Made by a program: the position numbers and the translations under genes | The notes under the pieces: model-generated | What the model was told of the DNA's origin: nothing | Seen by the model: the letters and a program-made list of their open reading frames with translations, nothing else | Database searches by the model: none | Source of the DNA: Chitinophaga sp. LS1 | Lineage (GTDB): Bacteria > Bacteroidota > Bacteroidia > Chitinophagales > Chitinophagaceae | Length of the DNA: 64,000 bases | Reading direction: 5' to 3' | Assembly: GCF_034274695.1 (NCBI RefSeq) | Contig: NZ_CP128362.1 | Coordinates: forward strand, 4,094,501-4,158,500 | Shown: piece after piece, positions 1 to 64,000 of the stretch | How the letters are laid out: every line of letters starts with the position of its first letter | Position numbering within the stretch: the stretch's first letter is position 1

Positions 1-89
1 CAAAGATAAAATGGCGGAAGGAAGAGCACCAGAGGGGAAGTACGGAAAATGATCCGTAGTTCTACGGAATATAACGGCTGCGTAGATGT

Positions 90-488
90 CTATTCCTTTC
101 TCGCTATATAAAACGCATTATTCAACCTCGTCATCCCAATCTTTGGATAATACTCCATTGCCGTCGGCGCTGACAATAACAACAACATGGTCTTCGGCCC
201 TATCACCTCCTGCGTCAACGCCACCAATTGCCTCCCAATTCCCGCCATCTGATAATCCTTATTCACCGCCAGATCACCCAGATAGCAACAAAAACAATAA
301 TCGGTCAATGACCTCGCTACCCCTACCAATTTCTCCCCATCCCACGCAGATACAACCAGGGGTGAGTTTTTATACATCTCCGCTATCCTCCCCGCATCTT
401 CCGTCGGCCTTTTCAATCCCGCATTGTCATATAATTCAATAATATCCGCTGTAGCCGGAACTGTGTCTGTTTTGTAATGGATGTGCAT
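90..488 (-). CDS. GNAT family N-acetyltransferase
   Basis: This 132-residue protein has the size and layout of a single-domain GNAT acetyltransferase, which moves an acetyl group from acetyl-CoA to an amine. The acetyl-CoA pyrophosphate loop reads Q80-M-A-G-I-G85, matching the family's Q/RxxGxG/A pattern, after a hydrophobic strand (LGDLAVN). A C-terminal strand and helix (EYYPKIGMTRL) match the usual end of the fold. There is no signal peptide, so it should be cytosolic. It is transcribed divergently from a MocR-type regulator whose start lies 80 bp away, so the regulator may control it. The substrate cannot be told from the sequence. Confidence 0.85.
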   Translation of the reverse strand: MHIHYKTDTVPATADIIELYDNAGLKRPTEDAGRIAEMYKNSPLVVSAWDGEKLVGVARSLTDYCFCCYLGDLAVNKDYQMAGIGRQLVALTQEVIGPKTMLLLLSAPTAMEYYPKIGMTRLNNAFYIARKE

Positions 489-525
489 ATTTTTTTGGTT
501 TACCTATCAAAACTACTGCTTGCCA

Positions 526-566
526 GGACTATCTTTGTATCCCAGTTTTAAAATATAAAGTAGTCC
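526..566. promoter_or_regulatory. Inverted GGACTA/TAGTCC half-sites around a TATCTTTG box
   Basis: GGACTA (526-531) and TAGTCC (561-566) form an inverted pair flanking the Bacteroidota -7 like box TATCTTTG at 530-537, upstream of the MocR-type start at 569. MocR regulators commonly bind repeated half-sites near their own divergent promoter, so this is a plausible operator. That role is inferred. Confidence 0.4.
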
Positions 567-568
567 AG

Positions 569-2017
569 ATGCTGCCATTTCAAACCCTCATCCCACTAAA
601 CAAAACCTTAGCCCTGCCTGTCTACAGGCAGATCGCCAACGCTATTGCCCAACATATCAAAAACGGAATCCTAAAGCCCGAAATGGCCCTGCCAGGTACC
701 CGTGAAATGGCTGAAACCCTGGATGTACACCGCAAAACCGTCGTCGCGGCCTACAGTGAATTACAAATTCAGGGATGGATCCTCGTTACCCCCCGGAAAG
801 GATTTTATGTAGCCGGCAACCTACCGGAACTGAAACCCCGTGAATGGCAACAGGAAGGCGCCAGTGGCTATGGCAAACAAATGTCTGCCCCCTTCCATGT
901 GCTGGCACCCGATTACCAGGGGAGTATCTATCCTCCAAATACCCCATTCCGCCTCATCATTGACGATGGCTGGCCAGATACCCGCTTAGCACCGCTGGAC
1001 TTACTGATGCGGGAATACAGAAGTCTGCTCAAATTCAAATATAAAAACCCGGTCTCAGGCGCTGTCACTGCCGGCGCTCTCAGTCTGCGGGAAGCTATGG
1101 TTGACTACCTCTCTGAAACAAGAGGTATCAAAGCTGATATCCCGAACCTCCTCATCACCCATGGCGCCCAGATGGCTATTTACATTGCTGCACGCCTTAC
1201 CATTGCCCCCGGCGCCAATGTGATCGCAGGCATACCCGGATATAACACCGCCAGCCAGTTATTTCAACACCTGGGTGCGAACCTCCTCTCTGTACCTGTG
1301 GATGAGCAGGGCATAGATACAGACGCCGTTGCAGCTATCTGTAAAAAGCACCCCATCAGCATGCTCTATGTTATTCCTCATCACCATCATCCAACCACCG
1401 TCACCCTGAGTCCTGCCAGAAGAATGCACCTGCTGGAACTGGCAGCACAATACAACTTTGCCATCATCGAAGACGATTATGACTATGGCTTCCATTATAA
1501 TTCCGCTCCTTACCTGCCGCTGGCCAGCGGGCAGCATGATGGAAGAGTGATCTATATAGGCTCTTTTTCTAAATCCCTGGCGGCTTCTGTACGTATCGGA
1601 TTTATGGTAGGCGCGGAAGACTTTATCCAGCAAGGCATCTACCTGCGCAAATTACTTGACCTGAAAGGGAACCACCTGATGGAAGATGCACTGGCTATAC
1701 TGATTAAAAACGGAGACATGTCCCGCCACCTGAAAAAGGCGAATAAGGTCTATCATACCCGGTTACAGCATCTGACCACGCTACTGGATACACATATGCC
1801 AGGGGTAGTAGAATATACAGTTCCCATGGGTGGCATGGCCATCTGGTCGCAATTCAAAGTGCCTTTAAAAACATTGTCTGCACATGCAGCAAAGCAGGGT
1901 CTATACATCAGCGATGGCTCTTTTTATATGGTGAAAAATGCTTGCCGGATTGGGTTTGCGTCTTTGACTACAGCGGAAATGGAGGAGGCCATCACAATCT
2001 TAGCCAGCGGTGTTTAA
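569..2017 (+). CDS. MocR/PdxR-type GntR regulator with aminotransferase domain
   Basis: The 482-residue protein starts with a GntR-type winged helix (about residues 15-80, including PGTREMAETLDVHRKTV) followed by a fold-type I aminotransferase domain. The probable PLP-binding lysine is K335 in SFSKSLAASVRIG, preceded by the IIEDDYD motif of this fold. Proteins of this design are PLP-dependent transcription factors, and some control vitamin B6 or amino-acid genes. It is divergent from a GNAT acetyltransferase, the likely target together with itself. The reading frame extends past the start of the next gene's long ORF but ends before that gene's probable true start. The ligand is unknown. Confidence 0.88.
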   Translation: MLPFQTLIPLNKTLALPVYRQIANAIAQHIKNGILKPEMALPGTREMAETLDVHRKTVVAAYSELQIQGWILVTPRKGFYVAGNLPELKPREWQQEGASGYGKQMSAPFHVLAPDYQGSIYPPNTPFRLIIDDGWPDTRLAPLDLLMREYRSLLKFKYKNPVSGAVTAGALSLREAMVDYLSETRGIKADIPNLLITHGAQMAIYIAARLTIAPGANVIAGIPGYNTASQLFQHLGANLLSVPVDEQGIDTDAVAAICKKHPISMLYVIPHHHHPTTVTLSPARRMHLLELAAQYNFAIIEDDYDYGFHYNSAPYLPLASGQHDGRVIYIGSFSKSLAASVRIGFMVGAEDFIQQGIYLRKLLDLKGNHLMEDALAILIKNGDMSRHLKKANKVYHTRLQHLTTLLDTHMPGVVEYTVPMGGMAIWSQFKVPLKTLSAHAAKQGLYISDGSFYMVKNACRIGFASLTTAEMEEAITILASGV

Positions 2018-2079
2018 TCCCTTGCATTTCGGGGATTTTCTTTGTATTATTATCCATTGCTTATCAACTGGATTCTCTT

Positions 2080-3423
2080 ATGCAAAGAAAATTATGCCTG
2101 GCTTTAGCCTTTATTGTCATGTCTTTTAACGTTTCCGCTCAAAAAACCAGCAACGACCCGGGAAAAGAAAAATGGTTCATGGACCTTGGTCTCGGTATGT
2201 TTATTCACTGGAGTGTGGATGCACAGCTGGGCGCAGTGATCAGCCATAGTATGGCAGGTGCCTCCGACGAATACCTGGAGCGGTTTACAAAAGAATTGCC
2301 CAAAACCTTTAACCCACATAAATTCAATCCTGATGACTGGGCTGTGCTCGCTAAACTCGCAGGTATGAAGTATGTGGTGTTTACAACCAAGCACCACTCC
2401 GGTTTTTGTATGTGGGATACAAAGACTACGCCTTTCAATATTATGAATACGCCGTTCAAAAAAGATGCGACCAAAGCCATCTTTGATGCCTTCCGCAAAC
2501 AAGGCATCGCGATCGGTATCTATTTCTCCCCTGAGGATTTTAATTACTTATATCAGCATCATGTGCCCGTAGGCAGAATGCAGCTGCCACAGCACTTCCC
2601 TGAAAAGAACCCGGGGCTGATGGCGCTTGACAAAGCACAGCTGAAAGAACTCTTAAGCAATTACGGTAAGATCGACTTTATCTTCTTCGACGGTCCTGCC
2701 GAAGGGCTGAAAGAATACGCCTGGGAACTGCAACCGAACATCGTAGTGACCCGCGGGCAAATGAATACGCCGGAGCAGGAGCTGCCTGATTCGGTATTAC
2801 CCGGTCCATGGGAGGCTTGTTTTACCATGGGTACAGACTGGCAGTATAAACCTACCAACGACCCTCAGAAATCCGGCACAGAGATGATCAATATGCTCAT
2901 TGAAACCAGGGCCAAAGGGGGCAATCTCTTACTGAATGTAGGACCCAAACCGGATGGAGAAATCCAGATTGAACAAGAAGCCCTGCTGCGTGAACTGGCC
3001 CTGTGGCAGTTTGCCAATAACGAAGCTGTGACAGGCGTACGCCCCTGGCATATGGCCAAAGAAGGCAATGTCTGGTTCACCCGTGGTGGAGATACTTCCA
3101 CCGTCTATGCCTTTGTACAGGGCGGTAAGGACTGGAAATATGGAGAAAGAAAAGATATGGTGTTTCACACATTGGAGGGAAATGCCCAGACCAAAGTGTC
3201 CATTTTAGGCTATGCCAGTGAGCTGGTAGAATATAAGGAAAACTTTGATGCAGGTATCTATTCACAGAATACTCCTGTAGGACTCTTCATCAGTGCGGTA
3301 AACGGACAGCGTTTTTACACTGATCGCAAGTGGCCAAACCCTGTAGTACTAAAGATAGAGCATGTAAAATTCAAGCCGGTAGTAACGAACTATCGCCAGA
3401 GTACCATCGACGGCGCCAAATAA
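2080..3423 (+). CDS. Alpha-L-fucosidase (GH29)
   Basis: This is a 447-residue secreted glycosidase that should release terminal alpha-L-fucose by a retaining mechanism. I chose the ATG at 2080 because it begins a clean signal peptide (MQRKLCLALAFIVMSFNVSA, then Q). The longer frame from 1942 would overlap the preceding gene and bury the signal. Family signatures are MFIHWSV near the N terminus and KHHSGFCMWDT. D204 in FIFFDGP is the probable nucleophile of the GH29 WFDG-like motif. A C-terminal beta-rich part follows the barrel. A strong hairpin at 3433-3476 ends the transcript. No other fucose-related gene lies beside it. Confidence 0.9.
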   Translation: MQRKLCLALAFIVMSFNVSAQKTSNDPGKEKWFMDLGLGMFIHWSVDAQLGAVISHSMAGASDEYLERFTKELPKTFNPHKFNPDDWAVLAKLAGMKYVVFTTKHHSGFCMWDTKTTPFNIMNTPFKKDATKAIFDAFRKQGIAIGIYFSPEDFNYLYQHHVPVGRMQLPQHFPEKNPGLMALDKAQLKELLSNYGKIDFIFFDGPAEGLKEYAWELQPNIVVTRGQMNTPEQELPDSVLPGPWEACFTMGTDWQYKPTNDPQKSGTEMINMLIETRAKGGNLLLNVGPKPDGEIQIEQEALLRELALWQFANNEAVTGVRPWHMAKEGNVWFTRGGDTSTVYAFVQGGKDWKYGERKDMVFHTLEGNAQTKVSILGYASELVEYKENFDAGIYSQNTPVGLFISAVNGQRFYTDRKWPNPVVLKIEHVKFKPVVTNYRQSTIDGAK

Positions 3424-3432
3424 TATGAATGG

Positions 3433-3476
3433 CTGTCAGCAGGTAAGCTGATGGAGATTGGCTTACCTGCTGACAG
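3433..3476 (+). terminator. Perfect 16-bp hairpin after the fucosidase
   Basis: CTGTCAGCAGGTAAGC (3433-3448) pairs exactly with 3461-3476 across a 12-nt loop, and an A/T-rich tract follows. It lies right before the promoter box of the next gene, so it probably separates two transcription units. Confidence 0.75.
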
Positions 3477-3483
3477 AATTTAT

Positions 3484-3491
3484 TATCTTTG
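3484..3491 (+). promoter_or_regulatory. -7 box TATCTTTG for the polyprenyl synthase
   Basis: TATCTTTG fits the Bacteroidota -7 consensus TAnnTTTG and lies 9 nt before the ATG at 3501. This supports that ATG over the upstream TTG at 3489, which would lie within the promoter. Confidence 0.6.
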
Positions 3492-3500
3492 GAGCACTTT

Positions 3501-4463
3501 ATGCAATTAGCGAAGAAGATACTAACAGGGGACCTTATACGTTTTGGCCAATATTTGCGCGAATGGATGCAGGGTGATAGTGCGCTTTTTAATAAGATCA
3601 CTGATTACATTCTACGACATTCCGGCAAGCAGGTACGACCTGTATTTGTATTGCTGAGCGCGCACCTGGCGGGCAATATCACGGAACAAAGTTATAGAGC
3701 CGCTGTATTGGTAGAGCTGTTGCACAATGCCTCGCTTGTACACGATGATATCGTAGACGATGCGGCGGAAAGGAGAGGCCAAGCCTCGGTAAACGCCCTC
3801 TGGAAAAGCCGCACGGCTGTATTAGTGGGCGATGTTATGTTTTCGAACGGGATGCTGCAATCCCTCTCGATAGGCGATCATAAGATCCTGAAGATATTTT
3901 CGGACGCCATTGAAGAGACGATCATCGGAGAGCTGGAACAGCTGACACGCTCGAAAAAGTTAAATTTAAAAGAAGACGTTTATTATACCATCATCCGTCA
4001 GAAGACGGCAGCGCTGCTAAAGGCAGCCTGTAGAGCCGGCGCCGCTTCCGCCACTAATAATGAAAGCCTCGTTGAAAAGATCGCATTGTTCGGAGAGAAA
4101 GTAGGAATGGCCTTTCAAATCAGAGACGACCTGTTTGATTATGGCACTGAAGATGTCGGCAAACCAGTAGGCAATGACATCCAGGAAAAGAAAGTAACCT
4201 TACCCTTAATTTATACAATTGCCAATTGTTCCCCTGCACAACGTAAAGAGTTATTACACATTATCAGGCATCAGAATACCAACAAGGAAAGAATCGCTTA
4301 CCTGATTTCAGTAGTAAAGGAATGTGGCGGCTTAGACTATGCAACTGAACGCATGTATGCCTTCAGAGACGAGGCTTTGGCCATACTCGATACTTTCGGC
4401 AATACAGAAGTGAAAGATGCGTTGGAAGAAATAGTACGCTATACGACTGACAGGAAGTATTAA
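3501..4463 (+). CDS. Polyprenyl (octaprenyl-type) diphosphate synthase
   Basis: The 320-residue protein is a trans-isoprenyl diphosphate synthase. It adds isopentenyl units to an allylic diphosphate, probably to make the menaquinone side chain. Both aspartate-rich motifs are present: D82-D83-I-V-D86 (first) and D209-D210-L-F-D (second), with the basic GKQVRP stretch near residue 45. The start at 3501 is set by the promoter box just upstream. Length and motifs match long-chain synthases of the IspB type, but chain length cannot be read from sequence alone. It has its own promoter and is not obviously coupled to its neighbours. Confidence 0.9.
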   Translation: MQLAKKILTGDLIRFGQYLREWMQGDSALFNKITDYILRHSGKQVRPVFVLLSAHLAGNITEQSYRAAVLVELLHNASLVHDDIVDDAAERRGQASVNALWKSRTAVLVGDVMFSNGMLQSLSIGDHKILKIFSDAIEETIIGELEQLTRSKKLNLKEDVYYTIIRQKTAALLKAACRAGAASATNNESLVEKIALFGEKVGMAFQIRDDLFDYGTEDVGKPVGNDIQEKKVTLPLIYTIANCSPAQRKELLHIIRHQNTNKERIAYLISVVKECGGLDYATERMYAFRDEALAILDTFGNTEVKDALEEIVRYTTDRKY

Positions 4464-4525
4464 CAGTAAGTTAATGTAAGGAGTCAGTAATTATCCTCAA
4501 CTTGCAACCACCATACTGTTGCAAC

Positions 4526-4817
4526 ATGTTGATCTTACAATTGAAAGATGGCAATGAGACGGTGTTCAAACAGGTCTATGATCTGACACACAAAAAAGTC
4601 TACCGCTATTTTCTGAAAAGAAATGCCACACATGATACAGCCAGCGATCTGACCCAACAAACATTTATCCGATTATGGCAATACCGTCAAACTTAAGGAA
4701 GACAGCACACCCGATACACAGTTATTTACTGTAGCTAATTCCGTTTTGATAGAACACCTGCGTCGCCATGCCCACCGATATCAATGGTATAATGTGGATT
4801 TTAAAATAAAACTATGA
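4526..4817 (+). pseudogene. Frameshifted ECF sigma-70 factor relic
   Basis: The first frame from ATG 4526 encodes a sigma-70 region 2-like stretch (DGNETVFKQVYDLTHKKVYR, then DLTQQTFIRLWQY) and stops at 4694. Shifting frame at about 4689 restores a related reading (KEDSTPDTQLFTVANSVL, then IEHLRRHAHRYQWY) up to a TGA at 4815-4817. The region 4 helix-turn-helix is missing altogether, so the gene is both frameshifted and 3'-truncated. Its end overlaps the start of the next gene. It was probably an ECF factor of the kind that acts with FecR proteins, but no FecR lies here. A sequencing error could explain the frameshift but not the missing region 4. Confidence 0.65.
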
Positions 4818-5701
4818 AAAGGTTATTAGGTAGTGTTTTAATGCTGGCTTCCCTGGGAGCAGCTGCACAGATTGATGTGCAGGCACATAGAGGTGGACGT
4901 GCTTTGATGCCGGAAAATACCATTCCTGCTATGAAGCATGCGATAGATCTGGGTGCACGTACACTGGAACTGGATTGTGTGATCTCCAAAGATAAGAAGG
5001 TAGTTGTGTCGCACGACCTGTATATGTCGGCTGACTTTATGCGGACCCCGGAAGGAAAGGATATTGAAAAGGCCGGTGAACAATCCTACAAGTTGTACAC
5101 CATGCCATATGACAGTATCCGGAAATACGATGCCGGTACCAAACCACATAAAGACTTTCCAAAGCAGGTGAAGATGAAAACGTATAAACCACTGTTGTCC
5201 GAACTGATTGACAGCGTGGAAGCTTACGTAAAAACGCATCACCTGAAACCGATGTATTACAACATGGAGACCAAGTGCTCTCCTGACGGGGATGGCACTT
5301 TTCACCCGGCACCGGATGAGTTTGTGGCACTGATGATGAAGGTGATCAGGGACAAAGGCATCCAGAACAGGGTGACTGTACAATCTTTTGACATCCGGAC
5401 TTTGCAGGTGATCCACAAACTATACCCAAAGCAAAAACTCGCACTGCTGGTATACGGGAAGGACTCTTTCGATATGAATATTGAGAAGTTGGGCTTTACC
5501 CCGGATATCTACAGCCCTTATTCCGCGCTGGTAAACAAGGACCTGATCACCACCGCCCACAATAAGAAAGTGCAGGTATTGCCCTGGACGGTGAATGACC
5601 CACAGGAAATGCAAAAGATGATAGACCTGGGCGTAGATGGAATCATTACCGATGATCCGGAATCCCTGGTGAAATTGGCCGGAAGTTATCAGAAGAAATA
5701 G
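4814..5701 (+). CDS. Secreted glycerophosphodiester phosphodiesterase
   Basis: This 295-residue enzyme hydrolyses glycerophosphodiesters to glycerol 3-phosphate and an alcohol. A signal peptide (residues 1-19, ending GAAAQ) suggests export to the periplasm. The GDPD signature is clear: H25 in AHRGG, the E-N pair in MPENT, the metal-binding ELD stretch, and VVVSHD, which supplies the second catalytic histidine. C-terminal PWTVND and DGIITDDP complete the barrel. It follows a sigma-factor relic, and its start overlaps the relic's last stop. The product could feed the glycerol 3-phosphate pathway encoded near 47-51 kb, though that is only inference. Confidence 0.9.
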   Translation: MKRLLGSVLMLASLGAAAQIDVQAHRGGRALMPENTIPAMKHAIDLGARTLELDCVISKDKKVVVSHDLYMSADFMRTPEGKDIEKAGEQSYKLYTMPYDSIRKYDAGTKPHKDFPKQVKMKTYKPLLSELIDSVEAYVKTHHLKPMYYNMETKCSPDGDGTFHPAPDEFVALMMKVIRDKGIQNRVTVQSFDIRTLQVIHKLYPKQKLALLVYGKDSFDMNIEKLGFTPDIYSPYSALVNKDLITTAHNKKVQVLPWTVNDPQEMQKMIDLGVDGIITDDPESLVKLAGSYQKK

Positions 5702-5707
5702 ATTCAG

Positions 5708-5715
5708 TACCTTTG
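5708..5715 (+). promoter_or_regulatory. -7 box TACCTTTG for the DEAD-box helicase
   Basis: TACCTTTG matches TAnnTTTG and lies 21 nt before the ATG at 5737. It supports that start over the TTG-type start at 5713, which overlaps the box. Confidence 0.5.
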
Positions 5716-5736
5716 CGGTTCATTTTGAATCGAATT

Positions 5737-7074
5737 ATGACTTTTGATGAATTAAACCTCAGCAAGCCTTTATTGAATGCCCTGAGTGACCTGGGCTATA
5801 CAACGCCCACTACCATTCAGGAGAAGGCCTTTTCTGTGGTCATGTCCGGTCAGGACGTATGTGGCATTGCACAGACCGGTACGGGTAAAACCTTTGCTTA
5901 CCTGCTACCAGCTTTGCGGCAGTGGAAGTTTTCCAAAGATCGCTATGCCCAGATCCTGGTAGTAGTGCCTACCCGCGAGCTGGTTACCCAGGTAGTGGAG
6001 GCGGTAAAGAAGCTGACTCCCTATATGAATGTGGCGGTCGCCGGATTTTTTGGTGGGGTGAATATGAACCCACAGATGGTGACTGCCAATGAAAAACTGG
6101 ATGTGGTAGTAGCGACCCCTGGCCGGTTGGTGGACCTGGTGCTGAGTGGTGCATTGAAACTGAAAGCTATTAAGCGACTGGTGATCGATGAGGTGGATGA
6201 AATGCTGAACCTTGGTTTTCGTCCGCAACTGAAACATATCCTGGATTTACTGCCGGCTAAAAGGCAAAACCTGCTCTTTTCGGCGACTATTACCCCGGAA
6301 GTAGAAGATCTGATGGAGGTGTACTTCAATGCACCAATAACGATAGAAGCTGCACCTGTGGGTACGCCACGTGAGAATATCAGTCAGACAGGGTACGCAG
6401 TACCGAACTTCAATACAAAGGTCAACCTGCTGGAACTGCTGCTGAAAACACGCGGGGAGATGAGCAAGGTGCTGATCTTTGCTGCTACCAAAGAACTGGC
6501 CAACCAGCTGTATGAGCAGTTAGAAACGAAGTTTCCTGAGCGGGTGGGTGTCATTCACTCCAATAAAGAGCAGAACCATCGTTTTAATACGGTAAAGAAA
6601 TTCAAATCAGGCGAATACCGGTTCCTGATTGCTACAGATATCATCGCGAGAGGTATTGATATTGAAGATGTGAGCCATGTGCTGAACTTTGATGTACCTG
6701 AGGTACCGGAGAGCTACCTGCACCGGATAGGTCGTACCGGTCGTGCGGACAAGCATGGTAAGTCAATCATTTTCCATACGGAGCGGGAGAAAGAGGCATT
6801 GGAAAGAATTCAGACTTTGATGAATTATGAGATTCCTTTGGAACCATTGCCGGAAGAGCTGGAAATCTCCAATGTGCTGACAGATGATGAAATGCCGGAG
6901 GTGAAGATGAAGAACTTCCTGGTGGCTTTGCCAAAGCTGGAAACTTATGGACCTGCTTTCCATGAGAAGAAGGATAAGAATAAGAAAGTGAATGTAAAGA
7001 TCTCCCATAAGGAGAAGATGCAGATGAAATATGGTAAACCTAAAACAAGAGGCGCCAAGAAGAAAAGGAAATAA
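5737..7074 (+). CDS. DEAD-box RNA helicase (DEVD variant)
   Basis: A 445-residue ATP-dependent RNA helicase. In order it shows the Q motif (TTPTTIQEKAF), motif I AQTGTGKT with K51, PTRELV, a DEVD motif II (D151-E-V-D154, in place of DEAD), SAT, the ARGIDIED region and HRIGRTGR. The C-terminal tail after residue 400 is strongly basic (KKDKNKKVNVK ... KKKRK), which would help RNA binding. Such enzymes remodel RNA during ribosome assembly, decay or cold growth. The start is set by the promoter box upstream. A strong bidirectional terminator follows the stop directly. Confidence 0.93.
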   Translation: MTFDELNLSKPLLNALSDLGYTTPTTIQEKAFSVVMSGQDVCGIAQTGTGKTFAYLLPALRQWKFSKDRYAQILVVVPTRELVTQVVEAVKKLTPYMNVAVAGFFGGVNMNPQMVTANEKLDVVVATPGRLVDLVLSGALKLKAIKRLVIDEVDEMLNLGFRPQLKHILDLLPAKRQNLLFSATITPEVEDLMEVYFNAPITIEAAPVGTPRENISQTGYAVPNFNTKVNLLELLLKTRGEMSKVLIFAATKELANQLYEQLETKFPERVGVIHSNKEQNHRFNTVKKFKSGEYRFLIATDIIARGIDIEDVSHVLNFDVPEVPESYLHRIGRTGRADKHGKSIIFHTEREKEALERIQTLMNYEIPLEPLPEELEISNVLTDDEMPEVKMKNFLVALPKLETYGPAFHEKKDKNKKVNVKISHKEKMQMKYGKPKTRGAKKKRK

Positions 7075-7113
7075 CTAAAAAGACCCGGCTTATACAGCCG
7101 GGTCTTTTTAGTT
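7073..7113. terminator. 18-bp bidirectional terminator
   Basis: The 18-nt arm at 7073-7090 pairs perfectly with 7096-7113 across a TATAC loop. The outer stem is A-rich on one side and T-rich on the other, so it can end transcription from both strands. It includes the helicase stop codon. Confidence 0.85.
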
Positions 7114-7116
7114 ATA

Positions 7117-7230
7117 GAAGCGTCGAAGAAGCATCGAACAAGCATCGAAGAAGCGTCGAACAAGCATCGAACAGCGCTTATAGAAAGGTCGAAGAAAGCT
7201 TATAGAAGCGTCGAACAAACCTTATAGAAC
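7117..7230. repeat. Tandem 11-bp repeats merging into 22-bp repeats
   Basis: Five contiguous 11-bp units with consensus SAAGCRTCGAA run from 7117 to 7171. Two 22-bp units (7177-7198 and 7199-7220), each starting CTTATAGAA and containing GTCGAA, follow with a partial third copy to 7230. The tract lies between two convergent genes and is not coding in a convincing frame. The unit length is close to one helical turn. Confidence 0.8.
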
Positions 7231-7237
7231 TTCCTGT

Positions 7238-9484
7238 TTATTTCCATGTTTTTTCGCCTTTCTTCATCTTGTCATAAATCGCCTGATACTCCGGTATCTC
7301 TTCCTCATGCGCCAGTTCCACTGATTTTACCATCCATTTCAGGGCATTTTCCTTATCTCCCAGCCTGTACAACAGGTTCGCATAAGTACCCATGGTAAAT
7401 GTATTTCTTTCTATCTCCACCACTCTTTCCATCCATTTCAGGGCCTGATTTAATAAAACAGTATCCTCCGTACCATTGAATACCTTTTGCGCCATGCTGC
7501 TGATTTTGGTAGGGGAGAAGCTGGTACCGCCCTTACTCAGGTAGTCGGTCACGCTTTCCGTCATAGGCTGCCAGTCATGCGTCTTTTTCGCATCAGCTTC
7601 CATTTCCAGGATAGCGAGGAATTGGGGTCGGAATGGATCGGGTATAGAAGTCGTATCTGCATTTTTAAGCCCGAGATCCATATTGAATGTCTGTGGAATA
7701 AAGGCGGCGTGTATTTTACGCAGGGTATCGAGCGGTACTTTGATGATCTCACGATCGTAAGTCATGAGGCCATTTTCCTCAATTTCCACATCGTAAGGTT
7801 CAGTATATATGGAGCCAGACTGGCCCTGAGTTTCGTAGTCTTTTAGCTTTTTAACCATAGATGCGTAGCGGGTACTTAACTCCGCCGGGGTGATCTTTAC
7901 ATATCCCCAACCGGCTACAGCATCCCATTCATGGTTTTTGACAGGTACGCCGATGCCACCCCATTCACCCAATACCCTTGCTTTGCCGGGGAGTGCCGGT
8001 GCAATACCGGGGCCCGGGTAGTCATGTACATCAGCAAAGTCTGCACTGGCCCACTTTTCAGCAACCTCTTGTCCATCCATCTCGTAGTTTTCGCCGGTAT
8101 GACCGTTTACAAGACGGGTAGGGTCTGTGCTCTTCAGCCATTTGGTCAGGCGGAGCTGATCGTAGGTAAACCAGCCTTCATTGAAGAGTACCCATGAAAT
8201 GATGGAAGGATGGTTGTAAAGTTGTGCTACGTTAGCCGCGCTTTCTTTTTCAAAAGCCTCCTTTGCTTCAGGTTTCAGACTGGCACAGGTCACCATATCC
8301 TGCCAAACGAGCATGCCCAGTTTATCTGCATAGTAATACCACCGGGCAGGTTCTATTTTGATGTGCTTACGGATAGTGTTGAATCCCATGGCTTTGATGG
8401 CTTCGATGTCAAAGCGGAGGGCGTCGTCCGTTGGTGCGGTATAAAGACCATCCGGCCAGAAACCCTGATCGAGTACGCCAAGGTTGTAGGTATATTTATC
8501 ATTCAGGTAAATCCTTTCCTGTCCTTTCGGATCTTTTTTGATAGCGATTTTGCGCATGCCGAAATAAGAAGTAACGACATCGGAAGTATCTCCATTCTGA
8601 ATGAGCTTCACAGAGAGGTCATAGAGAAAAGGATCTTCCGGGCTCCACAGGTGTGCTTTGGGAACAGGTATTTTGATGATTTCATTGGTTTTGCCTTTGG
8701 CGGAGCTGATTATTTTACCATTGGTGCTGGCGAATGCTGCTACCTTATAGTTTCCTGTCATACCACCGGTTTTGACGGCGAGGGAAAGGAAACCGCCGTC
8801 TACATCAGGCGTAACCACGAGAGAGGAGATGTAGGTGTCAGGTACGGTTTCGAGCCATACGGTTTGCCAGATACCGGTGGTAGCGGTATAGCGGATGCCT
8901 TTGGGAGCCAGTACCTGTTTGCCATGGGGATTGATGCCCTGGTCAGAAGGATCCCATACGCTCACCAGTATTTCATTGTCGCGTTCTTTCAGCAGGCGGG
9001 TGATGTCGTAAGTAAAGTTCTGGTAGCCACCGGTGTGGGTGCCGGCTTGTTTGCCATTTACATAGACAGTGCTTTGCCAGTCCACGGCGCCGAAGTGTAA
9101 AAGGATCCGTTTTCCTTCAAGCCGTGAAATGGGGGGCAGGGTACGTCTGTACCAAAGTCGTTGTGAGGGCAATACAGCCTTTTTAACGCCCGATAATGCC
9201 GATTCGATAGGATAAGGCACCAGGATTTCTCCGGCGAAAATTACAGGCTTTGTAGCGTCTTTGTCAGTAATGGCGTATTCCCATAGTCCGTTTAGGTTTT
9301 GCCAGTTGTCACGGATCATCTGGGGACGTGGATATTCAGGCAGTGCGTTCGTGGGAGATACGAGTTTGGCCCAGCGGGTTTGCAGGGCTACAGGTTGTAG
9401 CTGCCAGTTGGTCTGCGCGTGTAAAACATGTGCTGTACAGGAAAAAGTGAGAGAAACAGCAAGGTGTTTAACAAAACGTTTCAT
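7238..9484 (-). CDS. Secreted GH2 glycosidase with helical C-terminal repeats
   Basis: This 748-residue protein has a signal peptide (about residues 1-24). It then has the GH2 jelly-roll sugar-binding domain (WQNLNGLWEYA, IRYTATTGIWQTVWLE), an Ig-like domain and the TIM barrel (NTIRKHIKIEPARWYYYAD). The likely acid/base is E436 in LFNEGW and the nucleophile is E507 in VLGEWGG, the spacing expected for GH2 beta-galactosidase or beta-glucuronidase-like enzymes. After about residue 650 a helical, TPR-like segment (ALKWMERVVEIE, NALKWMVKSVELA) is added, which is not part of a minimal GH2 enzyme. Substrate specificity cannot be assigned. It is convergent with the helicase gene. Confidence 0.88.
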   Translation of the reverse strand: MKRFVKHLAVSLTFSCTAHVLHAQTNWQLQPVALQTRWAKLVSPTNALPEYPRPQMIRDNWQNLNGLWEYAITDKDATKPVIFAGEILVPYPIESALSGVKKAVLPSQRLWYRRTLPPISRLEGKRILLHFGAVDWQSTVYVNGKQAGTHTGGYQNFTYDITRLLKERDNEILVSVWDPSDQGINPHGKQVLAPKGIRYTATTGIWQTVWLETVPDTYISSLVVTPDVDGGFLSLAVKTGGMTGNYKVAAFASTNGKIISSAKGKTNEIIKIPVPKAHLWSPEDPFLYDLSVKLIQNGDTSDVVTSYFGMRKIAIKKDPKGQERIYLNDKYTYNLGVLDQGFWPDGLYTAPTDDALRFDIEAIKAMGFNTIRKHIKIEPARWYYYADKLGMLVWQDMVTCASLKPEAKEAFEKESAANVAQLYNHPSIISWVLFNEGWFTYDQLRLTKWLKSTDPTRLVNGHTGENYEMDGQEVAEKWASADFADVHDYPGPGIAPALPGKARVLGEWGGIGVPVKNHEWDAVAGWGYVKITPAELSTRYASMVKKLKDYETQGQSGSIYTEPYDVEIEENGLMTYDREIIKVPLDTLRKIHAAFIPQTFNMDLGLKNADTTSIPDPFRPQFLAILEMEADAKKTHDWQPMTESVTDYLSKGGTSFSPTKISSMAQKVFNGTEDTVLLNQALKWMERVVEIERNTFTMGTYANLLYRLGDKENALKWMVKSVELAHEEEIPEYQAIYDKMKKGEKTWK

Positions 9485-9915
9485 TATAAAGGTTTAAGTG
9501 GCTAACGAATATAACTGCCACAGGGGAAGTATATCCGCAGTCATAAAAGGTGAAATATGATTAGTTGCGGATAATGAGAAAAAGTAACATCGCCCCACGC
9601 GGAATATCAGGTACAGCGGTAAAGCTGTACTTTTCAGGATTTTTTTAATAATCAGACGCATGAAAGTTGGGCATTAGGCTGATAGGGAATTATTACGCAT
9701 TACTTGAATCAAATGTGAGGAAAGAAACTGAATCTGCAAGTAGAAAGTGACCGGCGGTAGCCTCATTAGTAAAGGAATTATAAATTATAGAATATTTGAT
9801 TTGTAGGCGAGTGGATGTGGGGAAGTTGACGATGGGCTGATGAAGGATAGCGTGATGATAAATAAAGGTGCGGCGAGGATGCAACCTTTTTTATAAAATG
9901 GATACTTTGTCAGAT
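9485..9915. other. 431-bp intergenic region, divergent promoters
   Basis: This A/T-rich stretch separates the divergent GH2 and DUF1028 genes. I see no convincing coding frame, repeat or RNA structure. The DUF1028 start is preceded by TACTTTG (9903-9909), a shortened form of the usual promoter box. Confidence 0.5.
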
Positions 9916-11103
9916 ATGAGAACTATAATTTTCCTTTTGTTGACCATCCCTGGATTCGGGCAAAATTTGCCATCTCTCTTACTAAATAAGGATATCAATG
10001 CCACATTTTCAATTACTGCCTATGATCCTGCTGCTGCGGAGTGGGGAATTGCAGTGGCCACGAATAATATCTATGTAGGGAATTCTACTATTTATATTGA
10101 GCCGGGAGTGGGGGCCTTTTCTGTAATTGCGGAGACGGAGCCGGCATATGGTGTAAATGGATTGGCGCAATTAAAAAAAATGCCATTAAAAGAGGCTATT
10201 GAATATACAAGCGCACATGATGAAGATGCCGGATTGAGACAAGTAGCCGGGATTGATAAAGAAGGAAATACTTATGCATATGTTGGCAAAGAATTGAAAT
10301 ACTGGAAAGGAATAGCCGGCGCAAAAAGCGGGAAGAACTATGTAGTAATAGGCAATCAGCTGGCAGCCGGTGTGCTGGATAGTATGGGGGTAGTATTTGA
10401 ACGAACTAAAGGTACCCTGGCAGAACGTTTGTTGGCAGCAATAGTGGCAGGCCAACAGGCGGGTGGTATGATTACTGGCAAACAATCTGCTGCGCTGATG
10501 GTAAAAGGCACGCACAATGAATGGTACAATCAGATAGATATAAGAGTTGATCATTCATTGACTCCTTTTGAAGACCTGAGCAGGTTATTGAGTTTTCATT
10601 ATGGGAGGATCAGATTGAATCAGGCCATCTTTCAATTGAAAAAAGATAACAGGGAAAAAGGAATCGCATTACTGGAACAGGCCACTACTATGCTGGAAGG
10701 ATGGAAAGGGATGCGGGCCAAAATAGCCATGGCGAATATACTGGCAGGTAGAGAAGCGCAGGCAGCTAAAATTTTAGAAGGAGTAAATAAAGAATATATC
10801 CCCGCTTTTTACTGCCTGAAAAATTATATTGATATAGACACAGCACAATTTGATAGTAAAGATTGGAACAGTGCAGTAGAAATGTTGATACAATTAAAAC
10901 GGAATAAAGAGGCAGTGCGTGTAGCAAATGATGTAGTAATACAATACCCGGCCGATTCTTATAGCTGGTACATGTTGGGAAAGGCATACAAAGATGATGG
11001 CAAAATAAAAGAAGGGAATAAATGTTTTGAAAGAGCTGTGAACCTGGATAAAGATAATGTTGAAGCACTTGCCGCATTAAATAATCAACAGGCCGGAGAA
11101 TGA
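9916..11103 (+). CDS. DUF1028 Ntn-hydrolase-like protein with TPR tail
   Basis: I take ATG 9916 as the start because it opens a signal peptide (MRTIIFLLLTIPGFGQ); ATG 9898 is also possible. Residues from about 25 to 230 carry the DUF1028 pattern (ATFSITAYDPAAAEWGIAVA, then GAFSVIAETEPAYGVNGL, and RQVAGIDKEGNTYAYVG). This family is placed in the Ntn-hydrolase fold superfamily but has no settled reaction. The C-terminal third contains TPR-like helices, the last reading YSWYMLGKAYKDDGKIKEG. The protein should be exported. The 3' end of the gene itself forms the left arm of a terminator hairpin. Confidence 0.8.
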   Translation: MRTIIFLLLTIPGFGQNLPSLLLNKDINATFSITAYDPAAAEWGIAVATNNIYVGNSTIYIEPGVGAFSVIAETEPAYGVNGLAQLKKMPLKEAIEYTSAHDEDAGLRQVAGIDKEGNTYAYVGKELKYWKGIAGAKSGKNYVVIGNQLAAGVLDSMGVVFERTKGTLAERLLAAIVAGQQAGGMITGKQSAALMVKGTHNEWYNQIDIRVDHSLTPFEDLSRLLSFHYGRIRLNQAIFQLKKDNREKGIALLEQATTMLEGWKGMRAKIAMANILAGREAQAAKILEGVNKEYIPAFYCLKNYIDIDTAQFDSKDWNSAVEMLIQLKRNKEAVRVANDVVIQYPADSYSWYMLGKAYKDDGKIKEGNKCFERAVNLDKDNVEALAALNNQQAGE

Positions 11104-11124
11104 AATCTCCGGCCTGTTGATTAT
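11081..11124 (+). terminator. 19-bp terminator overlapping the DUF1028 stop
   Basis: The arm at 11081-11099 pairs perfectly with 11106-11124 across a 6-nt loop that contains the TGA stop. The left arm is coding sequence, so the terminator is embedded in the gene end. It could also serve the GH43 relic on the other strand. Confidence 0.8.
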
Positions 11125-11135
11125 ACAGAAAAACC

Positions 11136-11594
11136 TTATTGTATAACGATCTTCTTCGTCACAGCCGCATTTTTCGTACTGATCTGTATAAAATACAAAC
11201 CCGCCGGCAAGCCCTTTCCGATATTTATCTTTGATTGATGTTGGGTTTGCTGATCACTCACCACTGTACCTGCTGAAGGCCGGCCACCGGTAGAACAGGC
11301 CTAGTACAGGTAGTATTACACACATTCAGGCGCCCGGAAGGTGCCGGCAAAGTCCATAACATACGTATTGATCCAGCTGGGCCAGGTACCGGATGCAAAA
11401 ACCATGGAGGCAGTAGTCCAGTTGATCAGGTCTGTAGAAGTAAGGTGATAGATCTGCGCACCGGTGCCAAATACATGATAGACGCCGTTCCGCTTGATAA
11501 TAGTAGAAGGGTCGTGGATGCCTGTGAGGCCCTGTAGGGCATAGGATGAGAGGCATACGAATAGGGAAATAATGAAAAGTGTAAAAGTTTTCAT
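11136..11594 (-). pseudogene. GH43 glycosidase relic with T9SS sorting tail
   Basis: The minus strand starts a secreted GH43-like protein: signal peptide MKTFTLFIISLFVCLSSYA, then GLTGIHDPSTIIKRNGVYHV with the first catalytic-region aspartate of this family. The frame stops after 92 residues (RAPECV). In the same frame, past two stop codons (TAA and TAG), the sequence continues from about 11290 down to 11136 as a typical type IX secretion tail (NIGKGLPAGLYFIQISTK, ending KKIVIQ). The two ends of one gene therefore remain while the middle, probably several hundred codons, is lost. The original enzyme was probably an arabinan-type hydrolase exported by T9SS. Confidence 0.75.
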
Positions 11595-11833
11595 AACAGT
11601 AAAAGGGTTTTATCGGTGAAATTTAAGAAAGCATCAATTTGGGGCATACAGCAGCAGAAAAGAGGTATTCTTTCTTTTAGAGAGCGTTCAATCTGGCGTT
11701 AAAGAGCTATCGTGTTAATTTTACGATTAATTAAATGCATATCAATTTGTGAATATAGCATCAGGATATGATAATTTAAATCAACCCATTTGTTAAAATG
11801 ACATAAATCATGAATGTCGATTGTTATTTGCTG

Positions 11834-11841
11834 TAGCTTTG
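11834..11841 (+). promoter_or_regulatory. -7 box TAGCTTTG for queD
   Basis: TAGCTTTG matches TAnnTTTG and ends 20 nt before the GTG at 11862. It argues that translation starts there and not at ATG 11814, which lies upstream of the box. Confidence 0.55.
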
Positions 11842-11861
11842 CAAAAATTCGAGAACGATCA

Positions 11862-12287
11862 GTGTTGCAAATCACTAAAATATTCAACTTCGAAACGGCA
11901 CATGCACTGTATGGATACGCCGGTAAATGCAGGAACTTACACGGGCATTCCTATAAGCTGCATGTAACTGTCAGCAGTAAAACACCTGAAGAAGGATACC
12001 TGGGGGGCACGGGGATTTTGATGGACTTTAAAGACCTGAAAAAACTGGTGAATGAAAAAGTGGTTGATAAATTCGATCACCGCCTTATTCTATCCAAAGC
12101 TTACCTGGCCGCTAATCCGAATTTGGGAGAGCTGGAAAACCTCGAAATCTGGGACATCGAACCATCCGCAGAAAACATTATCCTGTATATCAAACAGGAA
12201 CTGCAAGGTGGGTTCCCCGAAGATGTAGAGTTAGTTAAACTGGTTTTGTATGAAACCAGCGATTCTTACGCCGAATGGATCAAGTAA
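11862..12287 (+). CDS. queD: 6-carboxytetrahydropterin synthase (QueD/PTPS family)
   Basis: From GTG 11862 this gives 141 residues, the normal size for QueD. QueD converts dihydroneopterin triphosphate to 6-carboxytetrahydropterin in queuosine and 7-deazaguanine synthesis. The zinc ligands H14, H27 and H29 are present (FETAHAL; NLHGHSY), as is the catalytic cysteine C23 in GKCRN. The start is placed by the promoter box upstream; the frame is open from ATG 11814, so a longer form is not excluded. No other queuosine gene lies beside it. A tetrahydrobiopterin-type PTPS is the main alternative. Confidence 0.85.
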   Translation: MLQITKIFNFETAHALYGYAGKCRNLHGHSYKLHVTVSSKTPEEGYLGGTGILMDFKDLKKLVNEKVVDKFDHRLILSKAYLAANPNLGELENLEIWDIEPSAENIILYIKQELQGGFPEDVELVKLVLYETSDSYAEWIK

Positions 12288-12411
12288 TATATTTGAATCT
12301 AAGCCGCAATAGAGTGGATCAAGTCACAAACTGGTGGTTGTATCATGGGAATCATCGCATAGCTTTAAGGACCAACATTATGGTAAACTGATACACCCTT
12401 TTTCCAATAAG

Positions 12412-12434
12412 AGGCCTGAGCAATGCTCAGGCCT
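12412..12434 (+). terminator. Terminator after queD
   Basis: AGGCCTGAGC and GCTCAGGCCT form a 10-bp stem with an AAT loop, followed by a T-run (TTTTTG). The orientation suits queD on the plus strand; the convergent reductase gene ends just beyond. Confidence 0.85.
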
Positions 12435-12473
12435 TTTTGTTGTAGCCTATATACTATATACAGGCCCGCTGTT

Positions 12474-14705
12474 CTATACTGTCAATTGTGCCTGTGGCAA
12501 CTCGCACGCACCGCCTGCACAGGCGATCGCACCCAGGGTGTTCACATCCACATAATCAGGTAATTCTTCTTTGTATTTGCTCCAGTCGATCATCTTTGCA
12601 TTCTTCACGATCGTCATGTAGCGATAATAACGATGCACATCTTTCAATGCATAAGTCATCTTTTTCAGATCTTTCTTAAAGTAGTTCTTCGCAAACTTTT
12701 TTGCACGTCTGATCCAGTCTTTCTGGTAGAAGATCTTTTCACGGCTTCCTTCCAGCGGCAGGTTCCTGTCCAGCACATACATACATGCTTTCCACAGATC
12801 CTGGTCAAATGCATGCAGACCATCCACGATCAGACCTGATGCCATGATCACACCATCTCCATACATTTTGATCAGCTCCTCCGGTGTAAACACTTCTGAA
12901 TAAGGTGCCTGATTGTATTCCAGTGAACCAGACATACCCAGCAGAGAAATACCTGCAAAGTATTGACGGTTGGCATAGATATAATCAGTTACATCTTCCC
13001 AGTTATCTACTGAAATTGTATTGGATACATTGTGTCTTACAGATGGTATTACACATCTTTCTATATTGGTACCCGGATACACCCAGTTTTCCATAATAAA
13101 CTTCACGATCTCCAGGTGTTTCACACCATATACATCATGCTTGCTCATGGCCTTTGGTTCTGCTTCCATTGCAAAGCCGATAGCATAGTCACGACCATTG
13201 AAATCCCACACACTTTTCTCTACCAGTTCGGGATTCTGTGACTTGAAAAACTCTACACCATATTCATCCGGATTCACCTGTACATAACGGATCCAGCGTT
13301 TGCCTTCCACCGGTTTTACGCCTGATGAGGAACCGAGTATGATAGCACCATTACCATCAGGTTTACTGAGGGTAGTACGTGCTGCATAATTGATACCTAG
13401 TACAGCAGCCAGTTCCTTGTTGATATCTTTGATAAGTTGTACCCCCTCTGCCAATGTTTCTTTGTTTAGCAGTACATCAGGATTATCTAACCAACCTGAT
13501 ATAGCACAACCTAATAAGGCTTCGTTTTTAAAGATCTCTTCTGTTACACCACCTACGTAATCGAAGGTAGTATAACCTGCCTGCAATGTACCTAAGATAG
13601 CGAGTGCCTTACACATGCGCAGGAACGTCTTCTTATCTTTGCACATCGCACCGTTACCCGTTGTCAGGTTGCATCCCTGCCAGCCGGATACCCATCCATC
13701 TTCTGTTTTCAGCTTAGGTACCATCCCTACTTCCACACATGGGTTGTACAGAATTTCAAGATCATCCAGCCATACAAAACCGGGTTCACCATATTCTTTT
13801 ACTGATTCCATAATGGACTGAAACTCTTCGTAAGTAGTTGCTGATTTCAGGAGAGCGACTGAGTTATTAGAGCGTGCACGTTGGGGTTGTGTGATATACC
13901 AGTTACCAGTTTTGGCATTCAGCATTTCTTCATCATCTTTGCTGAAGATACAGATGGTAGCACTTCTTCTTACACCACCAGCCAGTACTGCATTTGAAGC
14001 ATGCATCACGATGTCGTATGCAAGAATGCTTCTCATAGTACCACCCTGTGATTTCAGCCACTGTTCGATGATATCTTCTATTTTCTGGATCGCTGTTTTC
14101 AACGGATCAGAACCCGGCGCTTTGAACCCGGAAGAGATGTACGCACCCTTTGGTCTGATGAGGGAATAGTCCAGTCTTACTTCATATCCCCAATAGGTCT
14201 GGAACTTTTTGTCTGCCCTGAAATAGGATGCCAGCAATACGCCAATCGCATCTGCCCAACCTTCTATACTGTCTTCAATAATAAAGGTCTTGGTTCCTTT
14301 GTCACGTGCCTGTAATTCAGGAAGTTTTGCAATATGCTGCTGCTGTACTGAAAAACCCACTCCACAACCGCTCAACAGCCACCACATGGACTCTCTGAAG
14401 AATTCAGCCCTGTCGCAATAAGAGGTCAGACAGTTATACATCTTGGAGTTGTGACGCAGGATGGGGAACCCGCCAAATTGTAATGCCCGCTGAGAACCTA
14501 ATACCAGTTTATCAACATAAGCATCTTCTGCAAAATCCATGTACTCCGACAACACCTTGTTATCAAGCAGGTGTGCGTATTTGTCTCGGTGCATTTTCAT
14601 GACCCGCTCCCGGATGGCTTCTTCCCAGGTTTCCTTCCTGCTTAATTCAGGACGGTACTTTAAATAGCCGGTCTGTAGCTTAAATTCTGATAAAAAGTTC
14701 TGCAT
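12474..14705 (-). CDS. nrdJ: Adenosylcobalamin-dependent (class II) ribonucleotide reductase
   Basis: The 743-residue protein matches the monomeric class II ribonucleoside-triphosphate reductase, which makes deoxynucleotides with a B12-derived radical and no oxygen. It has the first reducible cysteine C114 in SGCGVGFS and the NPCVE motif with C323 as the probable thiyl site. C345 in GCNLTTGN is the partner cysteine, and a C-terminal shuttle pair C729/C734 (CAGGAC) is spaced as in the Lactobacillus enzyme. The segment between C323 and C345 is longer than in that enzyme. No small subunit is needed and none is seen. A promoter box lies 83 nt upstream. I see no obvious cobalamin riboswitch. Confidence 0.9.
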   Translation of the reverse strand: MQNFLSEFKLQTGYLKYRPELSRKETWEEAIRERVMKMHRDKYAHLLDNKVLSEYMDFAEDAYVDKLVLGSQRALQFGGFPILRHNSKMYNCLTSYCDRAEFFRESMWWLLSGCGVGFSVQQQHIAKLPELQARDKGTKTFIIEDSIEGWADAIGVLLASYFRADKKFQTYWGYEVRLDYSLIRPKGAYISSGFKAPGSDPLKTAIQKIEDIIEQWLKSQGGTMRSILAYDIVMHASNAVLAGGVRRSATICIFSKDDEEMLNAKTGNWYITQPQRARSNNSVALLKSATTYEEFQSIMESVKEYGEPGFVWLDDLEILYNPCVEVGMVPKLKTEDGWVSGWQGCNLTTGNGAMCKDKKTFLRMCKALAILGTLQAGYTTFDYVGGVTEEIFKNEALLGCAISGWLDNPDVLLNKETLAEGVQLIKDINKELAAVLGINYAARTTLSKPDGNGAIILGSSSGVKPVEGKRWIRYVQVNPDEYGVEFFKSQNPELVEKSVWDFNGRDYAIGFAMEAEPKAMSKHDVYGVKHLEIVKFIMENWVYPGTNIERCVIPSVRHNVSNTISVDNWEDVTDYIYANRQYFAGISLLGMSGSLEYNQAPYSEVFTPEELIKMYGDGVIMASGLIVDGLHAFDQDLWKACMYVLDRNLPLEGSREKIFYQKDWIRRAKKFAKNYFKKDLKKMTYALKDVHRYYRYMTIVKNAKMIDWSKYKEELPDYVDVNTLGAIACAGGACELPQAQLTV

Positions 14706-14787
14706 GCTCTAAAAGTCTTGATTTTTAATGCCTAACAATGGTATTGGCTAGGAATAAACAGCGAAGTTTGGTGTTATGATAACACTA

Positions 14788-14795
14788 CAAAGGTA
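14788..14795 (-). promoter_or_regulatory. -7 box TACCTTTG for the reductase
   Basis: On the minus strand this reads TACCTTTG, a match to TAnnTTTG, leaving a leader of roughly 75 nt before the start at 14705. Confidence 0.5.
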
Positions 14796-14899
14796 TTCGA
14801 TTGGGGAGGATGGAGGGGAGAAAGTTAAACACATGTGTGCATAACTAATTGCCGCCTGAAATATAGTATTACTATATCGCTTTAAGGGTATCAAAAGGT

Positions 14900-14950
14900 C
14901 ATCAAAAGAGCACCTTTTTATCCCCGGGATATTGAGGTACCCTTTGAGTG
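14900..14950. repeat. Decayed copy of a dispersed palindromic element
   Basis: The left arm CATCAAAAGAGCACCTT (14900-14916) agrees at 15 of 17 positions with the left arm of the perfect palindrome at 61791-61841. The centre shares GGGATAT, and the right arm (14934-14950) is degenerate. The two sites look like copies of one genome-dispersed repeat. Confidence 0.5.
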
Positions 14951-14974
14951 ACGAATTGGTAGCGAAGCCGTACT

Positions 14975-16063
14975 ATGGTCGTGCACTGGATTTCTTCAAG
15001 AGATTTATTTTTGTCCTCAGACTTAATTCAATTTATCTTCACATATAAAATTCACACTATTAGTACCAGACTTACCAAAGAAGAACGCTGGCCCTTATTC
15101 CGCGCGGCGCTTACCACCTCCCCGCTCATTGCGATGCTGCTGGTGACCCCCGTATTCCTGGTCAGAAATGTGAATATCAGTCATATGTGGCTCGCCTTTC
15201 CCGGCGCTACCATCGGCATTTTTATGGCCTGGCTGTTTCATATTCTGCTCATCGGAAGAACACGCCTGCATAAAACCCGTTTTTTCATTTCTACATTCTT
15301 CATGATCTCCGTTACGAGTATTACCTATTTCGTAAGCAGGAGACATAATATGAATATATTTATATCCGAAACTTCTTTTTTCCTTTACAGGGTGGTCAAT
15401 ATCATTGCTGTCAATTCCATGGTATATATTATTTCCGTGGTGATATTATTAAACAGGACCAAAAAGAAACTGGACATTGAAAATGAACACCTAAAATTCG
15501 CTAACCTCCAATCCAGGTACGAACTACTGGTCAACCAGCTGAACCCTCACTTTCTTTTTAATGCCATTGGCACTGCCAAAGCCCTGATCCGGAAAGATCC
15601 CGCTATCGCAGATGAATACCTGGTGAAGTTATCCAGTTTTCTGCGCCTGGGATTAGAGAATAAACGATTTGATACCATCACCGTAGCAGAAGAACTGGCC
15701 CTCTGTAAGGACTATATCTCCCTGCAACAGATGCGGTTCGATACTGCCTTACAGTTCGATGCACAGATTGATAAAAAATTCTCTGACTATTATGTACCTT
15801 ACTTCGCCATCCTTATTCTCGTGGAAAACGCAGTGAAACATAATGCCATGACAGAAGAAGAACCACTGAGAATAGCTGTCACCAATAATGATACTATGCT
15901 GCAGGTAACTAATAATATACAACCACGATTCCTACTGGAAGCGTCTTCCAGAACAGGGCTGCAAAACCTGGAAGAAAGATATCGTCTGCTATATAATGAA
16001 ACCATCACGGTCGATAACGACGGGGAAACATTTAGTGTAAGTATAAAAATGATTCGCAAATGA
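14975..16063 (+). CDS. LytS-type sensor histidine kinase
   Basis: The 362-residue protein has four predicted membrane segments in its first 160 residues, a short linker helix and then a His-kinase domain of the LytS type. The phospho-accepting histidine is H192 in NQLNPHFLFNAIG, and the ATPase part shows LVENAVKHN and GLQNLEERY. Kinases of this class signal to LytTR response regulators, and one overlaps its stop by 4 nt. The first 35 or so codons are doubtful, because I see no clear promoter or ribosome site to fix the start. With no large extracytoplasmic domain, it probably senses something at the membrane. The downstream efflux genes are its likely targets. Confidence 0.85.
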   Translation: MVVHWISSRDLFLSSDLIQFIFTYKIHTISTRLTKEERWPLFRAALTTSPLIAMLLVTPVFLVRNVNISHMWLAFPGATIGIFMAWLFHILLIGRTRLHKTRFFISTFFMISVTSITYFVSRRHNMNIFISETSFFLYRVVNIIAVNSMVYIISVVILLNRTKKKLDIENEHLKFANLQSRYELLVNQLNPHFLFNAIGTAKALIRKDPAIADEYLVKLSSFLRLGLENKRFDTITVAEELALCKDYISLQQMRFDTALQFDAQIDKKFSDYYVPYFAILILVENAVKHNAMTEEEPLRIAVTNNDTMLQVTNNIQPRFLLEASSRTGLQNLEERYRLLYNETITVDNDGETFSVSIKMIRK

Positions 16064-16803
16064 ATGTAGTGATCATTGAAGATGAAAAGAACCTGGCAGA
16101 AGAATTACAGCACTATATTCTCAGCGCACGTAAAGAATGGACCGTCGTAAAAATTCTCCCTTCTGTAAAACAAGCCCTGGCCTGGTTTGAAACCAATACC
16201 TGCCAGCTGGTCTTCAGTGATATTCAACTAGGTGACGGGCTGAGTTTTGAAATCTTCCATCATTTAAAACTCAATGTACCTGTCATCTTCTGCACCGCCT
16301 TTAATGAATACGCTATTCAGGCTTTTAAAAATAATGGTATTGATTATATCCTGAAACCTTATGGACAGACCCTGATCAATGATGCCATCGCGCATTATGA
16401 AAGCCTGCGGCAGAGTATTTCGCCGGATTATCACACCATTATTCAATTACTGCAAAAGCCTACCGCCACCTCCCGGCTGCTGGTGAGTCTGCGGGACAAG
16501 ATCATTCCCATCAAAACGGAAGATATCGCCCTGTTCTATATCCACCATGGCCAGGTATCCCTCATCGATTTTGAACAACATATATATATGATCAGTCAGC
16601 CGCTGGATGAACTGGAAGCAACTGTAGGACCCGGCTTTTACCGGGCAGACAGGCAGCACCTGGTGAACAGAAAGGCCATCCGCGATGTTTCTCAATCTTT
16701 GGGCAGGAAGCTTTTATTAAATCTCCTCGTGGAATACAATGAAGCTGTGATGATCAGGAAAGAGAAGGCTACAGAGTTCCTGGAATGGCTCATAAAAGAC
16801 TAA
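16060..16803 (+). CDS. LytTR response regulator
   Basis: This 247-residue regulator overlaps the kinase gene by ATGA, so the two are translationally coupled. The receiver domain has acidic residues near E7-D8-E9, the phospho-acceptor D54 in FSDIQLGDG, a conserved threonine/alanine in FCTAFNEYA and a lysine in YILKPYG. From about residue 145 it carries a LytTR DNA-binding domain (FYIHHGQVSLIDFE ... FYRADRQHLVNRKAI). Such domains usually bind pairs of direct repeats upstream of target promoters. The efflux operon starts 87 nt downstream. Confidence 0.92.
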   Translation: MNVVIIEDEKNLAEELQHYILSARKEWTVVKILPSVKQALAWFETNTCQLVFSDIQLGDGLSFEIFHHLKLNVPVIFCTAFNEYAIQAFKNNGIDYILKPYGQTLINDAIAHYESLRQSISPDYHTIIQLLQKPTATSRLLVSLRDKIIPIKTEDIALFYIHHGQVSLIDFEQHIYMISQPLDELEATVGPGFYRADRQHLVNRKAIRDVSQSLGRKLLLNLLVEYNEAVMIRKEKATEFLEWLIKD

Positions 16804-16890
16804 TCCATCCCCCAATTTGTCTAATTCAGCAAACCAGATTTTTACAGTTGCTAATTGTTTTGAATATTTGTTGTCGTAAACAATTGCCTG

Positions 16891-18198
16891 ATGCGCCGGA
16901 TTTTAATCATTTTTCTCATTAGTTGTAGTCTGACAGCAGGAGCCCAGAGCACCTTATCCTTTCGCTCGCTCAATGAAGTCTTTGTATACGCTGATGCGCA
17001 TAGCGTCACTTTCAAAAACGCTACCCAACAGGTGCTGATGAATAAATATCAGACCCTGGCGGCAAAACTGGACAGATGGAAGCTCAAAGGTGATGCAAAC
17101 CTCACAAGCACTGACAATACCAAACTGGGTGTCACCTTTATTCCTGCTGAGATCTTCGGAGGCCCTGCTGGTACCTACAGACAGGTGACCTTTGGACAGC
17201 AATATGTAACCAGCGCGAACTTTGCTCCGCAGATAGACATCCTCAATCCCTTTTCCATGGCGCAGGTCAGAACGGCCCGTGCCAGCGAACAGGTGACAAA
17301 TGCCACGAACCTGCTCAATAAGAAAAGTTTGTACGAAAGTGTGGCCGGTGCATATTATAACATCCTCTCTTATCAGTGGCAGATAAAGGTTACGAAGAAC
17401 AGTCTTGATAATGCAGATACGCTCACTGCCATCATGGTGAACAAACAACAGGAAGGCATTGCCAGACAGCAGGATGTGAACAATGCAAAAGCAAACCAGC
17501 TATCCATACAGGATAAACTGCAACAACTGGAAGTGAACCTGGAAGAACAATACAGCAGCCTGAAACTACTCTGTGATATGGATCCTAATACCCCCATCAC
17601 TATTGAGGAAACCGCTGATCAGGGTAATTTCGATGCGAGCCTGACCGCTACCGGTTACCTCACCCAATTACAATCTGAGTGGCAGTTAAAATATCAGGAA
17701 GCAGACCTGCGTGCCAATAAACGCTGGTTCCTGCCTACGGTGACCCTCTTCAGCAGCCTGGGGTGGCAGCAGAACACCAACAACCATCCTTTTGATGGCA
17801 GCAGATGGATCAACAGTAGCTATGTAGGTGTGAAGGTGGCCATACCTATCCTCCCTGATGTAGGCAAGGTGGCAGCTGTGCGCTATGATCGTATCAATGT
17901 TGCTGTAGCGAAGAATAATTTTGAACATGCAGCCCGTCAGGATAGTGTGAACAACCAGCAATTGCAGCTCGAATATCAGAAGGCTTTCAAAAGCGCCCGG
18001 CTGGCGGGTGAAATCGCTGCGCTAAAAGAAGATTCCTACTACAAAAACCTGAATATCTATAAAGAAGGGATTCTCTCCGCCACGGACCTGTTCACCGCCT
18101 TTAACGACTGGTTGAACAACAGTCTGAATGCTGTATCCCAACAGGCTAACAGCGACTATGCAAAATCAAAGATCATGATTAATAATATTGTCAAATGA
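16891..18198 (+). CDS. TolC-family outer-membrane efflux protein
   Basis: A 435-residue protein with a signal peptide (MRRILIIFLISCSLTAGAQ) and long amphipathic helices typical of TolC-type channels. Examples are the stretch from SLYESVAGAYYNILS through IARQQDVNNAKANQL, and its counterpart near the C terminus. It would form the outer-membrane duct of a tripartite exporter. It overlaps the adaptor gene by 4 nt and lies in the order channel, adaptor, permease, ATPase, directly after a LytTR two-component pair. The substrate is unknown. Confidence 0.85.
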   Translation: MRRILIIFLISCSLTAGAQSTLSFRSLNEVFVYADAHSVTFKNATQQVLMNKYQTLAAKLDRWKLKGDANLTSTDNTKLGVTFIPAEIFGGPAGTYRQVTFGQQYVTSANFAPQIDILNPFSMAQVRTARASEQVTNATNLLNKKSLYESVAGAYYNILSYQWQIKVTKNSLDNADTLTAIMVNKQQEGIARQQDVNNAKANQLSIQDKLQQLEVNLEEQYSSLKLLCDMDPNTPITIEETADQGNFDASLTATGYLTQLQSEWQLKYQEADLRANKRWFLPTVTLFSSLGWQQNTNNHPFDGSRWINSSYVGVKVAIPILPDVGKVAAVRYDRINVAVAKNNFEHAARQDSVNNQQLQLEYQKAFKSARLAGEIAALKEDSYYKNLNIYKEGILSATDLFTAFNDWLNNSLNAVSQQANSDYAKSKIMINNIVK

Positions 18199-19289
18199 AC
18201 ATACAGCAAACTATTGGGATCTTCACTGCATGCCTGATCTTTTCTGCCTGTGGTCAGAAAACGGCGCCTGTCAAACCTGTGCACAAAGACCTGACTGAAA
18301 TGGTATTTGCCTCCGGTGTGCTGGAAGCCGATGATCAGAACAACCTCACTGCACAAACAGATGGTTACCTCATCAAACTGGATTTTAAAGAAGGAGACAT
18401 GGTCAATGCCGGTCAGCTACTGGCAGTCATTGACAACAGCCAGAACATCATCAATGCACAAAGCGCCGGCGCCCTCCACAACATTGCAAGAGAGAATACC
18501 CTGCCTACAGCGCCTGCTTTGCAACAGATCAGTGCCAATATCACTGCTGCCAGAGAAAAACTCCGTCTGGACCAGTTGCAGGCAGACAGGTACAAACGTC
18601 TCATGGAAAGCAACAGCGTATCTAAGCTGGAATATGAAAATACCCAGCTCACCCTCGCTACTTCTCAGGCCAACCTGAAAGCACTGGAAGACCAGTATAA
18701 TACACAGCTGGTAACTGCGAGACAACAGGAAGTTACACAGCGCTCCATGAGTGACGTGAACCGGGTGATCAAAGAACAGAACCTGATCAAAGCGGTGATC
18801 AGCGGACAGATATACGAGAAGAAAAAACAACTGGGTGATTATGTACGTAAAGGTGATGTGATCGCCGTGATCGCGAACCCACAGCTCATATACGCCCGCC
18901 TGAATGTGGATGAAACCAATATGGCAAAAGTAAAAGTAGGTGAAGAAGCCGCTATCCAGTTGAACACCAACAAAGGACATATTTACAAAGGCACTGTACA
19001 CGAGATCCTGCCATCTTTTGAAACTTCCAGCCAGTCATTCATCGTAAAGGCATACTTTACAGACAGTCTTGATTTCAGGATCACCGGCACACAACTGGAA
19101 GCCAACATCATTGTCGGCGAAAAGAAAAATGCACTGGTTATACCCCGCAGCTATTTATCTTATGGCAATAAGGTCACGCTGAAAGGGAAAGGAGCTATCG
19201 TAGTTCAGACCGGCATCATATCCAACGACTGGGTAGAAGTGACCGGCGGCCTGACAGAAAATGATGAACTGGTACCTGAAAAAAAATAA
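18195..19289 (+). CDS. HlyD/MacA-like periplasmic adaptor lipoprotein
   Basis: The 364-residue protein begins with a lipoprotein signal (LIFSAC, lipidated cysteine near residue 19). It then has a biotinyl-lipoyl-like half motif (TDGYLIKLDFKEGDMVNAGQ), a coiled-coil hairpin (roughly residues 95-200) and the second half-motif with VRKGDVIAVIANPQLIYARL. This is the membrane-fusion protein that links an inner-membrane pump to a TolC channel. It is coupled by overlap to the TolC gene and abuts the permease gene (the next start follows its stop directly). Confidence 0.88.
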   Translation: MNIQQTIGIFTACLIFSACGQKTAPVKPVHKDLTEMVFASGVLEADDQNNLTAQTDGYLIKLDFKEGDMVNAGQLLAVIDNSQNIINAQSAGALHNIARENTLPTAPALQQISANITAAREKLRLDQLQADRYKRLMESNSVSKLEYENTQLTLATSQANLKALEDQYNTQLVTARQQEVTQRSMSDVNRVIKEQNLIKAVISGQIYEKKKQLGDYVRKGDVIAVIANPQLIYARLNVDETNMAKVKVGEEAAIQLNTNKGHIYKGTVHEILPSFETSSQSFIVKAYFTDSLDFRITGTQLEANIIVGEKKNALVIPRSYLSYGNKVTLKGKGAIVVQTGIISNDWVEVTGGLTENDELVPEKK

Positions 19290-20531
19290 GTGATGAGATA
19301 CCGTCATAATATCAATTCTGAAATCTCCATGACCTACATCGTCACTAAGAAAAAGTTGACGTTGGTAGCGGCATTGGGTGTTACGATCGGGATTGCGATC
19401 TACATCTTCATGAACTCGATGATGGTGGGATTTGATAAGAAATCGACAGAGCTGGTATTCAGAAGTACGGCACATATCCGGGTGTATAAAGATGAGGTGA
19501 TGAGTCTGCCTTTATTGCCAGAGAAGGGCAGCAACTTACCTGTGATCATCAATCCCAGTGTAGTGCCGGAGAGTGACAAGATCGTAGATCCTGAGAAAAT
19601 TATATCCCTGCTCAGACAGCAGCCGGATGTAACGATGGTAACACCTCAGGTTACTGTCAGTGTATTTTACAATAACGGCAAATCCCAGATCACAGGTACT
19701 TCCTATGGCGTAAGGATTGCAGAGGCAGATAAGATGTTCAATATTGGTACTACTGTGGTGGAAGGGTCTATCCAGGACCTGAAGAATACCCCCAATGGTA
19801 TACTGCTGGGAGTGGGCATTGCAGCAAAGATGAGTGTGCGGCCGGGCGATAACATTACCATTACCTCTTCCCGGAATGTGACCAAGGTGATGAAGGTAGT
19901 GGGGCTTTTCCAGTCAAACAACTCCCAGATCGATAAGACCAAGTCTTACATTAATATCAGCGCCGCCCAGCAACTCCTGCAGGAAGGGGCCGGGTATGTA
20001 AGCGATATCAATGTTTCGGTCACTAACCCGGACAATGCCGCTAATTATTCAGCGAAGTTCTCTGACCTCACAGGGTATAAGGCAGAAGACTGGAAAGCTG
20101 CCAATGCCACACTGGTAGCAGCATCCAATATGCGCCGGATCATGATCACGGTCATTGCGCTCTCCATCCTGCTGGTGGCCGGGTTTGGTATTTACAATAT
20201 CCTGAATATGACTATCACCCAGAAGATCAATGATATAGCTATTCTGAAAGCCATGGGTTTCCGGGGCAGGGATGTGGTACGCATATTTGTACAACAGGCT
20301 ATGATCATTGGCATGATCGGTATTCTGATAGGTGTATTGCTGGCGGTATTGCTGGTATTCCAGTTGTCCAGGACCTATGTGGGCGGGGATATTGGTTATT
20401 TCCCCATTCGCTTTGAATGGCCCGTATTTTTCAGGGGGCTGATATTCGGACTGATCGTGACCCTGGGTGCCGGGTATATTCCGGCAAAGAAGGCGGCAAA
20501 CGTAGACCCGGTATCTATTTTCAGGCGGTAA
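19290..20531 (+). CDS. MacB/FtsX-type ABC transporter permease
   Basis: A 413-residue permease with one N-terminal membrane helix (about residues 25-42), a large periplasmic domain and three C-terminal helices (about 275-300, 330-355 and 380-400). This is the four-helix plan of MacB, LolC and FtsX permeases. The C terminus (GYIPAKKAANVDPVSIFR) matches the family's usual ending. Translation may begin at GTG 19290 or ATG 19293, and both sit right after the adaptor's stop. Unlike MacB, the ATPase is a separate protein encoded just downstream. It likely drives export of a peptide, lipid or drug by mechanotransmission across the periplasm. Confidence 0.87.
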   Translation: MMRYRHNINSEISMTYIVTKKKLTLVAALGVTIGIAIYIFMNSMMVGFDKKSTELVFRSTAHIRVYKDEVMSLPLLPEKGSNLPVIINPSVVPESDKIVDPEKIISLLRQQPDVTMVTPQVTVSVFYNNGKSQITGTSYGVRIAEADKMFNIGTTVVEGSIQDLKNTPNGILLGVGIAAKMSVRPGDNITITSSRNVTKVMKVVGLFQSNNSQIDKTKSYINISAAQQLLQEGAGYVSDINVSVTNPDNAANYSAKFSDLTGYKAEDWKAANATLVAASNMRRIMITVIALSILLVAGFGIYNILNMTITQKINDIAILKAMGFRGRDVVRIFVQQAMIIGMIGILIGVLLAVLLVFQLSRTYVGGDIGYFPIRFEWPVFFRGLIFGLIVTLGAGYIPAKKAANVDPVSIFRR

Positions 20532-20542
20532 AAATTACGACT

Positions 20543-21244
20543 ATGCAAAGAGAGCTCATGCTGGAAGCAGAAAATATCGGGAAGTATTTTTATGACCCGG
20601 TAAAATTTAGGGTGCTGAATGATATTTCTTTTAAAGTATATAGAGGAGAATTTGTAACATTGGTAGGAAAATCGGGGAGTGGAAAGTCCACTTTGCTGTA
20701 TATTTTGAGCACGATGGATACTGATTATGAGGGTAAATTGCACATCCATGGGGAGGAAACCACCGGCCAAAGGCAAAATAACCTGGCCGCCCTGCGGAAT
20801 GAGAAGATTGGATTTGTGTTTCAGTTCCATTATCTTTTACCCGAATTTAGCTGTCTGAAAAATGTGATGATACCGGCATTGCGGTTAGGAAAGTATTCCA
20901 GGCAGGAAATAGAGGATAGGGCTTACCAGAAACTGACCCTGCTGGGACTACAGGATCAGGCACTGAAACCTGCCTCCAAGTTATCAGGAGGCCAACAACA
21001 AAGGGTCGCCATTGCCAGGGCCCTGATCAATGATCCCCTGATTATAATGGGGGATGAGCCGACTGGAAACCTTGATTCAAAAAATTCACAAATCGTATTT
21101 GATACATTTAAACAACTGGCGCACGAATATAACCAGACGATCATAGCAGTAACGCACGACAATGATTTCGCAGAACGCTCTGACCGTACCATTGAGATGC
21201 AGGATGGCGCAATCATTTCTACCGCGAAGGAGTTTGGAAAATAG
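20543..21244 (+). CDS. ABC transporter ATP-binding protein (MacB/LolD type)
   Basis: From ATG 20543 this is a 233-residue ATPase. Walker A is GKSGSGKST, the signature is LSGGQQQR, Walker B is IIMGDEPTG with the D-loop GNLDS, and the switch histidine lies in AVTHD. The longer frame from 20417 would overlap the permease gene deeply, so I rejected it. Sequence and size match the LolD/MacB group, which pairs with FtsX-like permeases, fitting the gene just upstream. It is the last gene of the efflux operon. Confidence 0.92.
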   Translation: MQRELMLEAENIGKYFYDPVKFRVLNDISFKVYRGEFVTLVGKSGSGKSTLLYILSTMDTDYEGKLHIHGEETTGQRQNNLAALRNEKIGFVFQFHYLLPEFSCLKNVMIPALRLGKYSRQEIEDRAYQKLTLLGLQDQALKPASKLSGGQQQRVAIARALINDPLIIMGDEPTGNLDSKNSQIVFDTFKQLAHEYNQTIIAVTHDNDFAERSDRTIEMQDGAIISTAKEFGK

Positions 21245-21287
21245 GAACTGCAACAGGAAGCCTTGTAAAAATAAAACCCGATAGGTA

Positions 21288-21310
21288 GTACTTCCGGACG
21301 CGGAAGCACT
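21288..21310 (+). other. Small hairpin between the ATPase and the receptor gene
   Basis: AGTACTTCCG and CGGAAGCACT form a 10-bp stem with one mismatch and a short loop, 9 nt before the receptor's start. It has no T-run, so it may modulate expression instead of ending transcription. Confidence 0.35.
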
Positions 21311-21319
21311 GCCACATAA

Positions 21320-23647
21320 ATGAATATGAGTAAGCCTCTTATCATTACCTGTTGTGTGTTATTGTCATGTTTAGGAGCGATTGCACAGGCAAAATTTACT
21401 ATCAGCGGAACCATCAGATCAAAGAAAACCGGGGAAACCATTATTGGTGCTACTGTGCACGTAGCGGGTCAATCCATCGGAACTGTCAGCAATGAGTATG
21501 GTTTTTATTCCCTCACCCTGCCCACAGGGACCTATACCATAGAGTTCAGTACGGTGGGGTTGCAACCGGTACAGGAAGAGATTGCGCTGACACAGCATAC
21601 GATCAGGAATATTGCGCTGGACGATGCAGCACAATCATTGAAGTCGGTGACGATTACGGCCAACACGAAGCAACGTAATCTAAGTACCCCCCAAATGGGT
21701 ATGGAACAACTGACGACAAAGGAGATGAAGAATATTCCGGTATTGCTGGGAGAAAAGGATGTGTTGAAAACGATCCAGTTACTACCGGGTATTAAATCAG
21801 CCGGCGATGGCAACAGTGGGTTCTATGTACGGGGTGGTGGGGCAGACCAGAACCTGATTTTATTGGATGAAGCACCCGTGTACAATGCTTCACATCTGTT
21901 TGGTTTCTTTTCTACATTTAATTCTGATGCCATCAAAGATGTGACGGTATACAAGGGAGGCATGCCTGCTCAATACGGTGGCCGACTTTCGTCTGTACTG
22001 GATATTAAGATGAATGACGGCAATAACCAGGATTATAATGTAAGTGGCGGCATCGGGTTGATCTCTTCCAAAATAAATATCGAAGGACCTTTGCAAAAGG
22101 ATAAGTCTTCTTTTCTGGTGTCTGCCAGAAGAACATATGTGGATCTTTTCCTGCGTTTATCAAATGACTCCTCTATCAGGAATAACAGCCTTTATTTTTA
22201 TGACCTCAATGCCAAGCTGAATTACCAGCTGGGTAAAAGGGACCGTTTGTTTGCTTCCGGGTATTTCGGGGCGGATAACCTGGTCGTGGGAAATAACTTT
22301 GGATTGAAATGGGGAAATAGCACTGGTACCCTGAGATGGAACCATATTTACAGTAGCAAAATGTTCTCCAACACCTCCCTGATCTTTAGTAATTACAATT
22401 ATAAGATCAATGTAAAGAGTGGGGCGAACGATGTGAATATCTTCTCGCAGATCCGTGACTGGAACCTGAAGGAAGAATTACAATATTATATCAGCCAGCG
22501 ACATAACCTGCGTATTGGTTTCAATACCATTTATCATACTATGCGACCGGGAGAGATCACGTCTTCACAGTTATCTAATTTTAATTCATCCCGTTTGCAA
22601 CAGCGGTATTCATGGGAGAATGCTGTGTATTTATCTGATGTGTGGAAAGCAACGGATAAATTAGATTTGTCTTATGGCGCACGCCTTACGGCATTCAGTA
22701 TACTGGGTGCCGGTGATTTTTTTAATATAGATGCAGATGGGAATATACTGGATACACTGCATTATAAGAGTGGCGAGTTTGTAAAGACCTATATTAACCT
22801 GGAACCCCGGCTGGCAGCCAGTTATAAGCTCACGGATATTTCTTCAGTAAAAGCTTCTTATGCACGGAATGTGCAGAACCTGCACCTGATTTCAAACAGT
22901 ACATCTTCCAGCCCTACAGATCGTTGGGTAGCGAGTACGAACATTATCAAACCGGAAATATCAGACCAGGTATCGTTGGGTTATTATAAAAACCTGGCGG
23001 GGAATAAGTATGAGTTGACAGTAGAAACCTATTATAAGACCATGCAGCACCAGATCGATTACCGGGATGGGGCAGATGTGCTGAATAATGATGCGATAGA
23101 AACACAATTGTTATTTGGGAAAGGCCGTGCGTATGGTATAGAGTGGCTGTTAAAAAAGAAGGCAGGCAGACTGACCGGATGGGTGAGTTATACATTGTCA
23201 AAGACACAAAGGAAGATAGATGGGATTAACAATGGGGAATGGTATAATGCGCGGCAGGACAGAACCCATGACATTGCAGTAGTGGGCATGTACCAGTTGA
23301 ATGAGAAATGGTCCCTGAGTGCGAACTGGGTGTATTATACAGGAGATGCGGTAACTTTCCCCAGTGGTAAATACCTGATCAACAATACAGTGTATTATTA
23401 CTATACAGAGCGGAATGGCTATCGTATGCCGGCTTATCACAGGTTGGATCTGGGAGCGACAAAACAGTTGCGCAAGCGGGGCAGGTATTCTTCAGAGCTG
23501 GCTTTCAGTTTGTATAATGCGTATGGCAGGGAGAATGCGTATACTATTACCTTCAGGCAAAGTAAGGACGATCCGAATAAGACAGAAGCCGTGAGGACGT
23601 CATTGTTCAGGTTTGTACCTTCTATTTCATACAACTTTAAATTCTAG
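21320..23647 (+). CDS. TonB-dependent receptor
   Basis: The 775-residue outer-membrane receptor has a signal peptide (about residues 1-22). A carboxypeptidase-regulatory-like domain follows (FTISGTIRSKKTGETIIGAT, about 25-105), then the plug (LLPGIKSAGDGNSGFYVRGG ... LILLDEAPVYNASHLFGFF) and a 22-strand barrel ending in FVPSISYNFKF. It imports an unidentified ligand with energy from TonB. The DUF4249 gene starts at its stop, a pairing common in Bacteroidota. It lies behind the efflux operon, with only a small hairpin between, so the two may share a signal. Confidence 0.9.
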   Translation: MNMSKPLIITCCVLLSCLGAIAQAKFTISGTIRSKKTGETIIGATVHVAGQSIGTVSNEYGFYSLTLPTGTYTIEFSTVGLQPVQEEIALTQHTIRNIALDDAAQSLKSVTITANTKQRNLSTPQMGMEQLTTKEMKNIPVLLGEKDVLKTIQLLPGIKSAGDGNSGFYVRGGGADQNLILLDEAPVYNASHLFGFFSTFNSDAIKDVTVYKGGMPAQYGGRLSSVLDIKMNDGNNQDYNVSGGIGLISSKINIEGPLQKDKSSFLVSARRTYVDLFLRLSNDSSIRNNSLYFYDLNAKLNYQLGKRDRLFASGYFGADNLVVGNNFGLKWGNSTGTLRWNHIYSSKMFSNTSLIFSNYNYKINVKSGANDVNIFSQIRDWNLKEELQYYISQRHNLRIGFNTIYHTMRPGEITSSQLSNFNSSRLQQRYSWENAVYLSDVWKATDKLDLSYGARLTAFSILGAGDFFNIDADGNILDTLHYKSGEFVKTYINLEPRLAASYKLTDISSVKASYARNVQNLHLISNSTSSSPTDRWVASTNIIKPEISDQVSLGYYKNLAGNKYELTVETYYKTMQHQIDYRDGADVLNNDAIETQLLFGKGRAYGIEWLLKKKAGRLTGWVSYTLSKTQRKIDGINNGEWYNARQDRTHDIAVVGMYQLNEKWSLSANWVYYTGDAVTFPSGKYLINNTVYYYYTERNGYRMPAYHRLDLGATKQLRKRGRYSSELAFSLYNAYGRENAYTITFRQSKDDPNKTEAVRTSLFRFVPSISYNFKF

Positions 23648-24456
23648 TGGAGATGAAACAGTTGTTGTATATCGCGATCATAATTGTTTTTGGCGCCTGT
23701 CAGAAGGTGATAGATATTGATTTGAATAATGCAGCGAAGAAATATGTGATAGAGGGGGTGGTGACGGATGATGTGAATGGAGTGAGTGTGAAGATATCGC
23801 AGACGATGGACTTTAATGAGGATAATACCTTTGAAGGAGTAAGTGGAGCTACGGTGACCATTACTGCTGATAATGCGACGGAGTATGAGTTGCAGGAAAC
23901 AGCTACGGCCGGGGTGTATACAACCACGGGGTTCAAAGGAAAGGTGGGACATAGTTATAGTATGTATGTACAGATAGGTACGGATACATTTACGGCGGTA
24001 TCCACAATGCCGCGGGAGGTGTATTTTGATAGTCTGGCTTTGGTAGATAGGGTGGTGTTTGGCGAGACCAGAAGGGTGCCGGCAGTGTATTATTCAGATC
24101 CGGAAGGAAAAGGGAATTCCTATCATTTTGTGGAGTGGCACAATGGGGTGCAGGAGAGTACCATATTTGTGAGGAATGATGAGAATACGGATGGGAAGAG
24201 TTTGAGTATACAACTGGTATCATTTAGTAGTGATAGTGATGATGATGATAAGCAGATAAAGGCAGGGGATACGGTCTCGGTGGAGATGCAGTGTATAGAT
24301 CCTGTGGTGTATAAATACTGGTATAGTCTGGATGCGGGTGCAACAGGAGAGGGGCAGAGTGCTACGCCGGCGAACCCGGTGACGAATATAGTAGGGGGAG
24401 CGTTGGGGTATTTTAGTGCGCATAGTGTGCAGACGAGGACGATAGTGGCGGAGTAG
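23647..24456 (+). CDS. DUF4249 lipoprotein
   Basis: A 269-residue protein with a lipoprotein signal (IIVFGACQ), so it is anchored in a membrane, probably the outer one. The start is GTG 23647, overlapping the receptor stop, or ATG 23653. The body (VIEGVVTDDVNGVSVKISQT and GHSYSMYVQIGTDTFTA) fits the DUF4249 family, which regularly accompanies TonB-dependent receptors and may help bind the ligand. An acidic run (SDSDDDDK) lies near residue 200. Codon use is G-rich compared with the efflux genes. Function is inferred only from context. Confidence 0.75.
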   Translation: MEMKQLLYIAIIIVFGACQKVIDIDLNNAAKKYVIEGVVTDDVNGVSVKISQTMDFNEDNTFEGVSGATVTITADNATEYELQETATAGVYTTTGFKGKVGHSYSMYVQIGTDTFTAVSTMPREVYFDSLALVDRVVFGETRRVPAVYYSDPEGKGNSYHFVEWHNGVQESTIFVRNDENTDGKSLSIQLVSFSSDSDDDDKQIKAGDTVSVEMQCIDPVVYKYWYSLDAGATGEGQSATPANPVTNIVGGALGYFSAHSVQTRTIVAE

Positions 24457-24540
24457 AAAAACCTTTCTCTCTTCCATTCAAATCCATCCATTCGCTAACT
24501 GCAAAAAGAAATAAAACACTCGCTTGCAATCAAAGCTGCT

Positions 24541-24640
24541 CATTCTGCGCCAGCAGAAAAAAATTAAATTATCAAAACTACCCATTCGGTACCAGCATTC
24601 AATAATACTTTGCCATCAATTCCGTGCATTCGGCGCCAGC
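24541..24640. repeat. Three 14-bp direct repeats upstream of cydA
   Basis: CATTCTGCGCCAGC (24541-24554), CATTCGGTACCAGC (24583-24596) and CATTCGGCGCCAGC (24627-24640) are near-identical and begin 42 and 44 bp apart, about four helical turns. A weaker relative, CATTCGCTAACTGC, begins at 24489. They fill the otherwise non-coding 24457-24754 gap, and the nearest ends about 85 bp before the cydA promoter box. They may be regulator sites for the oxidase genes. Confidence 0.65.
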
Positions 24641-24723
24641 CCAAAAGTAAATACCCTTGTCTGCTGCAGCAGGTCAGAAAATTCTAACATGACTTTTATC
24701 ATCCCCTCATAATGTAGATTTAG

Positions 24724-24731
24724 TAGCTTTG
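24724..24731 (+). promoter_or_regulatory. -7 box TAGCTTTG for cydAB
   Basis: TAGCTTTG matches TAnnTTTG and lies 23 nt before the cydA ATG at 24755. Confidence 0.6.
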
Positions 24732-24754
24732 ACCCGTAATAACTCATCGCGCCA

Positions 24755-26077
24755 ATGAACGATTTTCTAGCAGCCAGATCACAAATGGCTTTATCGTTAG
24801 GTTTTCATATTGTCTTCTCCTGTATAGGCATGGTCATGCCATTCTTTATGGCCGTCGCTCACTTCCTTTACATCCGCACAGGCAATGATGTCTATAAGAA
24901 TATCACCCGTGCATGGAGTAAGGGTGTCGCCATCTTCTTCGCCACTGGCGCTGTATCCGGTACCGTACTCTCTTTCGAACTCGGCCTTCTCTGGCCTGAA
25001 TTCATGAAGTACGCCGGCCCGATCTTCGGCATGCCCTTCTCCTTAGAAGGTACCGCCTTTTTCATCGAAGCGATCGCCCTCGGTTTCTTCCTCTATGGCT
25101 GGGGACGATTCAATCCCTGGTTTCACTGGATCACCGGCGTAGTTGTAGGTATCAGCGGGTTAGTATCCGGTATACTGGTAGTTGCTGCCAATGCCTGGAT
25201 GAACAGTCCGGCAGGATTCGATTTCGTAAATGGACAATACCTGAATATAGATCCGATCAAAGCAATGTTCAATGACGCCTGGTTTTCACAGGCTCTGCAC
25301 ATGTGTATTGCGGCATTTGCTGCTACCGGTTTTGCCGTAGCAGGTATCCATGCCCTCATGATCTTACGAAGAAGGAACATCGCCTTTCATACCACCGCTT
25401 TCAGAATACCTGCTTTATTAGCCTGCATAGCAGCCCTGCTGCAACCCCTGAGCGGAGATATCTCTGCAAAAGACGTTGCACACAGACAGCCTGCAAAACT
25501 GGCGGCTATGGAAGCACATTTTAAGACCGAAGCAGCTTCTCCGCTGGTAATCGGGGGTATTCCTGACCCAGTGGCAAAAGAGGTGAAATATGGGCTTGAA
25601 ATACCCGGTTTACTGAGCTTTATGGTGTATGGTGATTTCCATACCCCTGTAACAGGGTTGGATCAGATACCTGAAAATGATCAGCCCCCGATTGCCATTA
25701 CGCACTACGCCTTCCAGATCATGGTGGGATTGGGGATGGTGATGCTGTTGATTGCTGTTTGTTATTTCGTAGCCATCATTAAGAAGAAGAGCTGGCTCAG
25801 AATGCCATGGCTGCTACGGCTGTTCGTCATCGCCACACCGATGGGATTTATTGCCGTAGAAGCCGGTTGGACAGTGACAGAAGTTGGCAGACAACCGTGG
25901 ATCATCAATGGTGTGATGCGCACGGCTGATGCAGTTACCCCTATGCCGGGGATTGCGTATTCCTTCTACATCTTTACAGCTGTGTACATTTCATTGTCCC
26001 TGATCGTGACATTCCTGTTGTACAGACAGATCCGGATGGTACCTGAGATTTATGATATTCAAACGCCTGCTTTATGA
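24755..26077 (+). CDS. cydA: Cytochrome bd oxidase subunit I
   Basis: The 440-residue subunit carries the haems of a bd-type quinol oxidase, which reduces oxygen to water with high affinity. H18 in GFHIVFS matches the haem d-side ligand, and the glutamates in SLEGTAFFIEA sit where the proton path lies. The histidine of QALHMCIAAFAATG fits the haem b558 ligand. The motif GWTVTEVGRQPW is intact. Its length and short Q-loop resemble the short-loop (Geobacillus/CIO-like) form, not the longer E. coli form. It overlaps cydB by 4 nt. Confidence 0.95.
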   Translation: MNDFLAARSQMALSLGFHIVFSCIGMVMPFFMAVAHFLYIRTGNDVYKNITRAWSKGVAIFFATGAVSGTVLSFELGLLWPEFMKYAGPIFGMPFSLEGTAFFIEAIALGFFLYGWGRFNPWFHWITGVVVGISGLVSGILVVAANAWMNSPAGFDFVNGQYLNIDPIKAMFNDAWFSQALHMCIAAFAATGFAVAGIHALMILRRRNIAFHTTAFRIPALLACIAALLQPLSGDISAKDVAHRQPAKLAAMEAHFKTEAASPLVIGGIPDPVAKEVKYGLEIPGLLSFMVYGDFHTPVTGLDQIPENDQPPIAITHYAFQIMVGLGMVMLLIAVCYFVAIIKKKSWLRMPWLLRLFVIATPMGFIAVEAGWTVTEVGRQPWIINGVMRTADAVTPMPGIAYSFYIFTAVYISLSLIVTFLLYRQIRMVPEIYDIQTPAL

Positions 26078-27090
26078 TATTTGTAGTAATGGCTTATTTA
26101 TGGGCTGCCATCCTGTTGTATATATTGTTGGGAGGAGCTGATTTTGGTGCTGGGATCATAGAATTATTTACTTCGGAAAAGAACAAGGCATATACCCGCA
26201 ATACCATGTACCAGGCCATCGGGCCTATATGGGAAGCCAACCATATGTGGCTGATCATTGCCATCGTGGTATTGTTTGTAGGTTTTCCGGAAATCTATAC
26301 GACAGTCTCCACACACCTGCATATACCACTGGTGATCATGCTGTTTGGCATCATTGCCCGTGGTACCGCCTTTACCTTCAGAAACTACGATGCTGTGAAG
26401 GATAATATGCAGAAGGTGTACAACCGCATCTTTGTATATTCCAGTTTTGTCACGCCTTTCTTTTTGGGAGTGATCGCGGGTAGTGCGGTATCTGGTAGGA
26501 TAGATCCGGGGGCGAATGATTTTCTGAATGCGTATGTATATACCTGGTTCAATTGGTTCTCCGTTACAGTTGGATTTTTTACCGTAGCGATCTGTGGTTA
26601 TCTCGCGGCTATATTCATCATAGGCGAAACTGATGACGATAAAAGTCGTGTACGTTTTATTAGAAAGGCCAAACAGATGAATGTAGCGGCAGCGGTATTT
26701 GGGGCATTGGTATTCTGGGCGGCACATGCAGAGAACATCCCTTTGGATAAATGGATGTTTGATAATCCAACCGGGATCATTGCTATTATCGCGGCGGTAT
26801 TATCTCTTGTGTTATTATGGTATTTGTTGCTGCAAAAAGGTAAGGTTATCATCATTCGTGTACTGGCAGGTTTTCAGGTCACGATGATCTTACTGGCGAT
26901 AACGATCCGACACTATCCGAATATTGTGATCTTAAAAGGGGGGAAGTATTTGTCTTTGCTGGAGCATGCAGGACAGGAGAAAACGATTTATTCACTGGGT
27001 ATGGCGCTGTTGTTGGGAAGTATATTGATATTGCCTGCGTTATTTTATTTGTTGTATAGTTTCAGAAAGGGTGAGGTGATAGAACATTAA
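26074..27090 (+). CDS. cydB: Cytochrome bd oxidase subunit II
   Basis: The 338-residue integral membrane protein is the second subunit of the bd oxidase. Family features include the N-terminal LGGADFGAGI and GPIWEANHMWLI, followed by repeated hydrophobic helices. It overlaps cydA by ATGA and is followed by a G/C-rich terminator. I saw no small CydX-like reading frame after it and no cydCD assembly genes in the window. Confidence 0.94.
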   Translation: MIFVVMAYLWAAILLYILLGGADFGAGIIELFTSEKNKAYTRNTMYQAIGPIWEANHMWLIIAIVVLFVGFPEIYTTVSTHLHIPLVIMLFGIIARGTAFTFRNYDAVKDNMQKVYNRIFVYSSFVTPFFLGVIAGSAVSGRIDPGANDFLNAYVYTWFNWFSVTVGFFTVAICGYLAAIFIIGETDDDKSRVRFIRKAKQMNVAAAVFGALVFWAAHAENIPLDKWMFDNPTGIIAIIAAVLSLVLLWYLLLQKGKVIIIRVLAGFQVTMILLAITIRHYPNIVILKGGKYLSLLEHAGQEKTIYSLGMALLLGSILILPALFYLLYSFRKGEVIEH

Positions 27091-27094
27091 AGGA

Positions 27095-27127
27095 AGAGGG
27101 GGCAGTTCAGTGAAATGCCCCCTCTTT
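27095..27127 (+). terminator. Terminator after cydB
   Basis: AAGAGGGGGCA pairs with TGCCCCCTCTT across an 11-nt loop and is followed by a T-rich tract. Confidence 0.85.
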
Positions 27128-27183
27128 GTTATTTTTCGAGATCACACCTGGGATGTCTTTTTCGTAACTCATCCAGTGCAGAC

Positions 27184-27933
27184 TTACAAAAACATCCCCC
27201 CACTCGCCTCCACGCGCTGCGCATTCACCCATCTCGCCTGATCACTACACAAAAACGCCACTACTTCACCTATATCCTCTGCTACACCAGCCCTGCCCAA
27301 TGCCGTATTAGCTGCCACCATCTTATTCAACGCTTCATTATCTCTCACCGCACCACCACCGAAATCCGTCTGTATCGCACCCGGTGCGATCGTATTCACA
27401 CGAATCCCCCTGCTACCCAACTCCTTCGCCTGATAACGTGTCAATACTTCTATCGCTCCCTTCATCGCCGCATACGCACTACTACCCGGAATTGTAAACC
27501 TTGCCAGTCCTGTAGACACATTAATGATCACACCACCATCAGCCAGCAGTGGCAGTAATTTCTGTGTGAGGAAAAACGGCCCTTTGAGATGAATATTCAT
27601 AATCTCATCAAACTGCGCCTCCGTCGTTTCTGCAAAACTGGCGTGCAGACCTATGCCCGCATTGTTAATCAGGTAATTGAATTGTGTAGCCTGAAAGGTA
27701 TCTTTCAGTATAGCTGTAAATGTAGTGATGAAGTGATCAAAAGAACTAACAATCGCTGTATTCAATTGCAGTACAGCTGCACGTTGTCCGATTTTTTGTA
27801 TCTCAGCAGCTACAGCGTCTGCTTCTGTTTTATTACTGTTGTATGTAAGGATAATATCCACGCCTTTTTTAGCGAGGCTCAGTGCCATATCCTTCCCTAA
27901 TCCACGGCTGCCGCCGGTGATAAATGCTATCAT
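27184..27933 (-). CDS. Short-chain dehydrogenase/reductase
   Basis: A 249-residue NAD(P)-dependent oxidoreductase of the classical SDR family. It shows the cofactor loop GGSRGLGKD, the NNAG motif (YLINNAGIG), the catalytic serine in INVSTG and the YxxxK pair in SAYAAMKGA. The C terminus contains GRAGVAEDIGEVVAFLCSDQ, typical of FabG-like enzymes. The substrate is not clear. An AraC-type regulator gene on the same strand lies 52 bp upstream and is the likely controller, although this gene has its own promoter box at 27953-27960. Confidence 0.9.
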   Translation of the reverse strand: MIAFITGGSRGLGKDMALSLAKKGVDIILTYNSNKTEADAVAAEIQKIGQRAAVLQLNTAIVSSFDHFITTFTAILKDTFQATQFNYLINNAGIGLHASFAETTEAQFDEIMNIHLKGPFFLTQKLLPLLADGGVIINVSTGLARFTIPGSSAYAAMKGAIEVLTRYQAKELGSRGIRVNTIAPGAIQTDFGGGAVRDNEALNKMVAANTALGRAGVAEDIGEVVAFLCSDQARWVNAQRVEASGGMFL

Positions 27934-27952
27934 GATGTCGATTTTTGTAAAA

Positions 27953-27960
27953 CAAAGGTA
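27953..27960 (-). promoter_or_regulatory. -7 box TACCTTTG for the SDR gene
   Basis: On the minus strand this reads TACCTTTG and lies 19 nt before the start at 27933, so the SDR gene can be transcribed apart from the regulator. Confidence 0.5.
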
Positions 27961-27985
27961 TCAACAACCAGACCAGCGAAAATGA

Positions 27986-28369
27986 TCAATACTTCAGTAT
28001 TTTGCTTTTGCGATATTGCAGCGGGGTTATACCTGTGAGGTTTTTAAAGAAACGGTTGAAGTTGGTCGGCTCCGGAAACCCAAACGTATTCCCGATATCC
28101 GCTACGCTGAGTGTGGTGGCTTCCAGCATTTTCTTTGCCTCAAGAATGACCCTGTCTTCCATGATCTCACAGGGAGATGTATTCAATGTTAATTTGATGG
28201 TATTCGTCAGGTGTACCGGGGCAATATGCATACGGGCTGCAAAGTCACTCGGTTTGTACCGTTCTTCTGTCCGGCCCTGTAGCAGGTCATCCAAATGTGC
28301 ATCCACCAGCTGCATAAACACTGCCGTGATTTCATCCTTGCGTGATAGTATTTTTTCAGGAATAGGCAT
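27986..28369 (-). CDS. Small AraC-type transcriptional regulator
   Basis: This 127-residue protein is little more than an AraC-type DNA-binding domain. The first helix-turn-helix covers KPSDFAARMHIAPVHLTNTI, and the second reads SVADIGNTFGFPEPTNFNRF followed by GITPLQYRKS. There is no sensor or cupin domain, but a promoter box abuts its start, so this looks like the natural length and not a truncation. It probably regulates the SDR gene downstream. Its promoter box lies back to back with that of the divergent TlpA-like gene. Confidence 0.85.
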   Translation of the reverse strand: MPIPEKILSRKDEITAVFMQLVDAHLDDLLQGRTEERYKPSDFAARMHIAPVHLTNTIKLTLNTSPCEIMEDRVILEAKKMLEATTLSVADIGNTFGFPEPTNFNRFFKNLTGITPLQYRKSKILKY

Positions 28370-28373
28370 GCTA

Positions 28374-28389
28374 CAAAGTTATATATTTG
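28374..28389. promoter_or_regulatory. Abutting divergent -7 boxes
   Basis: TAACTTTG on the minus strand (28374-28381) and TATATTTG on the plus strand (28382-28389) touch each other. They end 4 and 6 nt before the AraC and TlpA start codons, so both messages could be almost leaderless and the promoters mutually exclusive. Confidence 0.5.
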
Positions 28390-28395
28390 TCTATC

Positions 28396-28914
28396 ATGAA
28401 GCACGCTTTTCTCCTTTTCGTATTGGGAATATGCTCCCTCCATACCTTTGCCCAACAAAAAGACCCGCCAATGGGTGATTTCAGGACCATTATCGGCCAA
28501 CAGGTTCCCTCCTTTTCCTTTGAGATAGAAAAGGGTAAAAAAGTCAATATCAGGGATTATAAAGGTAAATATGTACTGATCAACTTCTTTGCCACCTGGT
28601 GCCCTCCCTGCAACCAGGAACTGCCGCTTGCACAAAAGCAGATATGGGAAAAACACAAAGACAACCCGAAGTTTGCCTTTATCGTATTCGGCAGGGAAGA
28701 GGGCTGGGAAAAACTAAACCCGTTCAGGGAAAAGAAAGGATTTACTTTCCCCCTGCTCCCCGACCTGGACAGAAGCATCTTCTCCCTGTTCGCACCAAAC
28801 GGTATTCCCAGGAATGTAGTCATTGATCCTGCAGGCAAGATCATCTACCAGAGCTTTGGCTATGAAGAAGCGGAGTTCGACAAACTAGTGAAACTGATCG
28901 ACAGCAAACTATGA
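28396..28914 (+). CDS. TlpA-like periplasmic thioredoxin
   Basis: From ATG 28396 the protein has 172 residues with a signal peptide (MKHAFLLFVLGICSLHTFAQ). The thioredoxin active site is WCPPC in FFATWCPPCNQELP, and the cis-proline region reads NGIPRNVVIDPAGKI. It likely handles thiol-disulfide exchange in the periplasm, for instance in cytochrome or secreted-protein maturation. The start is chosen by the promoter box directly upstream. Its stop overlaps the end of the convergent threonine synthase gene by 6 nt. Confidence 0.88.
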   Translation: MKHAFLLFVLGICSLHTFAQQKDPPMGDFRTIIGQQVPSFSFEIEKGKKVNIRDYKGKYVLINFFATWCPPCNQELPLAQKQIWEKHKDNPKFAFIVFGREEGWEKLNPFREKKGFTFPLLPDLDRSIFSLFAPNGIPRNVVIDPAGKIIYQSFGYEEAEFDKLVKLIDSKL

Positions 28915-30069
28915 TCTGTACTTATACCAGGACCCGGTATTAAACAACAACACATTTTCTCCTTCCTGTATCCAGCCATCTGCGATCAGGTGTTGCATGG
29001 CCATATAGGTCGCACTGCCCTCCGGCGATAATAACAACCCTTCTGTTGACGCAATATTGCGCATCCCGATGGTGATTTCGGTCTCTGTCACGGTGAGTGC
29101 TGTGCCATGGCTCTGTTGCAATACATCCATCATCAGGTCTTTGGCAAATGGCGTAGGCACTGCCAGCCCGTAGGCAATGGAAGGGGTAGCACTGAAATCG
29201 GTAGGGATAGCGCCCTGCCGGAACAGTTGTACCACCGGGTCACAATTCGCAGATTGTACCACCACCATCCGGGGGAGTTTGCCCGTTAGCCAGCCTAGTT
29301 GTTTCATCTCGGTAAATGCTTTCCACATGCCAATCAATCCGGTGCCGCCACCAGTAGGGTAGATGATGACATCAGGCAGTAGCCAGTGCAACTGTTCGGC
29401 AATCTCGTACCCCATGGTTTTCTTGCCTTCCAGCCGGTAAGGCTCCTTCAGCGTCGACATATCAAAACCACCGGTTTGTGCCACCAGTTGCTGGGCGCGC
29501 CGCCCGCAATCACTGATCAGCCCATCCACAAGAATGAGCTCTGCGCCATACATGCGGCATTCTGTCTGCAGGGTGAGCGGCGTATGGCGGGGCATGACCA
29601 CCGTCGCTTTCATGCCAGCTTTGGCACAATAAGCGCTCAGCGCTCCACCGGCATTGCCAGCTGTGGGAATAATACAATGGTTGATACCCAGCTCTTTGGC
29701 CTTGGATATGGCCACGCTGATACCCCTGGCTTTGAAGGAGCCGGTTGGGTTCACGCTTTCATCCTTGAGCTGGATGTTCACCTCATGCTGATGGCTGAGG
29801 GCAGAGAGGGTATACAAGGGAGTACCACCCTCGCCAAGACTAACGATATTTTGTTCCTCAAAAACGGGGAGTAACCGGTTGTATCGCCAGATGGTGTGGC
29901 AATTGATGTCAACAACCTGGTGCAAAGGCTGGTCCAGCCGGTAACGGGTAAAAAGCGGCTGATTACAGCAGGTAGCGTAAGATTGTACATCGCCGATGTT
30001 GTATAACCGCCCACAATTGGGGCACTGTAGTGCCGTAGCGAGCGAGGTGCTGTGTTGGGTTATATGCAT
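28909..30069 (-). CDS. thrC: Threonine synthase
   Basis: From ATG 30069 this gives 386 residues. The enzyme makes threonine from O-phosphohomoserine with PLP. The PLP lysine lies in VNPTGSFKARG and the phosphate-binding loop is PTGGGTGLIG. The N terminus has a small zinc-ribbon-like cluster (CPNCGRLY ... ATCCNQ) often seen in this group. The upstream frame to 30201 runs through the terminator of the neighbouring gene and is unlikely to be coding. No other threonine gene is next to it, and a related PLP-dependent lyase is possible but less likely. Confidence 0.85.
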   Translation of the reverse strand: MHITQHSTSLATALQCPNCGRLYNIGDVQSYATCCNQPLFTRYRLDQPLHQVVDINCHTIWRYNRLLPVFEEQNIVSLGEGGTPLYTLSALSHQHEVNIQLKDESVNPTGSFKARGISVAISKAKELGINHCIIPTAGNAGGALSAYCAKAGMKATVVMPRHTPLTLQTECRMYGAELILVDGLISDCGRRAQQLVAQTGGFDMSTLKEPYRLEGKKTMGYEIAEQLHWLLPDVIIYPTGGGTGLIGMWKAFTEMKQLGWLTGKLPRMVVVQSANCDPVVQLFRQGAIPTDFSATPSIAYGLAVPTPFAKDLMMDVLQQSHGTALTVTETEITIGMRNIASTEGLLLSPEGSATYMAMQHLIADGWIQEGENVLLFNTGSWYKYRS

Positions 30070-30166
30070 AGACTTAACTTGGGGTGTGGGTAACAAAGTA
30101 ACAATGGTGTATCTTCTGACTAAAGTTATGCTGAAAGGCTGCAAATTGATTGCTGTTAACACAAAA

Positions 30167-30212
30167 ATAGCCCGGTCATGGTTGGATTTTCTTCCAACCA
30201 TGACCGGGCTAT
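30167..30212 (-). terminator. 20-bp terminator after the macroglobulin-plug gene
   Basis: The 20-nt arm at 30167-30186 pairs exactly with 30193-30212 across a 6-nt loop. Read on the minus strand, a T-run follows, so it ends the operon that finishes at 30224. Confidence 0.85.
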
Positions 30213-30223
30213 ACCCCCCTCTT

Positions 30224-33200
30224 TTAAGGAATAATTTCTACTGTTTCTCCCGGCTGCCAGTACTTATCTTCCGGTTGATAATACAGGTAACCCGCACCTG
30301 CCTTACCCTGATAACTTCCTGGCACCTCTACTTTCAGATCCAGCGCTACTTTCTTCATTTCTTTTGCTTCCATACCTCTCCAATAGAATACCAGGTAGTT
30401 GTCAAATATTTCATAATAGGCCACCTGCTCTTTGTCCATCAATTCTTTCAACTGCCATGGTTGTAAGGATAATCCTCCGGGAATACCGATTTTTACCACA
30501 GCCATCCCTTGTGCCTCACGACTGGTATTGGTCACATTGATATGCATGCGCACGGTTTCACCCACCTTCCCGGTATGTGAACTGAGCATGGTTTGGAATT
30601 TCAATACCGCCCTGTCACTGGTAGGAGGCGTGTTGGTAAAATAATCACAGCGGAAAGTGTAAGGTATTCCCTCCGGACCCGGGTATTTCACAGAAAAGTT
30701 ATTCTTATTACTCAGGTAGTTGGTAGATACGCTTGCAGCTGGTGTAACAGCATGTCCATTCAGGGTAAATGTGCCCTTCTCATCCCCACCTGATTTTTCC
30801 ATATTGCTGTATGCCACCATTGCTGTCAATGCCATAATAGTACCTTGTGTAGAGCCAAATCCGTAATAACTCTTTTTGGTAAGAATGGTGGAAATCAGTT
30901 GCGCAATCCGCGCCTTACGGGGTGCAGGCTCGCGCATCAATGCCATAGCGTACAGGGACATTGTTTCAACATATAGGGATATGCCCTGAGAACCGACAAC
31001 AGTTGTGCGGGCGGTTACCTGGCCGTCTTTGAACAATTTATCCAATCGCTGCATCAGGTCATTAAAATCATCTGTTTTATGCAGGTTGGCTGCCGCCAGT
31101 GCCATGATGGCTAACTGATAGCCATCGTTGCTTGCCTGCGCGGCTTTCAGGGTTGTTGTATATTCTAATGGAATCTGCTTACCTGCATCTGTTTGTGACA
31201 GTGCATACACGATATAGGCATTGGCAACATCAGGAGGTACGGCACGGAATTGATCATAGCCTCCCGGAGAGGGTTTGAATGCTCCCTTGCCATCACGGTG
31301 GTCCAACAGGAACTTTTCTGTTCTGTTCAGCATCGCCTTGTCTACAGGTATAAACTCTTTCATGGCGGTGAATTCCATTAATCCATAGGCAGTGAGTGCC
31401 ACATGTGCAGGCGCATGTCCAAACCATTCAAATCCGTTCTCATTTGTCTCGAAACTGATCAGTCGATCGTATCCTTTTTCCAGTAGTGCCCTTGCTGTCT
31501 TTTCCAGTTCATAATCCCGTTTGGCGGCATTTTTCAGTAACTGCAAAATGAGAATATTCGGATACGTGCTGCTGGATGTTTGTTCAAAACAACCATATGG
31601 CTCACGCAGCATACTCTTTATACCATCCATGAGTTGTGCACCTACGGTATGTAGTTCAAGTGACATTTCCGGGTTGAAAAATCCTCCCACACCAGAAAAA
31701 GTGAAGGACGTATCCTTTGACTGATTTCCGGAGAAGACTACATGCATTGGGAATTCTTTTTCTTCGACCGTAAATGGCAGGAAGATCGCCTGGCTATCCA
31801 CATTGATACGGATGTTGCCAGACATGGCATGTTTAGGTTTTACTTCGATATACAACCGGGCATCTCCATTTTTTGTCACAGGTACTTCTTTCAGCGTAGT
31901 ATCGCCATCTACCTCAGGGGGCAATTGGATACGTACACGCGCCACGATGTCACTGAAGCTATAGTTTTTTAACACGATGGGGATCTTCACATTGTCACCT
32001 GCATTGATGTAAGGAGGAATTTTTGCATCCACACTCACTGCATCGTGTACGGCATAGGTTTGTTCTGCCCTGCCAATAGCGCCATTGTAGCCAATGCCCT
32101 CCGTAATAGCTCTAAAGGTGGTGCTGGCATCTGAATTATAAAACTCAACAGAGGCTTTACCATTTCTGTCTGTTTGTATGGTAGGATTCCAGTAGATCGT
32201 TTCCCTGAAATCGTTTCTTTCATTCGTTTCCGGTGTGAGGTATTTAGGTGCATAGAAAACAGGTACCTGTGTAAAGATCTCATTGAGACCCGGAGTTTTA
32301 ATTTTTTTAACGGAGTAGTTATTCGATTTTCCCAGTGATATACGAATCCTGTCTGCATACCTTTTATCTTTGGTCGTGATCAATATCACGCCATTTGCGC
32401 CCCTTGAACCATATATAGCTGTGGCGGAGGCATCTTTCAATACAGTGAGCGATTCTATATCATTTGGATTGAACTGGTTGATATTTGTCAGCTCGGTTGG
32501 TACGCCATCCACGATGTACAAGGGAATACCATTCGGGTTTAAAGAATTGATGCCACGTATCTGGACGCTGGTTCCGTATCCGGGATTGCCGGTGGCTGAC
32601 TGAATATTTATACCTGCCGCTTTCCCATTCAATGCAGATGCAATTGAACCGGGAGTCATGAGTGCTTCCGCATTTATAATGCTGACGGAGTAGCCTAATG
32701 TCCTCCTTTCCTTACTGATACCTAATGCTGTTACCACCACCTCATTCAGGGATTTGCTGTCATCTGCCCATTTCAGGTCGTTGATGACCAATGAAGGATA
32801 TGCTGCAATACTTTCTTTCAATCCTGTTTTCAGCGGCTTGAACATGCCCGCTTCCTGTTTATTAAAACCAATACCATTTTGAGAAACATTGATATTGAGT
32901 GTATCTCTATGGTTCTCTGCTTCACCCATCAGGCAATAATCAGTGCCGGCGTCTACATCAGAGAAAAAGAATTGCCCGTTGGCCGAAGTCCTTCTCACTA
33001 CACCGGTATGCCTGCTTAGATTAAACAAATAGAGTTTACTTTTTACAGGCATGCCTTTACTATCTGTCACCATACCACTCAGGATATTTAACTTGTCAGG
33101 TGTGAAAGCAAGCCTGTTACCGCTGTTGACGATATCTGTAAAAGCAAAGTAACGGTAACCCTGCGTCAGCATCAACATATCAAGGGCACTGTCAGCTTTG

Positions 33201-34675
33201 GGTTCATCCTGTTTGAAATAGAACTGGGGTTCTTCTATCTTACCACGTAGCTCACTGCTCATAAGCAACCAGGAGAGAATATGATCCTGCTTGTCATCAG
33301 CCATGGTCCAAAGCTTGTCGTCAATGACAGTCAGCGATAGATTAGCTGGTATAGCCAGGCCTTCGGCATTCGTAGTGGTAAGGGTCATTTTTACTTTTTC
33401 CCTTGGCTGGTAACTGCTTTTATCTGTCGTGATGTTTACATGCAGCACATTGTATTTATTCAGAAATATCACTCTCTCTGCTACTTTGAGCCGACGGCTG
33501 TCACGCAGGGTGAAGCTGGCAATACCAGTCGGGAAATCTGCCGTATCGATTTTAATTAATTGTGCTCCGCTGTGTAAGGTGGCATTGGTGGTATAATAAA
33601 CATGTTCCCGCACAGTGGCCGTGAGTGTGATGTCTTCGGCAGCAGTCGTACTTATTTTGGCATACAGTTGTCCATTCTTATGCAGCATGTTGAGTACGAT
33701 GCCATTCGGGGTGGACAACGGTAATGGATATTTTTTATCAGATACGAGTGCGTAATATTTTCTGCCCACAGCAGGTGTAAAAGGGATACTGCCCATACCT
33801 CCGTGATAACTGGCAAATGCAGCCACCTGCTGGCCTTTGTCATCACAGATCGTACCGTGTACGTCTACAGGTTTGCCATATTCGTTAATCGCTTTGAATG
33901 CTAATATCGTAGGCAGGCCCGCAACAAAAGTGCCTCCCTCCGGCATGAACTGAAGGTCAATGTTATTCAGCACAATTGGGATACTCCTTGAAATAGATTC
34001 AGTAAAGCCACTGTTGGTGATCGTTACATTGAGCAATCCATCATTCGTGCTGAGTGATGCAGGCAGTACAGCCCTGATGGTCGCCTTGCCGGCGGTATCT
34101 GTTTTGAAATTATCCGCTTTGTACTGCTTACCTTCAATATTGATGGTGAACTGGCCGGTATAGTTTCGTAAAGGTTGATTGTCTGGCGTGCGTACGGAGA
34201 ACTTTGCCCGGATGGTATCGCCCGGCCCATAGCCTTTTTCGGGGAAATCCAGTTTTAGCAGTAACCTTGGGGCGATCACCTTTTGCAGGGTAACAGATTT
34301 CGTAAACCAGGTACTGTCTTTTTCATTCTGCATCCAGGTGGTATATGCCTTTATCTTATAGATACCTCCGGGCAGATCTTCAGTAAATTTATACCCTCCT
34401 TCACAATAACCAATAGTAATAGGGTGTTTCAGTTGGGCCAGTACACTGCCTGCAGGACTAATGATATCTACATTGAGAATAGTACTGGTCAGTGTCGGTG
34501 TGTTTTTTTGCGCATCTACTACATAGGCTTTATAGAAGAGTGTTTCACCGGGTACAAAGTACACATGGTTCGTTTGCAGGTACACTTTTTCTTTGGTAGT
34601 TGCATAATCCTGTACCTGTGCCTGTACAGACAGGTGGAGCAGGCAAAATATAATGGAGCTTATTATTTTCTTCAT
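30224..34675 (-). CDS. Alpha-2-macroglobulin-like protein with internal SusC plug
   Basis: From ATG 34675 the protein has 1483 residues and a signal peptide (MKKIISSIIFCLLHLSVQAQ). Residues about 20-530 are macroglobulin-type beta domains (KVYLQTNHVYFVPGETLFYK). About 545-625 is a carboxypeptidase-regulatory-like domain (LSGMVTDSKGMPVKSKLYLF). About 640-775 is a complete SusC-type TonB plug (SLNEVVVTALG, VQIRGINSLNPNGIPLYIVD, DASATAIYGSRGANGVILIT). The A2M domain follows (about 820-920), then a thioester motif GCFEQ (C1029 to Q1032, the CxEQ pattern of bacterial macroglobulins) and the C-terminal domains. No beta-barrel is present. It starts 4 nt after a SusC-like barrel gene that lacks just these SusC modules. 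A protease trap or surface factor docking into that barrel is my inference. Confidence 0.85.
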   Translation of the reverse strand: MKKIISSIIFCLLHLSVQAQVQDYATTKEKVYLQTNHVYFVPGETLFYKAYVVDAQKNTPTLTSTILNVDIISPAGSVLAQLKHPITIGYCEGGYKFTEDLPGGIYKIKAYTTWMQNEKDSTWFTKSVTLQKVIAPRLLLKLDFPEKGYGPGDTIRAKFSVRTPDNQPLRNYTGQFTINIEGKQYKADNFKTDTAGKATIRAVLPASLSTNDGLLNVTITNSGFTESISRSIPIVLNNIDLQFMPEGGTFVAGLPTILAFKAINEYGKPVDVHGTICDDKGQQVAAFASYHGGMGSIPFTPAVGRKYYALVSDKKYPLPLSTPNGIVLNMLHKNGQLYAKISTTAAEDITLTATVREHVYYTTNATLHSGAQLIKIDTADFPTGIASFTLRDSRRLKVAERVIFLNKYNVLHVNITTDKSSYQPREKVKMTLTTTNAEGLAIPANLSLTVIDDKLWTMADDKQDHILSWLLMSSELRGKIEEPQFYFKQDEPKADSALDMLMLTQGYRYFAFTDIVNSGNRLAFTPDKLNILSGMVTDSKGMPVKSKLYLFNLSRHTGVVRRTSANGQFFFSDVDAGTDYCLMGEAENHRDTLNINVSQNGIGFNKQEAGMFKPLKTGLKESIAAYPSLVINDLKWADDSKSLNEVVVTALGISKERRTLGYSVSIINAEALMTPGSIASALNGKAAGINIQSATGNPGYGTSVQIRGINSLNPNGIPLYIVDGVPTELTNINQFNPNDIESLTVLKDASATAIYGSRGANGVILITTKDKRYADRIRISLGKSNNYSVKKIKTPGLNEIFTQVPVFYAPKYLTPETNERNDFRETIYWNPTIQTDRNGKASVEFYNSDASTTFRAITEGIGYNGAIGRAEQTYAVHDAVSVDAKIPPYINAGDNVKIPIVLKNYSFSDIVARVRIQLPPEVDGDTTLKEVPVTKNGDARLYIEVKPKHAMSGNIRINVDSQAIFLPFTVEEKEFPMHVVFSGNQSKDTSFTFSGVGGFFNPEMSLELHTVGAQLMDGIKSMLREPYGCFEQTSSSTYPNILILQLLKNAAKRDYELEKTARALLEKGYDRLISFETNENGFEWFGHAPAHVALTAYGLMEFTAMKEFIPVDKAMLNRTEKFLLDHRDGKGAFKPSPGGYDQFRAVPPDVANAYIVYALSQTDAGKQIPLEYTTTLKAAQASNDGYQLAIMALAAANLHKTDDFNDLMQRLDKLFKDGQVTARTTVVGSQGISLYVETMSLYAMALMREPAPRKARIAQLISTILTKKSYYGFGSTQGTIMALTAMVAYSNMEKSGGDEKGTFTLNGHAVTPAASVSTNYLSNKNNFSVKYPGPEGIPYTFRCDYFTNTPPTSDRAVLKFQTMLSSHTGKVGETVRMHINVTNTSREAQGMAVVKIGIPGGLSLQPWQLKELMDKEQVAYYEIFDNYLVFYWRGMEAKEMKKVALDLKVEVPGSYQGKAGAGYLYYQPEDKYWQPGETVEIIP

Positions 34676-34679
34676 GGTA

Positions 34680-37145
34680 TCAGAATGAAATGGATGCTTC
34701 AATACCTGCGTTGGTAGTCGCTGGCAGGTTAAAAAAATCAAGGCCGGTGGTGTTGCCCGGTTCGAGCAATGACTGATCGGGGTCAACGCCTTTGTAGGGA
34801 GTCCAGATCAGCAGGTTACGCACAAATGCCGTTACCTTCAGTTTGTTCACATACCCTCTGAAACTGTGGTCCAGCGAAACGGAGATATTATTGATGCGGA
34901 TAAAATCTGCACGTGCTATATAGTTCTCCGCTACAGGTGTTTGTGGCGTAGTTTCTGATTTCCGTTGTGCGGCAGAGCTGGCAGAGCGTCCGTAATAATC
35001 GAGCATGGCAGCTGTACCATTCCACTTTTCTCCTCCTTTTTTCCACATCCAGCTTAGGTTGAGCGAGAGCGATTTATAAGAGAGGTAATTGCTCATGCCC
35101 AACATGAAATCCGGGTTTGGATTGCCCAATACCCTGAGTTGAGGATCTACGACAGGATTGCCATCTGTGCCCGTCACAATCTGGTGATTGGCATCGCGCA
35201 GGTAAGCGCTACCCACGATCACATTGGAAGGGGCACCTGCCACAATAGCTGTATATACATCACTGAAACCCGCAGTAGGCGTATAGTTGTACCCATCGGT
35301 CACTGATTGAATACGGTTTTTATAGGTGCTGAACGAAAGTGAATTCCGGTAATTGATCGTCTTACCACCAATCCGGAACCTGTTGCCATGTGCGAGTTGT
35401 ATTTCCAATCCTTTGGTAACGTGATCCGCTACATTTTGGAGCAGGATCGTATTGTTACTGATCACGGGCAATACATCATGACGGGTAGCACGTATATAAT
35501 AGGATGCATTCAGGTTGAAGGTGCCATAATTAACTTCCAGGTCATTGGACCATTCCCGGTGATAAACAGGTCGTAAACCAGTAAAGCGGCTCGCTTCCAT
35601 GATGGGCAAAAAACCTGTTGCTGTCGTGGTGGAATAATTGAACAGGTTAATAGCCGCTACTGACTGATTGATGGGCAACTCGCTGTTGAAATGATGAAGC
35701 TTTGATGTTAATTTTGCTGAGGACCATTTGCTTCCGATCTTCATTGATTTCTTTGCGCTGAGAGCAGCAAGGGGCAGCCAATAACTTTGTTTGTCCGCAG
35801 TATTGGAGATGTATACTTTATTGCCCAGGTCCATGTTGAACTCCCAACCAGAATAGGTGCGTAGACCTGTACTATAACTCAGAATAGGTTCATGTGTGAT
35901 ACGCTTATATTTATATTCCGGCAATAATCCCAGGTACCTGATATCTGTGTGCACATTTACATAATCATAGCTTAGGTTAATCCAGGAATATGTCTGCTTA
36001 TTCAGTATTGTTGGCAATTCAAATCTTACATTGCCCCTTGTCTGAAAAGTCAGGTCATTTTGTCGTCTGCGGGTAATATTGCCATTTGTAAACCCGGTAG
36101 TACCCGGTGCATAAGCTTCTGTATTGTTAGTACGATTGGCCTGAATAGATGGTGCCAGGCTGTATGAAATCCGTCCCGTGTTATTTTCCAGTTTAAAACT
36201 GGCATTGTGGAATCGTCTGGCATAATCATTATCATGATCCTGTAGTAAAAACAGTGGATTATCTGCACCGTTGCTATAGCTACGCTGCGTATTGCCGATC
36301 ATGGTGCCTTGTTCATTCTGAAAACTCACTGGTGTCAATAGTGAATATTGATACACCCTGTTCAGCAATCTGTTCCTGTTAGCATAGTCAAACCGATCTA
36401 CCCCATAATCATATTTGAGGGTGAGTTTATTATTATTCATCTCATGGCTGAGTGCCAGTCCTCCATGTTGGCGCAGGTTATCATTTTGACTGATAATACT
36501 TTTATCATTTTCCTGGCCGGCTTTTAAGTATAGGTCCCATGGTTGGCCTCTTAACGCGAAATAGCTTACTTTGACAGAGATGTCGTTTGTAACGGCCATG
36601 CCTGTTCTCAGGATACTATTATTATATACATTGGCTGCCTTTCCGTTGCCGCTGCCTTTCATCACCAGTTGTCCGTTATTGTCCCAGGCGTAATGACTGC
36701 CATCATATTCAAGCGTAGAGATAGCGGGTCCGTAACTGAACAGGGTACCCGTTTCCGGACCTATATATTGATTATTGAGGCCTTGTGCATATTGTTGTTG
36801 CAGGGCGGGAAGACGGTTGGCCCAGCTCAGCGCTGCGCTGGTTGTAAAATTGCCTGAAAAGGTGAGGCTTCTGGCCCTGCTGATCACAAATATCTGATTC
36901 CTGCCTACTGTAATCCTGCGCGTGGATGCAGGGTACGAAAGATCTCCCTGCACCTGCATCTGATCTCTGTTGGCACTGCTGTTGGGCAATGAAAAATAAG
37001 TACGTGGCGTATCCACCTTTTTCACCAGCCGGATATAATCCTCATTTGTCTGGGCGGTGGATATTATAGGTAGCAATAATAGGAGTAAAAAATATTTCAA
37101 GGTAGTCAGTTTGGAGGTATGATGCTGAAAAAAGCAGAATTGCAT
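34680..37145 (-). CDS. Plug-less SusC-like outer-membrane barrel
   Basis: The 821-residue protein has a signal peptide ending LPIISTAQ, then only about 50 residues before barrel strands begin (LTFSGNFTTSAALSWANRLP, the position just after the plug in SusC). It ends with the SusC C-terminal pattern (VRNLLIWTPYKGVDPDQS ... FFNLPATTNAGIEASISF). The carboxypeptidase-like domain and plug of a normal SusC (about 1000 residues or more) are missing. The reading frame is otherwise intact, so this is not a simple frameshift. ATG 37145 is the annotated start; the TTG at 37100 would give a neater signal peptide ([17 protein letters not shown]). The macroglobulin-plug gene follows after a 4-nt gap, so the two are co-translated. 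Without a plug the barrel would be an open pore unless filled in trans. Confidence 0.82.
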   Translation of the reverse strand: MQFCFFQHHTSKLTTLKYFLLLLLLPIISTAQTNEDYIRLVKKVDTPRTYFSLPNSSANRDQMQVQGDLSYPASTRRITVGRNQIFVISRARSLTFSGNFTTSAALSWANRLPALQQQYAQGLNNQYIGPETGTLFSYGPAISTLEYDGSHYAWDNNGQLVMKGSGNGKAANVYNNSILRTGMAVTNDISVKVSYFALRGQPWDLYLKAGQENDKSIISQNDNLRQHGGLALSHEMNNNKLTLKYDYGVDRFDYANRNRLLNRVYQYSLLTPVSFQNEQGTMIGNTQRSYSNGADNPLFLLQDHDNDYARRFHNASFKLENNTGRISYSLAPSIQANRTNNTEAYAPGTTGFTNGNITRRRQNDLTFQTRGNVRFELPTILNKQTYSWINLSYDYVNVHTDIRYLGLLPEYKYKRITHEPILSYSTGLRTYSGWEFNMDLGNKVYISNTADKQSYWLPLAALSAKKSMKIGSKWSSAKLTSKLHHFNSELPINQSVAAINLFNYSTTTATGFLPIMEASRFTGLRPVYHREWSNDLEVNYGTFNLNASYYIRATRHDVLPVISNNTILLQNVADHVTKGLEIQLAHGNRFRIGGKTINYRNSLSFSTYKNRIQSVTDGYNYTPTAGFSDVYTAIVAGAPSNVIVGSAYLRDANHQIVTGTDGNPVVDPQLRVLGNPNPDFMLGMSNYLSYKSLSLNLSWMWKKGGEKWNGTAAMLDYYGRSASSAAQRKSETTPQTPVAENYIARADFIRINNISVSLDHSFRGYVNKLKVTAFVRNLLIWTPYKGVDPDQSLLEPGNTTGLDFFNLPATTNAGIEASISF

Positions 37146-37169
37146 AAATGTAGGGAAAAAAAATTCCGC

Positions 37170-37254
37170 ACCTTTTCAGGCAGGGGTAAAACCTTTTTCA
37201 AACAGCGGCAAAACCTTTTCAGGTAGAGGTAACACCTTTTCAGGTTGGGGCAAA
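37170..37254. repeat. Four tandem ~21-bp repeats upstream of the barrel gene
   Basis: Units beginning ACCTTTTCAGG start at 37170, 37191 (diverged), 37213 and 37234, giving lengths of 21, 22, 21 and about 21 bp. Each unit ends in a purine-rich GGnnAA part. They lie between the barrel gene's start and the terminator of the upstream gene, in the promoter or leader region. Two-turn spacing suggests repeated binding of one regulator on the same DNA face. Confidence 0.7.
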
Positions 37255-37256
37255 AA

Positions 37257-37285
37257 AAACTGCCTGTCGGTCGGACAGGCAGTTT
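37257..37285 (-). terminator. Terminator after the 532-residue protein gene
   Basis: AAACTGCCTGTC pairs with GACAGGCAGTTT across a 5-nt loop. On the minus strand a T-run follows. It separates the 37.3-38.9 kb gene from the split SusC operon. Confidence 0.8.
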
Positions 37286-37310
37286 GAAGCTTGTTGGGCA
37301 TTGATTATGA

Positions 37311-38909
37311 TCAGGGCTGTAACCATACTACTCTTACTCCTTTGTGATCCGCAGTTTTATCCATTTTCAGGGTAATAAATCTGCCTTTATCACTGTCGTA
37401 GTCAGATACGCCCATCACCAGTGGGTGGCCGTCATCATCCTTATTAATATTTAAACCGAACAGTGGTGTGTAATCCGGCAGCTCATTGTTAGCATCGCAT
37501 ATATAATAGTATCCATCGGTATCTCTCGCATTGTTGAACCCTTCTCCTTTCCCTTTGGCAGCTTTCTTCATGTTGGCTTCCGTATTGTTCATGGTCACAT
37601 ACACCCTGTCTTTATACTGGAAGCAGGCATAACCCCTGTATTGTTCACCTTTGATGAGCGGTTGGGCGCTACGGGATACTCTCTCTGTATTGAAGGCATT
37701 GATTTCCCAGTTACGCAACTCCGCATGTCTTGGTATCACGCAGCTATAGGTTGGTTGTCCGTTTACATCAAAAGATGCCACTGCCAGCCAGTCCTTCACA
37801 CAATACAGATAAGAAGCGGCATTCAGTGGTTTTACCTCTCTGCGGGTCAGTTCTTCATAGATAATAGAGAAACCGCCATCGCTGCGTACAAAGATGTTCT
37901 GTGGCATACCTGTGAACGCTCTGCCTGCGAGGGCCATTGTCTTCTCATTGGCTTTGGCCGGGAAGATGTCTATTTCCTGATCAGGAATTTGTCTGGTAGG
38001 ATCTACGAAACCAAATATACCTGCATATTTTTCTTCATCACCAGCTTCTGCATGTGCATAACCGATGAATAAGATCTTTTTGGTAACAGGGTTATACCTT
38101 ACGAGTCCGCTATCGATCACTTTTTTTACACCGATATTCAGTTTGTCGAGTGTCAGTGTATCGACGGTTTTGGAAAGGGTGGCCATGATGAGCTGACCTT
38201 TTTTATCTCCTACCTGCGTCTGGTTGTAAAGATGTGCGAAGAGACATACTTTCTCATCGCCCAGTACAACCATATCCAGGTAGTTGATATTTTTATAGCG
38301 GGTATCGCTGTTCGCGTAATAGGCTCTTGAAATCTCCTTGTGGTTGCCGTTGTACCAGATCATTTCCAGGTTGCCGTTTACCGTTTGGTCATTGTTGTGC
38401 AGTATCACCAGTGCATAGTTATCACTGTTTGGATCTTTGCGCACAAAGAAGGAGGTAACAGGGTCGTACTGGGTGATGAATGGCTGGGCAAAGTAAGCGT
38501 ACCGGTTTGTCATGGCCATTTTCTCATCTCTCCTGATATTGCCTGTATTACCATCAATCACAATGCGGTATAATACCGGTTGTCTGGATTCTATTTCTGA
38601 AATAAACAGCACGAGGTCGTTGTTCGTTTCAAATAATGCATTGACACAACTGCCAAGGAGCGTACCAAAGTTTGTACTCAGGTGAGTCTGGGCTTTGGGT
38701 TTATTGTCATCGTCATAGATGTCTACATACAGCCCATCTCTGCTGGTGATCTGCAGAAAAATGGTATTGCCATTTTTCATGTGCAGAATACGGGCGTAAC
38801 CAGAAACCGGTTCTTTGAAAAGAGGGCTTTGGGATACGTTAGTTAATTGTGCAACGGCTGTTAAAGCCAGCATGATTACGAACTGGATAATCAGGAAAAT
38901 TTTTTTCAT
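37311..38909 (-). CDS. Secreted protein of unknown function (532 aa)
   Basis: I do not recognise this protein. It has a signal peptide (MKKIFLIIQFVIMLALTAVAQ). The body consists of repeating beta-strand blocks such as GNTIFLQITSRDGLYVDIYD, NDLVLFISEIESRQPVLYRI and NYALVILHNNDQTVNGNLEM, which look like blades of a propeller. There are no obvious catalytic motifs and no lipobox. It is flanked by its own terminators, so it is a single-gene unit on the same strand as the plug-less SusC and macroglobulin-plug genes. Location suggests a periplasmic or secreted role. A link with the neighbouring split receptor is possible but unproven. Confidence 0.75.
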   Translation of the reverse strand: MKKIFLIIQFVIMLALTAVAQLTNVSQSPLFKEPVSGYARILHMKNGNTIFLQITSRDGLYVDIYDDDNKPKAQTHLSTNFGTLLGSCVNALFETNNDLVLFISEIESRQPVLYRIVIDGNTGNIRRDEKMAMTNRYAYFAQPFITQYDPVTSFFVRKDPNSDNYALVILHNNDQTVNGNLEMIWYNGNHKEISRAYYANSDTRYKNINYLDMVVLGDEKVCLFAHLYNQTQVGDKKGQLIMATLSKTVDTLTLDKLNIGVKKVIDSGLVRYNPVTKKILFIGYAHAEAGDEEKYAGIFGFVDPTRQIPDQEIDIFPAKANEKTMALAGRAFTGMPQNIFVRSDGGFSIIYEELTRREVKPLNAASYLYCVKDWLAVASFDVNGQPTYSCVIPRHAELRNWEINAFNTERVSRSAQPLIKGEQYRGYACFQYKDRVYVTMNNTEANMKKAAKGKGEGFNNARDTDGYYYICDANNELPDYTPLFGLNINKDDDGHPLVMGVSDYDSDKGRFITLKMDKTADHKGVRVVWLQP

Positions 38910-38967
38910 TGTTTCATAGGTATGTGACAGGGTAAAGATAGATAGATTTATTTAATATGTGAAAGAA

Positions 38968-38996
38968 AAAGGCTTCTGCGGAAAGCAGAAGCCTTT
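38968..38996 (-). terminator. Terminator after the discoidin-domain glycosidase
   Basis: AAAGGCTTCTGC pairs with GCAGAAGCCTTT around a 5-nt GGAAA loop. On the minus strand it is followed by a T-rich run. Confidence 0.8.
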
Positions 38997-39005
38997 GCTA
39001 AAGTG

Positions 39006-41573
39006 TTATTGTACAAGGATTTCGTCAGTAAATAACCACGAAGTGGACCCGACAAACAGGTACCCTTGCGGTATGGCCCCAAAGGCCTTGCCTGTTATCC
39101 GCACATATCTTGCATTTCCCTTCACCGGGATGCTAAACTGTTGTAAATAAGGCTCTCCCCGCACATTCTTAGTGTTATATATCTTACCTGCCAGTTTATA
39201 TTTCTTCCCATCTTTGGATGTATATACCGCCACTTCTTTTGGCAGGAAAATGCCACTGTTAGGATCGCAGAGGAAACTGGTGATCACTCTTTTCATGGGT
39301 GTCGTACTACCCATATCTACAGTAGCATCCAGATCTTTGCCACTAAATCCCAGCCATTTACCACATTTGAAAGCCGTGGTGCCCATGGCGCCATCAGTGA
39401 GTGTACTATCGCCTGCAGCTGCATACTGAGGCGCATAAGGTTGTGCAATGGTCACTTTCCTGCCCAAAGCCAGGTTTACAGGCACAAAAGTATTGGAGCC
39501 TGCTATCTGTTTACCATGGTCAAAAATACCCGCCGAAATGGTGCCGGCTACATGCATATCCAATGGCTTCGTATACAAAGGTGACTGTGCATCCGGCAAT
39601 TGATTGATGGCATACCGGATCTCTTTATTGGAATTAGTATTGATGTTCACCGTGGCCGTCCGGTCGTCATTTATCTGATAAGTGATCACCGGGTCAGGAC
39701 TGGCTGTGAGCAGATCAAACCATGCGGTACCCTGCTGAATCAGTTCCAGCGTCAAAATTGCCGTGGTAGAAGATGCCGGTGCCTGGAAAGTGAAATTGTA
39801 TGCTTCCCACTCAGGTGTGAGTGTATACGTATGATCCTGTTCCATGGCATCAATAGCAATGCGGAACGTCGGCATATGTTCCTGTGCTTTGGCTTTGGCC
39901 CTGATAGATACGGTATAGCTGTTACCTTTCGTCATCACCATCGGTATCAGCCTGATTTTATTACCCCCACTGTCCACAGGTGTGATCAGTCGCAGACTAA
40001 ACATCCCATCTGCATGCTGACGGGGATCTACAAAAAATGAAGCGCCTACATCTGCTTTACGATGACTGGTGCTGGTCACATTGCTACCAATCGGTAACCC
40101 CGGACTCACGATCTTTTCAAAGCTGGGATTCAGGGTCATGTTATCCGCAGGAATGGCCGATACGGTATCCTTAAGAATTAAATAGACCCTTGTACCATAT
40201 GCATCAATGATATCATGCACAACCCCATTTTCCAAAGTGACCTCCCTGTTTTCAAACCAGCACTGTGCAGTTTTTTGCTCCTGCAAAGAGGTGGTCAATG
40301 TATATGCTTTGGGTTTATTCTCATTATTCACAGCAATCAACAATGTATTTCCCTGATAACTGTACGCTTTCGTTAAGATCTTTGGATCATCTGCATGTAT
40401 CGCAGGCGCCACATCAGCAGATAATAAGAAAGAGGTCATCTGTGCAGTTTCTACCGCCACATTGCTGGCAGCAGACCATGCAGATACTGACTGTGGATTC
40501 AGGTTGCCCGGTGCATGTACATAGTATTGAATACCCTTTGCACCTCCAATCAATCCCATATAGGTCATCAGCCTGATCTCCGCACCTGTCGGCTCCCTGT
40601 TCCACATCTCCTGCCCGCCAAATGCCTGTGGCACCAGCCATACTGACTTTTCATACTGATAAGCAGTCGCATACTGGGTCAGATCGTCCATCACCTTATC
40701 AGCAGGACCCGGAATAGGATAGGGGTCAGTCATCGCTATATCCATCGTATTCCTGTAATCATTTGCTTTTTGCGGCATCATAAATACAATGGAAACAGGA
40801 TGGTAAGGATCCAGCTCATGGATCAGCTGATACGCCGATTCCAGTATAGCAGGTGGACGCCCTTGTCCATCCGGTTCATCATTGATATAATATGATAACA
40901 GCGCAGGATGATCTTTGAATGCCAGCACTTCACTTTTTAATAATGCGAGTTTTTCTTCCTCCGTTTTATCCAGCCCTTTATCGCCGTTATGCCCACTGCC
41001 TACGAGGGAGTTGACACCATACTGTACCTTCACACCTACCTGTGCACAACGGTCCATATAACCTTTACGTTCTGCCAGTCCTTCAGGCAGGTTGCCCTGG
41101 TATACACCAATCATATTGAATCCATGTGTCACTTCTCTTTCAGGCAGATCGCCGGCAGGAACGCAATAAAATCCAAAGGGGAAAAAGGGCAATCCGTCGG
41201 CAATTAACCCGCCTGTGAGCTGGTCTATCTGTACCGCATTGGCTTTTGGTGCGAGTTTGACAATGTTAACGTCACCCTTCTGCACAGTAGCACCATCTTT
41301 CTCCAATACATAATGCAAAGCAGTGGTACCTGTTGGTAATGCATCCAGGTTAAATTGAGCAGAAAGCCGCTGCCCTTCTGTTTTAGCAGTGGTGGCAAGT
41401 TTTTCGTTGCGTAGCGATAAATTGAGTTTGTAATTCGCCTGATCGGGCAATATGCAAATGATACTGCCTTCTTTTTCAGTGAGATAATAATTGTACCGGG
41501 TAAATACTTTGACCTGTGCATGTAATACCACCCCCCATATGCATAGGAGTGCACTCAGCATGACTTTCTTCAT
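39006..41573 (-). CDS. Secreted TIM-barrel glycosidase-like protein with discoidin domain
   Basis: An 855-residue exported protein (signal peptide MKKVMLSALLCIWGVVLHAQ). Residues about 100-430 resemble a clan-A TIM barrel: FFPFGFYCVP, then SYYINDEPDG with E233 at the place of the acid/base glutamate, and GLIGGAKGIQYYVHAPG. A beta-rich middle part (about 480-640) looks like a carbohydrate-binding jelly roll. The last 155 residues form an F5/8-type (discoidin) domain (VAVYTSKDGKKYKLAGKI ... ARYVRITGKAFG), common in Bacteroidota hexosaminidases. I cannot assign a GH family or substrate. It has its own terminator. Confidence 0.7.
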   Translation of the reverse strand: MKKVMLSALLCIWGVVLHAQVKVFTRYNYYLTEKEGSIICILPDQANYKLNLSLRNEKLATTAKTEGQRLSAQFNLDALPTGTTALHYVLEKDGATVQKGDVNIVKLAPKANAVQIDQLTGGLIADGLPFFPFGFYCVPAGDLPEREVTHGFNMIGVYQGNLPEGLAERKGYMDRCAQVGVKVQYGVNSLVGSGHNGDKGLDKTEEEKLALLKSEVLAFKDHPALLSYYINDEPDGQGRPPAILESAYQLIHELDPYHPVSIVFMMPQKANDYRNTMDIAMTDPYPIPGPADKVMDDLTQYATAYQYEKSVWLVPQAFGGQEMWNREPTGAEIRLMTYMGLIGGAKGIQYYVHAPGNLNPQSVSAWSAASNVAVETAQMTSFLLSADVAPAIHADDPKILTKAYSYQGNTLLIAVNNENKPKAYTLTTSLQEQKTAQCWFENREVTLENGVVHDIIDAYGTRVYLILKDTVSAIPADNMTLNPSFEKIVSPGLPIGSNVTSTSHRKADVGASFFVDPRQHADGMFSLRLITPVDSGGNKIRLIPMVMTKGNSYTVSIRAKAKAQEHMPTFRIAIDAMEQDHTYTLTPEWEAYNFTFQAPASSTTAILTLELIQQGTAWFDLLTASPDPVITYQINDDRTATVNINTNSNKEIRYAINQLPDAQSPLYTKPLDMHVAGTISAGIFDHGKQIAGSNTFVPVNLALGRKVTIAQPYAPQYAAAGDSTLTDGAMGTTAFKCGKWLGFSGKDLDATVDMGSTTPMKRVITSFLCDPNSGIFLPKEVAVYTSKDGKKYKLAGKIYNTKNVRGEPYLQQFSIPVKGNARYVRITGKAFGAIPQGYLFVGSTSWLFTDEILVQ

Positions 41574-41630
41574 TGAGACCTGTTTTAAAAATGTATGGGT
41601 AAAGTATAAAAAAGATGATGATAAAAAAAC

Positions 41631-41915
41631 ATATTTTTGCGCTTCATATGAAACACATCACCAACTGATTACTACTACTTTGGCTGGAATGGTAGCAAAT
41701 TGCTCCCGCTGCCCGGCAAGACCAACATCGTCGATGCAGGTGCATTTGCTTATACCGAAACACTGATCTTCCCAAAGGAAGTGAATGGCCAACCTGGTAA
41801 GATCCTGAAACTGAAAGTATCAGAAGAATATGGAGAAGATGGTGAAACGATGGAAAGCAAAAAAGTAGAAAGAGAAATCTATACCTGGGATGGCAGTAAA
41901 GCCACTAAACAATAA
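41631..41915 (+). pseudogene. Promoter and both ends of an internally deleted gene
   Basis: A promoter-like box (TATTTTTG, about 41632-41639) is followed by ATG AAA CAC ATC ACC AAC and then a stop at once. In another frame a 3' coding remnant reads DYYYFGWNGSKLLPLPGK ... REIYTWDGSKATKQ up to the TAA ending at 41915. I interpret this as a gene whose middle was deleted with a frame change. The original function is unknown. The remnant alone could be translated from TTG or CTG codons, but a promoter facing a seven-codon frame argues for decay. Confidence 0.45.
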
Positions 41916-41922
41916 CCTGCTT

Positions 41923-41967
41923 TTTTACGACTATTCGTAAAACTGTCAAAATCTACGAAATATCGTA
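41923..41967. promoter_or_regulatory. Two palindromes TACGA-N4-TCGTA
   Basis: TTTTACGA-CTAT-TCGTAAAA (41923-41942) and TACGA-AATA-TCGTA (41954-41967) share the same core, with centres 28 bp apart. They lie about 100-140 bp before the sigma-54-type regulator and look like operators for a dimeric DNA-binding protein. Confidence 0.55.
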
Positions 41968-42065
41968 AGCTTTCCTGCATATTTAAAATCCTAACTATCT
42001 AATTTACAATACTTTATTTACTGGAATGGCCTTTGTCTGCTTTTTCATGATTAATTGATATTCTC

Positions 42066-43400
42066 ATGAAGCAAGGCAACATGATGGTGGAATTTCTTTT
42101 ATCGCTCAGTAATGACATTGCCCTGATTCGTGACAAAGACGATTTTCTCAGGGTACTGCGGGAGCGGTTAAGAGAAGTGATCCATTTCAATGACATCGTC
42201 ATCAATATTTTTGGTGACGATGGTAAGTCCCTGGTACCATATCTTTATTATTCGGAAGGCCGGCGCAGGCACCATCCTGCATTTCAATGCAGTGGACACA
42301 GTAAATTAGGCAGCGATCATATCTTCGAAGCTGTCATGGCTGCCGAACAGCCACAGGTATTCAATGTACGAAAGCTCTTACAGGCTAAATCACCTCCTGC
42401 TTATATTCCATTATTCCGGGAAACGGGTATCGTGGAATTTTCAGGCATCCGTTTGCGCAGCGCAACACAGGAAATTGGTTGCCTGTTTTTATTTTCAGAA
42501 CAGACAGGCACCTTTCCCGACCCGGTTTTACAACTGATAAAAGGCGTTTCTCACCAGCTCTCCATCGCGCTGGCCAATATACTCGCGAATGAGCGCATAG
42601 CCTCCCAACTGAAAGAAATCGAAAGTTATAAGCAAAGACAGCACCTGCAAAAAGAAATAGCAGCTGTAGATATAATTGGTAACAGCCGCGAAATGCAACA
42701 GGTATTTCACCTCATATCACAGGTAGCGCCTGCAGACAGTACGGTGTTGATCCTCGGCGAAACAGGCACAGGCAAAGAACTCATTTCAAGAGCCATTCAC
42801 AATCACTCTCCCCGAAAAGATAAACTGCTGGTGAAAGTGAATTGTGCCGCCCTCCCCGTCCACCTCATTGAAAGTGAACTATTCGGACATGAAAAAGGTG
42901 CTTTTACCGGTGCCACTGAACGTCGTATCGGTAAGTTTGAAATAGCACACAATGGTACCCTGTTTTTAGACGAAATAGGAGAGCTGCCGCTGGCAATGCA
43001 ATCTAAATTACTCCGCGTACTACAGGAGAAAGAAATAGAACGCATCGGTGGCAAAAGCCCTATCCAGATTGATTTCCGCATTATTGCCGCCACTAACCGC
43101 GACCTGAAGAAAGAAGTGGAAGCCGGCCGTTTCAGAAAAGACCTGTATTACAGGTTAGATGTATTTCCTATCCTAATACCTCCTTTAAGAGAACGGAAAG
43201 AGGAGATCCCTGAGCTGGCAGATTATTTTCTGCAACGCTTTACACAAAGGTCAGGCAAGCCTGCTATGCGACTGGGAGATACCGTTCGGGAAGAAATGAT
43301 GACCTATCACTGGCCGGGCAATGTGCGGGAATTAGAACACCTGATGGAAAGAAGCGTGTTACTAACCAACGGCGCTGTAATTGAACAGCTATTTATCTGA
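42066..43400 (+). pseudogene. Sigma-54-dependent activator lacking its DNA-binding domain
   Basis: The 444-residue frame has an N-terminal GAF-like sensor domain (about residues 15-180), then a full AAA+ sigma-54 interaction domain. That domain shows Walker A GETGTGKE, the sigma-54 contact loop GAFTGA, Walker [22 protein letters not shown] and [17 protein letters not shown]. Normal proteins of this type continue for about 50-100 residues with a Fis-type helix-turn-helix; here the frame stops right after [10 protein letters not shown]. The next gene is the C-terminal piece of an AraC regulator, which suggests a deletion fused two damaged genes. The start may be ATG 42066 or 42081. Without a DNA-binding part it could still act from solution, but I rate it as truncated. 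Confidence 0.7.
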
Positions 43401-43490
43401 AAAATCCATTAAACAGCCAACAAAAGGACGTGATTCTACAAACAACCATATCCTGATTCAACGCATCTTTGTCTGGTTCGCACAACCCAC

Positions 43491-43859
43491 ATGATTATGC
43501 TATACATCACAGATCAGTTCAACCATGTAAACCAGTTTTTCTTATTGCTGGATACGGCCATTGCAGATATCAGGTTTGCAGCACCTATCAGGATGAGAAC
43601 AGTGAAGGAGTTTGCTGCCATTATGGAATTGCATCCCAATTATCTGAATACCCTGCTGAAGCGGCATACAGGAGAGAATGTGAGTTCACATATCAGGAAG
43701 CGGTTGCTGGAAGTGTCGAAGCATTTACTGTTGGAAACGAACTGGTACGTGCAGGATATCAGCTATTGTGTAGGGTTTTCTGACCAGCCGAATTTTAACA
43801 TGTTTTTCAAGAAGAATGTGGGGTATACACCTTCTGAATTCAGGCGATTGAAACAATAA
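43491..43859 (+). pseudogene. AraC-type regulator, C-terminal domain only
   Basis: The 122-residue frame is a normal AraC DNA-binding domain (MRTVKEFAAIMELHPNYLNT ... VQDISYCVGFSDQPNFNMFF ... GYTPSEFRRLK). About 25 helical residues precede it, where full-length relatives have an N-terminal cupin domain. It lies 90 bp after a sigma-54 activator that lost its 3' end, so the two probably flank one deletion. The frame starts ATG ATT ATG and may still be expressed as a small DNA-binding protein. A clear terminator follows. Confidence 0.6.
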
Positions 43860-43893
43860 CCCAAACGCTTTTGCGCAGACAAAAGCGTTTGGG
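43860..43893. terminator. 14-bp bidirectional terminator
   Basis: CCCAAACGCTTTTG pairs perfectly with CAAAAGCGTTTGGG across CGCAGA. It lies between two convergent genes. Confidence 0.7.
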
Positions 43894-43904
43894 CCGGGAG
43901 CAGA

Positions 43905-45131
43905 CTATTCCTTTACACCAGGAATAAATATCTCTCCTGTATTCTTGTCCATATAACCTTTTTGTCCGTTCGGCATCTCTACCAGCAGGGCATTTCTGTC
44001 ATGATCTTCATCCAGGATCGCTTTCAGCACCGGCTTTTTCAGTTCCTTCATAGTAGCCGCTACTACCACCCCTTTCTTATCGTCCAGGTAGGTTTCGATA
44101 AATGCATAACGACCCACCATATCTTCCCTGAAATGTACATCGTCATAGATAAAAGGTACAAGCACCTTACCGGTCATATCGATCACCCCTGTTTTACCAT
44201 CCTTCACCGCTTTGATCTTGGAAGGGAAGCTCTTATCATTTGGATAATAAGACAGGTATTCCAGTTGGGTATACCCATTCAGGTCTGTACTATCCAGCCC
44301 TTTGTATTTACTGGTTTCACGGTTTTCGAGTACTACACGCCATTTACCATTACCCAGTTTATAGATGTACATGTCTTTGGCCTTCTTGTTCAGCACTTCG
44401 CCTTCTACCGGTATAACGGAAGTAGGTTTGTCCTGTACATTGCCCGGAGAAGCGGAGCGGAAGTTAGCATCGAAATAGAAAACCTTGTCATCGCCTTTTT
44501 TAGCGGCTACATACACGGTATTGCCCGCATATACTTCTTCAATATCTTCATATTCAGGTTTCAGGATTTCCCGGCCGCTACTTACATCTACCACGCCATA
44601 AGTGTCACCCATGGTGATGAGAGCAAATTGTTCCAGTGCGGGGTCGTTAAAGCCCGTTACCTGGTTGTAAGGTGCCTTGCCGTTCTGTAGTTTGCCGCTC
44701 AGTGCGTCAAAGATGCCCATTTTCCCGTCTTTATTCACGAAGTAATAACTACCCTTGGAATAGCTGGATCTTTCCGGTAAAACGTCTGTAAACATGCCGC
44801 CGATTGGCTTGTCAGTGCGGATATCTATGATCTGGTAGCCTTTGATATTTCTGGCAATGGCGGTGAAGTCCTGGAAGGCGTTGGTAATGTTAGCATAAGA
44901 AGGAGCGACCAACACAGCACCATTGGTATTGATCAGTCCTACCTTTTTACTGCTTTCTACACGGGCGTAGCCGTTTCTGAATACGTCAATGCTGTCAAAT
45001 TGTGGTTTTAGCAGCACACTTTTGTTCTTATCAGTCAGGCCCCATTTGCCTTTTTCAGTATAGGGATAGGGTCCCTGCGCCTTACACCAGGCGCTTAATA
45101 ACAGCACCGGTAAGAAATATGCGGTTTTCAT
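43905..45131 (-). CDS. WG-repeat protein, secreted
   Basis: From ATG 45131 the protein has 408 residues and a signal peptide (MKTAYFLPVLLLSAWCKAQ). It consists of WG-type repeats: EKGKWGLTDKNKSVLLKPQF, KKVGLINTNGAVLVAPSY, KDGKMGIFDAL, KTGVIDMTGKVLVPFIYDDV and GQKGYMDKNTGEIFIPG. These beta-rich repeats of unknown function often serve for binding outside the cytoplasm. The upstream frame to 45191 would run into the neighbouring glucokinase gene's stop and lacks a good start. It follows glucokinase by 53 bp on the same strand, so they may be co-transcribed. Confidence 0.83.
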   Translation of the reverse strand: MKTAYFLPVLLLSAWCKAQGPYPYTEKGKWGLTDKNKSVLLKPQFDSIDVFRNGYARVESSKKVGLINTNGAVLVAPSYANITNAFQDFTAIARNIKGYQIIDIRTDKPIGGMFTDVLPERSSYSKGSYYFVNKDGKMGIFDALSGKLQNGKAPYNQVTGFNDPALEQFALITMGDTYGVVDVSSGREILKPEYEDIEEVYAGNTVYVAAKKGDDKVFYFDANFRSASPGNVQDKPTSVIPVEGEVLNKKAKDMYIYKLGNGKWRVVLENRETSKYKGLDSTDLNGYTQLEYLSYYPNDKSFPSKIKAVKDGKTGVIDMTGKVLVPFIYDDVHFREDMVGRYAFIETYLDDKKGVVVAATMKELKKPVLKAILDEDHDRNALLVEMPNGQKGYMDKNTGEIFIPGVKE

Positions 45132-45184
45132 AGGTATGTGATTGATTGTGTTGGAGTAAAAATAGGGAAAAATTATAATATAAC

Positions 45185-46207
45185 TCAGCACTTATTGATG
45201 GCATACCATGCGGCGCCTGTCAACGCCGTTTTTTCATTGAGGATGATTTGTACGGGAATATCTTCCAGCAGGGGTTTCATTCTACCTTTTTCACGGAATG
45301 CTTTCATGAAAGCACCGTAATCAATTTTCTTTACATTTTTGGGGACGATGCCGCCGCCGATATAGATACCACCGGTGGCTTTCAGTTTCAGGGCGAGGTT
45401 ACCGGCTTCCGTGGCGAGGTAGCGGAAAAAGATGCGCATGGTTTCTACACAGATGGCTACAGAATCGCCATTTTCACTGATCTCTGCAGCTACATCGTGT
45501 ACGGCCATCCTGTCCAGCAGCCAGCCAGGGACGTCCATGTCTCTTTCTTCTTTCAGAAAGCTAAAGATATTCACGATGCCGGGGCCGCTGAGCACTCTTT
45601 CCCAGCTCACATGCCCGAATTTTCTGCGGAGGTATACCAGCAGGTCGTCATCCAGATCAGTAATGGGAGAGAAGTCACTGTGACCGCCTTCGGTGGCGAA
45701 AGGGTAGTAGTGGGTGCCATCCAGGAATAATCCGGCCTCGCCCAGACCTGTGCCGGGAGATATCAATGCAATATTCCCTTTTTGTGGCTGGCCGGTATGT
45801 AATGCGTGAATATCGATTTGTTCCAGGGTAGCGAGACCGTAAGCGTTTGCTTCAAGGTCGTTGACAATGAAGACGGGGTGTTTGTCAAATTGTGCGGATA
45901 GCTGTGCTGCATCTATTTCCCAGGGTACGTTTGTGATCTTTGCTTTTCCATCCTGCACAGGACCAGCTACGCCAAGGCAAATACGATCGGGGGTGGGGGC
46001 ATTGCCAAGGAATTTTTTAATGAGTTCGCCGGGGCCATGAAGATCTTTGGTGGGGTATTTTTCTTCTTTTGTAAGGGCGAGCTTGCTGCCGTCGTAATTG
46101 TAAAGTGCCAGGTTTGATTTGGTACCGCCTATGTCAGCGGCGAGCAGGGTGTGGGGTGGGTGAGTGGATGGGCATGAATTGCCGGAGGATATGCCAATGG
46201 GTATCAT
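45185..46207 (-). CDS. glk: Glucokinase
   Basis: A 340-residue sugar kinase of the bacterial Glk family, which phosphorylates glucose with ATP. It has the phosphate-binding motif AADIGGTKSNLALY, the catalytic aspartate in FIVNDLEANAYGL, the glycine-rich LISPGTGLGEAGL and EGGHSDFSP in the sugar site. A second phosphate motif reads KATGGIYIGGGI. The first 20 residues before the P-loop are unusually proline- and serine-rich, so the true start may be a few codons later. It is downstream of the glycerol operon but behind a strong terminator, so it is probably a separate unit. Confidence 0.9.
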   Translation of the reverse strand: MIPIGISSGNSCPSTHPPHTLLAADIGGTKSNLALYNYDGSKLALTKEEKYPTKDLHGPGELIKKFLGNAPTPDRICLGVAGPVQDGKAKITNVPWEIDAAQLSAQFDKHPVFIVNDLEANAYGLATLEQIDIHALHTGQPQKGNIALISPGTGLGEAGLFLDGTHYYPFATEGGHSDFSPITDLDDDLLVYLRRKFGHVSWERVLSGPGIVNIFSFLKEERDMDVPGWLLDRMAVHDVAAEISENGDSVAICVETMRIFFRYLATEAGNLALKLKATGGIYIGGGIVPKNVKKIDYGAFMKAFREKGRMKPLLEDIPVQIILNEKTALTGAAWYAINKC

Positions 46208-46290
46208 TCGTTTTTCATTTTTTACATAATTAAGTTAGTTTATTTTCATGGGATAGCAAGCCACCACCAGTTATGAACAAAGTCAATTTT

Positions 46291-46323
46291 AAAGCTCCCC
46301 CGCTCGCAGAGCGGGGGAGCTTT
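46291..46323. terminator. 15-bp G/C-rich terminator after the glycerol operon
   Basis: AAAGCTCCCCCGCTC and GAGCGGGGGAGCTTT pair perfectly around a 3-nt GCA loop, flanked by A- and T-runs. It ends the operon that finishes at 46354. Confidence 0.88.
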
Positions 46324-46353
46324 TCCGATTTAGATCTTATTGTAACCTCTAAC

Positions 46354-47124
46354 TTAGAATATATTCGCAATCAGCTGCAATGCCCCATACTTCTTCTCCG
46401 GGTTGAACATCGCCGTCGCTGAAATAGGAATATGATATTTAAATATGGTCAGATCCCTATTCACCGTAATCCCTGCATTCACAATATTTGGATGGTTCCC
46501 ATAAAAATTCTTATCTCCGCTAAATGAAAATCCACCACCCACAAACGCATGCACATTATACACATCATCCGCAAACAACACCTGATCCACCTGCACATAA
46601 TGTGAATATGCATTCGCCAGACTACTATCCGCCTTGTAATAAGTATCTCTACCCAGCACAATCGTATTCCAGCTCAATGTAAGCGGCAACTTCATCTTCT
46701 GGAAAGTATAAGCCACACCTACATCCACAAAATGTGAAGTCGTTGCTTTATTATAATCAAACAGATCAGCATTTGGATAATTACTAAAGTTGTTAATATC
46801 CCAGATCGCCGCACTAAAACCCTTATTCATGTACTTCACATAGTAATCAAACTCCCTGTAATCACCAGTGAAACTTGCACCTCCCCAAAATCCTGCCTGC
46901 CAATGTCCATTCTTTGATTTGTAATACATATCCACATCAGAGATCGGTGAATTAGACACCTTGAATCCACGCCACAGGTATAAATTCCTCACCTGCAAAT
47001 TTAATCCAAACGGTTCATATTTTTTCTCCTTCACTACCGTTGTATCTTTATCCTGTGCGCTTACATTTTGGACAAAGAATATCCCGCATGCAACCGTGAG
47101 GGTTGCAATCAATAACTTTCTCAT
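46354..47124 (-). CDS. Outer-membrane beta-barrel protein in the glycerol operon
   Basis: A 256-residue protein with a signal peptide ending FVQNVSAQ. Alternating strands rich in aromatic residues follow (LNLQVRNLYLWRGFKVSNSP, HWQAGFWGGASFTGDYREFD, HFVDVGVAYTFQ). The C-terminal ALQLIANIF ends in phenylalanine, as beta-barrel outer-membrane proteins do. Its start follows the glpF stop by 8 nt, so it is co-transcribed with the glycerol genes. It may be the outer-membrane pore that brings glycerol or a related polyol into the periplasm. I know no named family with certainty. Confidence 0.75.
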   Translation of the reverse strand: MRKLLIATLTVACGIFFVQNVSAQDKDTTVVKEKKYEPFGLNLQVRNLYLWRGFKVSNSPISDVDMYYKSKNGHWQAGFWGGASFTGDYREFDYYVKYMNKGFSAAIWDINNFSNYPNADLFDYNKATTSHFVDVGVAYTFQKMKLPLTLSWNTIVLGRDTYYKADSSLANAYSHYVQVDQVLFADDVYNVHAFVGGGFSFSGDKNFYGNHPNIVNAGITVNRDLTIFKYHIPISATAMFNPEKKYGALQLIANIF

Positions 47125-47132
47125 AACGATTC

Positions 47133-47864
47133 TTATTTTAAATACATGAACAATAAAGCCGCCAGCGTTGCACCTAATGCAGGGGCCACCACCGGTATCC
47201 AGGCATAACCCCAGTCTGCACCAGCTTTAGATTTCTTAAATGGCAGCAAGGCATGTACAATCCTTGGTCCCAGGTCTCTTGCAGGATTGATCGCATAACC
47301 GGTAGTACCACCCAGTGACAGGCCAATCACCCATACCAGGAAGGCTACTGGCAAAGCACCCATAGAACCCATGCCGATAGTTTGTGTAGTATCTCCTATT
47401 TTTGGATCGGTAAAGTAGAGGATAGTGATCAGCAGTACGAATGTACCAATCACTTCACTGATGAAATTGCGGCCCAGGTTTCTCACAGCAGGCGCAGTAC
47501 AAAATGCAGCCTGTTTGGTAGGTCCGTCTTCGGTCAGATCGAAATGGTCTTTATAAAATACCCATACCAGGAATGCGCCAAACATGGCACCCAGCATTTG
47601 TGCAGCCCAGTATACACCAGCTACTGCCAGGTTGATTTTTCCCAGTATTAACATGGTCAGCGTCACAGCCGGATTCAAATGCGCGCCGGTATAGGGACCT
47701 GCAACACACACACCAACGAATACGGCCAGGCCCCATGCTGTTGTAATCACAATCCATCCGCCTCCATTTCCTTTCGTGTCCTTTAACACGACATTGGCAA
47801 CCACACCATTGCCCAGGAGAATGAGCAATGCTGTACCTATAAATTCTGCAATAAACGGTGTCAT
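47133..47864 (-). CDS. glpF: Glycerol facilitator (MIP family)
   Basis: A 243-residue six-helix channel with both NPA boxes: AHLNPAVTL in the first half and YAINPARDLGPR in the second. The aspartate after the second NPA (NPARD) marks glycerol-type aquaglyceroporins as opposed to water channels. It lets glycerol diffuse through the inner membrane, where glycerol kinase traps it. It lies between glpK and the outer-membrane protein gene on the same strand. Confidence 0.93.
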   Translation of the reverse strand: MTPFIAEFIGTALLILLGNGVVANVVLKDTKGNGGGWIVITTAWGLAVFVGVCVAGPYTGAHLNPAVTLTMLILGKINLAVAGVYWAAQMLGAMFGAFLVWVFYKDHFDLTEDGPTKQAAFCTAPAVRNLGRNFISEVIGTFVLLITILYFTDPKIGDTTQTIGMGSMGALPVAFLVWVIGLSLGGTTGYAINPARDLGPRIVHALLPFKKSKAGADWGYAWIPVVAPALGATLAALLFMYLK

Positions 47865-47987
47865 AACTTGATGATTAATTTAGTGGTGCTATTTCCTCTG
47901 AAACTATTGTGTAGGCTTTTTCATAAACAGGTCATCGCACACATTTTTTCAAAGTGGAATAGGTGAAATTTAGTTAGTTTCAGTATA

Positions 47988-48002
47988 GCCTGCTCCGCAG
48001 GC
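47988..48002. other. Small hairpin between glpK and glpF
   Basis: GCCTGC-TCC-GCAGGC folds into a 6-bp stem with a 3-nt loop, 28 nt after the glpK stop on the minus strand. No T-run follows, so it is more likely an mRNA-processing or stability element than a terminator. Confidence 0.35.
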
Positions 48003-48030
48003 AGATTACGGAGTCAGGCGCTCTTATTGA

Positions 48031-49536
<1,506 letters not shown>

Positions 49537-49644
49537 TCAGTTTTTTAATTTTGTTCCAAAGTGGCGTGTAGCAAAGCTACCGCCTGGCTCCCTCGGGGGA
49601 TGCTCTATAGTTGTATAAGTATAACGTGGTGAGGAATACGCTGA

Positions 49645-51207
49645 TTAATTCAGCGTATATCCCTTCGCCAGTATTGTAAAATCGGCGAGTTCTGCCTGTA
49701 TCCAGGCGGCATCTTTATTTAATTCTTTTGCCATTATTTGTGCTACGACTGGTGCAGCAGCTACGGCTGCATGTACATCCAGGAATAGTAAGCGAAGACG
49801 GCGTCCCAGCACATCTTCTACACGGCGTGCATACTCATTCCGAATGGCCCAGATGACCATTGCTTTATTATACGGGAAATTAGGCACCAGCAGGTCTCCC
49901 AGTGAATGGTCTTCAGCAACCAGTTTGTTGATTGCAGTCATATCTGCACCATAAAAACGCAGCGGATCATTCTCATCACTCATTGGTACATAGCCATGGA
50001 TATGCAGGTGTTCTGTCTTACATTCCTTAGCGGTCAGCACGCCAGTTTCGATAGCTTTATCAATTGTATCCTGTGCCATCTTGCGGAAGGTGGTCCATTT
50101 ACCACCAGTGATGGTGATCAGTCCTGATTCGGATACAATGATCTTATGACTACGTGATATTTCTTTTGTTTTAGCACCATCTTTACTTGGTGCAGCCAGT
50201 GGACGCAGACCGGCAAATACTGCCAGCACATCTTTGCGGGTAGGCTTTTTCACCAGGTATTTGGCAGCAGTATTGAGAATAAACTCAATTTCCTGCTCCA
50301 GTGCATGTGGTTCCAGTTCAGGATGATCGCGCAGGGTATCGGTTGTACCTACGATCAGTTTACCATGCCATGGCACAGCAAATAATACGCGGCCGTCATC
50401 TGTTTCAGGGATCATGAGGGCATTGTCGCCAGGCAGGAAAGAATGATCCAGGGTGATGTGTACCCCCTGACTTGGTCTTACCATGTGTGGCGCATCCGGA
50501 CGATCCATGTGCAGAATGTTATCTACATAAACCCCGGTAGCGTTGATCACTACCTTGCCTGTTGCTTCGTAAGTTTCGCCGGTTTCGATGTCCTTCGCTA
50601 TAATCCCACTCACTTTCTTATTGTTATTTTTCAATAAGCCGGTTACTTTAATGTAGTTCAGTACGGTGGCGCCGTTTTCGATGGCGGTCTGGGCTATGTT
50701 CAGCGCCAGACGGCTATCGTCAAACTGGCCATCATGGTATACTACACCACCTTTCAGCCCTTCCTGTCTGATAGTAGGCAGCGCTTCGATGGTTTTCTTT
50801 TTGCCTATATATTTAGAAGCACCCAGGCTTAATTTACCGGCCAGTAAATCGTAAAATTTCAGACCAAGGGTATACTTAATGTTATTAAACCAGGAGTAAT
50901 TCGGAATAACGAAAGTTTCGTTTTTTGTCAGGTGAGGTGCATTTTTCAGTAATAATCCCCTCTCGTGGCAGGCTTCTCTTACCAGGCCAAGGTCTCCCTG
51001 CGCCATGTAGCGCACTCCGCCATGTACGAGTTTGGTCGCTTTGCTCGAGGTGCCTTTCGAATAGTCTGCCTGCTCTACCAGCAAGGTCTTATACCCCCTG
51101 GTAGCAGCGTCCATCGCGATGCCAAGACCCGTTGCGCCGCCGCCAATAACAATAACATCCCATGACTTAGTGGAGGATAGGTCCGATATTAACTGCATTC
51201 TGTTCAT
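49645..51207 (-). CDS. glpD: FAD-dependent glycerol-3-phosphate dehydrogenase
   Basis: The 520-residue enzyme oxidises glycerol 3-phosphate to dihydroxyacetone phosphate and passes electrons to quinone at the inner membrane. The FAD-binding site is VIVIGGGATGLGIAMDAATR, followed by SSKATKLVHGGVRYMA. The substrate region contains FAVPWHGKLIVGTTD and ITGGKWTTFRKMA. It is the first gene of the glpDKF operon, with a candidate repressor site just upstream of its start. Confidence 0.95.
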   Translation of the reverse strand: MNRMQLISDLSSTKSWDVIVIGGGATGLGIAMDAATRGYKTLLVEQADYSKGTSSKATKLVHGGVRYMAQGDLGLVREACHERGLLLKNAPHLTKNETFVIPNYSWFNNIKYTLGLKFYDLLAGKLSLGASKYIGKKKTIEALPTIRQEGLKGGVVYHDGQFDDSRLALNIAQTAIENGATVLNYIKVTGLLKNNNKKVSGIIAKDIETGETYEATGKVVINATGVYVDNILHMDRPDAPHMVRPSQGVHITLDHSFLPGDNALMIPETDDGRVLFAVPWHGKLIVGTTDTLRDHPELEPHALEQEIEFILNTAAKYLVKKPTRKDVLAVFAGLRPLAAPSKDGAKTKEISRSHKIIVSESGLITITGGKWTTFRKMAQDTIDKAIETGVLTAKECKTEHLHIHGYVPMSDENDPLRFYGADMTAINKLVAEDHSLGDLLVPNFPYNKAMVIWAIRNEYARRVEDVLGRRLRLLFLDVHAAVAAAPVVAQIMAKELNKDAAWIQAELADFTILAKGYTLN

Positions 51208-51226
51208 AAAGTAAGGAGTTTAAACT

Positions 51227-51253
51227 AAAAGAAACTTTCTAAATGTTTCTTTT
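51227..51253. promoter_or_regulatory. Candidate GlpR operator
   Basis: AAAAGAAAC and GTTTCTTTT form a perfect 9-bp inverted repeat around a 9-nt spacer. A further GTTTCGTTTTG-like stretch follows near 51268. The site lies between glpD and the divergent DeoR-type regulator, where a repressor of both would bind. Confidence 0.6.
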
Positions 51254-51385
51254 GCTTATATAAAGTTGTTTCGTTTTGTTTTTATTTCCAAATTTTTCTT
51301 GAGATTTAAGCTTTTTTTAGGAAAAAAGTCAACCTTGTATTACTTTTCAGTTACTATTTTACCAATTTAATACCAGGCCATAGTT

Positions 51386-52156
51386 ATGAAATTCGAATCT
51401 ATGTCACAACGGCACGCTTATATCCTGGAACGCCTGCAGGCAGAAGGGAATGTTCGGGTGGCCGATCTGTTTGAGGCGTTGGATGTTTCGGCGGTAACCA
51501 TCCGTAAGGATCTTAAGATGTTGGAGGACAAGAAATTATTATTTCGCACACATGGAAATATCAGCAGGGCTAACCCCTATACAAAGGATAGGAATGTCAA
51601 TGAAAAAGAGAACATCCTGGCGGATCAGAAGATCCTCATTGGCAAGCGGGCCGCAGAAATGATAGAGCCGGACGATGCGATCATTATCGCATCAGGCACC
51701 ACTGTATTGCAGGTAGCGAAAGCGATTCCGCCGGAGTTGCGGGTCACAGTACTCACTTCCGCCATGAATATTTCCATGGCGCTGCTGGACAAACCCAATA
51801 TAGAGATTGTGCAGCTGGGAGGGATCGTACGTAAAACATCTACTTCTGTTACAGGCACGTATGCCGAAGGAATCCTGGATCACTTTACCTGTAGTAAGTT
51901 GTTCCTGGGGGTAGATGGTATTGACATGGAACAGGGGTGTACCACTTCCAATATGATGGAAGCACTACTCAATAAGGCCATGATCCGCACGGCACAGAAG
52001 ACCATTATAGTGACCGATTCTTCGAAGTTCGGCAAGCGTGGATTTGGGAAGATCTGCCCATTAGGGGATATAGATCAAATAATTACAGATGATGGAATTA
52101 GTCCTGCCATGATGCGGGACCTGGAAAACATGGGGGTGGAAGTAATTGTCGTATAG
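51386..52156 (+). CDS. DeoR/GlpR-type transcriptional repressor
   Basis: A 256-residue regulator with a DeoR-type helix-turn-helix (MSQRHAYILERLQAEGNVRV ... VSAVTIRKDLKMLEDKKL). It is followed by the sugar-phosphate-sensing DeoR C-terminal domain, including DAIIIASGTTVLQVAKAI, LGGIVRKTS, LFLGVDGID and VTDSSKFGKRGFGKI. It lies divergent to glpD with an inverted repeat in between, so it is likely the repressor of the glycerol operon that responds to glycerol 3-phosphate. Calling it GlpR rests on this context. Confidence 0.88.
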   Translation: MKFESMSQRHAYILERLQAEGNVRVADLFEALDVSAVTIRKDLKMLEDKKLLFRTHGNISRANPYTKDRNVNEKENILADQKILIGKRAAEMIEPDDAIIIASGTTVLQVAKAIPPELRVTVLTSAMNISMALLDKPNIEIVQLGGIVRKTSTSVTGTYAEGILDHFTCSKLFLGVDGIDMEQGCTTSNMMEALLNKAMIRTAQKTIIVTDSSKFGKRGFGKICPLGDIDQIITDDGISPAMMRDLENMGVEVIVV

Positions 52157-52177
52157 GGAGTATCCCTATAAAAAGAT

Positions 52178-52204
52178 GAAGGCCAACCCGGGAAGGTGGC
52201 CTTC
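52178..52204 (+). terminator. Hairpin after the GlpR-type gene
   Basis: GAAGGCCAACC pairs with GGTGGCCTTC with one bulged A. The downstream tract is only moderately T-rich. A second small hairpin (TTGCCCT/AGGGCAA) lies at 52284-52304 in the same non-coding gap. Confidence 0.5.
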
Positions 52205-52371
52205 TATTGCGTTGCTTCCCGCTCTGATTCGGGTTGCTGCTTGTCGTAAAAAAGAGGGTTAACAAACGACGAAAGCTATATAATTGCCCTATGTTTCAGG
52301 GCAAGCGTGGTTATTATGAGGAACGATCTCGTTATCAATGAATGCTGAGGGTTTGCATAGGAGAAGGAGTT

Positions 52372-53508
52372 TTACAATATATGTATCACTCCATTTTTTG
52401 AAATATTATAAGACACTTCTTTGGTGTCTGTCAATTGTTGTAACAGGTGGATAATCGGCTTGCTTTTATCCAGTATTACTCCAATAAATTTCTTGCCGGC
52501 AGCAGACTTTTCTACAATCATTTTCACTTTCATATTTCTACTTACTACTTCTGCTATTCGTTCGATAGTGACATTGTCAGGGAATACGATAATACCATCT
52601 CGCCAGCTCAGTACTTCATCTGCATCAAATTCCCTGATGGAGATGGCCTGAGAGTCGATGGTAGCGGCCTTGCCCGGAACCAGGAGCGCATTGTTTTCAC
52701 CTTCGGCTACTTTTACGCGACCCTTTACAAGGCTAATTCTGGCGATACCGCTATCGTACGTATTGACGTTAAATTCTGTACCCAATACATCTACCTGCCT
52801 GTTGCGGGGAAGGCGTACGATAAAGGGCTGACCTGCCTTAGGGGCGACTTTGACATAAGCTTCTCCGTCTATACTGATTTCTCTTTTGGCCCCGTCGAAT
52901 TTCAACGGGAAAGACAGGCGCGATGTATTATTTAATAATACTTCTGATCCGTCAGCCAGTATGACTTTATAATTGTTTTTGCCTTTTGGCACGGTCAACA
53001 CGCCCAAATCGTGATTAGTACTATTCAAAGAGCTAAAGGTGAGCGAGCCGGTTTCCGGATGCAATGCTATGCCGTTCACATTTGTGGGAGCATTGTTTTC
53101 CAGGTTAATTTCCTGCTGGCCTATTTTCAATAAAATGGTTTTACCATCTTCCCATGATGCCAGGGCTGTAGGTTGTTGCGGTGTCAATAAATAAAGAGAC
53201 AATCCACCAACAAGACCAATCGAGCAGGCAGCGGCGGCAATTACGCGGATATACCGGTTGCGCACGCGCCTTTTGGCATTGATAATTAATTCTGCTGCTG
53301 AGATGCTGCCACCTGCGAAGGCGACCAGGTTCTCTTTTTCCATGTCTTCACGGATCTCATCATACAGCGACTGAAGCTCCGGCCGGTCGATTATCAACTT
53401 TTCCAGTTGAATTTTTTCATCCGGTGTGATCGTTCCCAGAATGTCTGCCACGATCAAGGTTTGTATGTCAATAGCTTCAATATCCATAGTTGATATAATT
53501 ATAGACAA
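52372..53508 (-). CDS. FecR-type anti-sigma factor
   Basis: A 378-residue inner-membrane protein. The N-terminal cytoplasmic part should bind the sigma factor. A membrane helix lies around residues 87-108 (VIAAAACSIGLVGGLSLYLL), then the periplasmic FecR domain (GSEVLLNNTSRLSFPLKFDG ... VDVLGTEFNVNTYDSG ... VKGRVKVAEG). A C-terminal DUF4974-like domain ends at NISKNGVIHIL. It holds its ECF sigma factor inactive until the partner SusC receptor signals. It lies 37 bp after the sigma gene, and the SusC/SusD pair is divergent. Confidence 0.93.
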   Translation of the reverse strand: MSIIISTMDIEAIDIQTLIVADILGTITPDEKIQLEKLIIDRPELQSLYDEIREDMEKENLVAFAGGSISAAELIINAKRRVRNRYIRVIAAAACSIGLVGGLSLYLLTPQQPTALASWEDGKTILLKIGQQEINLENNAPTNVNGIALHPETGSLTFSSLNSTNHDLGVLTVPKGKNNYKVILADGSEVLLNNTSRLSFPLKFDGAKREISIDGEAYVKVAPKAGQPFIVRLPRNRQVDVLGTEFNVNTYDSGIARISLVKGRVKVAEGENNALLVPGKAATIDSQAISIREFDADEVLSWRDGIIVFPDNVTIERIAEVVSRNMKVKMIVEKSAAGKKFIGVILDKSKPIIHLLQQLTDTKEVSYNISKNGVIHIL

Positions 53509-53545
53509 TCCTAAAATCCAAAAAGTATGAGTGAAGGGAAAAAAA

Positions 53546-54079
53546 TTATTTTAACTGTAGTTTATTGCGGATAATCTTCAGGGAGGAGTACAATTGAGTT
53601 TTCACGGTATTGACAGAAATACCTTCAATTTTGGCCACTTCTTTGTGCGGGCGGCCTTCCATATATACCATTTCCACTGTTCGGCGGCTTTTGTCAGGGA
53701 GTTCCTGCATAAGCCGGGTGATGTCTTCCATTTGTTCATTTTCAGGCTTTTCAGGGGACTGTACCTCTGTGTTCATGGCAGAGTACTGCTGGTTACGTTT
53801 GGTTAGATTGGTGTCATGCTTTATTTTGTTCAAACAACTGTTTGCAGCCATACGGGTGAGGTATCCCCTGACTGCAGTGTTCACTTCAATGTCTTTTCTT
53901 TTATTCCACAGGTTGATAAAGACTTCCTGGGTCACATCTTCTGCATCATGAATATTACGCAGGATGCGGAAGGCAGCCACGAACACATCTCTGCGATATT
54001 TGTTATATATCTCAGCGTATGCGAGTTCGTTTCCGTCTTTAATAAGCTGAAATAGCTTTACGTCCTGCTCTTGAATCAT
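53546..54079 (-). CDS. ECF sigma-70 factor
   Basis: I take ATG 54079 as the start, giving 177 residues (MIQEQDVKLF); ATG 54100 is an alternative. Region 2 reads YAEIYNKYRRDVFVAAFRIL ... DVTQEVFINLWNKR. Region 4 reads PDKSRRTVEMVYMEGRPHKE ... ISVNTVKTQLYSSLKIIR. It should direct RNA polymerase to the promoter of the divergent SusC/SusD genes when released from the FecR protein encoded downstream. This cell-surface signalling set is common in Bacteroidota. It contrasts with the broken sigma factor relic near 4.5 kb. Confidence 0.93.
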   Translation of the reverse strand: MIQEQDVKLFQLIKDGNELAYAEIYNKYRRDVFVAAFRILRNIHDAEDVTQEVFINLWNKRKDIEVNTAVRGYLTRMAANSCLNKIKHDTNLTKRNQQYSAMNTEVQSPEKPENEQMEDITRLMQELPDKSRRTVEMVYMEGRPHKEVAKIEGISVNTVKTQLYSSLKIIRNKLQLK

Positions 54080-54265
54080 TATATTCGGATTTAGGTACAA
54101 GATTTACTTATCCTGATAGCTCTGGTTCATTATAATTTTGGGGTTTGTTTTGGTGGAATTATTCCTTCCAAAAATAGTTAAATTTTCAGAATGTCATAAT
54201 GAGTATAAAAATGATTAATTTTCCACTCATATTATCATACTTTTTGGCGATCAGAGTTGTCTATT

Positions 54266-57200
54266 ATGCCCCAGTGCTGTTGTCCAAATTATCTACCCTC
54301 TGATTTTTGCCAGAATGGTCCCTTATCAAATATGAGAAGAATTTTTGCGGCCAATGGTGCTTTTTATGTAGTACTATGCCTGCTATTCTTACTGAGAGCA
54401 AGCATACCTGCATTCGCGCAAACCCCGGGTCCATCTGATGTGAACGAGATGTTGAATAAGAGAATGGATCTTTCGGTATCTAACAAATCATTAAAAGCCA
54501 TATTTAAGCTGATCAGTTCCACGACCGGCTTACACTTCATTGCTTCCGCAAATCAGCTGGATGTAACGGATCATTATTCTATTTACGCAAGTAACTTTTC
54601 AGTAACACAAATATTGTTTGAATTGTTGGGCAGACAGGGTTTTACCTGGACTTCCAGAGGGGATATGGTGGTATTTAGCCGGTCGGGACCATTGATTCCT
54701 CTGCCACCGAATTCGATTGCAAAGAAAATTTCCAGCAAATTAAATGTCGTAACGGGTATTGTGATGGATGAGAAAGGGACGGCGTTGCCTGGAGCGACAG
54801 TAAGGATCAGTGGAACGAACCAGGGAGGTACGACAGATGAGACGGGGCGGTTTACTTTTCTGACGGAAAAGGAAGATGTGGTCCTTTATGCTACTTATAC
54901 AGGATATATGCCTGCAGCGAAGGAGGCGAATATTGATGATTCTATCAGGATAAAATTAGTGTTGGCAAATAATGTGCTGGATGAGACGGTGATTATGGCC
55001 TATGGTATTACCACCCGCAGAACGAATACCGGCAGTATTGCCAAAGTATCTTCCAGCGAGATCTCCCGCCAGCCGGTGGTAAATTTATTAGGTGCTTTGG
55101 AAGCACGGGTTCCCGGATTGGCAGTGACACCGTCAAGTGGTGTGAATGGAACGAGCTTTACGGTGCAGATCAGGGGAAGGAATTCTTTTGCGAATGGTTC
55201 AGATCCTTTATATATCGTAGATCGGGTGCCTTACATTTCCAGCAAGACTATCAATCTGTTGGGATCGATTGCGGTGCAGAATTTTGATGCAGGCGGGATT
55301 AGTCCGTTTAATAATTTGAATAAGGAGGATATTGAGAGCATAGAGATTTTGAAGGATGCAGATGCGACGGCGATATATGGGAGTAGAGGTGCGAATGGGG
55401 TGATATTGATCACGACCAAGAGAGGAAAAGAAGGGAAGGCCACGTTGAATTTGAAATTGAGTACGGGGATAGGGAAGGTGCCTGGTATGGACAATTTGCT
55501 ATCCAAAGAGCAATATATGGCGATGAGGAAGGAAGCGTTTGCAAATGATGGGATCACGCCGGATAATCTGGAAGGGAGTGTGGGGTATGCGCCGGATCTG
55601 ATGGCGTGGAATCAGAACCGGGCGAGGGATTGGCAGAAAATGATTATTGGTGGAACAGCCAACTTAACGAATTTGAATGTGGCGCTGAGTGGAGGGAGTA
55701 AGGTGATACAGTATCGGTTGAGTGGAAGTGTGTTGAAAGGGACGTCGGTGTTTCCAATAGATATGCCTTATTTGAGAGGGACAGGGGATGTGTCAGTGAC
55801 GTATTTGTCTAAGAATAAGAGGTTGAGTGCGGATTTGAATGGGAAGTATGGGAAGGATCGGAATGAAATGTTCAATGGCAATTTGCTAGGTACGGTGGCG
55901 CCACCGAATGCACCTGGCCCCTGGGATGATAATGGGAAGTTGGTTTGGCAGGAGAATGGGGCGGAGTTTAGTAATCCTTTGGCAGATTTGTATAAGAAGT
56001 ATACGATCAGGACCGGGAATTTGTTGGGGAGTATGAAATTAGGGTATAGGATTGTGGATAGTTTGAGTTTCCTGTTGTCGGCAGGGTTAAATAGGTATCG
56101 GGATAATGAGAATTCGCAGGTACCGACTTTTTCGATAAATCCGAGTTCAGATTCGGCATCAAATGGTTCAGCTTCGTTTGGGACGCAGGAGATAAAGAGT
56201 TATATTCTGGAACCTCAGTTGGATTATACTAAGACGTTTAAGTTTGGAAAGGTGAATGCGTTGATAGGAACTACATGGCAGTATAGTTCGAATACCAATA
56301 TGGTGATAGATGCAGATGGGTTTACGGATGATGGAAGGTTGGATGATATATCGGCAGCGGGTAAAACAGCTATATTGAGTAAGTATTCCTCGAAATACAA
56401 GTATGCGGCCTTATTCGGACGTTTGATATACAATTATAAGGATCGCTATATTCTGAATTTTTCAGCGAGAAGAGATGGATCGAGTCGGTTTGGACCCGGA
56501 AAAAGATGGTCGAATTTTGGATCAATAGGAGGTGCATGGCTGTTTAGTAATGAAGATTTTGTAATGAATAATGTAAGATTTTTGGACTACGGAAAGTTGA
56601 GAGGTAGTTATGGGGTCACTGGTAATGATCAAATTGGGGATTACCGATATTTGGATACCTGGTCGTCTGGTGTCAACCCTAATCTATATCAAGGGATCAT
56701 TCCATTAACTCCTGATGCTTTATTAAATACCAATTTTTCATGGGAGAGAAGTAAGAAAATTGAAACGGCTATCGAGCTTGGATTTTTGAAGAATAAGTTA
56801 ATTACTACCATTGCCTATTTTAATAATACGAATGATAAACAAATAATAGCCTATAAATTACCTGCCCAAACCGGATTTATGAATGTTATCAAAAATGAAG
56901 GGGTCGTGGTAAGGAATTCAGGATGGGAATTTGATATGACGGCTGAAGTAATGAGGAGAAAACATTTTAGCTGGAGAGTAAATGCAAATATGACCTTTCC
57001 GAAGAACAGGTTAATGGTATTCCCTGATATAAGTCATTATGATTATGACCTCTATTATTCGGTAGGATATCCATTGAATGTATTGAAACATTATCATAAT
57101 TTGGGTGTGGATAAAACTGACGGCCTTTATAAATTTGAAGATGTTAACAAGGATGGAGCACTGGGTTCTCCGGATTATAAAAATGAAGGAAATCTTGACC

Positions 57201-57691
57201 CCACATTCTATGGTGGTATTGGAAACGCATTTCAGTATAAAGCATTCAGGTTAGATATATTTCTCACTGTGAGAAAACAGACGGTGCCTAATTATTTCTA
57301 CTCTGCATATTTTAATATGCTTGCACCAGGTGTGTTGGCAAATCAGCCTAAATGGGTACTGGATAGATGGCAGCATCCCGGAGATGAGACCAATGTTCAA
57401 CGATTTGTGACTTCAAATATTCTGAATGGAGATGTTCAAAGCTATAATATTTATACTTCTGATGCGGTCTATGAGAATAATTTTTATATAAAGGTGAAGA
57501 ATATTTCATTCTATTACACAATGAATAAGGATGTGGTAAAGAAATTAAAATTGTCGGACCTTAAATTTTATTTGCAAGGCCAAAATTTATTTATTCTGAC
57601 TAAGTATAAAGGATTAGATCCTGAAACACCATATTATTTCTCATTACCAACATTACGGATAGTAACAGCAGGATTGGAAGTGCAGTTTTAA
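54266..57691 (+). CDS. SusC/RagA TonB-linked outer-membrane receptor with STN domain
   Basis: From ATG 54266 the protein has 1141 residues; ATG 54332 is a shorter option. After a long leader and signal helix (VVLCLLFLLRASIPAFAQ) comes an STN domain (about 60-120) that contacts the FecR protein. A carboxypeptidase-like domain (VTGIVMDEKGTALPGATVRI) is followed by the SusC plug (VQIRGRNSFANGSDPLYIVD ... DADATAIYGSRGANGVILIT) and the full barrel. It imports a nutrient, probably a glycan or peptide, together with the SusD lipoprotein encoded 10 bp downstream. Codon use changes visibly around 56.5 kb, from G-rich to A/T-rich. Confidence 0.93.
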   Translation: MPQCCCPNYLPSDFCQNGPLSNMRRIFAANGAFYVVLCLLFLLRASIPAFAQTPGPSDVNEMLNKRMDLSVSNKSLKAIFKLISSTTGLHFIASANQLDVTDHYSIYASNFSVTQILFELLGRQGFTWTSRGDMVVFSRSGPLIPLPPNSIAKKISSKLNVVTGIVMDEKGTALPGATVRISGTNQGGTTDETGRFTFLTEKEDVVLYATYTGYMPAAKEANIDDSIRIKLVLANNVLDETVIMAYGITTRRTNTGSIAKVSSSEISRQPVVNLLGALEARVPGLAVTPSSGVNGTSFTVQIRGRNSFANGSDPLYIVDRVPYISSKTINLLGSIAVQNFDAGGISPFNNLNKEDIESIEILKDADATAIYGSRGANGVILITTKRGKEGKATLNLKLSTGIGKVPGMDNLLSKEQYMAMRKEAFANDGITPDNLEGSVGYAPDLMAWNQNRARDWQKMIIGGTANLTNLNVALSGGSKVIQYRLSGSVLKGTSVFPIDMPYLRGTGDVSVTYLSKNKRLSADLNGKYGKDRNEMFNGNLLGTVAPPNAPGPWDDNGKLVWQENGAEFSNPLADLYKKYTIRTGNLLGSMKLGYRIVDSLSFLLSAGLNRYRDNENSQVPTFSINPSSDSASNGSASFGTQEIKSYILEPQLDYTKTFKFGKVNALIGTTWQYSSNTNMVIDADGFTDDGRLDDISAAGKTAILSKYSSKYKYAALFGRLIYNYKDRYILNFSARRDGSSRFGPGKRWSNFGSIGGAWLFSNEDFVMNNVRFLDYGKLRGSYGVTGNDQIGDYRYLDTWSSGVNPNLYQGIIPLTPDALLNTNFSWERSKKIETAIELGFLKNKLITTIAYFNNTNDKQIIAYKLPAQTGFMNVIKNEGVVVRNSGWEFDMTAEVMRRKHFSWRVNANMTFPKNRLMVFPDISHYDYDLYYSVGYPLNVLKHYHNLGVDKTDGLYKFEDVNKDGALGSPDYKNEGNLDPTFYGGIGNAFQYKAFRLDIFLTVRKQTVPNYFYSAYFNMLAPGVLANQPKWVLDRWQHPGDETNVQRFVTSNILNGDVQSYNIYTSDAVYENNFYIKVKNISFYYTMNKDVVKKLKLSDLKFYLQGQNLFILTKYKGLDPETPYYFSLPTLRIVTAGLEVQF

Positions 57692-57701
57692 TAAATTCCC
57701 C

Positions 57702-59093
57702 ATGATGAAAAAGTATATTGTAATACTGTTAGCGATATGGCTCCTTAGTTGTAATAAATTGATTGATGTGGGAGATCCGGATAATAGTGTAGTTGGGGGA
57801 AATGTATTTACCCATGATACATCTGCATTATCTGCTGTCAGTGGTGTTTACGCTAAAATTATGGCGTCCTTTCCCAATATGTTAAATGGAGGCCTATCCA
57901 TTTGTGGTGGTCTGTCTGCCGATGAAATAGAGCCCAATAACCAGACCAATACGATGCTGGAATTTTATAACAATTCAATATCAACTACAAGCACATTTAA
58001 TAGATTATACTTATGGTATTTTGGATATAGCTTGCTTTACCAGACAAATGCTATTATTGATGGAATAACCAATAGCACTTCCATGTCAGTAGATGTAAGT
58101 AATCAATTGTTGGGAGAATCCTATTTTATAAGATCTCTGATTTACTTGCAGATGGTACAGCTATTTGGTGATGTGCCGTTGGTGACCTCGATCGATTATA
58201 AGGCAAATGCAAAATTGAAGAGAACTGCAACGAGTGTTATTTTTTCACAGATAAAACAAGATTTACTAAAATCGACAGGATTGCTGAATGAAAATTATCC
58301 AAGTAATGGAAGGGTACGGGTTAACAAATGGGCAGCTAAAGCGCTGCTCGCAAAATTATATCTGTATGAAGAAGATTGGGTAGATGCAGAAAGTGCTTCG
58401 TCGCAGGTTATTAATGCCGGCCCTTATGGATTAGAAAACGATCTTAACAGGGTATTCCTCTTAGATAGTAAGGAAGCTATATTACAGTTTATGCCTGTTG
58501 AAGTTGGATATAATACATCCGAAGGTGCTCAGTTCGTACCTAGCCCCAATGGTACTTCATTACCGCAATATAGCGTCTCGGATTATTTGCTGAATGCTTT
58601 TGAAGCTGGCGATAAAAGAGCAAGTAGCTGGATTGGTACGAAGGTAGTGAATGGAGTTACTTACACCTTTCCGTATAAATATAAGTTACGGATAAATTTT
58701 AGTTCTAACTATGTAGTAAGTGAATATACAATGGTGCTCCGTCTTGCTGAGCAATATTTAATCCGTGCAGAAGCAAGGACTCATTTAAGTGATTTGCCGG
58801 GAGCTATAGCAGATGTAGACAGTATTAGAAATAGGGCAGGGTTGCCAATGATATCGGCTATAAATCCTGGTATTGACGGTAATAGTTTGTTGATAGCCAT
58901 TCAAAAAGAACGGCAAATAGAATTGTTTGCAGAATGGGGAAATCGTTGGTTTGATCTCAAACGTAATAAAACTGCAACAAGCATTTTGTCAAACAGGAAG
59001 CCAGCGTGGACGGATGAAGATACGCTTTATCCAATTCCAGATGCGGAGATTATGTTAGATTCAAACCTTACACAAAATCCTGGATATAATTAA
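57702..59093 (+). CDS. SusD/RagB surface lipoprotein
   Basis: The 463-residue protein has a lipoprotein signal (LLAIWLLSCNK, lipid-bearing cysteine near residue 17) and the SusD helical TPR scaffold. Typical stretches are NQLLGESYFIRSLIYLQMVQ, LFGDVPLV, VNKWAAKALLAKLYLYEEDW and the C-terminal IQKERQIELFAEWGNRWFDL. It would cap the SusC barrel on the outer face and hand over the ligand. It is co-transcribed with SusC. No degrading enzyme lies next to the pair, so the substrate is not known. Confidence 0.94.
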   Translation: MMKKYIVILLAIWLLSCNKLIDVGDPDNSVVGGNVFTHDTSALSAVSGVYAKIMASFPNMLNGGLSICGGLSADEIEPNNQTNTMLEFYNNSISTTSTFNRLYLWYFGYSLLYQTNAIIDGITNSTSMSVDVSNQLLGESYFIRSLIYLQMVQLFGDVPLVTSIDYKANAKLKRTATSVIFSQIKQDLLKSTGLLNENYPSNGRVRVNKWAAKALLAKLYLYEEDWVDAESASSQVINAGPYGLENDLNRVFLLDSKEAILQFMPVEVGYNTSEGAQFVPSPNGTSLPQYSVSDYLLNAFEAGDKRASSWIGTKVVNGVTYTFPYKYKLRINFSSNYVVSEYTMVLRLAEQYLIRAEARTHLSDLPGAIADVDSIRNRAGLPMISAINPGIDGNSLLIAIQKERQIELFAEWGNRWFDLKRNKTATSILSNRKPAWTDEDTLYPIPDAEIMLDSNLTQNPGYN

Positions 59094-59166
59094 TTGGGGA
59101 TGTATCCTAAATAAAACTTCTGATCATCGCATACATACGAACATTGTCTTACCAGGTAGCCGAATG

Positions 59167-59202
59167 AAAAGAGCGTGGATCTTAATTGATACACGCTCTT
59201 TT
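59167..59202. terminator. Bidirectional terminator between SusD and the DUF6520 gene
   Basis: AAAAGAGCGTG pairs with CACGCTCTTTT around a 14-nt loop, flanked by A- and T-runs. It serves both converging transcripts. Confidence 0.8.
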
Positions 59203-59215
59203 TGTAAGTCCCTTA

Positions 59216-59452
59216 TTAGTTTGATCTGGTTGCTACAAGATTGGGATTGTCTAATGCTTTTAAACAGGTAATGCCTGAGCCCGGGCAATTTACTTCAGCC
59301 TGTGCCGTCGTCCCATATAATACTGTAGTTCCTCCAATCGTAATCCAATAATGATTCTCTGCTCTTACATCGGGTTTGATTTTAGTCGCATATGCTGCTC
59401 CCACACCAATTAAAGCAGCCAGTGCTGCGAATGCTAATTTCATTTTGTTCAT
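59216..59452 (-). CDS. DUF6520-like small exported protein
   Basis: A 78-residue protein with an N-terminal signal-like helix (MKLAFAALAALIGVGAAYA) and a short mature part. The mature part has two cysteines in a CPGSGITC motif and several Thr/Ser residues (ITIGGTTVLYGTTAQAE). This fits the DUF6520 family of small Bacteroidota proteins, whose function is unknown. It is the last gene of a set with a MauE/DoxX protein and a LanKC-like lyase-kinase, so it may be the peptide they act on. That role is inferred. A terminator follows its stop. Confidence 0.7.
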   Translation of the reverse strand: MNKMKLAFAALAALIGVGAAYATKIKPDVRAENHYWITIGGTTVLYGTTAQAEVNCPGSGITCLKALDNPNLVATRSN

Positions 59453-59574
59453 AAGATTTAATATTTAAAGTGATAGAAAAACGTCAAGCTGTAATTAGTA
59501 TCAGACTTACCCATCCCTATCCGAACCGAAATCCAGACCGTGATAGTCATTCCAATCTAATACACTTTTATTGG

Positions 59575-60003
59575 TTACCGGGAGAATATATTCATCTTCC
59601 TAATCAGTAGGATAGCAACTAGTCCAATTGAAACAAAAAACAAATTAAAATACAAATGTTGTACCCACGTGAACTGAACAATGGCGCCGCCACATGAGCA
59701 AGGTATCTCCCCAAAATATCTTAACTCTATCAGGATAATATACCCCGTAAAAAGTATCATCATTCCCGTCGCAATCTTCAGCCCCGTAAATCGGGTCTTC
59801 TCCAACATCAATAACAATGATACACATAACTCGGTGAAAGGGATCCCCCATACCAACAGGGGCAACAACTGAGCAGGAAACGGCTGTTTATGCATCTGGG
59901 AAACAAATACATTAAAATCCATCCACTTGCTTACAGCCGCGTACACAAACATAGTAATAAACAGTAGGCATACTGTATTAAAGAACAGCATTCTAGTTTT
60001 CAT
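59575..60003 (-). CDS. MauE/DoxX-type redox-associated membrane protein
   Basis: A 142-residue protein with four predicted membrane helices, starting FNTVCLLFITMFVYAAVSKW, then LLPLLVWGIPFTELCVSLLL, and a cysteine pair in IPCSCGG. The MauE/DoxX-like group is linked to disulfide formation or thiol handling at the inner membrane. Its stop lies 122 bp before the DUF6520 gene, and its start follows the lyase-kinase stop by 9 nt, so all three may share a transcript. Its partner cysteines in the exported peptide suggest a maturation role, which is inference. Confidence 0.75.
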   Translation of the reverse strand: MKTRMLFFNTVCLLFITMFVYAAVSKWMDFNVFVSQMHKQPFPAQLLPLLVWGIPFTELCVSLLLMLEKTRFTGLKIATGMMILFTGYIILIELRYFGEIPCSCGGAIVQFTWVQHLYFNLFFVSIGLVAILLIRKMNIFSR

Positions 60004-60012
60004 AGTCTTTAT

Positions 60013-61338
60013 TTATACCAGTTCTATCTTCCCCGGTATGTCGCCTGTCTTTAATAAGGTTATTATTGAGGAAAGAGTCGGTCTCTTGGCAGGAGCAGGG
60101 TCCAGGCAATTAATAACTACATCCAATAAAACTGCTTCTAATCCTGCATTTACCAGTGCATTATAAATATTTCCTGAAAAGCTCTCCTGATCAACAGGAT
60201 TTAAAATCATAAATGCTAATACAACCCCCATTGAATAAATATCATCCCCCGGTTCCGGCTGCTCACTCCGCCTTTGCTGTGGCGACATAAACATCGCCGT
60301 TCCATAGCCAAAAGGTGGATCCGGTGTACCCGCCGGCATATAATACGCTAACTCAAAATCCAGCAGGTATACTTTGTCTTCCTTGATTATAAAATTATTA
60401 ATCTGAACATCTCTATGTAAATATCCAAGCTCATGTAATCGTTTAAGGATTTCCGTTATCTGCAAAAAATAACCTAAGATCTTAACTTTGTCGACTACCC
60501 CCAATTCACGCCAGATGCGATCCCTGTACACATCTTTCAAGCGCTCCGGCAATACCTGTCCGTTTATATAACTCGTCACTAAATAATGATCTTCCCCCTT
60601 ACTGCAAAAATCTATGACCTGTGGTACCGGCAATTCATGTTGTATGGCTTCCAGTACTGATTTCTGCCAGAATAACTTATGCGCCGATTCCCGACCATAC
60701 CTATCTATAAATGACGCCGCTCGTGCCTGCTTAATGATACAATGTGAAAATGCAAACTGCTTTATATTCACCCCCAAATAGATATCCCCCTTGGGATTAA
60801 ATCGTAATAACTTTGTCGGTATATAATACTTCCCGATAATCCCCTTGCGCCGCTTATTCCGGTAGGCCACAGGTATATGGTACCTGATACCGGTATCCAA
60901 TGCTGTATATAAAACCTTGCCTATTCGAAGACTATCATAGGGTGTAATACCCTGAAAGGTACTCGTTACGCTTTCCAGCTCCCGGACCAGTTGTATCGCC
61001 TGTTTCGCCTGCTTTGGATAGATCTCGATGATCCTGCCCGCTTCTTTGATACCCAGCGTCAATCCATTACTCTGATCCACCAGTCTGTTGTTTTTTAACA
61101 ACCGGTACGATACAGCATACCCCTCCAACACAGGGATTACCTGATGTAATAAAGATTGGACCTGTTGCGAAAGCACCGAAATATACAGCGTGAAATTATT
61201 CCGCAATTCACAATCGCCTACCTCCAGCCAATGCTCAGATTCCTGGTAAGGTATACCATATGATGACAGATCGCTTGCAAACTCTTTTACTTCGTGTGTA
61301 CTCAAAGAATACCCGTTATTCAGTTGAAAAACTGACAT
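60013..61338 (-). CDS. LanKC-like lyase-kinase protein without cyclase domain
   Basis: The 441-residue protein has a protein-kinase-type domain in its C-terminal half. HRD has D310 and N315 in LHRDVQINNF, the DFG-like motif is D327-F-E, and GTAMFMSPQQR follows as an activation segment. The first 180 residues match the N-terminal phospho-Ser/Thr lyase-like region of class III lanthipeptide synthetases (YAVSYRLLKNNRLVDQ ... GRIIEIYPKQAKQAIQLVRE ... GKVLYTALDTGIRYHIPVAY). The LanC-type cyclase domain that would form thioether rings is missing, because the protein ends soon after the kinase. It could phosphorylate and dehydrate Ser/Thr of a peptide such as the DUF6520 protein. A plain Ser/Thr kinase is the alternative. 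Confidence 0.65.
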   Translation of the reverse strand: MSVFQLNNGYSLSTHEVKEFASDLSSYGIPYQESEHWLEVGDCELRNNFTLYISVLSQQVQSLLHQVIPVLEGYAVSYRLLKNNRLVDQSNGLTLGIKEAGRIIEIYPKQAKQAIQLVRELESVTSTFQGITPYDSLRIGKVLYTALDTGIRYHIPVAYRNKRRKGIIGKYYIPTKLLRFNPKGDIYLGVNIKQFAFSHCIIKQARAASFIDRYGRESAHKLFWQKSVLEAIQHELPVPQVIDFCSKGEDHYLVTSYINGQVLPERLKDVYRDRIWRELGVVDKVKILGYFLQITEILKRLHELGYLHRDVQINNFIIKEDKVYLLDFELAYYMPAGTPDPPFGYGTAMFMSPQQRRSEQPEPGDDIYSMGVVLAFMILNPVDQESFSGNIYNALVNAGLEAVLLDVVINCLDPAPAKRPTLSSIITLLKTGDIPGKIELV

Positions 61339-62223
61339 AAATAGCAGTTATGTATTAGCTCGTCCTTGACCTGTGTGCGCGTACAGGCTTTTATAAAGTA
61401 GTTTTAAATATCATGGATATAAGAATAAAGTAAAATACACTTTGTCCTCTGAGTATAGTATGATATTATTATTATTTGTCCCCAATTTGAAATATTAGTC
61501 GAAAGACCAATTGTATGGAATGTATAACAGGAACTTTAAAAAAAAGTTCGGGGAATTTCATAAAATTTTTTTTATTGAATTGTTTTTTATGTTAATGTAA
61601 TTATTTATCTCATTCTCCGGAGCTGTTGGGGTTTTTGAAGCATGATCTGCTAACTGACAGGTATACACACTTTTAGGTAATGTTATCTTGATAATGCCGG
61701 CCAGTAATCGGGGCATAGTTAAAGGGTAATCGGGTCGTTTTCAGGGTATAGCTATAGTACAGCTATACTATTATAAGTACACCATAAGGGCATCAACAGG
61801 GCACCTTAATATTTAAGGGATATGAAGGTGCCCTGTTGATGATGGAATGGTAATGAATCTACACTATGGCCCGACTATACCCCAACTACCCCTTTATAAG
61901 CCCGGGTTCACCTTGTGGCATGGTTTTATCAGTATGGACCCGTATGAAAGATTTACATAAGATAGTGACCAAAAAACGCCTGGGTTGCAATATTCTTGGC
62001 ATTATCAGCTTTGTTTTGATATCTGTACAGATCGTTTTCGTAGTACTAATCATGTATAATAGGGTGCAAATCTGATAAAAATGGGGCCTTGTATCCTTAA
62101 ATAAAACATTCATGAAAAGGAAATTCGCCAACGGGGAATGAAAACCATTTTCAGAAAAAACCCTCATGAACCGGGTTCACAAACGACTATGAAAATGGTG
62201 GTACCTTCGACAAAAGTACTACC
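61339..62223. other. 885-bp gene-poor region before the IS110 element
   Basis: This A/T-rich stretch holds the palindrome at 61791-61841 and a weak reading frame ending at 62075. The last 43 or so codons of that frame (MKDLHKIVTKKRLGCNIL, then a membrane helix) could encode a tiny membrane protein or be chance. I found no further support. The 100 bp before the transposase may include the element's left end. Confidence 0.4.
61791..61841. repeat. Perfect 17-bp palindromic element
   Basis: CATCAACAGGGCACCTT (61791-61807) pairs perfectly with 61825-61841 across a 17-nt spacer. A decayed relative lies at 14900-14950. It could act as a terminator-like structure, but lies far from any gene end and more likely belongs to a dispersed repeat family. 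Confidence 0.6.
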
Positions 62224-63399
62224 ATGGAACAATCACATATCAGTTTTGAACAGGTTGTGAGTCGCGGCTGTGGCCTCGATGTTCACCAGGAGAATGTAGT
62301 AGCCACCATCAGAGGAAATGGGTTGGAAGAACAAACCCGCACTTTTAGCACTTTCACAAGTTCACTTAGGGACCTGGTAGCTTGGCTTGAAGAATCCGGC
62401 ATTACACATGTCGCAATGGAGAGCACGGGGTTTACTGGAAGCCTGTTTTTAATATACTGAAACCTCACTTTGAACTTATTCTGGTCAATGCCCGGCATAT
62501 TAAATATGTGCCGGGGCATAAGACCGATCGCAATGACAGTGCCTGGATTGCAAAATTATTGCTAAGCGGGCTACTAAAGGGAAGTTTTATTCCACCGCAA
62601 TACACTCGCGAATTACGGGAATTGTACCGATACAAACGTAAAGTAATAGGACAGCGGTCCAGTGAATATAACCGGTTACAGAACATTTTAGAGACAGCCA
62701 ATATCAAATTGAGCACTGTAGTCAGTGATGTATTCGGTGTAAGTGGCTGGTCAATGATCACTGCCATTATTGAAGGAGAACAGGATCCTATGATATTGGC
62801 CAATTTGGCAAAAGGTAGGCTCAAAATCAAAAAACAAGAGCTTATTCTTGCATTAGAAGGCCATCTCAATGAGCATCACCGTTTTATGCTCAGCCTGTCT
62901 AAAACTGTTATTTTACAGCTAAATGACCTACTTGGTCAGGTGGATAACCGTATAGATCAGTACTTAAAAAAATGGGAGGAAGAAGTAAAATTACTTCAGA
63001 CTATTCCCGAGTACAAAAACAAACAGCTACCGCCATCTTAGCCGAAATAGGTACAGATATGCATGCGTTCCCTAATCAGCATCATTTGGCTAGTTGGTGT
63101 GGTTTATGTCCTGGTAATAATGAAAGTGCCGGAAAAAGAAAAGTGAAAGAATCAATCATGGCAACAGATCCCTTAAAACCGCACTCGTGGAAGCAGCATG
63201 GGCTGCAGCACATACGAAAGATACTTATCTGAAAAGAAAATATTATACTTTGAGTATACGAAGAGGCAAAAAACGAGCACTTATTGCAATTTCACACAAA
63301 ATCCTAATTGCCGCTTATTTTATACTCAAAAATAGAGTGCCATATATGGAACCTGATAATCAGGAGTGGCTAAAAAAGAAAGCAGGCGCAGATAAATAA
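62224..63399 (+). mobile_element. IS110-family insertion sequence, inactivated
   Basis: The whole coding span of an IS110-type transposase is present but broken in three places. DEDD-type catalytic segments are visible: GLDVHQENVVATI, AMESTG and HKTDRNDSAWIA, followed by the C-terminal transposase part (ILAEIGTDMHAFPNQHHLAS, WCGLCPGNNESAGKRK). IS110 elements lack clear terminal inverted repeats, so exact ends cannot be set; the coordinates cover the coding region only. No target-site duplication is expected. Confidence 0.8.
62224..63399 (+). pseudogene. IS110 transposase with three frameshifts
   Basis: Translation from ATG 62224 runs to a stop at 62460. A one-base shift in a GGGG run at about 62427-62430 restores YWKPVFNILKPHFELILVNA and leads into the 62508 frame. 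A second one-base loss near 63008 (CCCGAG for an expected CCCGGAG) restores VQKQTATAILAEIG. A third near 63160 restores GNRSLKTALVEAAWAAAHTK and the natural end at 63399. All three look like single-base deletions, two of them at G-rich spots. The element cannot make an active transposase as read. Errors in the assembly remain an alternative explanation. Confidence 0.82.
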
Positions 63400-63636
63400 T
63401 TATCTCAGACGCCTGCGCGAGCTTGAGGCATTACCCCCATCTCAATAAGATTACTAAGTTACAAAAATCGACCTTTTATTGGTGCTTTTTCAGCCTGTAG
63501 AAAAAACTGATTTAAGACTCTAAGTACAAACGATTGTTGCTATAAGCACGAAAAGAAAATTTTAATCCTATAGAGTCATATCAAATTATGGCCTGGACGA
63601 ACTATTTTCAAAGAAAAAAGGATATTTTTAGCTACC

Positions 63637-64000
63637 ATGATGAAAAAACTATATTTAACCCTTGCTGGCTGTATCTATATCGCAGCAACTATTTCTGCCC
63701 AAACTACCGGTTTGCAGGAGCAATTACCCCTGTTAATGCACCGTGATCATATTCCCGGCCTGTCGGCTGCCTATATCTATCACGGCAAGGTAACCTGGGT
63801 GCAACATTTCGGTACCGCCGACGAAACTACCCATTCCCCTGTAACAGACAGTACCCTGTTTGAAGCAGCCTCACTTACAAAAGTCGTGACTGCCTATGCC
63901 GCCATGCAACTCATTTCCGAAGGGAAACTTAATCCTGACAAACCGCTCAATGAATACCTGGGTAATAACTACGATATCGGAAACGACCCCCGTATCCACA
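63637..64000 (+). CDS. Serine hydrolase of the beta-lactamase (class C) family, partial
   Basis: The gene starts at ATG 63637 (or 63640) and runs off the window end, so only the first 121 codons are seen. A signal peptide (MMKKLYLTLAGCIYIAATIS, then AQ) is followed by a class C beta-lactamase-like fold with the SxxK motif S-L-T-K in EAASLTKVVTAYAAMQLISE. The family includes beta-lactamases, esterases and D-amino peptidases; the sequence here does not tell which. The protein should be exported to the periplasm. Its 3' end lies outside the window. Confidence 0.85.
   Translation, partial: MMKKLYLTLAGCIYIAATISAQTTGLQEQLPLLMHRDHIPGLSAAYIYHGKVTWVQHFGTADETTHSPVTDSTLFEAASLTKVVTAYAAMQLISEGKLNPDKPLNEYLGNNYDIGNDPRIH

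Follow-up and report, generated by a model that had tools for sequence, protein, structure and literature searches.

We observed that, in the window (the whole stretch of 64,000 nucleotides of Chitinophaga sp. LS1 that was analyzed), a SusC-type β-barrel protein without a plug is encoded next to an alpha-2-macroglobulin (A2M), related to the complement and protease-trapping proteins of animals, into which a SusC-type plug is inserted. A plugless barrel with an A2M-plug neighbor is found in many Bacteroidota. The pair is probably a TonB-dependent transporter divided between two polypeptides, with the plug provided in trans from a periplasmic A2M. TonB-dependent transporters are regarded as single chains that hold both barrel and plug. 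Indeed, barrel and plug domains together formed the definition in a Pfam survey of 34,893 of these transporters (as given in excerpts of PMC6434023). In open-licence PMC we found no paper on an A2M with a plug or on a split transporter, although papers on the plugs of these transporters may mention one in passing.

The barrel and its A2M neighbor

The features of the barrel gene and of its 5' flank were as follows.

37257..37285, (-): hairpin resembling a terminator, upstream of the two genes; stem of 12 pairs followed by a T run; one of three sites with at least 12 pairs
34680..37145, (-): SusC-type β-barrel protein without plug; 821 aa ORF (TIGR04056 C-terminal part; AlphaFold2; Foldseek)
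37050..37145, (-): presumed signal peptide, residues 1-32 (by eye from the sequence, no predictor)
36870..37049, (-): short linker, residues 33-92 (alignments; low pLDDT)
34683..36869, (-): 22-strand barrel domain, residues 93-821 (AlphaFold2; family profile against 5fq6_B)

The Pfam scan of the barrel returned nothing at E<=1, and thus neither a Plug nor a CarboxypepD_reg (NTE) match, in agreement with the sequence-only reading that both domains are missing. The only significant NCBIfam match was to the SusC model TIGR04056 (residues 541-821 on model positions 672-981, E 1.2e-21), so that the protein does end like a SusC, as had been claimed. In the AlphaFold2 model (pLDDT 86.4, pTM 0.81) the N-terminus was disordered and was followed by 22 long strands. 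The prediction is a complete 22-strand SusC barrel, with no folded part of its own chain in the lumen. With this model, the top seven Foldseek matches were all chains of BT2264, a SusC that has been solved with a peptide (PDB 5FQ6/5FQ7/5FQ8). The family profile of the barrel aligned to residues 168-984 of 5fq6_B (BT_2264), 984 being the last residue there.

The linker occupies the position of the SusC NTE domain, TonB box and plug, and residues 1-72 of the barrel protein had a pLDDT <50 (one residue excepted). The earlier view that the signal peptide leads almost directly into the strands was right about the absence of a plug but not about the directness, since the two are separated by some 60 residues (33-92) of poor order, a stretch too short to form a plug. 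Q32 was invariant in the family alignments A1 and A3, as was Y37 in the linker of the family alignments. When 17 barrels were aligned, the TonB box columns were nearly empty (ten N-termini were also read), and the plug columns were mostly poorly filled. No paralogous plugless barrel was seen in the same genome, where the other 20 match rows lay in open frames of at least 1010 aa.

The features of the A2M gene and of its 3' flank were as follows.

30224..34675, (-): A2M with inserted SusC-type NTE, TonB box and plug; 1483 aa ORF, ATG at 34675 (Pfam, NCBIfam)
33101..34618, (-): N-terminal macroglobulin (MG) domains, residues 20-525 (PF01835 MG2 at 30-124; AlphaFold2; Foldseek)
32876..33088, (-): CarboxypepD_reg-like (SusC NTE-type) domain, about residues 530-600 (PF13620 at 532-578, E 3e-4, below the gathering score)
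32720..32749, (-): TonB box LNEVVVTALG, residues 643-652, within a disordered linker (pattern in relatives)
32303..32764, (-): SusC-type plug, residues 638-791, the TIGR04056 span (Plug, TIGR04056, TIGR04057, phmmer)
31931..32200, (-): A2M domain, residues 826-915 (PF00207, E 5.7e-9)
30809..31639, (-): thioester domain (TED), residues 1013-1289 (PF07678, E 2e-24)
31580..31594, (-): thioester motif GCFEQ (CxEQ), residues 1028-1032 (kept in 80/81 relatives)
30263..30514, (-): A2M receptor-binding-like domain (A2M_recep), residues 1388-1471 (PF07677, E 4.9e-5)
30167..30212, (-): hairpin resembling a terminator, directly downstream of the two genes; stem of 20 pairs, the longest in the region, followed by a T run

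This gene starts 4 nt past the barrel stop on the same strand. The sequence-only reading had placed both the missing plug and the carboxypeptidase-like domain in it, and the Pfam scan recovered the two, with the Plug match (residues 658-763, E 1.6e-16) lying between the MG and A2M domains. TIGR04056 aligned its positions 73-225 to residues 638-791 (E 3.8e-54), and the protein scored above the cut-off of the SusC signature TIGR04057. With the plug as the phmmer query, the best match was RagA (6sli_B, 75-229), and 5fq6_B was also matched at 17-177. As the barrel aligns to 168-984 of this same chain, the two proteins correspond to complementary parts of BT2264.

The MG2, A2M, TED and receptor-like domains were all present in canonical order. 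The bait-region family PF07703 gave only a weak match (409-453, E 0.031, below the cut-off), and the NTE-type domain and plug come next, before the A2M domain; the TonB box and plug are close to the bait-region position. In the AlphaFold2 model the MG blocks were mostly at pLDDT >80, the NTE-type domain had six strands, the plug was of moderate confidence (block means 53-77), and model residues 590-642 (610-662 of the protein) were below 50. Foldseek with this model led to C3/C5/A2M. A strict TonB box pattern was found in 72 of 81 A2M-plug relatives, the remaining 9 being close to it. The thioester motif, intact in the window A2M, was lacking in a single relative (L187).

Terminator-like sites numbered 11 on both strands of the region, against 7.3 (sd 2.8) in shuffles. 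No RNA structure was seen at the junction of the two genes (z 0.14). Among the five window proteins that were scanned, there was neither a SusD family match nor a further plug-bearing gene.

Co-occurrence and descent of the pair

The earlier reading had asked whether plugless barrels always neighbor macroglobulin-plug genes, and the genome searches answered in its favor. The barrel and the A2M-plug were found in the identical 15 of 294 family genomes (the barrel at E<=1e-60; in one genome, G148, on separate contig ends) and in the identical 4 of 395 phylum genomes. Gene order and strand were as in the window in 13/13 fetched relatives with enough contig, and 3/3 further genomes of the phylum scan had the same arrangement. 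In GTDB loci, which partly come from the same genomes as the family and phylum sets, the barrel gene was directly upstream of the A2M-plug gene in 78 of 80, the other two being at contig ends. The gap was at most 100 nt, or the genes overlapped, in 74 of the 76 measurable loci (165 nt in L173 and 1199 nt in L144). The split was seen again in genomes from three families (f1, f4 and f5) in the phylum scan, as well as in a Bacteroidales MAG, and the arrangement is therefore more than chance. A related A2M without a plug (G420) had no adjoining barrel and served as a negative control. No third conserved partner emerged at the 36 short-barrel loci (mostly Chitinophagaceae), where the other neighbor clusters each appeared in at most 11.

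All 81 A2M plugs matched both TIGR04056 and TIGR04057. Of 54 relatives of the barrel none matched Plug, while 46 matched TIGR04056 and 5 retained the SusC NTE domain. In a tree with 42 SusCs, 17 barrels formed a single clade (support 1.0), and the four SusCs closest to this clade by profile have kept their own plug. Barrels that stood alone or had a plug of their own had been named as evidence against the pairing; among the relatives examined in the family, phylum and GTDB sets none was found within the clade, and the relatives with their own plug were SusCs outside it.

Plug exchange and other plug-bearing proteins

In Chryseobacterium caseinilyticum (L183), an ordinary SusC encoded in the same genome has a plug that shares 66% identity with the A2M plug, and the two plugs grouped in the tree (100/99). 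The A2M plug was only 29-31% identical to those of the A2Ms closest by body, whose bodies were 85-89% identical. The edges of the replacement are near the TonB box and the plug end. A2M plugs have been exchanged with the plugs of ordinary SusCs. The L183 barrel has diverged as well (61%, against 89% between the barrels of the two neighbors nearest by A2M body). At another pair of loci (L155 and L174), the plugs differ (52%) and the barrels hardly do (92%).

Across loci, with the near-copy L121 left out, plug and barrel distances were correlated (partial Mantel r 0.385, p 0.001), but this signal is not specific, since the CTD (0.43) and MG7 (0.27) gave the same p. When the A2M was scanned in Chryseobacterium-type loci, the correlation with barrel distance peaked at the plug (0.65-0.71); without L183 it was 0.31-0.47 there and another segment was higher (0.53). 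In short-barrel loci it was about 0 at the plug and reached 0.53 at most, in another part of the A2M; with all loci taken together, the maximum (0.65) fell in the N-terminal MG part. The co-variation of plug and barrel is therefore mixed, and the scan favors it in Chryseobacterium-type loci alone, largely via L183.

Plugs were also seen in VWA/YfbK proteins of Bacteroidota. Of 12 short MG proteins, 5 had a degenerate plug, which scored 16-54 bits where those of the A2Ms scored 68-190. These resemble the A2M-plug in bearing a plug without a barrel of their own. However, the remaining 7 short MG proteins had no plug match >14 bits, and no plugless barrel was present in any of the 12 regions. In an MG protein, a plug-like domain alone therefore need not imply a barrel partner.

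The pair as a probable two-chain transporter

We consider that the first chain would be an empty 22-strand SusC barrel, and the second a soluble periplasmic A2M with its plug on flexible tethers near the bait-region position. The plug would enter the barrel from the periplasmic side and close the pore, and TonB, on binding the TonB box next to the plug, would pull it out and open the channel. The A2M body may be an anchor, gate or trap under the pore. The proposal of a two-polypeptide channel made from the sequence alone thus gains support from co-occurrence, from the complementarity of the two proteins and from the barrel model, while the plug-in-barrel complex, the role of TonB in transport and the periplasmic location of the A2M are what we infer from these. 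BT2264, the SusC closest to the clade, was solved with a peptide, and peptides or proteins would therefore be a first guess at the substrate.

The barrel might instead be a TonB-dependent exit through which the A2M or some other protein of the periplasm leaves; the plug would dock the A2M, and TonB would drive secretion or surface display. Oar of Myxococcus xanthus, a TonB-dependent transporter with a CarboxypepD-type N-terminal domain, is needed for secretion of the protease PopC and likewise works with a periplasmic protein, outward in that case; unlike the window barrel, it contains a plug domain of its own, which includes a TonB box (excerpts of PMC6434023). A multi-domain protein of 1483 aa would, however, be ill-suited to passage through a 22-strand barrel. 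A SusC plug has its two ends on the periplasmic side, which fits a periplasmic A2M. The window A2M had no T9SS sorting domain match (Pfam/NCBIfam), and a loose lipobox pattern fitted only 4/78 A2M N-termini, so that neither common surface route is indicated; we regard an exit route as unlikely. It is about equally improbable that the plug serves only for docking, of TonB or of some other partner, in a shared pathway where the barrel's own loops or linker close it. The barrel-less plugs of the short MG and VWA/YfbK proteins and the invariant linker Tyr would favor this, but the linker of about 60 residues is disordered in the model, a mere dock would hardly need its plug replaced by that of an ordinary SusC, and the A2M without a plug is also without a barrel.

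In Chryseobacterium, one barrel might be served by two alternative plug proteins, the A2M-plug downstream and an ECF-sigma-linked protein upstream (of VWA/YfbK type in several). In 32 of 80 loci, the strand of the barrel gene carries a plug-bearing ORF no more than about 5 kb upstream of it, and two such plugs (V_L174, V_L182) are intermixed with A2M plugs in the tree (starred forks). However, the upstream and A2M plugs showed no concerted evolution or overall likeness within a locus (p=0.12, 0/32 ranked first), the upstream genes may reflect general synteny, and the window has no such gene among the five proteins scanned; this arrangement seems rather doubtful. A second plug protein that could fill the barrel in Chryseobacterium counts against the two-chain reading. 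That the barrel is a broken or mis-assembled SusC is scarcely conceivable. Two loci (L064 and L126, probably one species) do have the barrel in two overlapping ORFs, but 75 unsplit barrel ORFs of 808-970 aa adjoin an A2M. A frameshifted or split SusC, which the sequence-only reading had already set aside, is ruled out by the position of the plug downstream, inside the A2M, and by the conserved arrangement.

Compared with the SusC/RagA transporters, of which BT2264 is nearest, the pair has all the parts (22-strand barrel, C-terminal pattern, plug, TonB box and NTE-type domain), but plug and TonB box are in the other polypeptide and the five window proteins include no SusD match. With bacterial A2Ms (ECAM/YfhM, Salmonella A2M) and C3/C5 the window A2M shares the MG, A2M, TED (with CxEQ) and receptor-like domains, and differs in its NTE, TonB box and plug near the bait-region position and in its constant barrel neighbor. 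The cork and barrel of FhuA, made separately, have been studied in E. coli (excerpts of PMC2615193). A split FhuA (Braun et al. 2003, as cited there) also has plug and barrel as separate chains, but it is a laboratory construct, whereas the present split is natural and its plug is part of an A2M. SusC plugs have been found missing from closed transporters; in the excerpts of PMC7782687 the authors suggest that TonB removes the plug as a whole, and deem spontaneous plug loss likely non-physiological.

If the two-chain transporter is real, its plug in trans would make whole-plug exit during transport directly testable, as plug and barrel could be expressed, mutated and labelled apart. More speculatively, and with a low but real chance of being right, the TonB pull that unplugs the barrel may also arm the A2M, whose TonB box and plug are near the bait-region place. 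The system would then be a pore gated by TonB and, right beneath it, a thioester trap that captures incoming peptides, proteases or other proteins covalently, and the plugs would be swappable cartridges from ordinary SusCs, common in Chryseobacterium to a second, ECF-sigma-controlled plug protein. A group of bacterial A2Ms would, if the pairing is true, gain a partner and a position at the membrane.

The gene pair in the window

The sequence-only reading had described a SusC-type barrel without a plug and, 4 nt on, a gene carrying that plug inside an alpha-2-macroglobulin (A2M)-like protein. Domain searches bore out both parts. Of the SusC model TIGR04056 the barrel matched the C-terminal third alone, and it had no Pfam match. 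The A2M showed MG2 (a macroglobulin, MG, domain), a weak CarboxypepD_reg, a clear Plug that carries the SusC signature, and A2M, thioester and receptor-binding-like domains. It shares 99% identity with the A2M of [Flexibacter] sp. ATCC 35208.

Features at the pair (window positions)
37311-38909, minus strand: 532-aa protein upstream of the pair, beyond the hairpin; no Pfam match
37257-37285, minus strand: terminator-like hairpin just upstream of the pair
34680-37145, minus strand: barrel gene, ORF, 821 aa
30224-34675, minus strand: A2M-plug gene, ORF, 1483 aa, 4 nt after the barrel gene
30167-30212, minus strand: terminator-like hairpin just downstream of the pair

As hairpins flank the pair and none lies within it on the minus strand (consensus scan, which found 11 sites against 7.3 expected), the pair has the appearance of a single transcription unit.

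The AlphaFold2 model of the barrel (76 sequences; pLDDT 86.4, pTM 0.81) had 22 long strands over residues 93-820, counted manually on the DSSP line, while residues 1-72 had pLDDT <50 save one residue. When the model was searched against the PDB with Foldseek, rows 1-22 were all SusC-type, and the top seven were chains of BT2264, a solved SusC (best E 2.2e-33; TM-score of the best match 0.70 by query length). A profile of 54 barrels aligned to residues 168-984 of the BT2264 chain 5fq6_B, 984 being the last residue (E 4.5e-36), and the A2M plug to residues 17-177 (E 1.7e-25); thus the two proteins together span one SusC. The best scorer for the A2M plug was RagA (E 2.3e-29). The model of A2M part 21-1005 (pLDDT 83.1, pTM 0.70) matched C3, C5 and A2M in Foldseek; the linker 610-662, with the TonB box, was disordered, and the plug was of moderate confidence (block means 53-77).

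Conservation of the pair and its controls

At E<=1e-60 the barrel was found in 15/294 family genomes. The A2M query matched in 25/294: 15 plug-bearing proteins in the same genomes as the barrel, nine short MG proteins and one remnant. The remnant, in genome G259, is a 493-aa C-terminal piece (L103:8011-9462, plus strand), and no barrel was found there at E<=1e-60, as if both had been lost together. Across 395 genomes sampled from the phylum, the barrel profile matched six, with four plugless barrels and two ordinary SusCs (G378, G444). The A2M profile also matched six: the same four, G420 with an A2M that has no plug, and a further genome with a short protein.

Whether plugless barrels always adjoin an A2M-plug gene had been raised by the sequence-only reading, and they largely did. 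Among 14 family relatives fetched, the contig was sufficient in 13, and the barrel led to an A2M-plug on one strand in 13/13; a 1.2-kb stretch separates the two in G247, and they lie on separate contig ends in G148. A GTDB genome scan gave 549 relatives, and in 78 of the best 80 loci the barrel gene was just upstream of the A2M-plug. Two of the 78 (L124, L134) are cut by contig starts; in the other 76 the gap was <=100 nt or an overlap in 74, 165 nt in L173 and 1199 nt in L144. The remaining loci were L161, whose contig starts inside the A2M, and L147, whose contig extends just 996 bp upstream of the A2M, with no barrel in that stretch. The family, phylum and GTDB sets share genomes and are not independent. 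GTDB hosts included Chitinophaga, Niastella, Desertivirga, Chryseobacterium, Epilithonimonas, Tenacibaculum, Aquimarina and one Bacteroidales MAG. The Niastella caeni barrel is in two overlapping ORFs of 772 and 160 aa (L126:7394-9924, plus strand); L064:7752-10282 (plus strand), split likewise, looks like the same genome.

Over the window and the 80 loci, all 81 A2M plugs matched TIGR04056 and TIGR04057, the TonB box followed the strict pattern in 72 (the remaining nine were near it), and the thioester motif was present in 80. No Plug match was found in 54 barrels at E<=0.01; TIGR04056 was matched by 46, and the SusC N-terminal CarboxypepD_reg domain was retained in five. Eleven of the 54 weakly matched the NCBIfam entry BamP, whose name denotes a barrel-assembly component.

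The G420 A2M (L115:8174-12880, plus strand), from another family of the phylum, has the same body, but its MG domains are followed by the A2M domain without a plug, and the surrounding 19.5 kb holds no barrel. The 12 short MG proteins inspected had a degenerate plug (16-54 bits) in five and none above 14 bits in seven, and no plugless barrel lay near them in the fetched regions; an ordinary plug-bearing SusC lies some kilobases away in L105 and L108. They are mostly about 820-970 aa; L120 is in two ORFs, and two are in the window's own genome.

Short MG proteins (short A2M domain preceded by a degenerate plug or by no plug)
L067:8086-10605, minus strand
L068:8624-11089, plus strand
L104-L108
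L116-L120

No other conserved neighbour of the pair was found in 36 short-barrel loci. The pair in Chryseobacterium-type loci is often preceded by an ECF sigma gene and by one more gene with a plug, again without a barrel of its own. In these loci the barrel may therefore also serve a second plug protein; within a locus, its plug was not similar to the A2M plug above chance.

Further plug proteins upstream of the barrel (Chryseobacterium-type loci)
L099:4891-7206, plus strand: adjoins the ECF sigma gene
L155:4586-7123
L157:4723-7131
L165:6070-7152: plug alone

Those scanned were otherwise VWA proteins with YfbK_C or a T9SS tail. Just upstream of another barrel, a 156-aa protein (L100:6623-7093, plus strand) carries the plug C-terminal motif twice in tandem.

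Origin of the barrel and exchange of plugs

Aligned with 42 SusCs (a narrow sample: 39 from the window's genome, two from G378, one from G444), 17 barrels occupied almost every conserved column beginning with the first strand, minus a few loop blocks. Filling was sparse in the TonB-box block and in most of the plug blocks; some plug blocks were filled because the alignment forces the short linker into them. The 17 barrels formed one clade (support 1.0; FastTree, midpoint root), with the SusCs of G378 and G444 as sisters; a SusD-like_2 gene neighbours that of G378. The four SusCs best matched by the barrel profile in 295 genomes of the class, including that of G378, all kept the plug. With one barrel clade and plug-bearing nearest SusCs, the simplest account is a single plug loss.

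The A2M plugs were not monophyletic. In plug trees of 140 columns with many forks open, the A2M label needed nine changes among 82 plugs (26 of 80 A2Ms), three forced by supported branches, and seven among 34 plugs (19 A2Ms), five forced. L183 was the clearest case: its A2M body is 85-89% identical to those of L176 and L182 and its plug 29-31%, whereas this plug shares 66% identity with the plug of a 995-aa SusC encoded in the same genome and grouped with it at 100/99. Its barrel has also diverged (61%, against 89% for L176-L182), and little-changed MG domains separate barrel and plug on the DNA. Two cases point the other way. Between L155 and L174 the plug is 52% and the barrel 92% identical. 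The L142 plug and its best own-genome match share 43% over full length, not closer than A2M relatives, and 58% over 99 residues. Statistics on plug-barrel co-variation gave a mixed picture: Chryseobacterium-type loci showed it, though less strongly once L183 was left out, and short-barrel loci did not.

A putative split transporter

In the most probable mechanism, an A2M located in the periplasm would push its tethered plug into the barrel from below, since a SusC plug has both of its ends on the periplasmic side, and the TonB box within the A2M would be the site at which TonB acts. According to PMC7782687, SusCD transporters that are closed have no plug in vitro; its authors consider spontaneous plug loss likely non-physiological, and nonetheless propose that TonB may take out the whole plug. 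The cork and barrel of E. coli FhuA have been made separately (Braun et al. 2003, as cited in PMC2615193). Because a BT2264 peptide complex is mentioned in PMC7782687, and BT2264 is the nearest solved relative, our guess is that peptides or proteins would be the substrate. The thioester motif (80/81) and a plug near the bait-region position prompt the speculation that the A2M might trap what passes the barrel.

The pairing of barrel and A2M-plug is real, and we found no description of an A2M-plug or a split TonB-dependent transporter in the open-licence literature searched. The pair would work like one TonB-dependent SusC transporter. A plug and a TonB box in cis are two defining features of the SusC family, and the barrel alone has neither. 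We therefore regard the pair as a new split variant of the SusC transporter, and do not file the barrel alone as an ordinary SusC.
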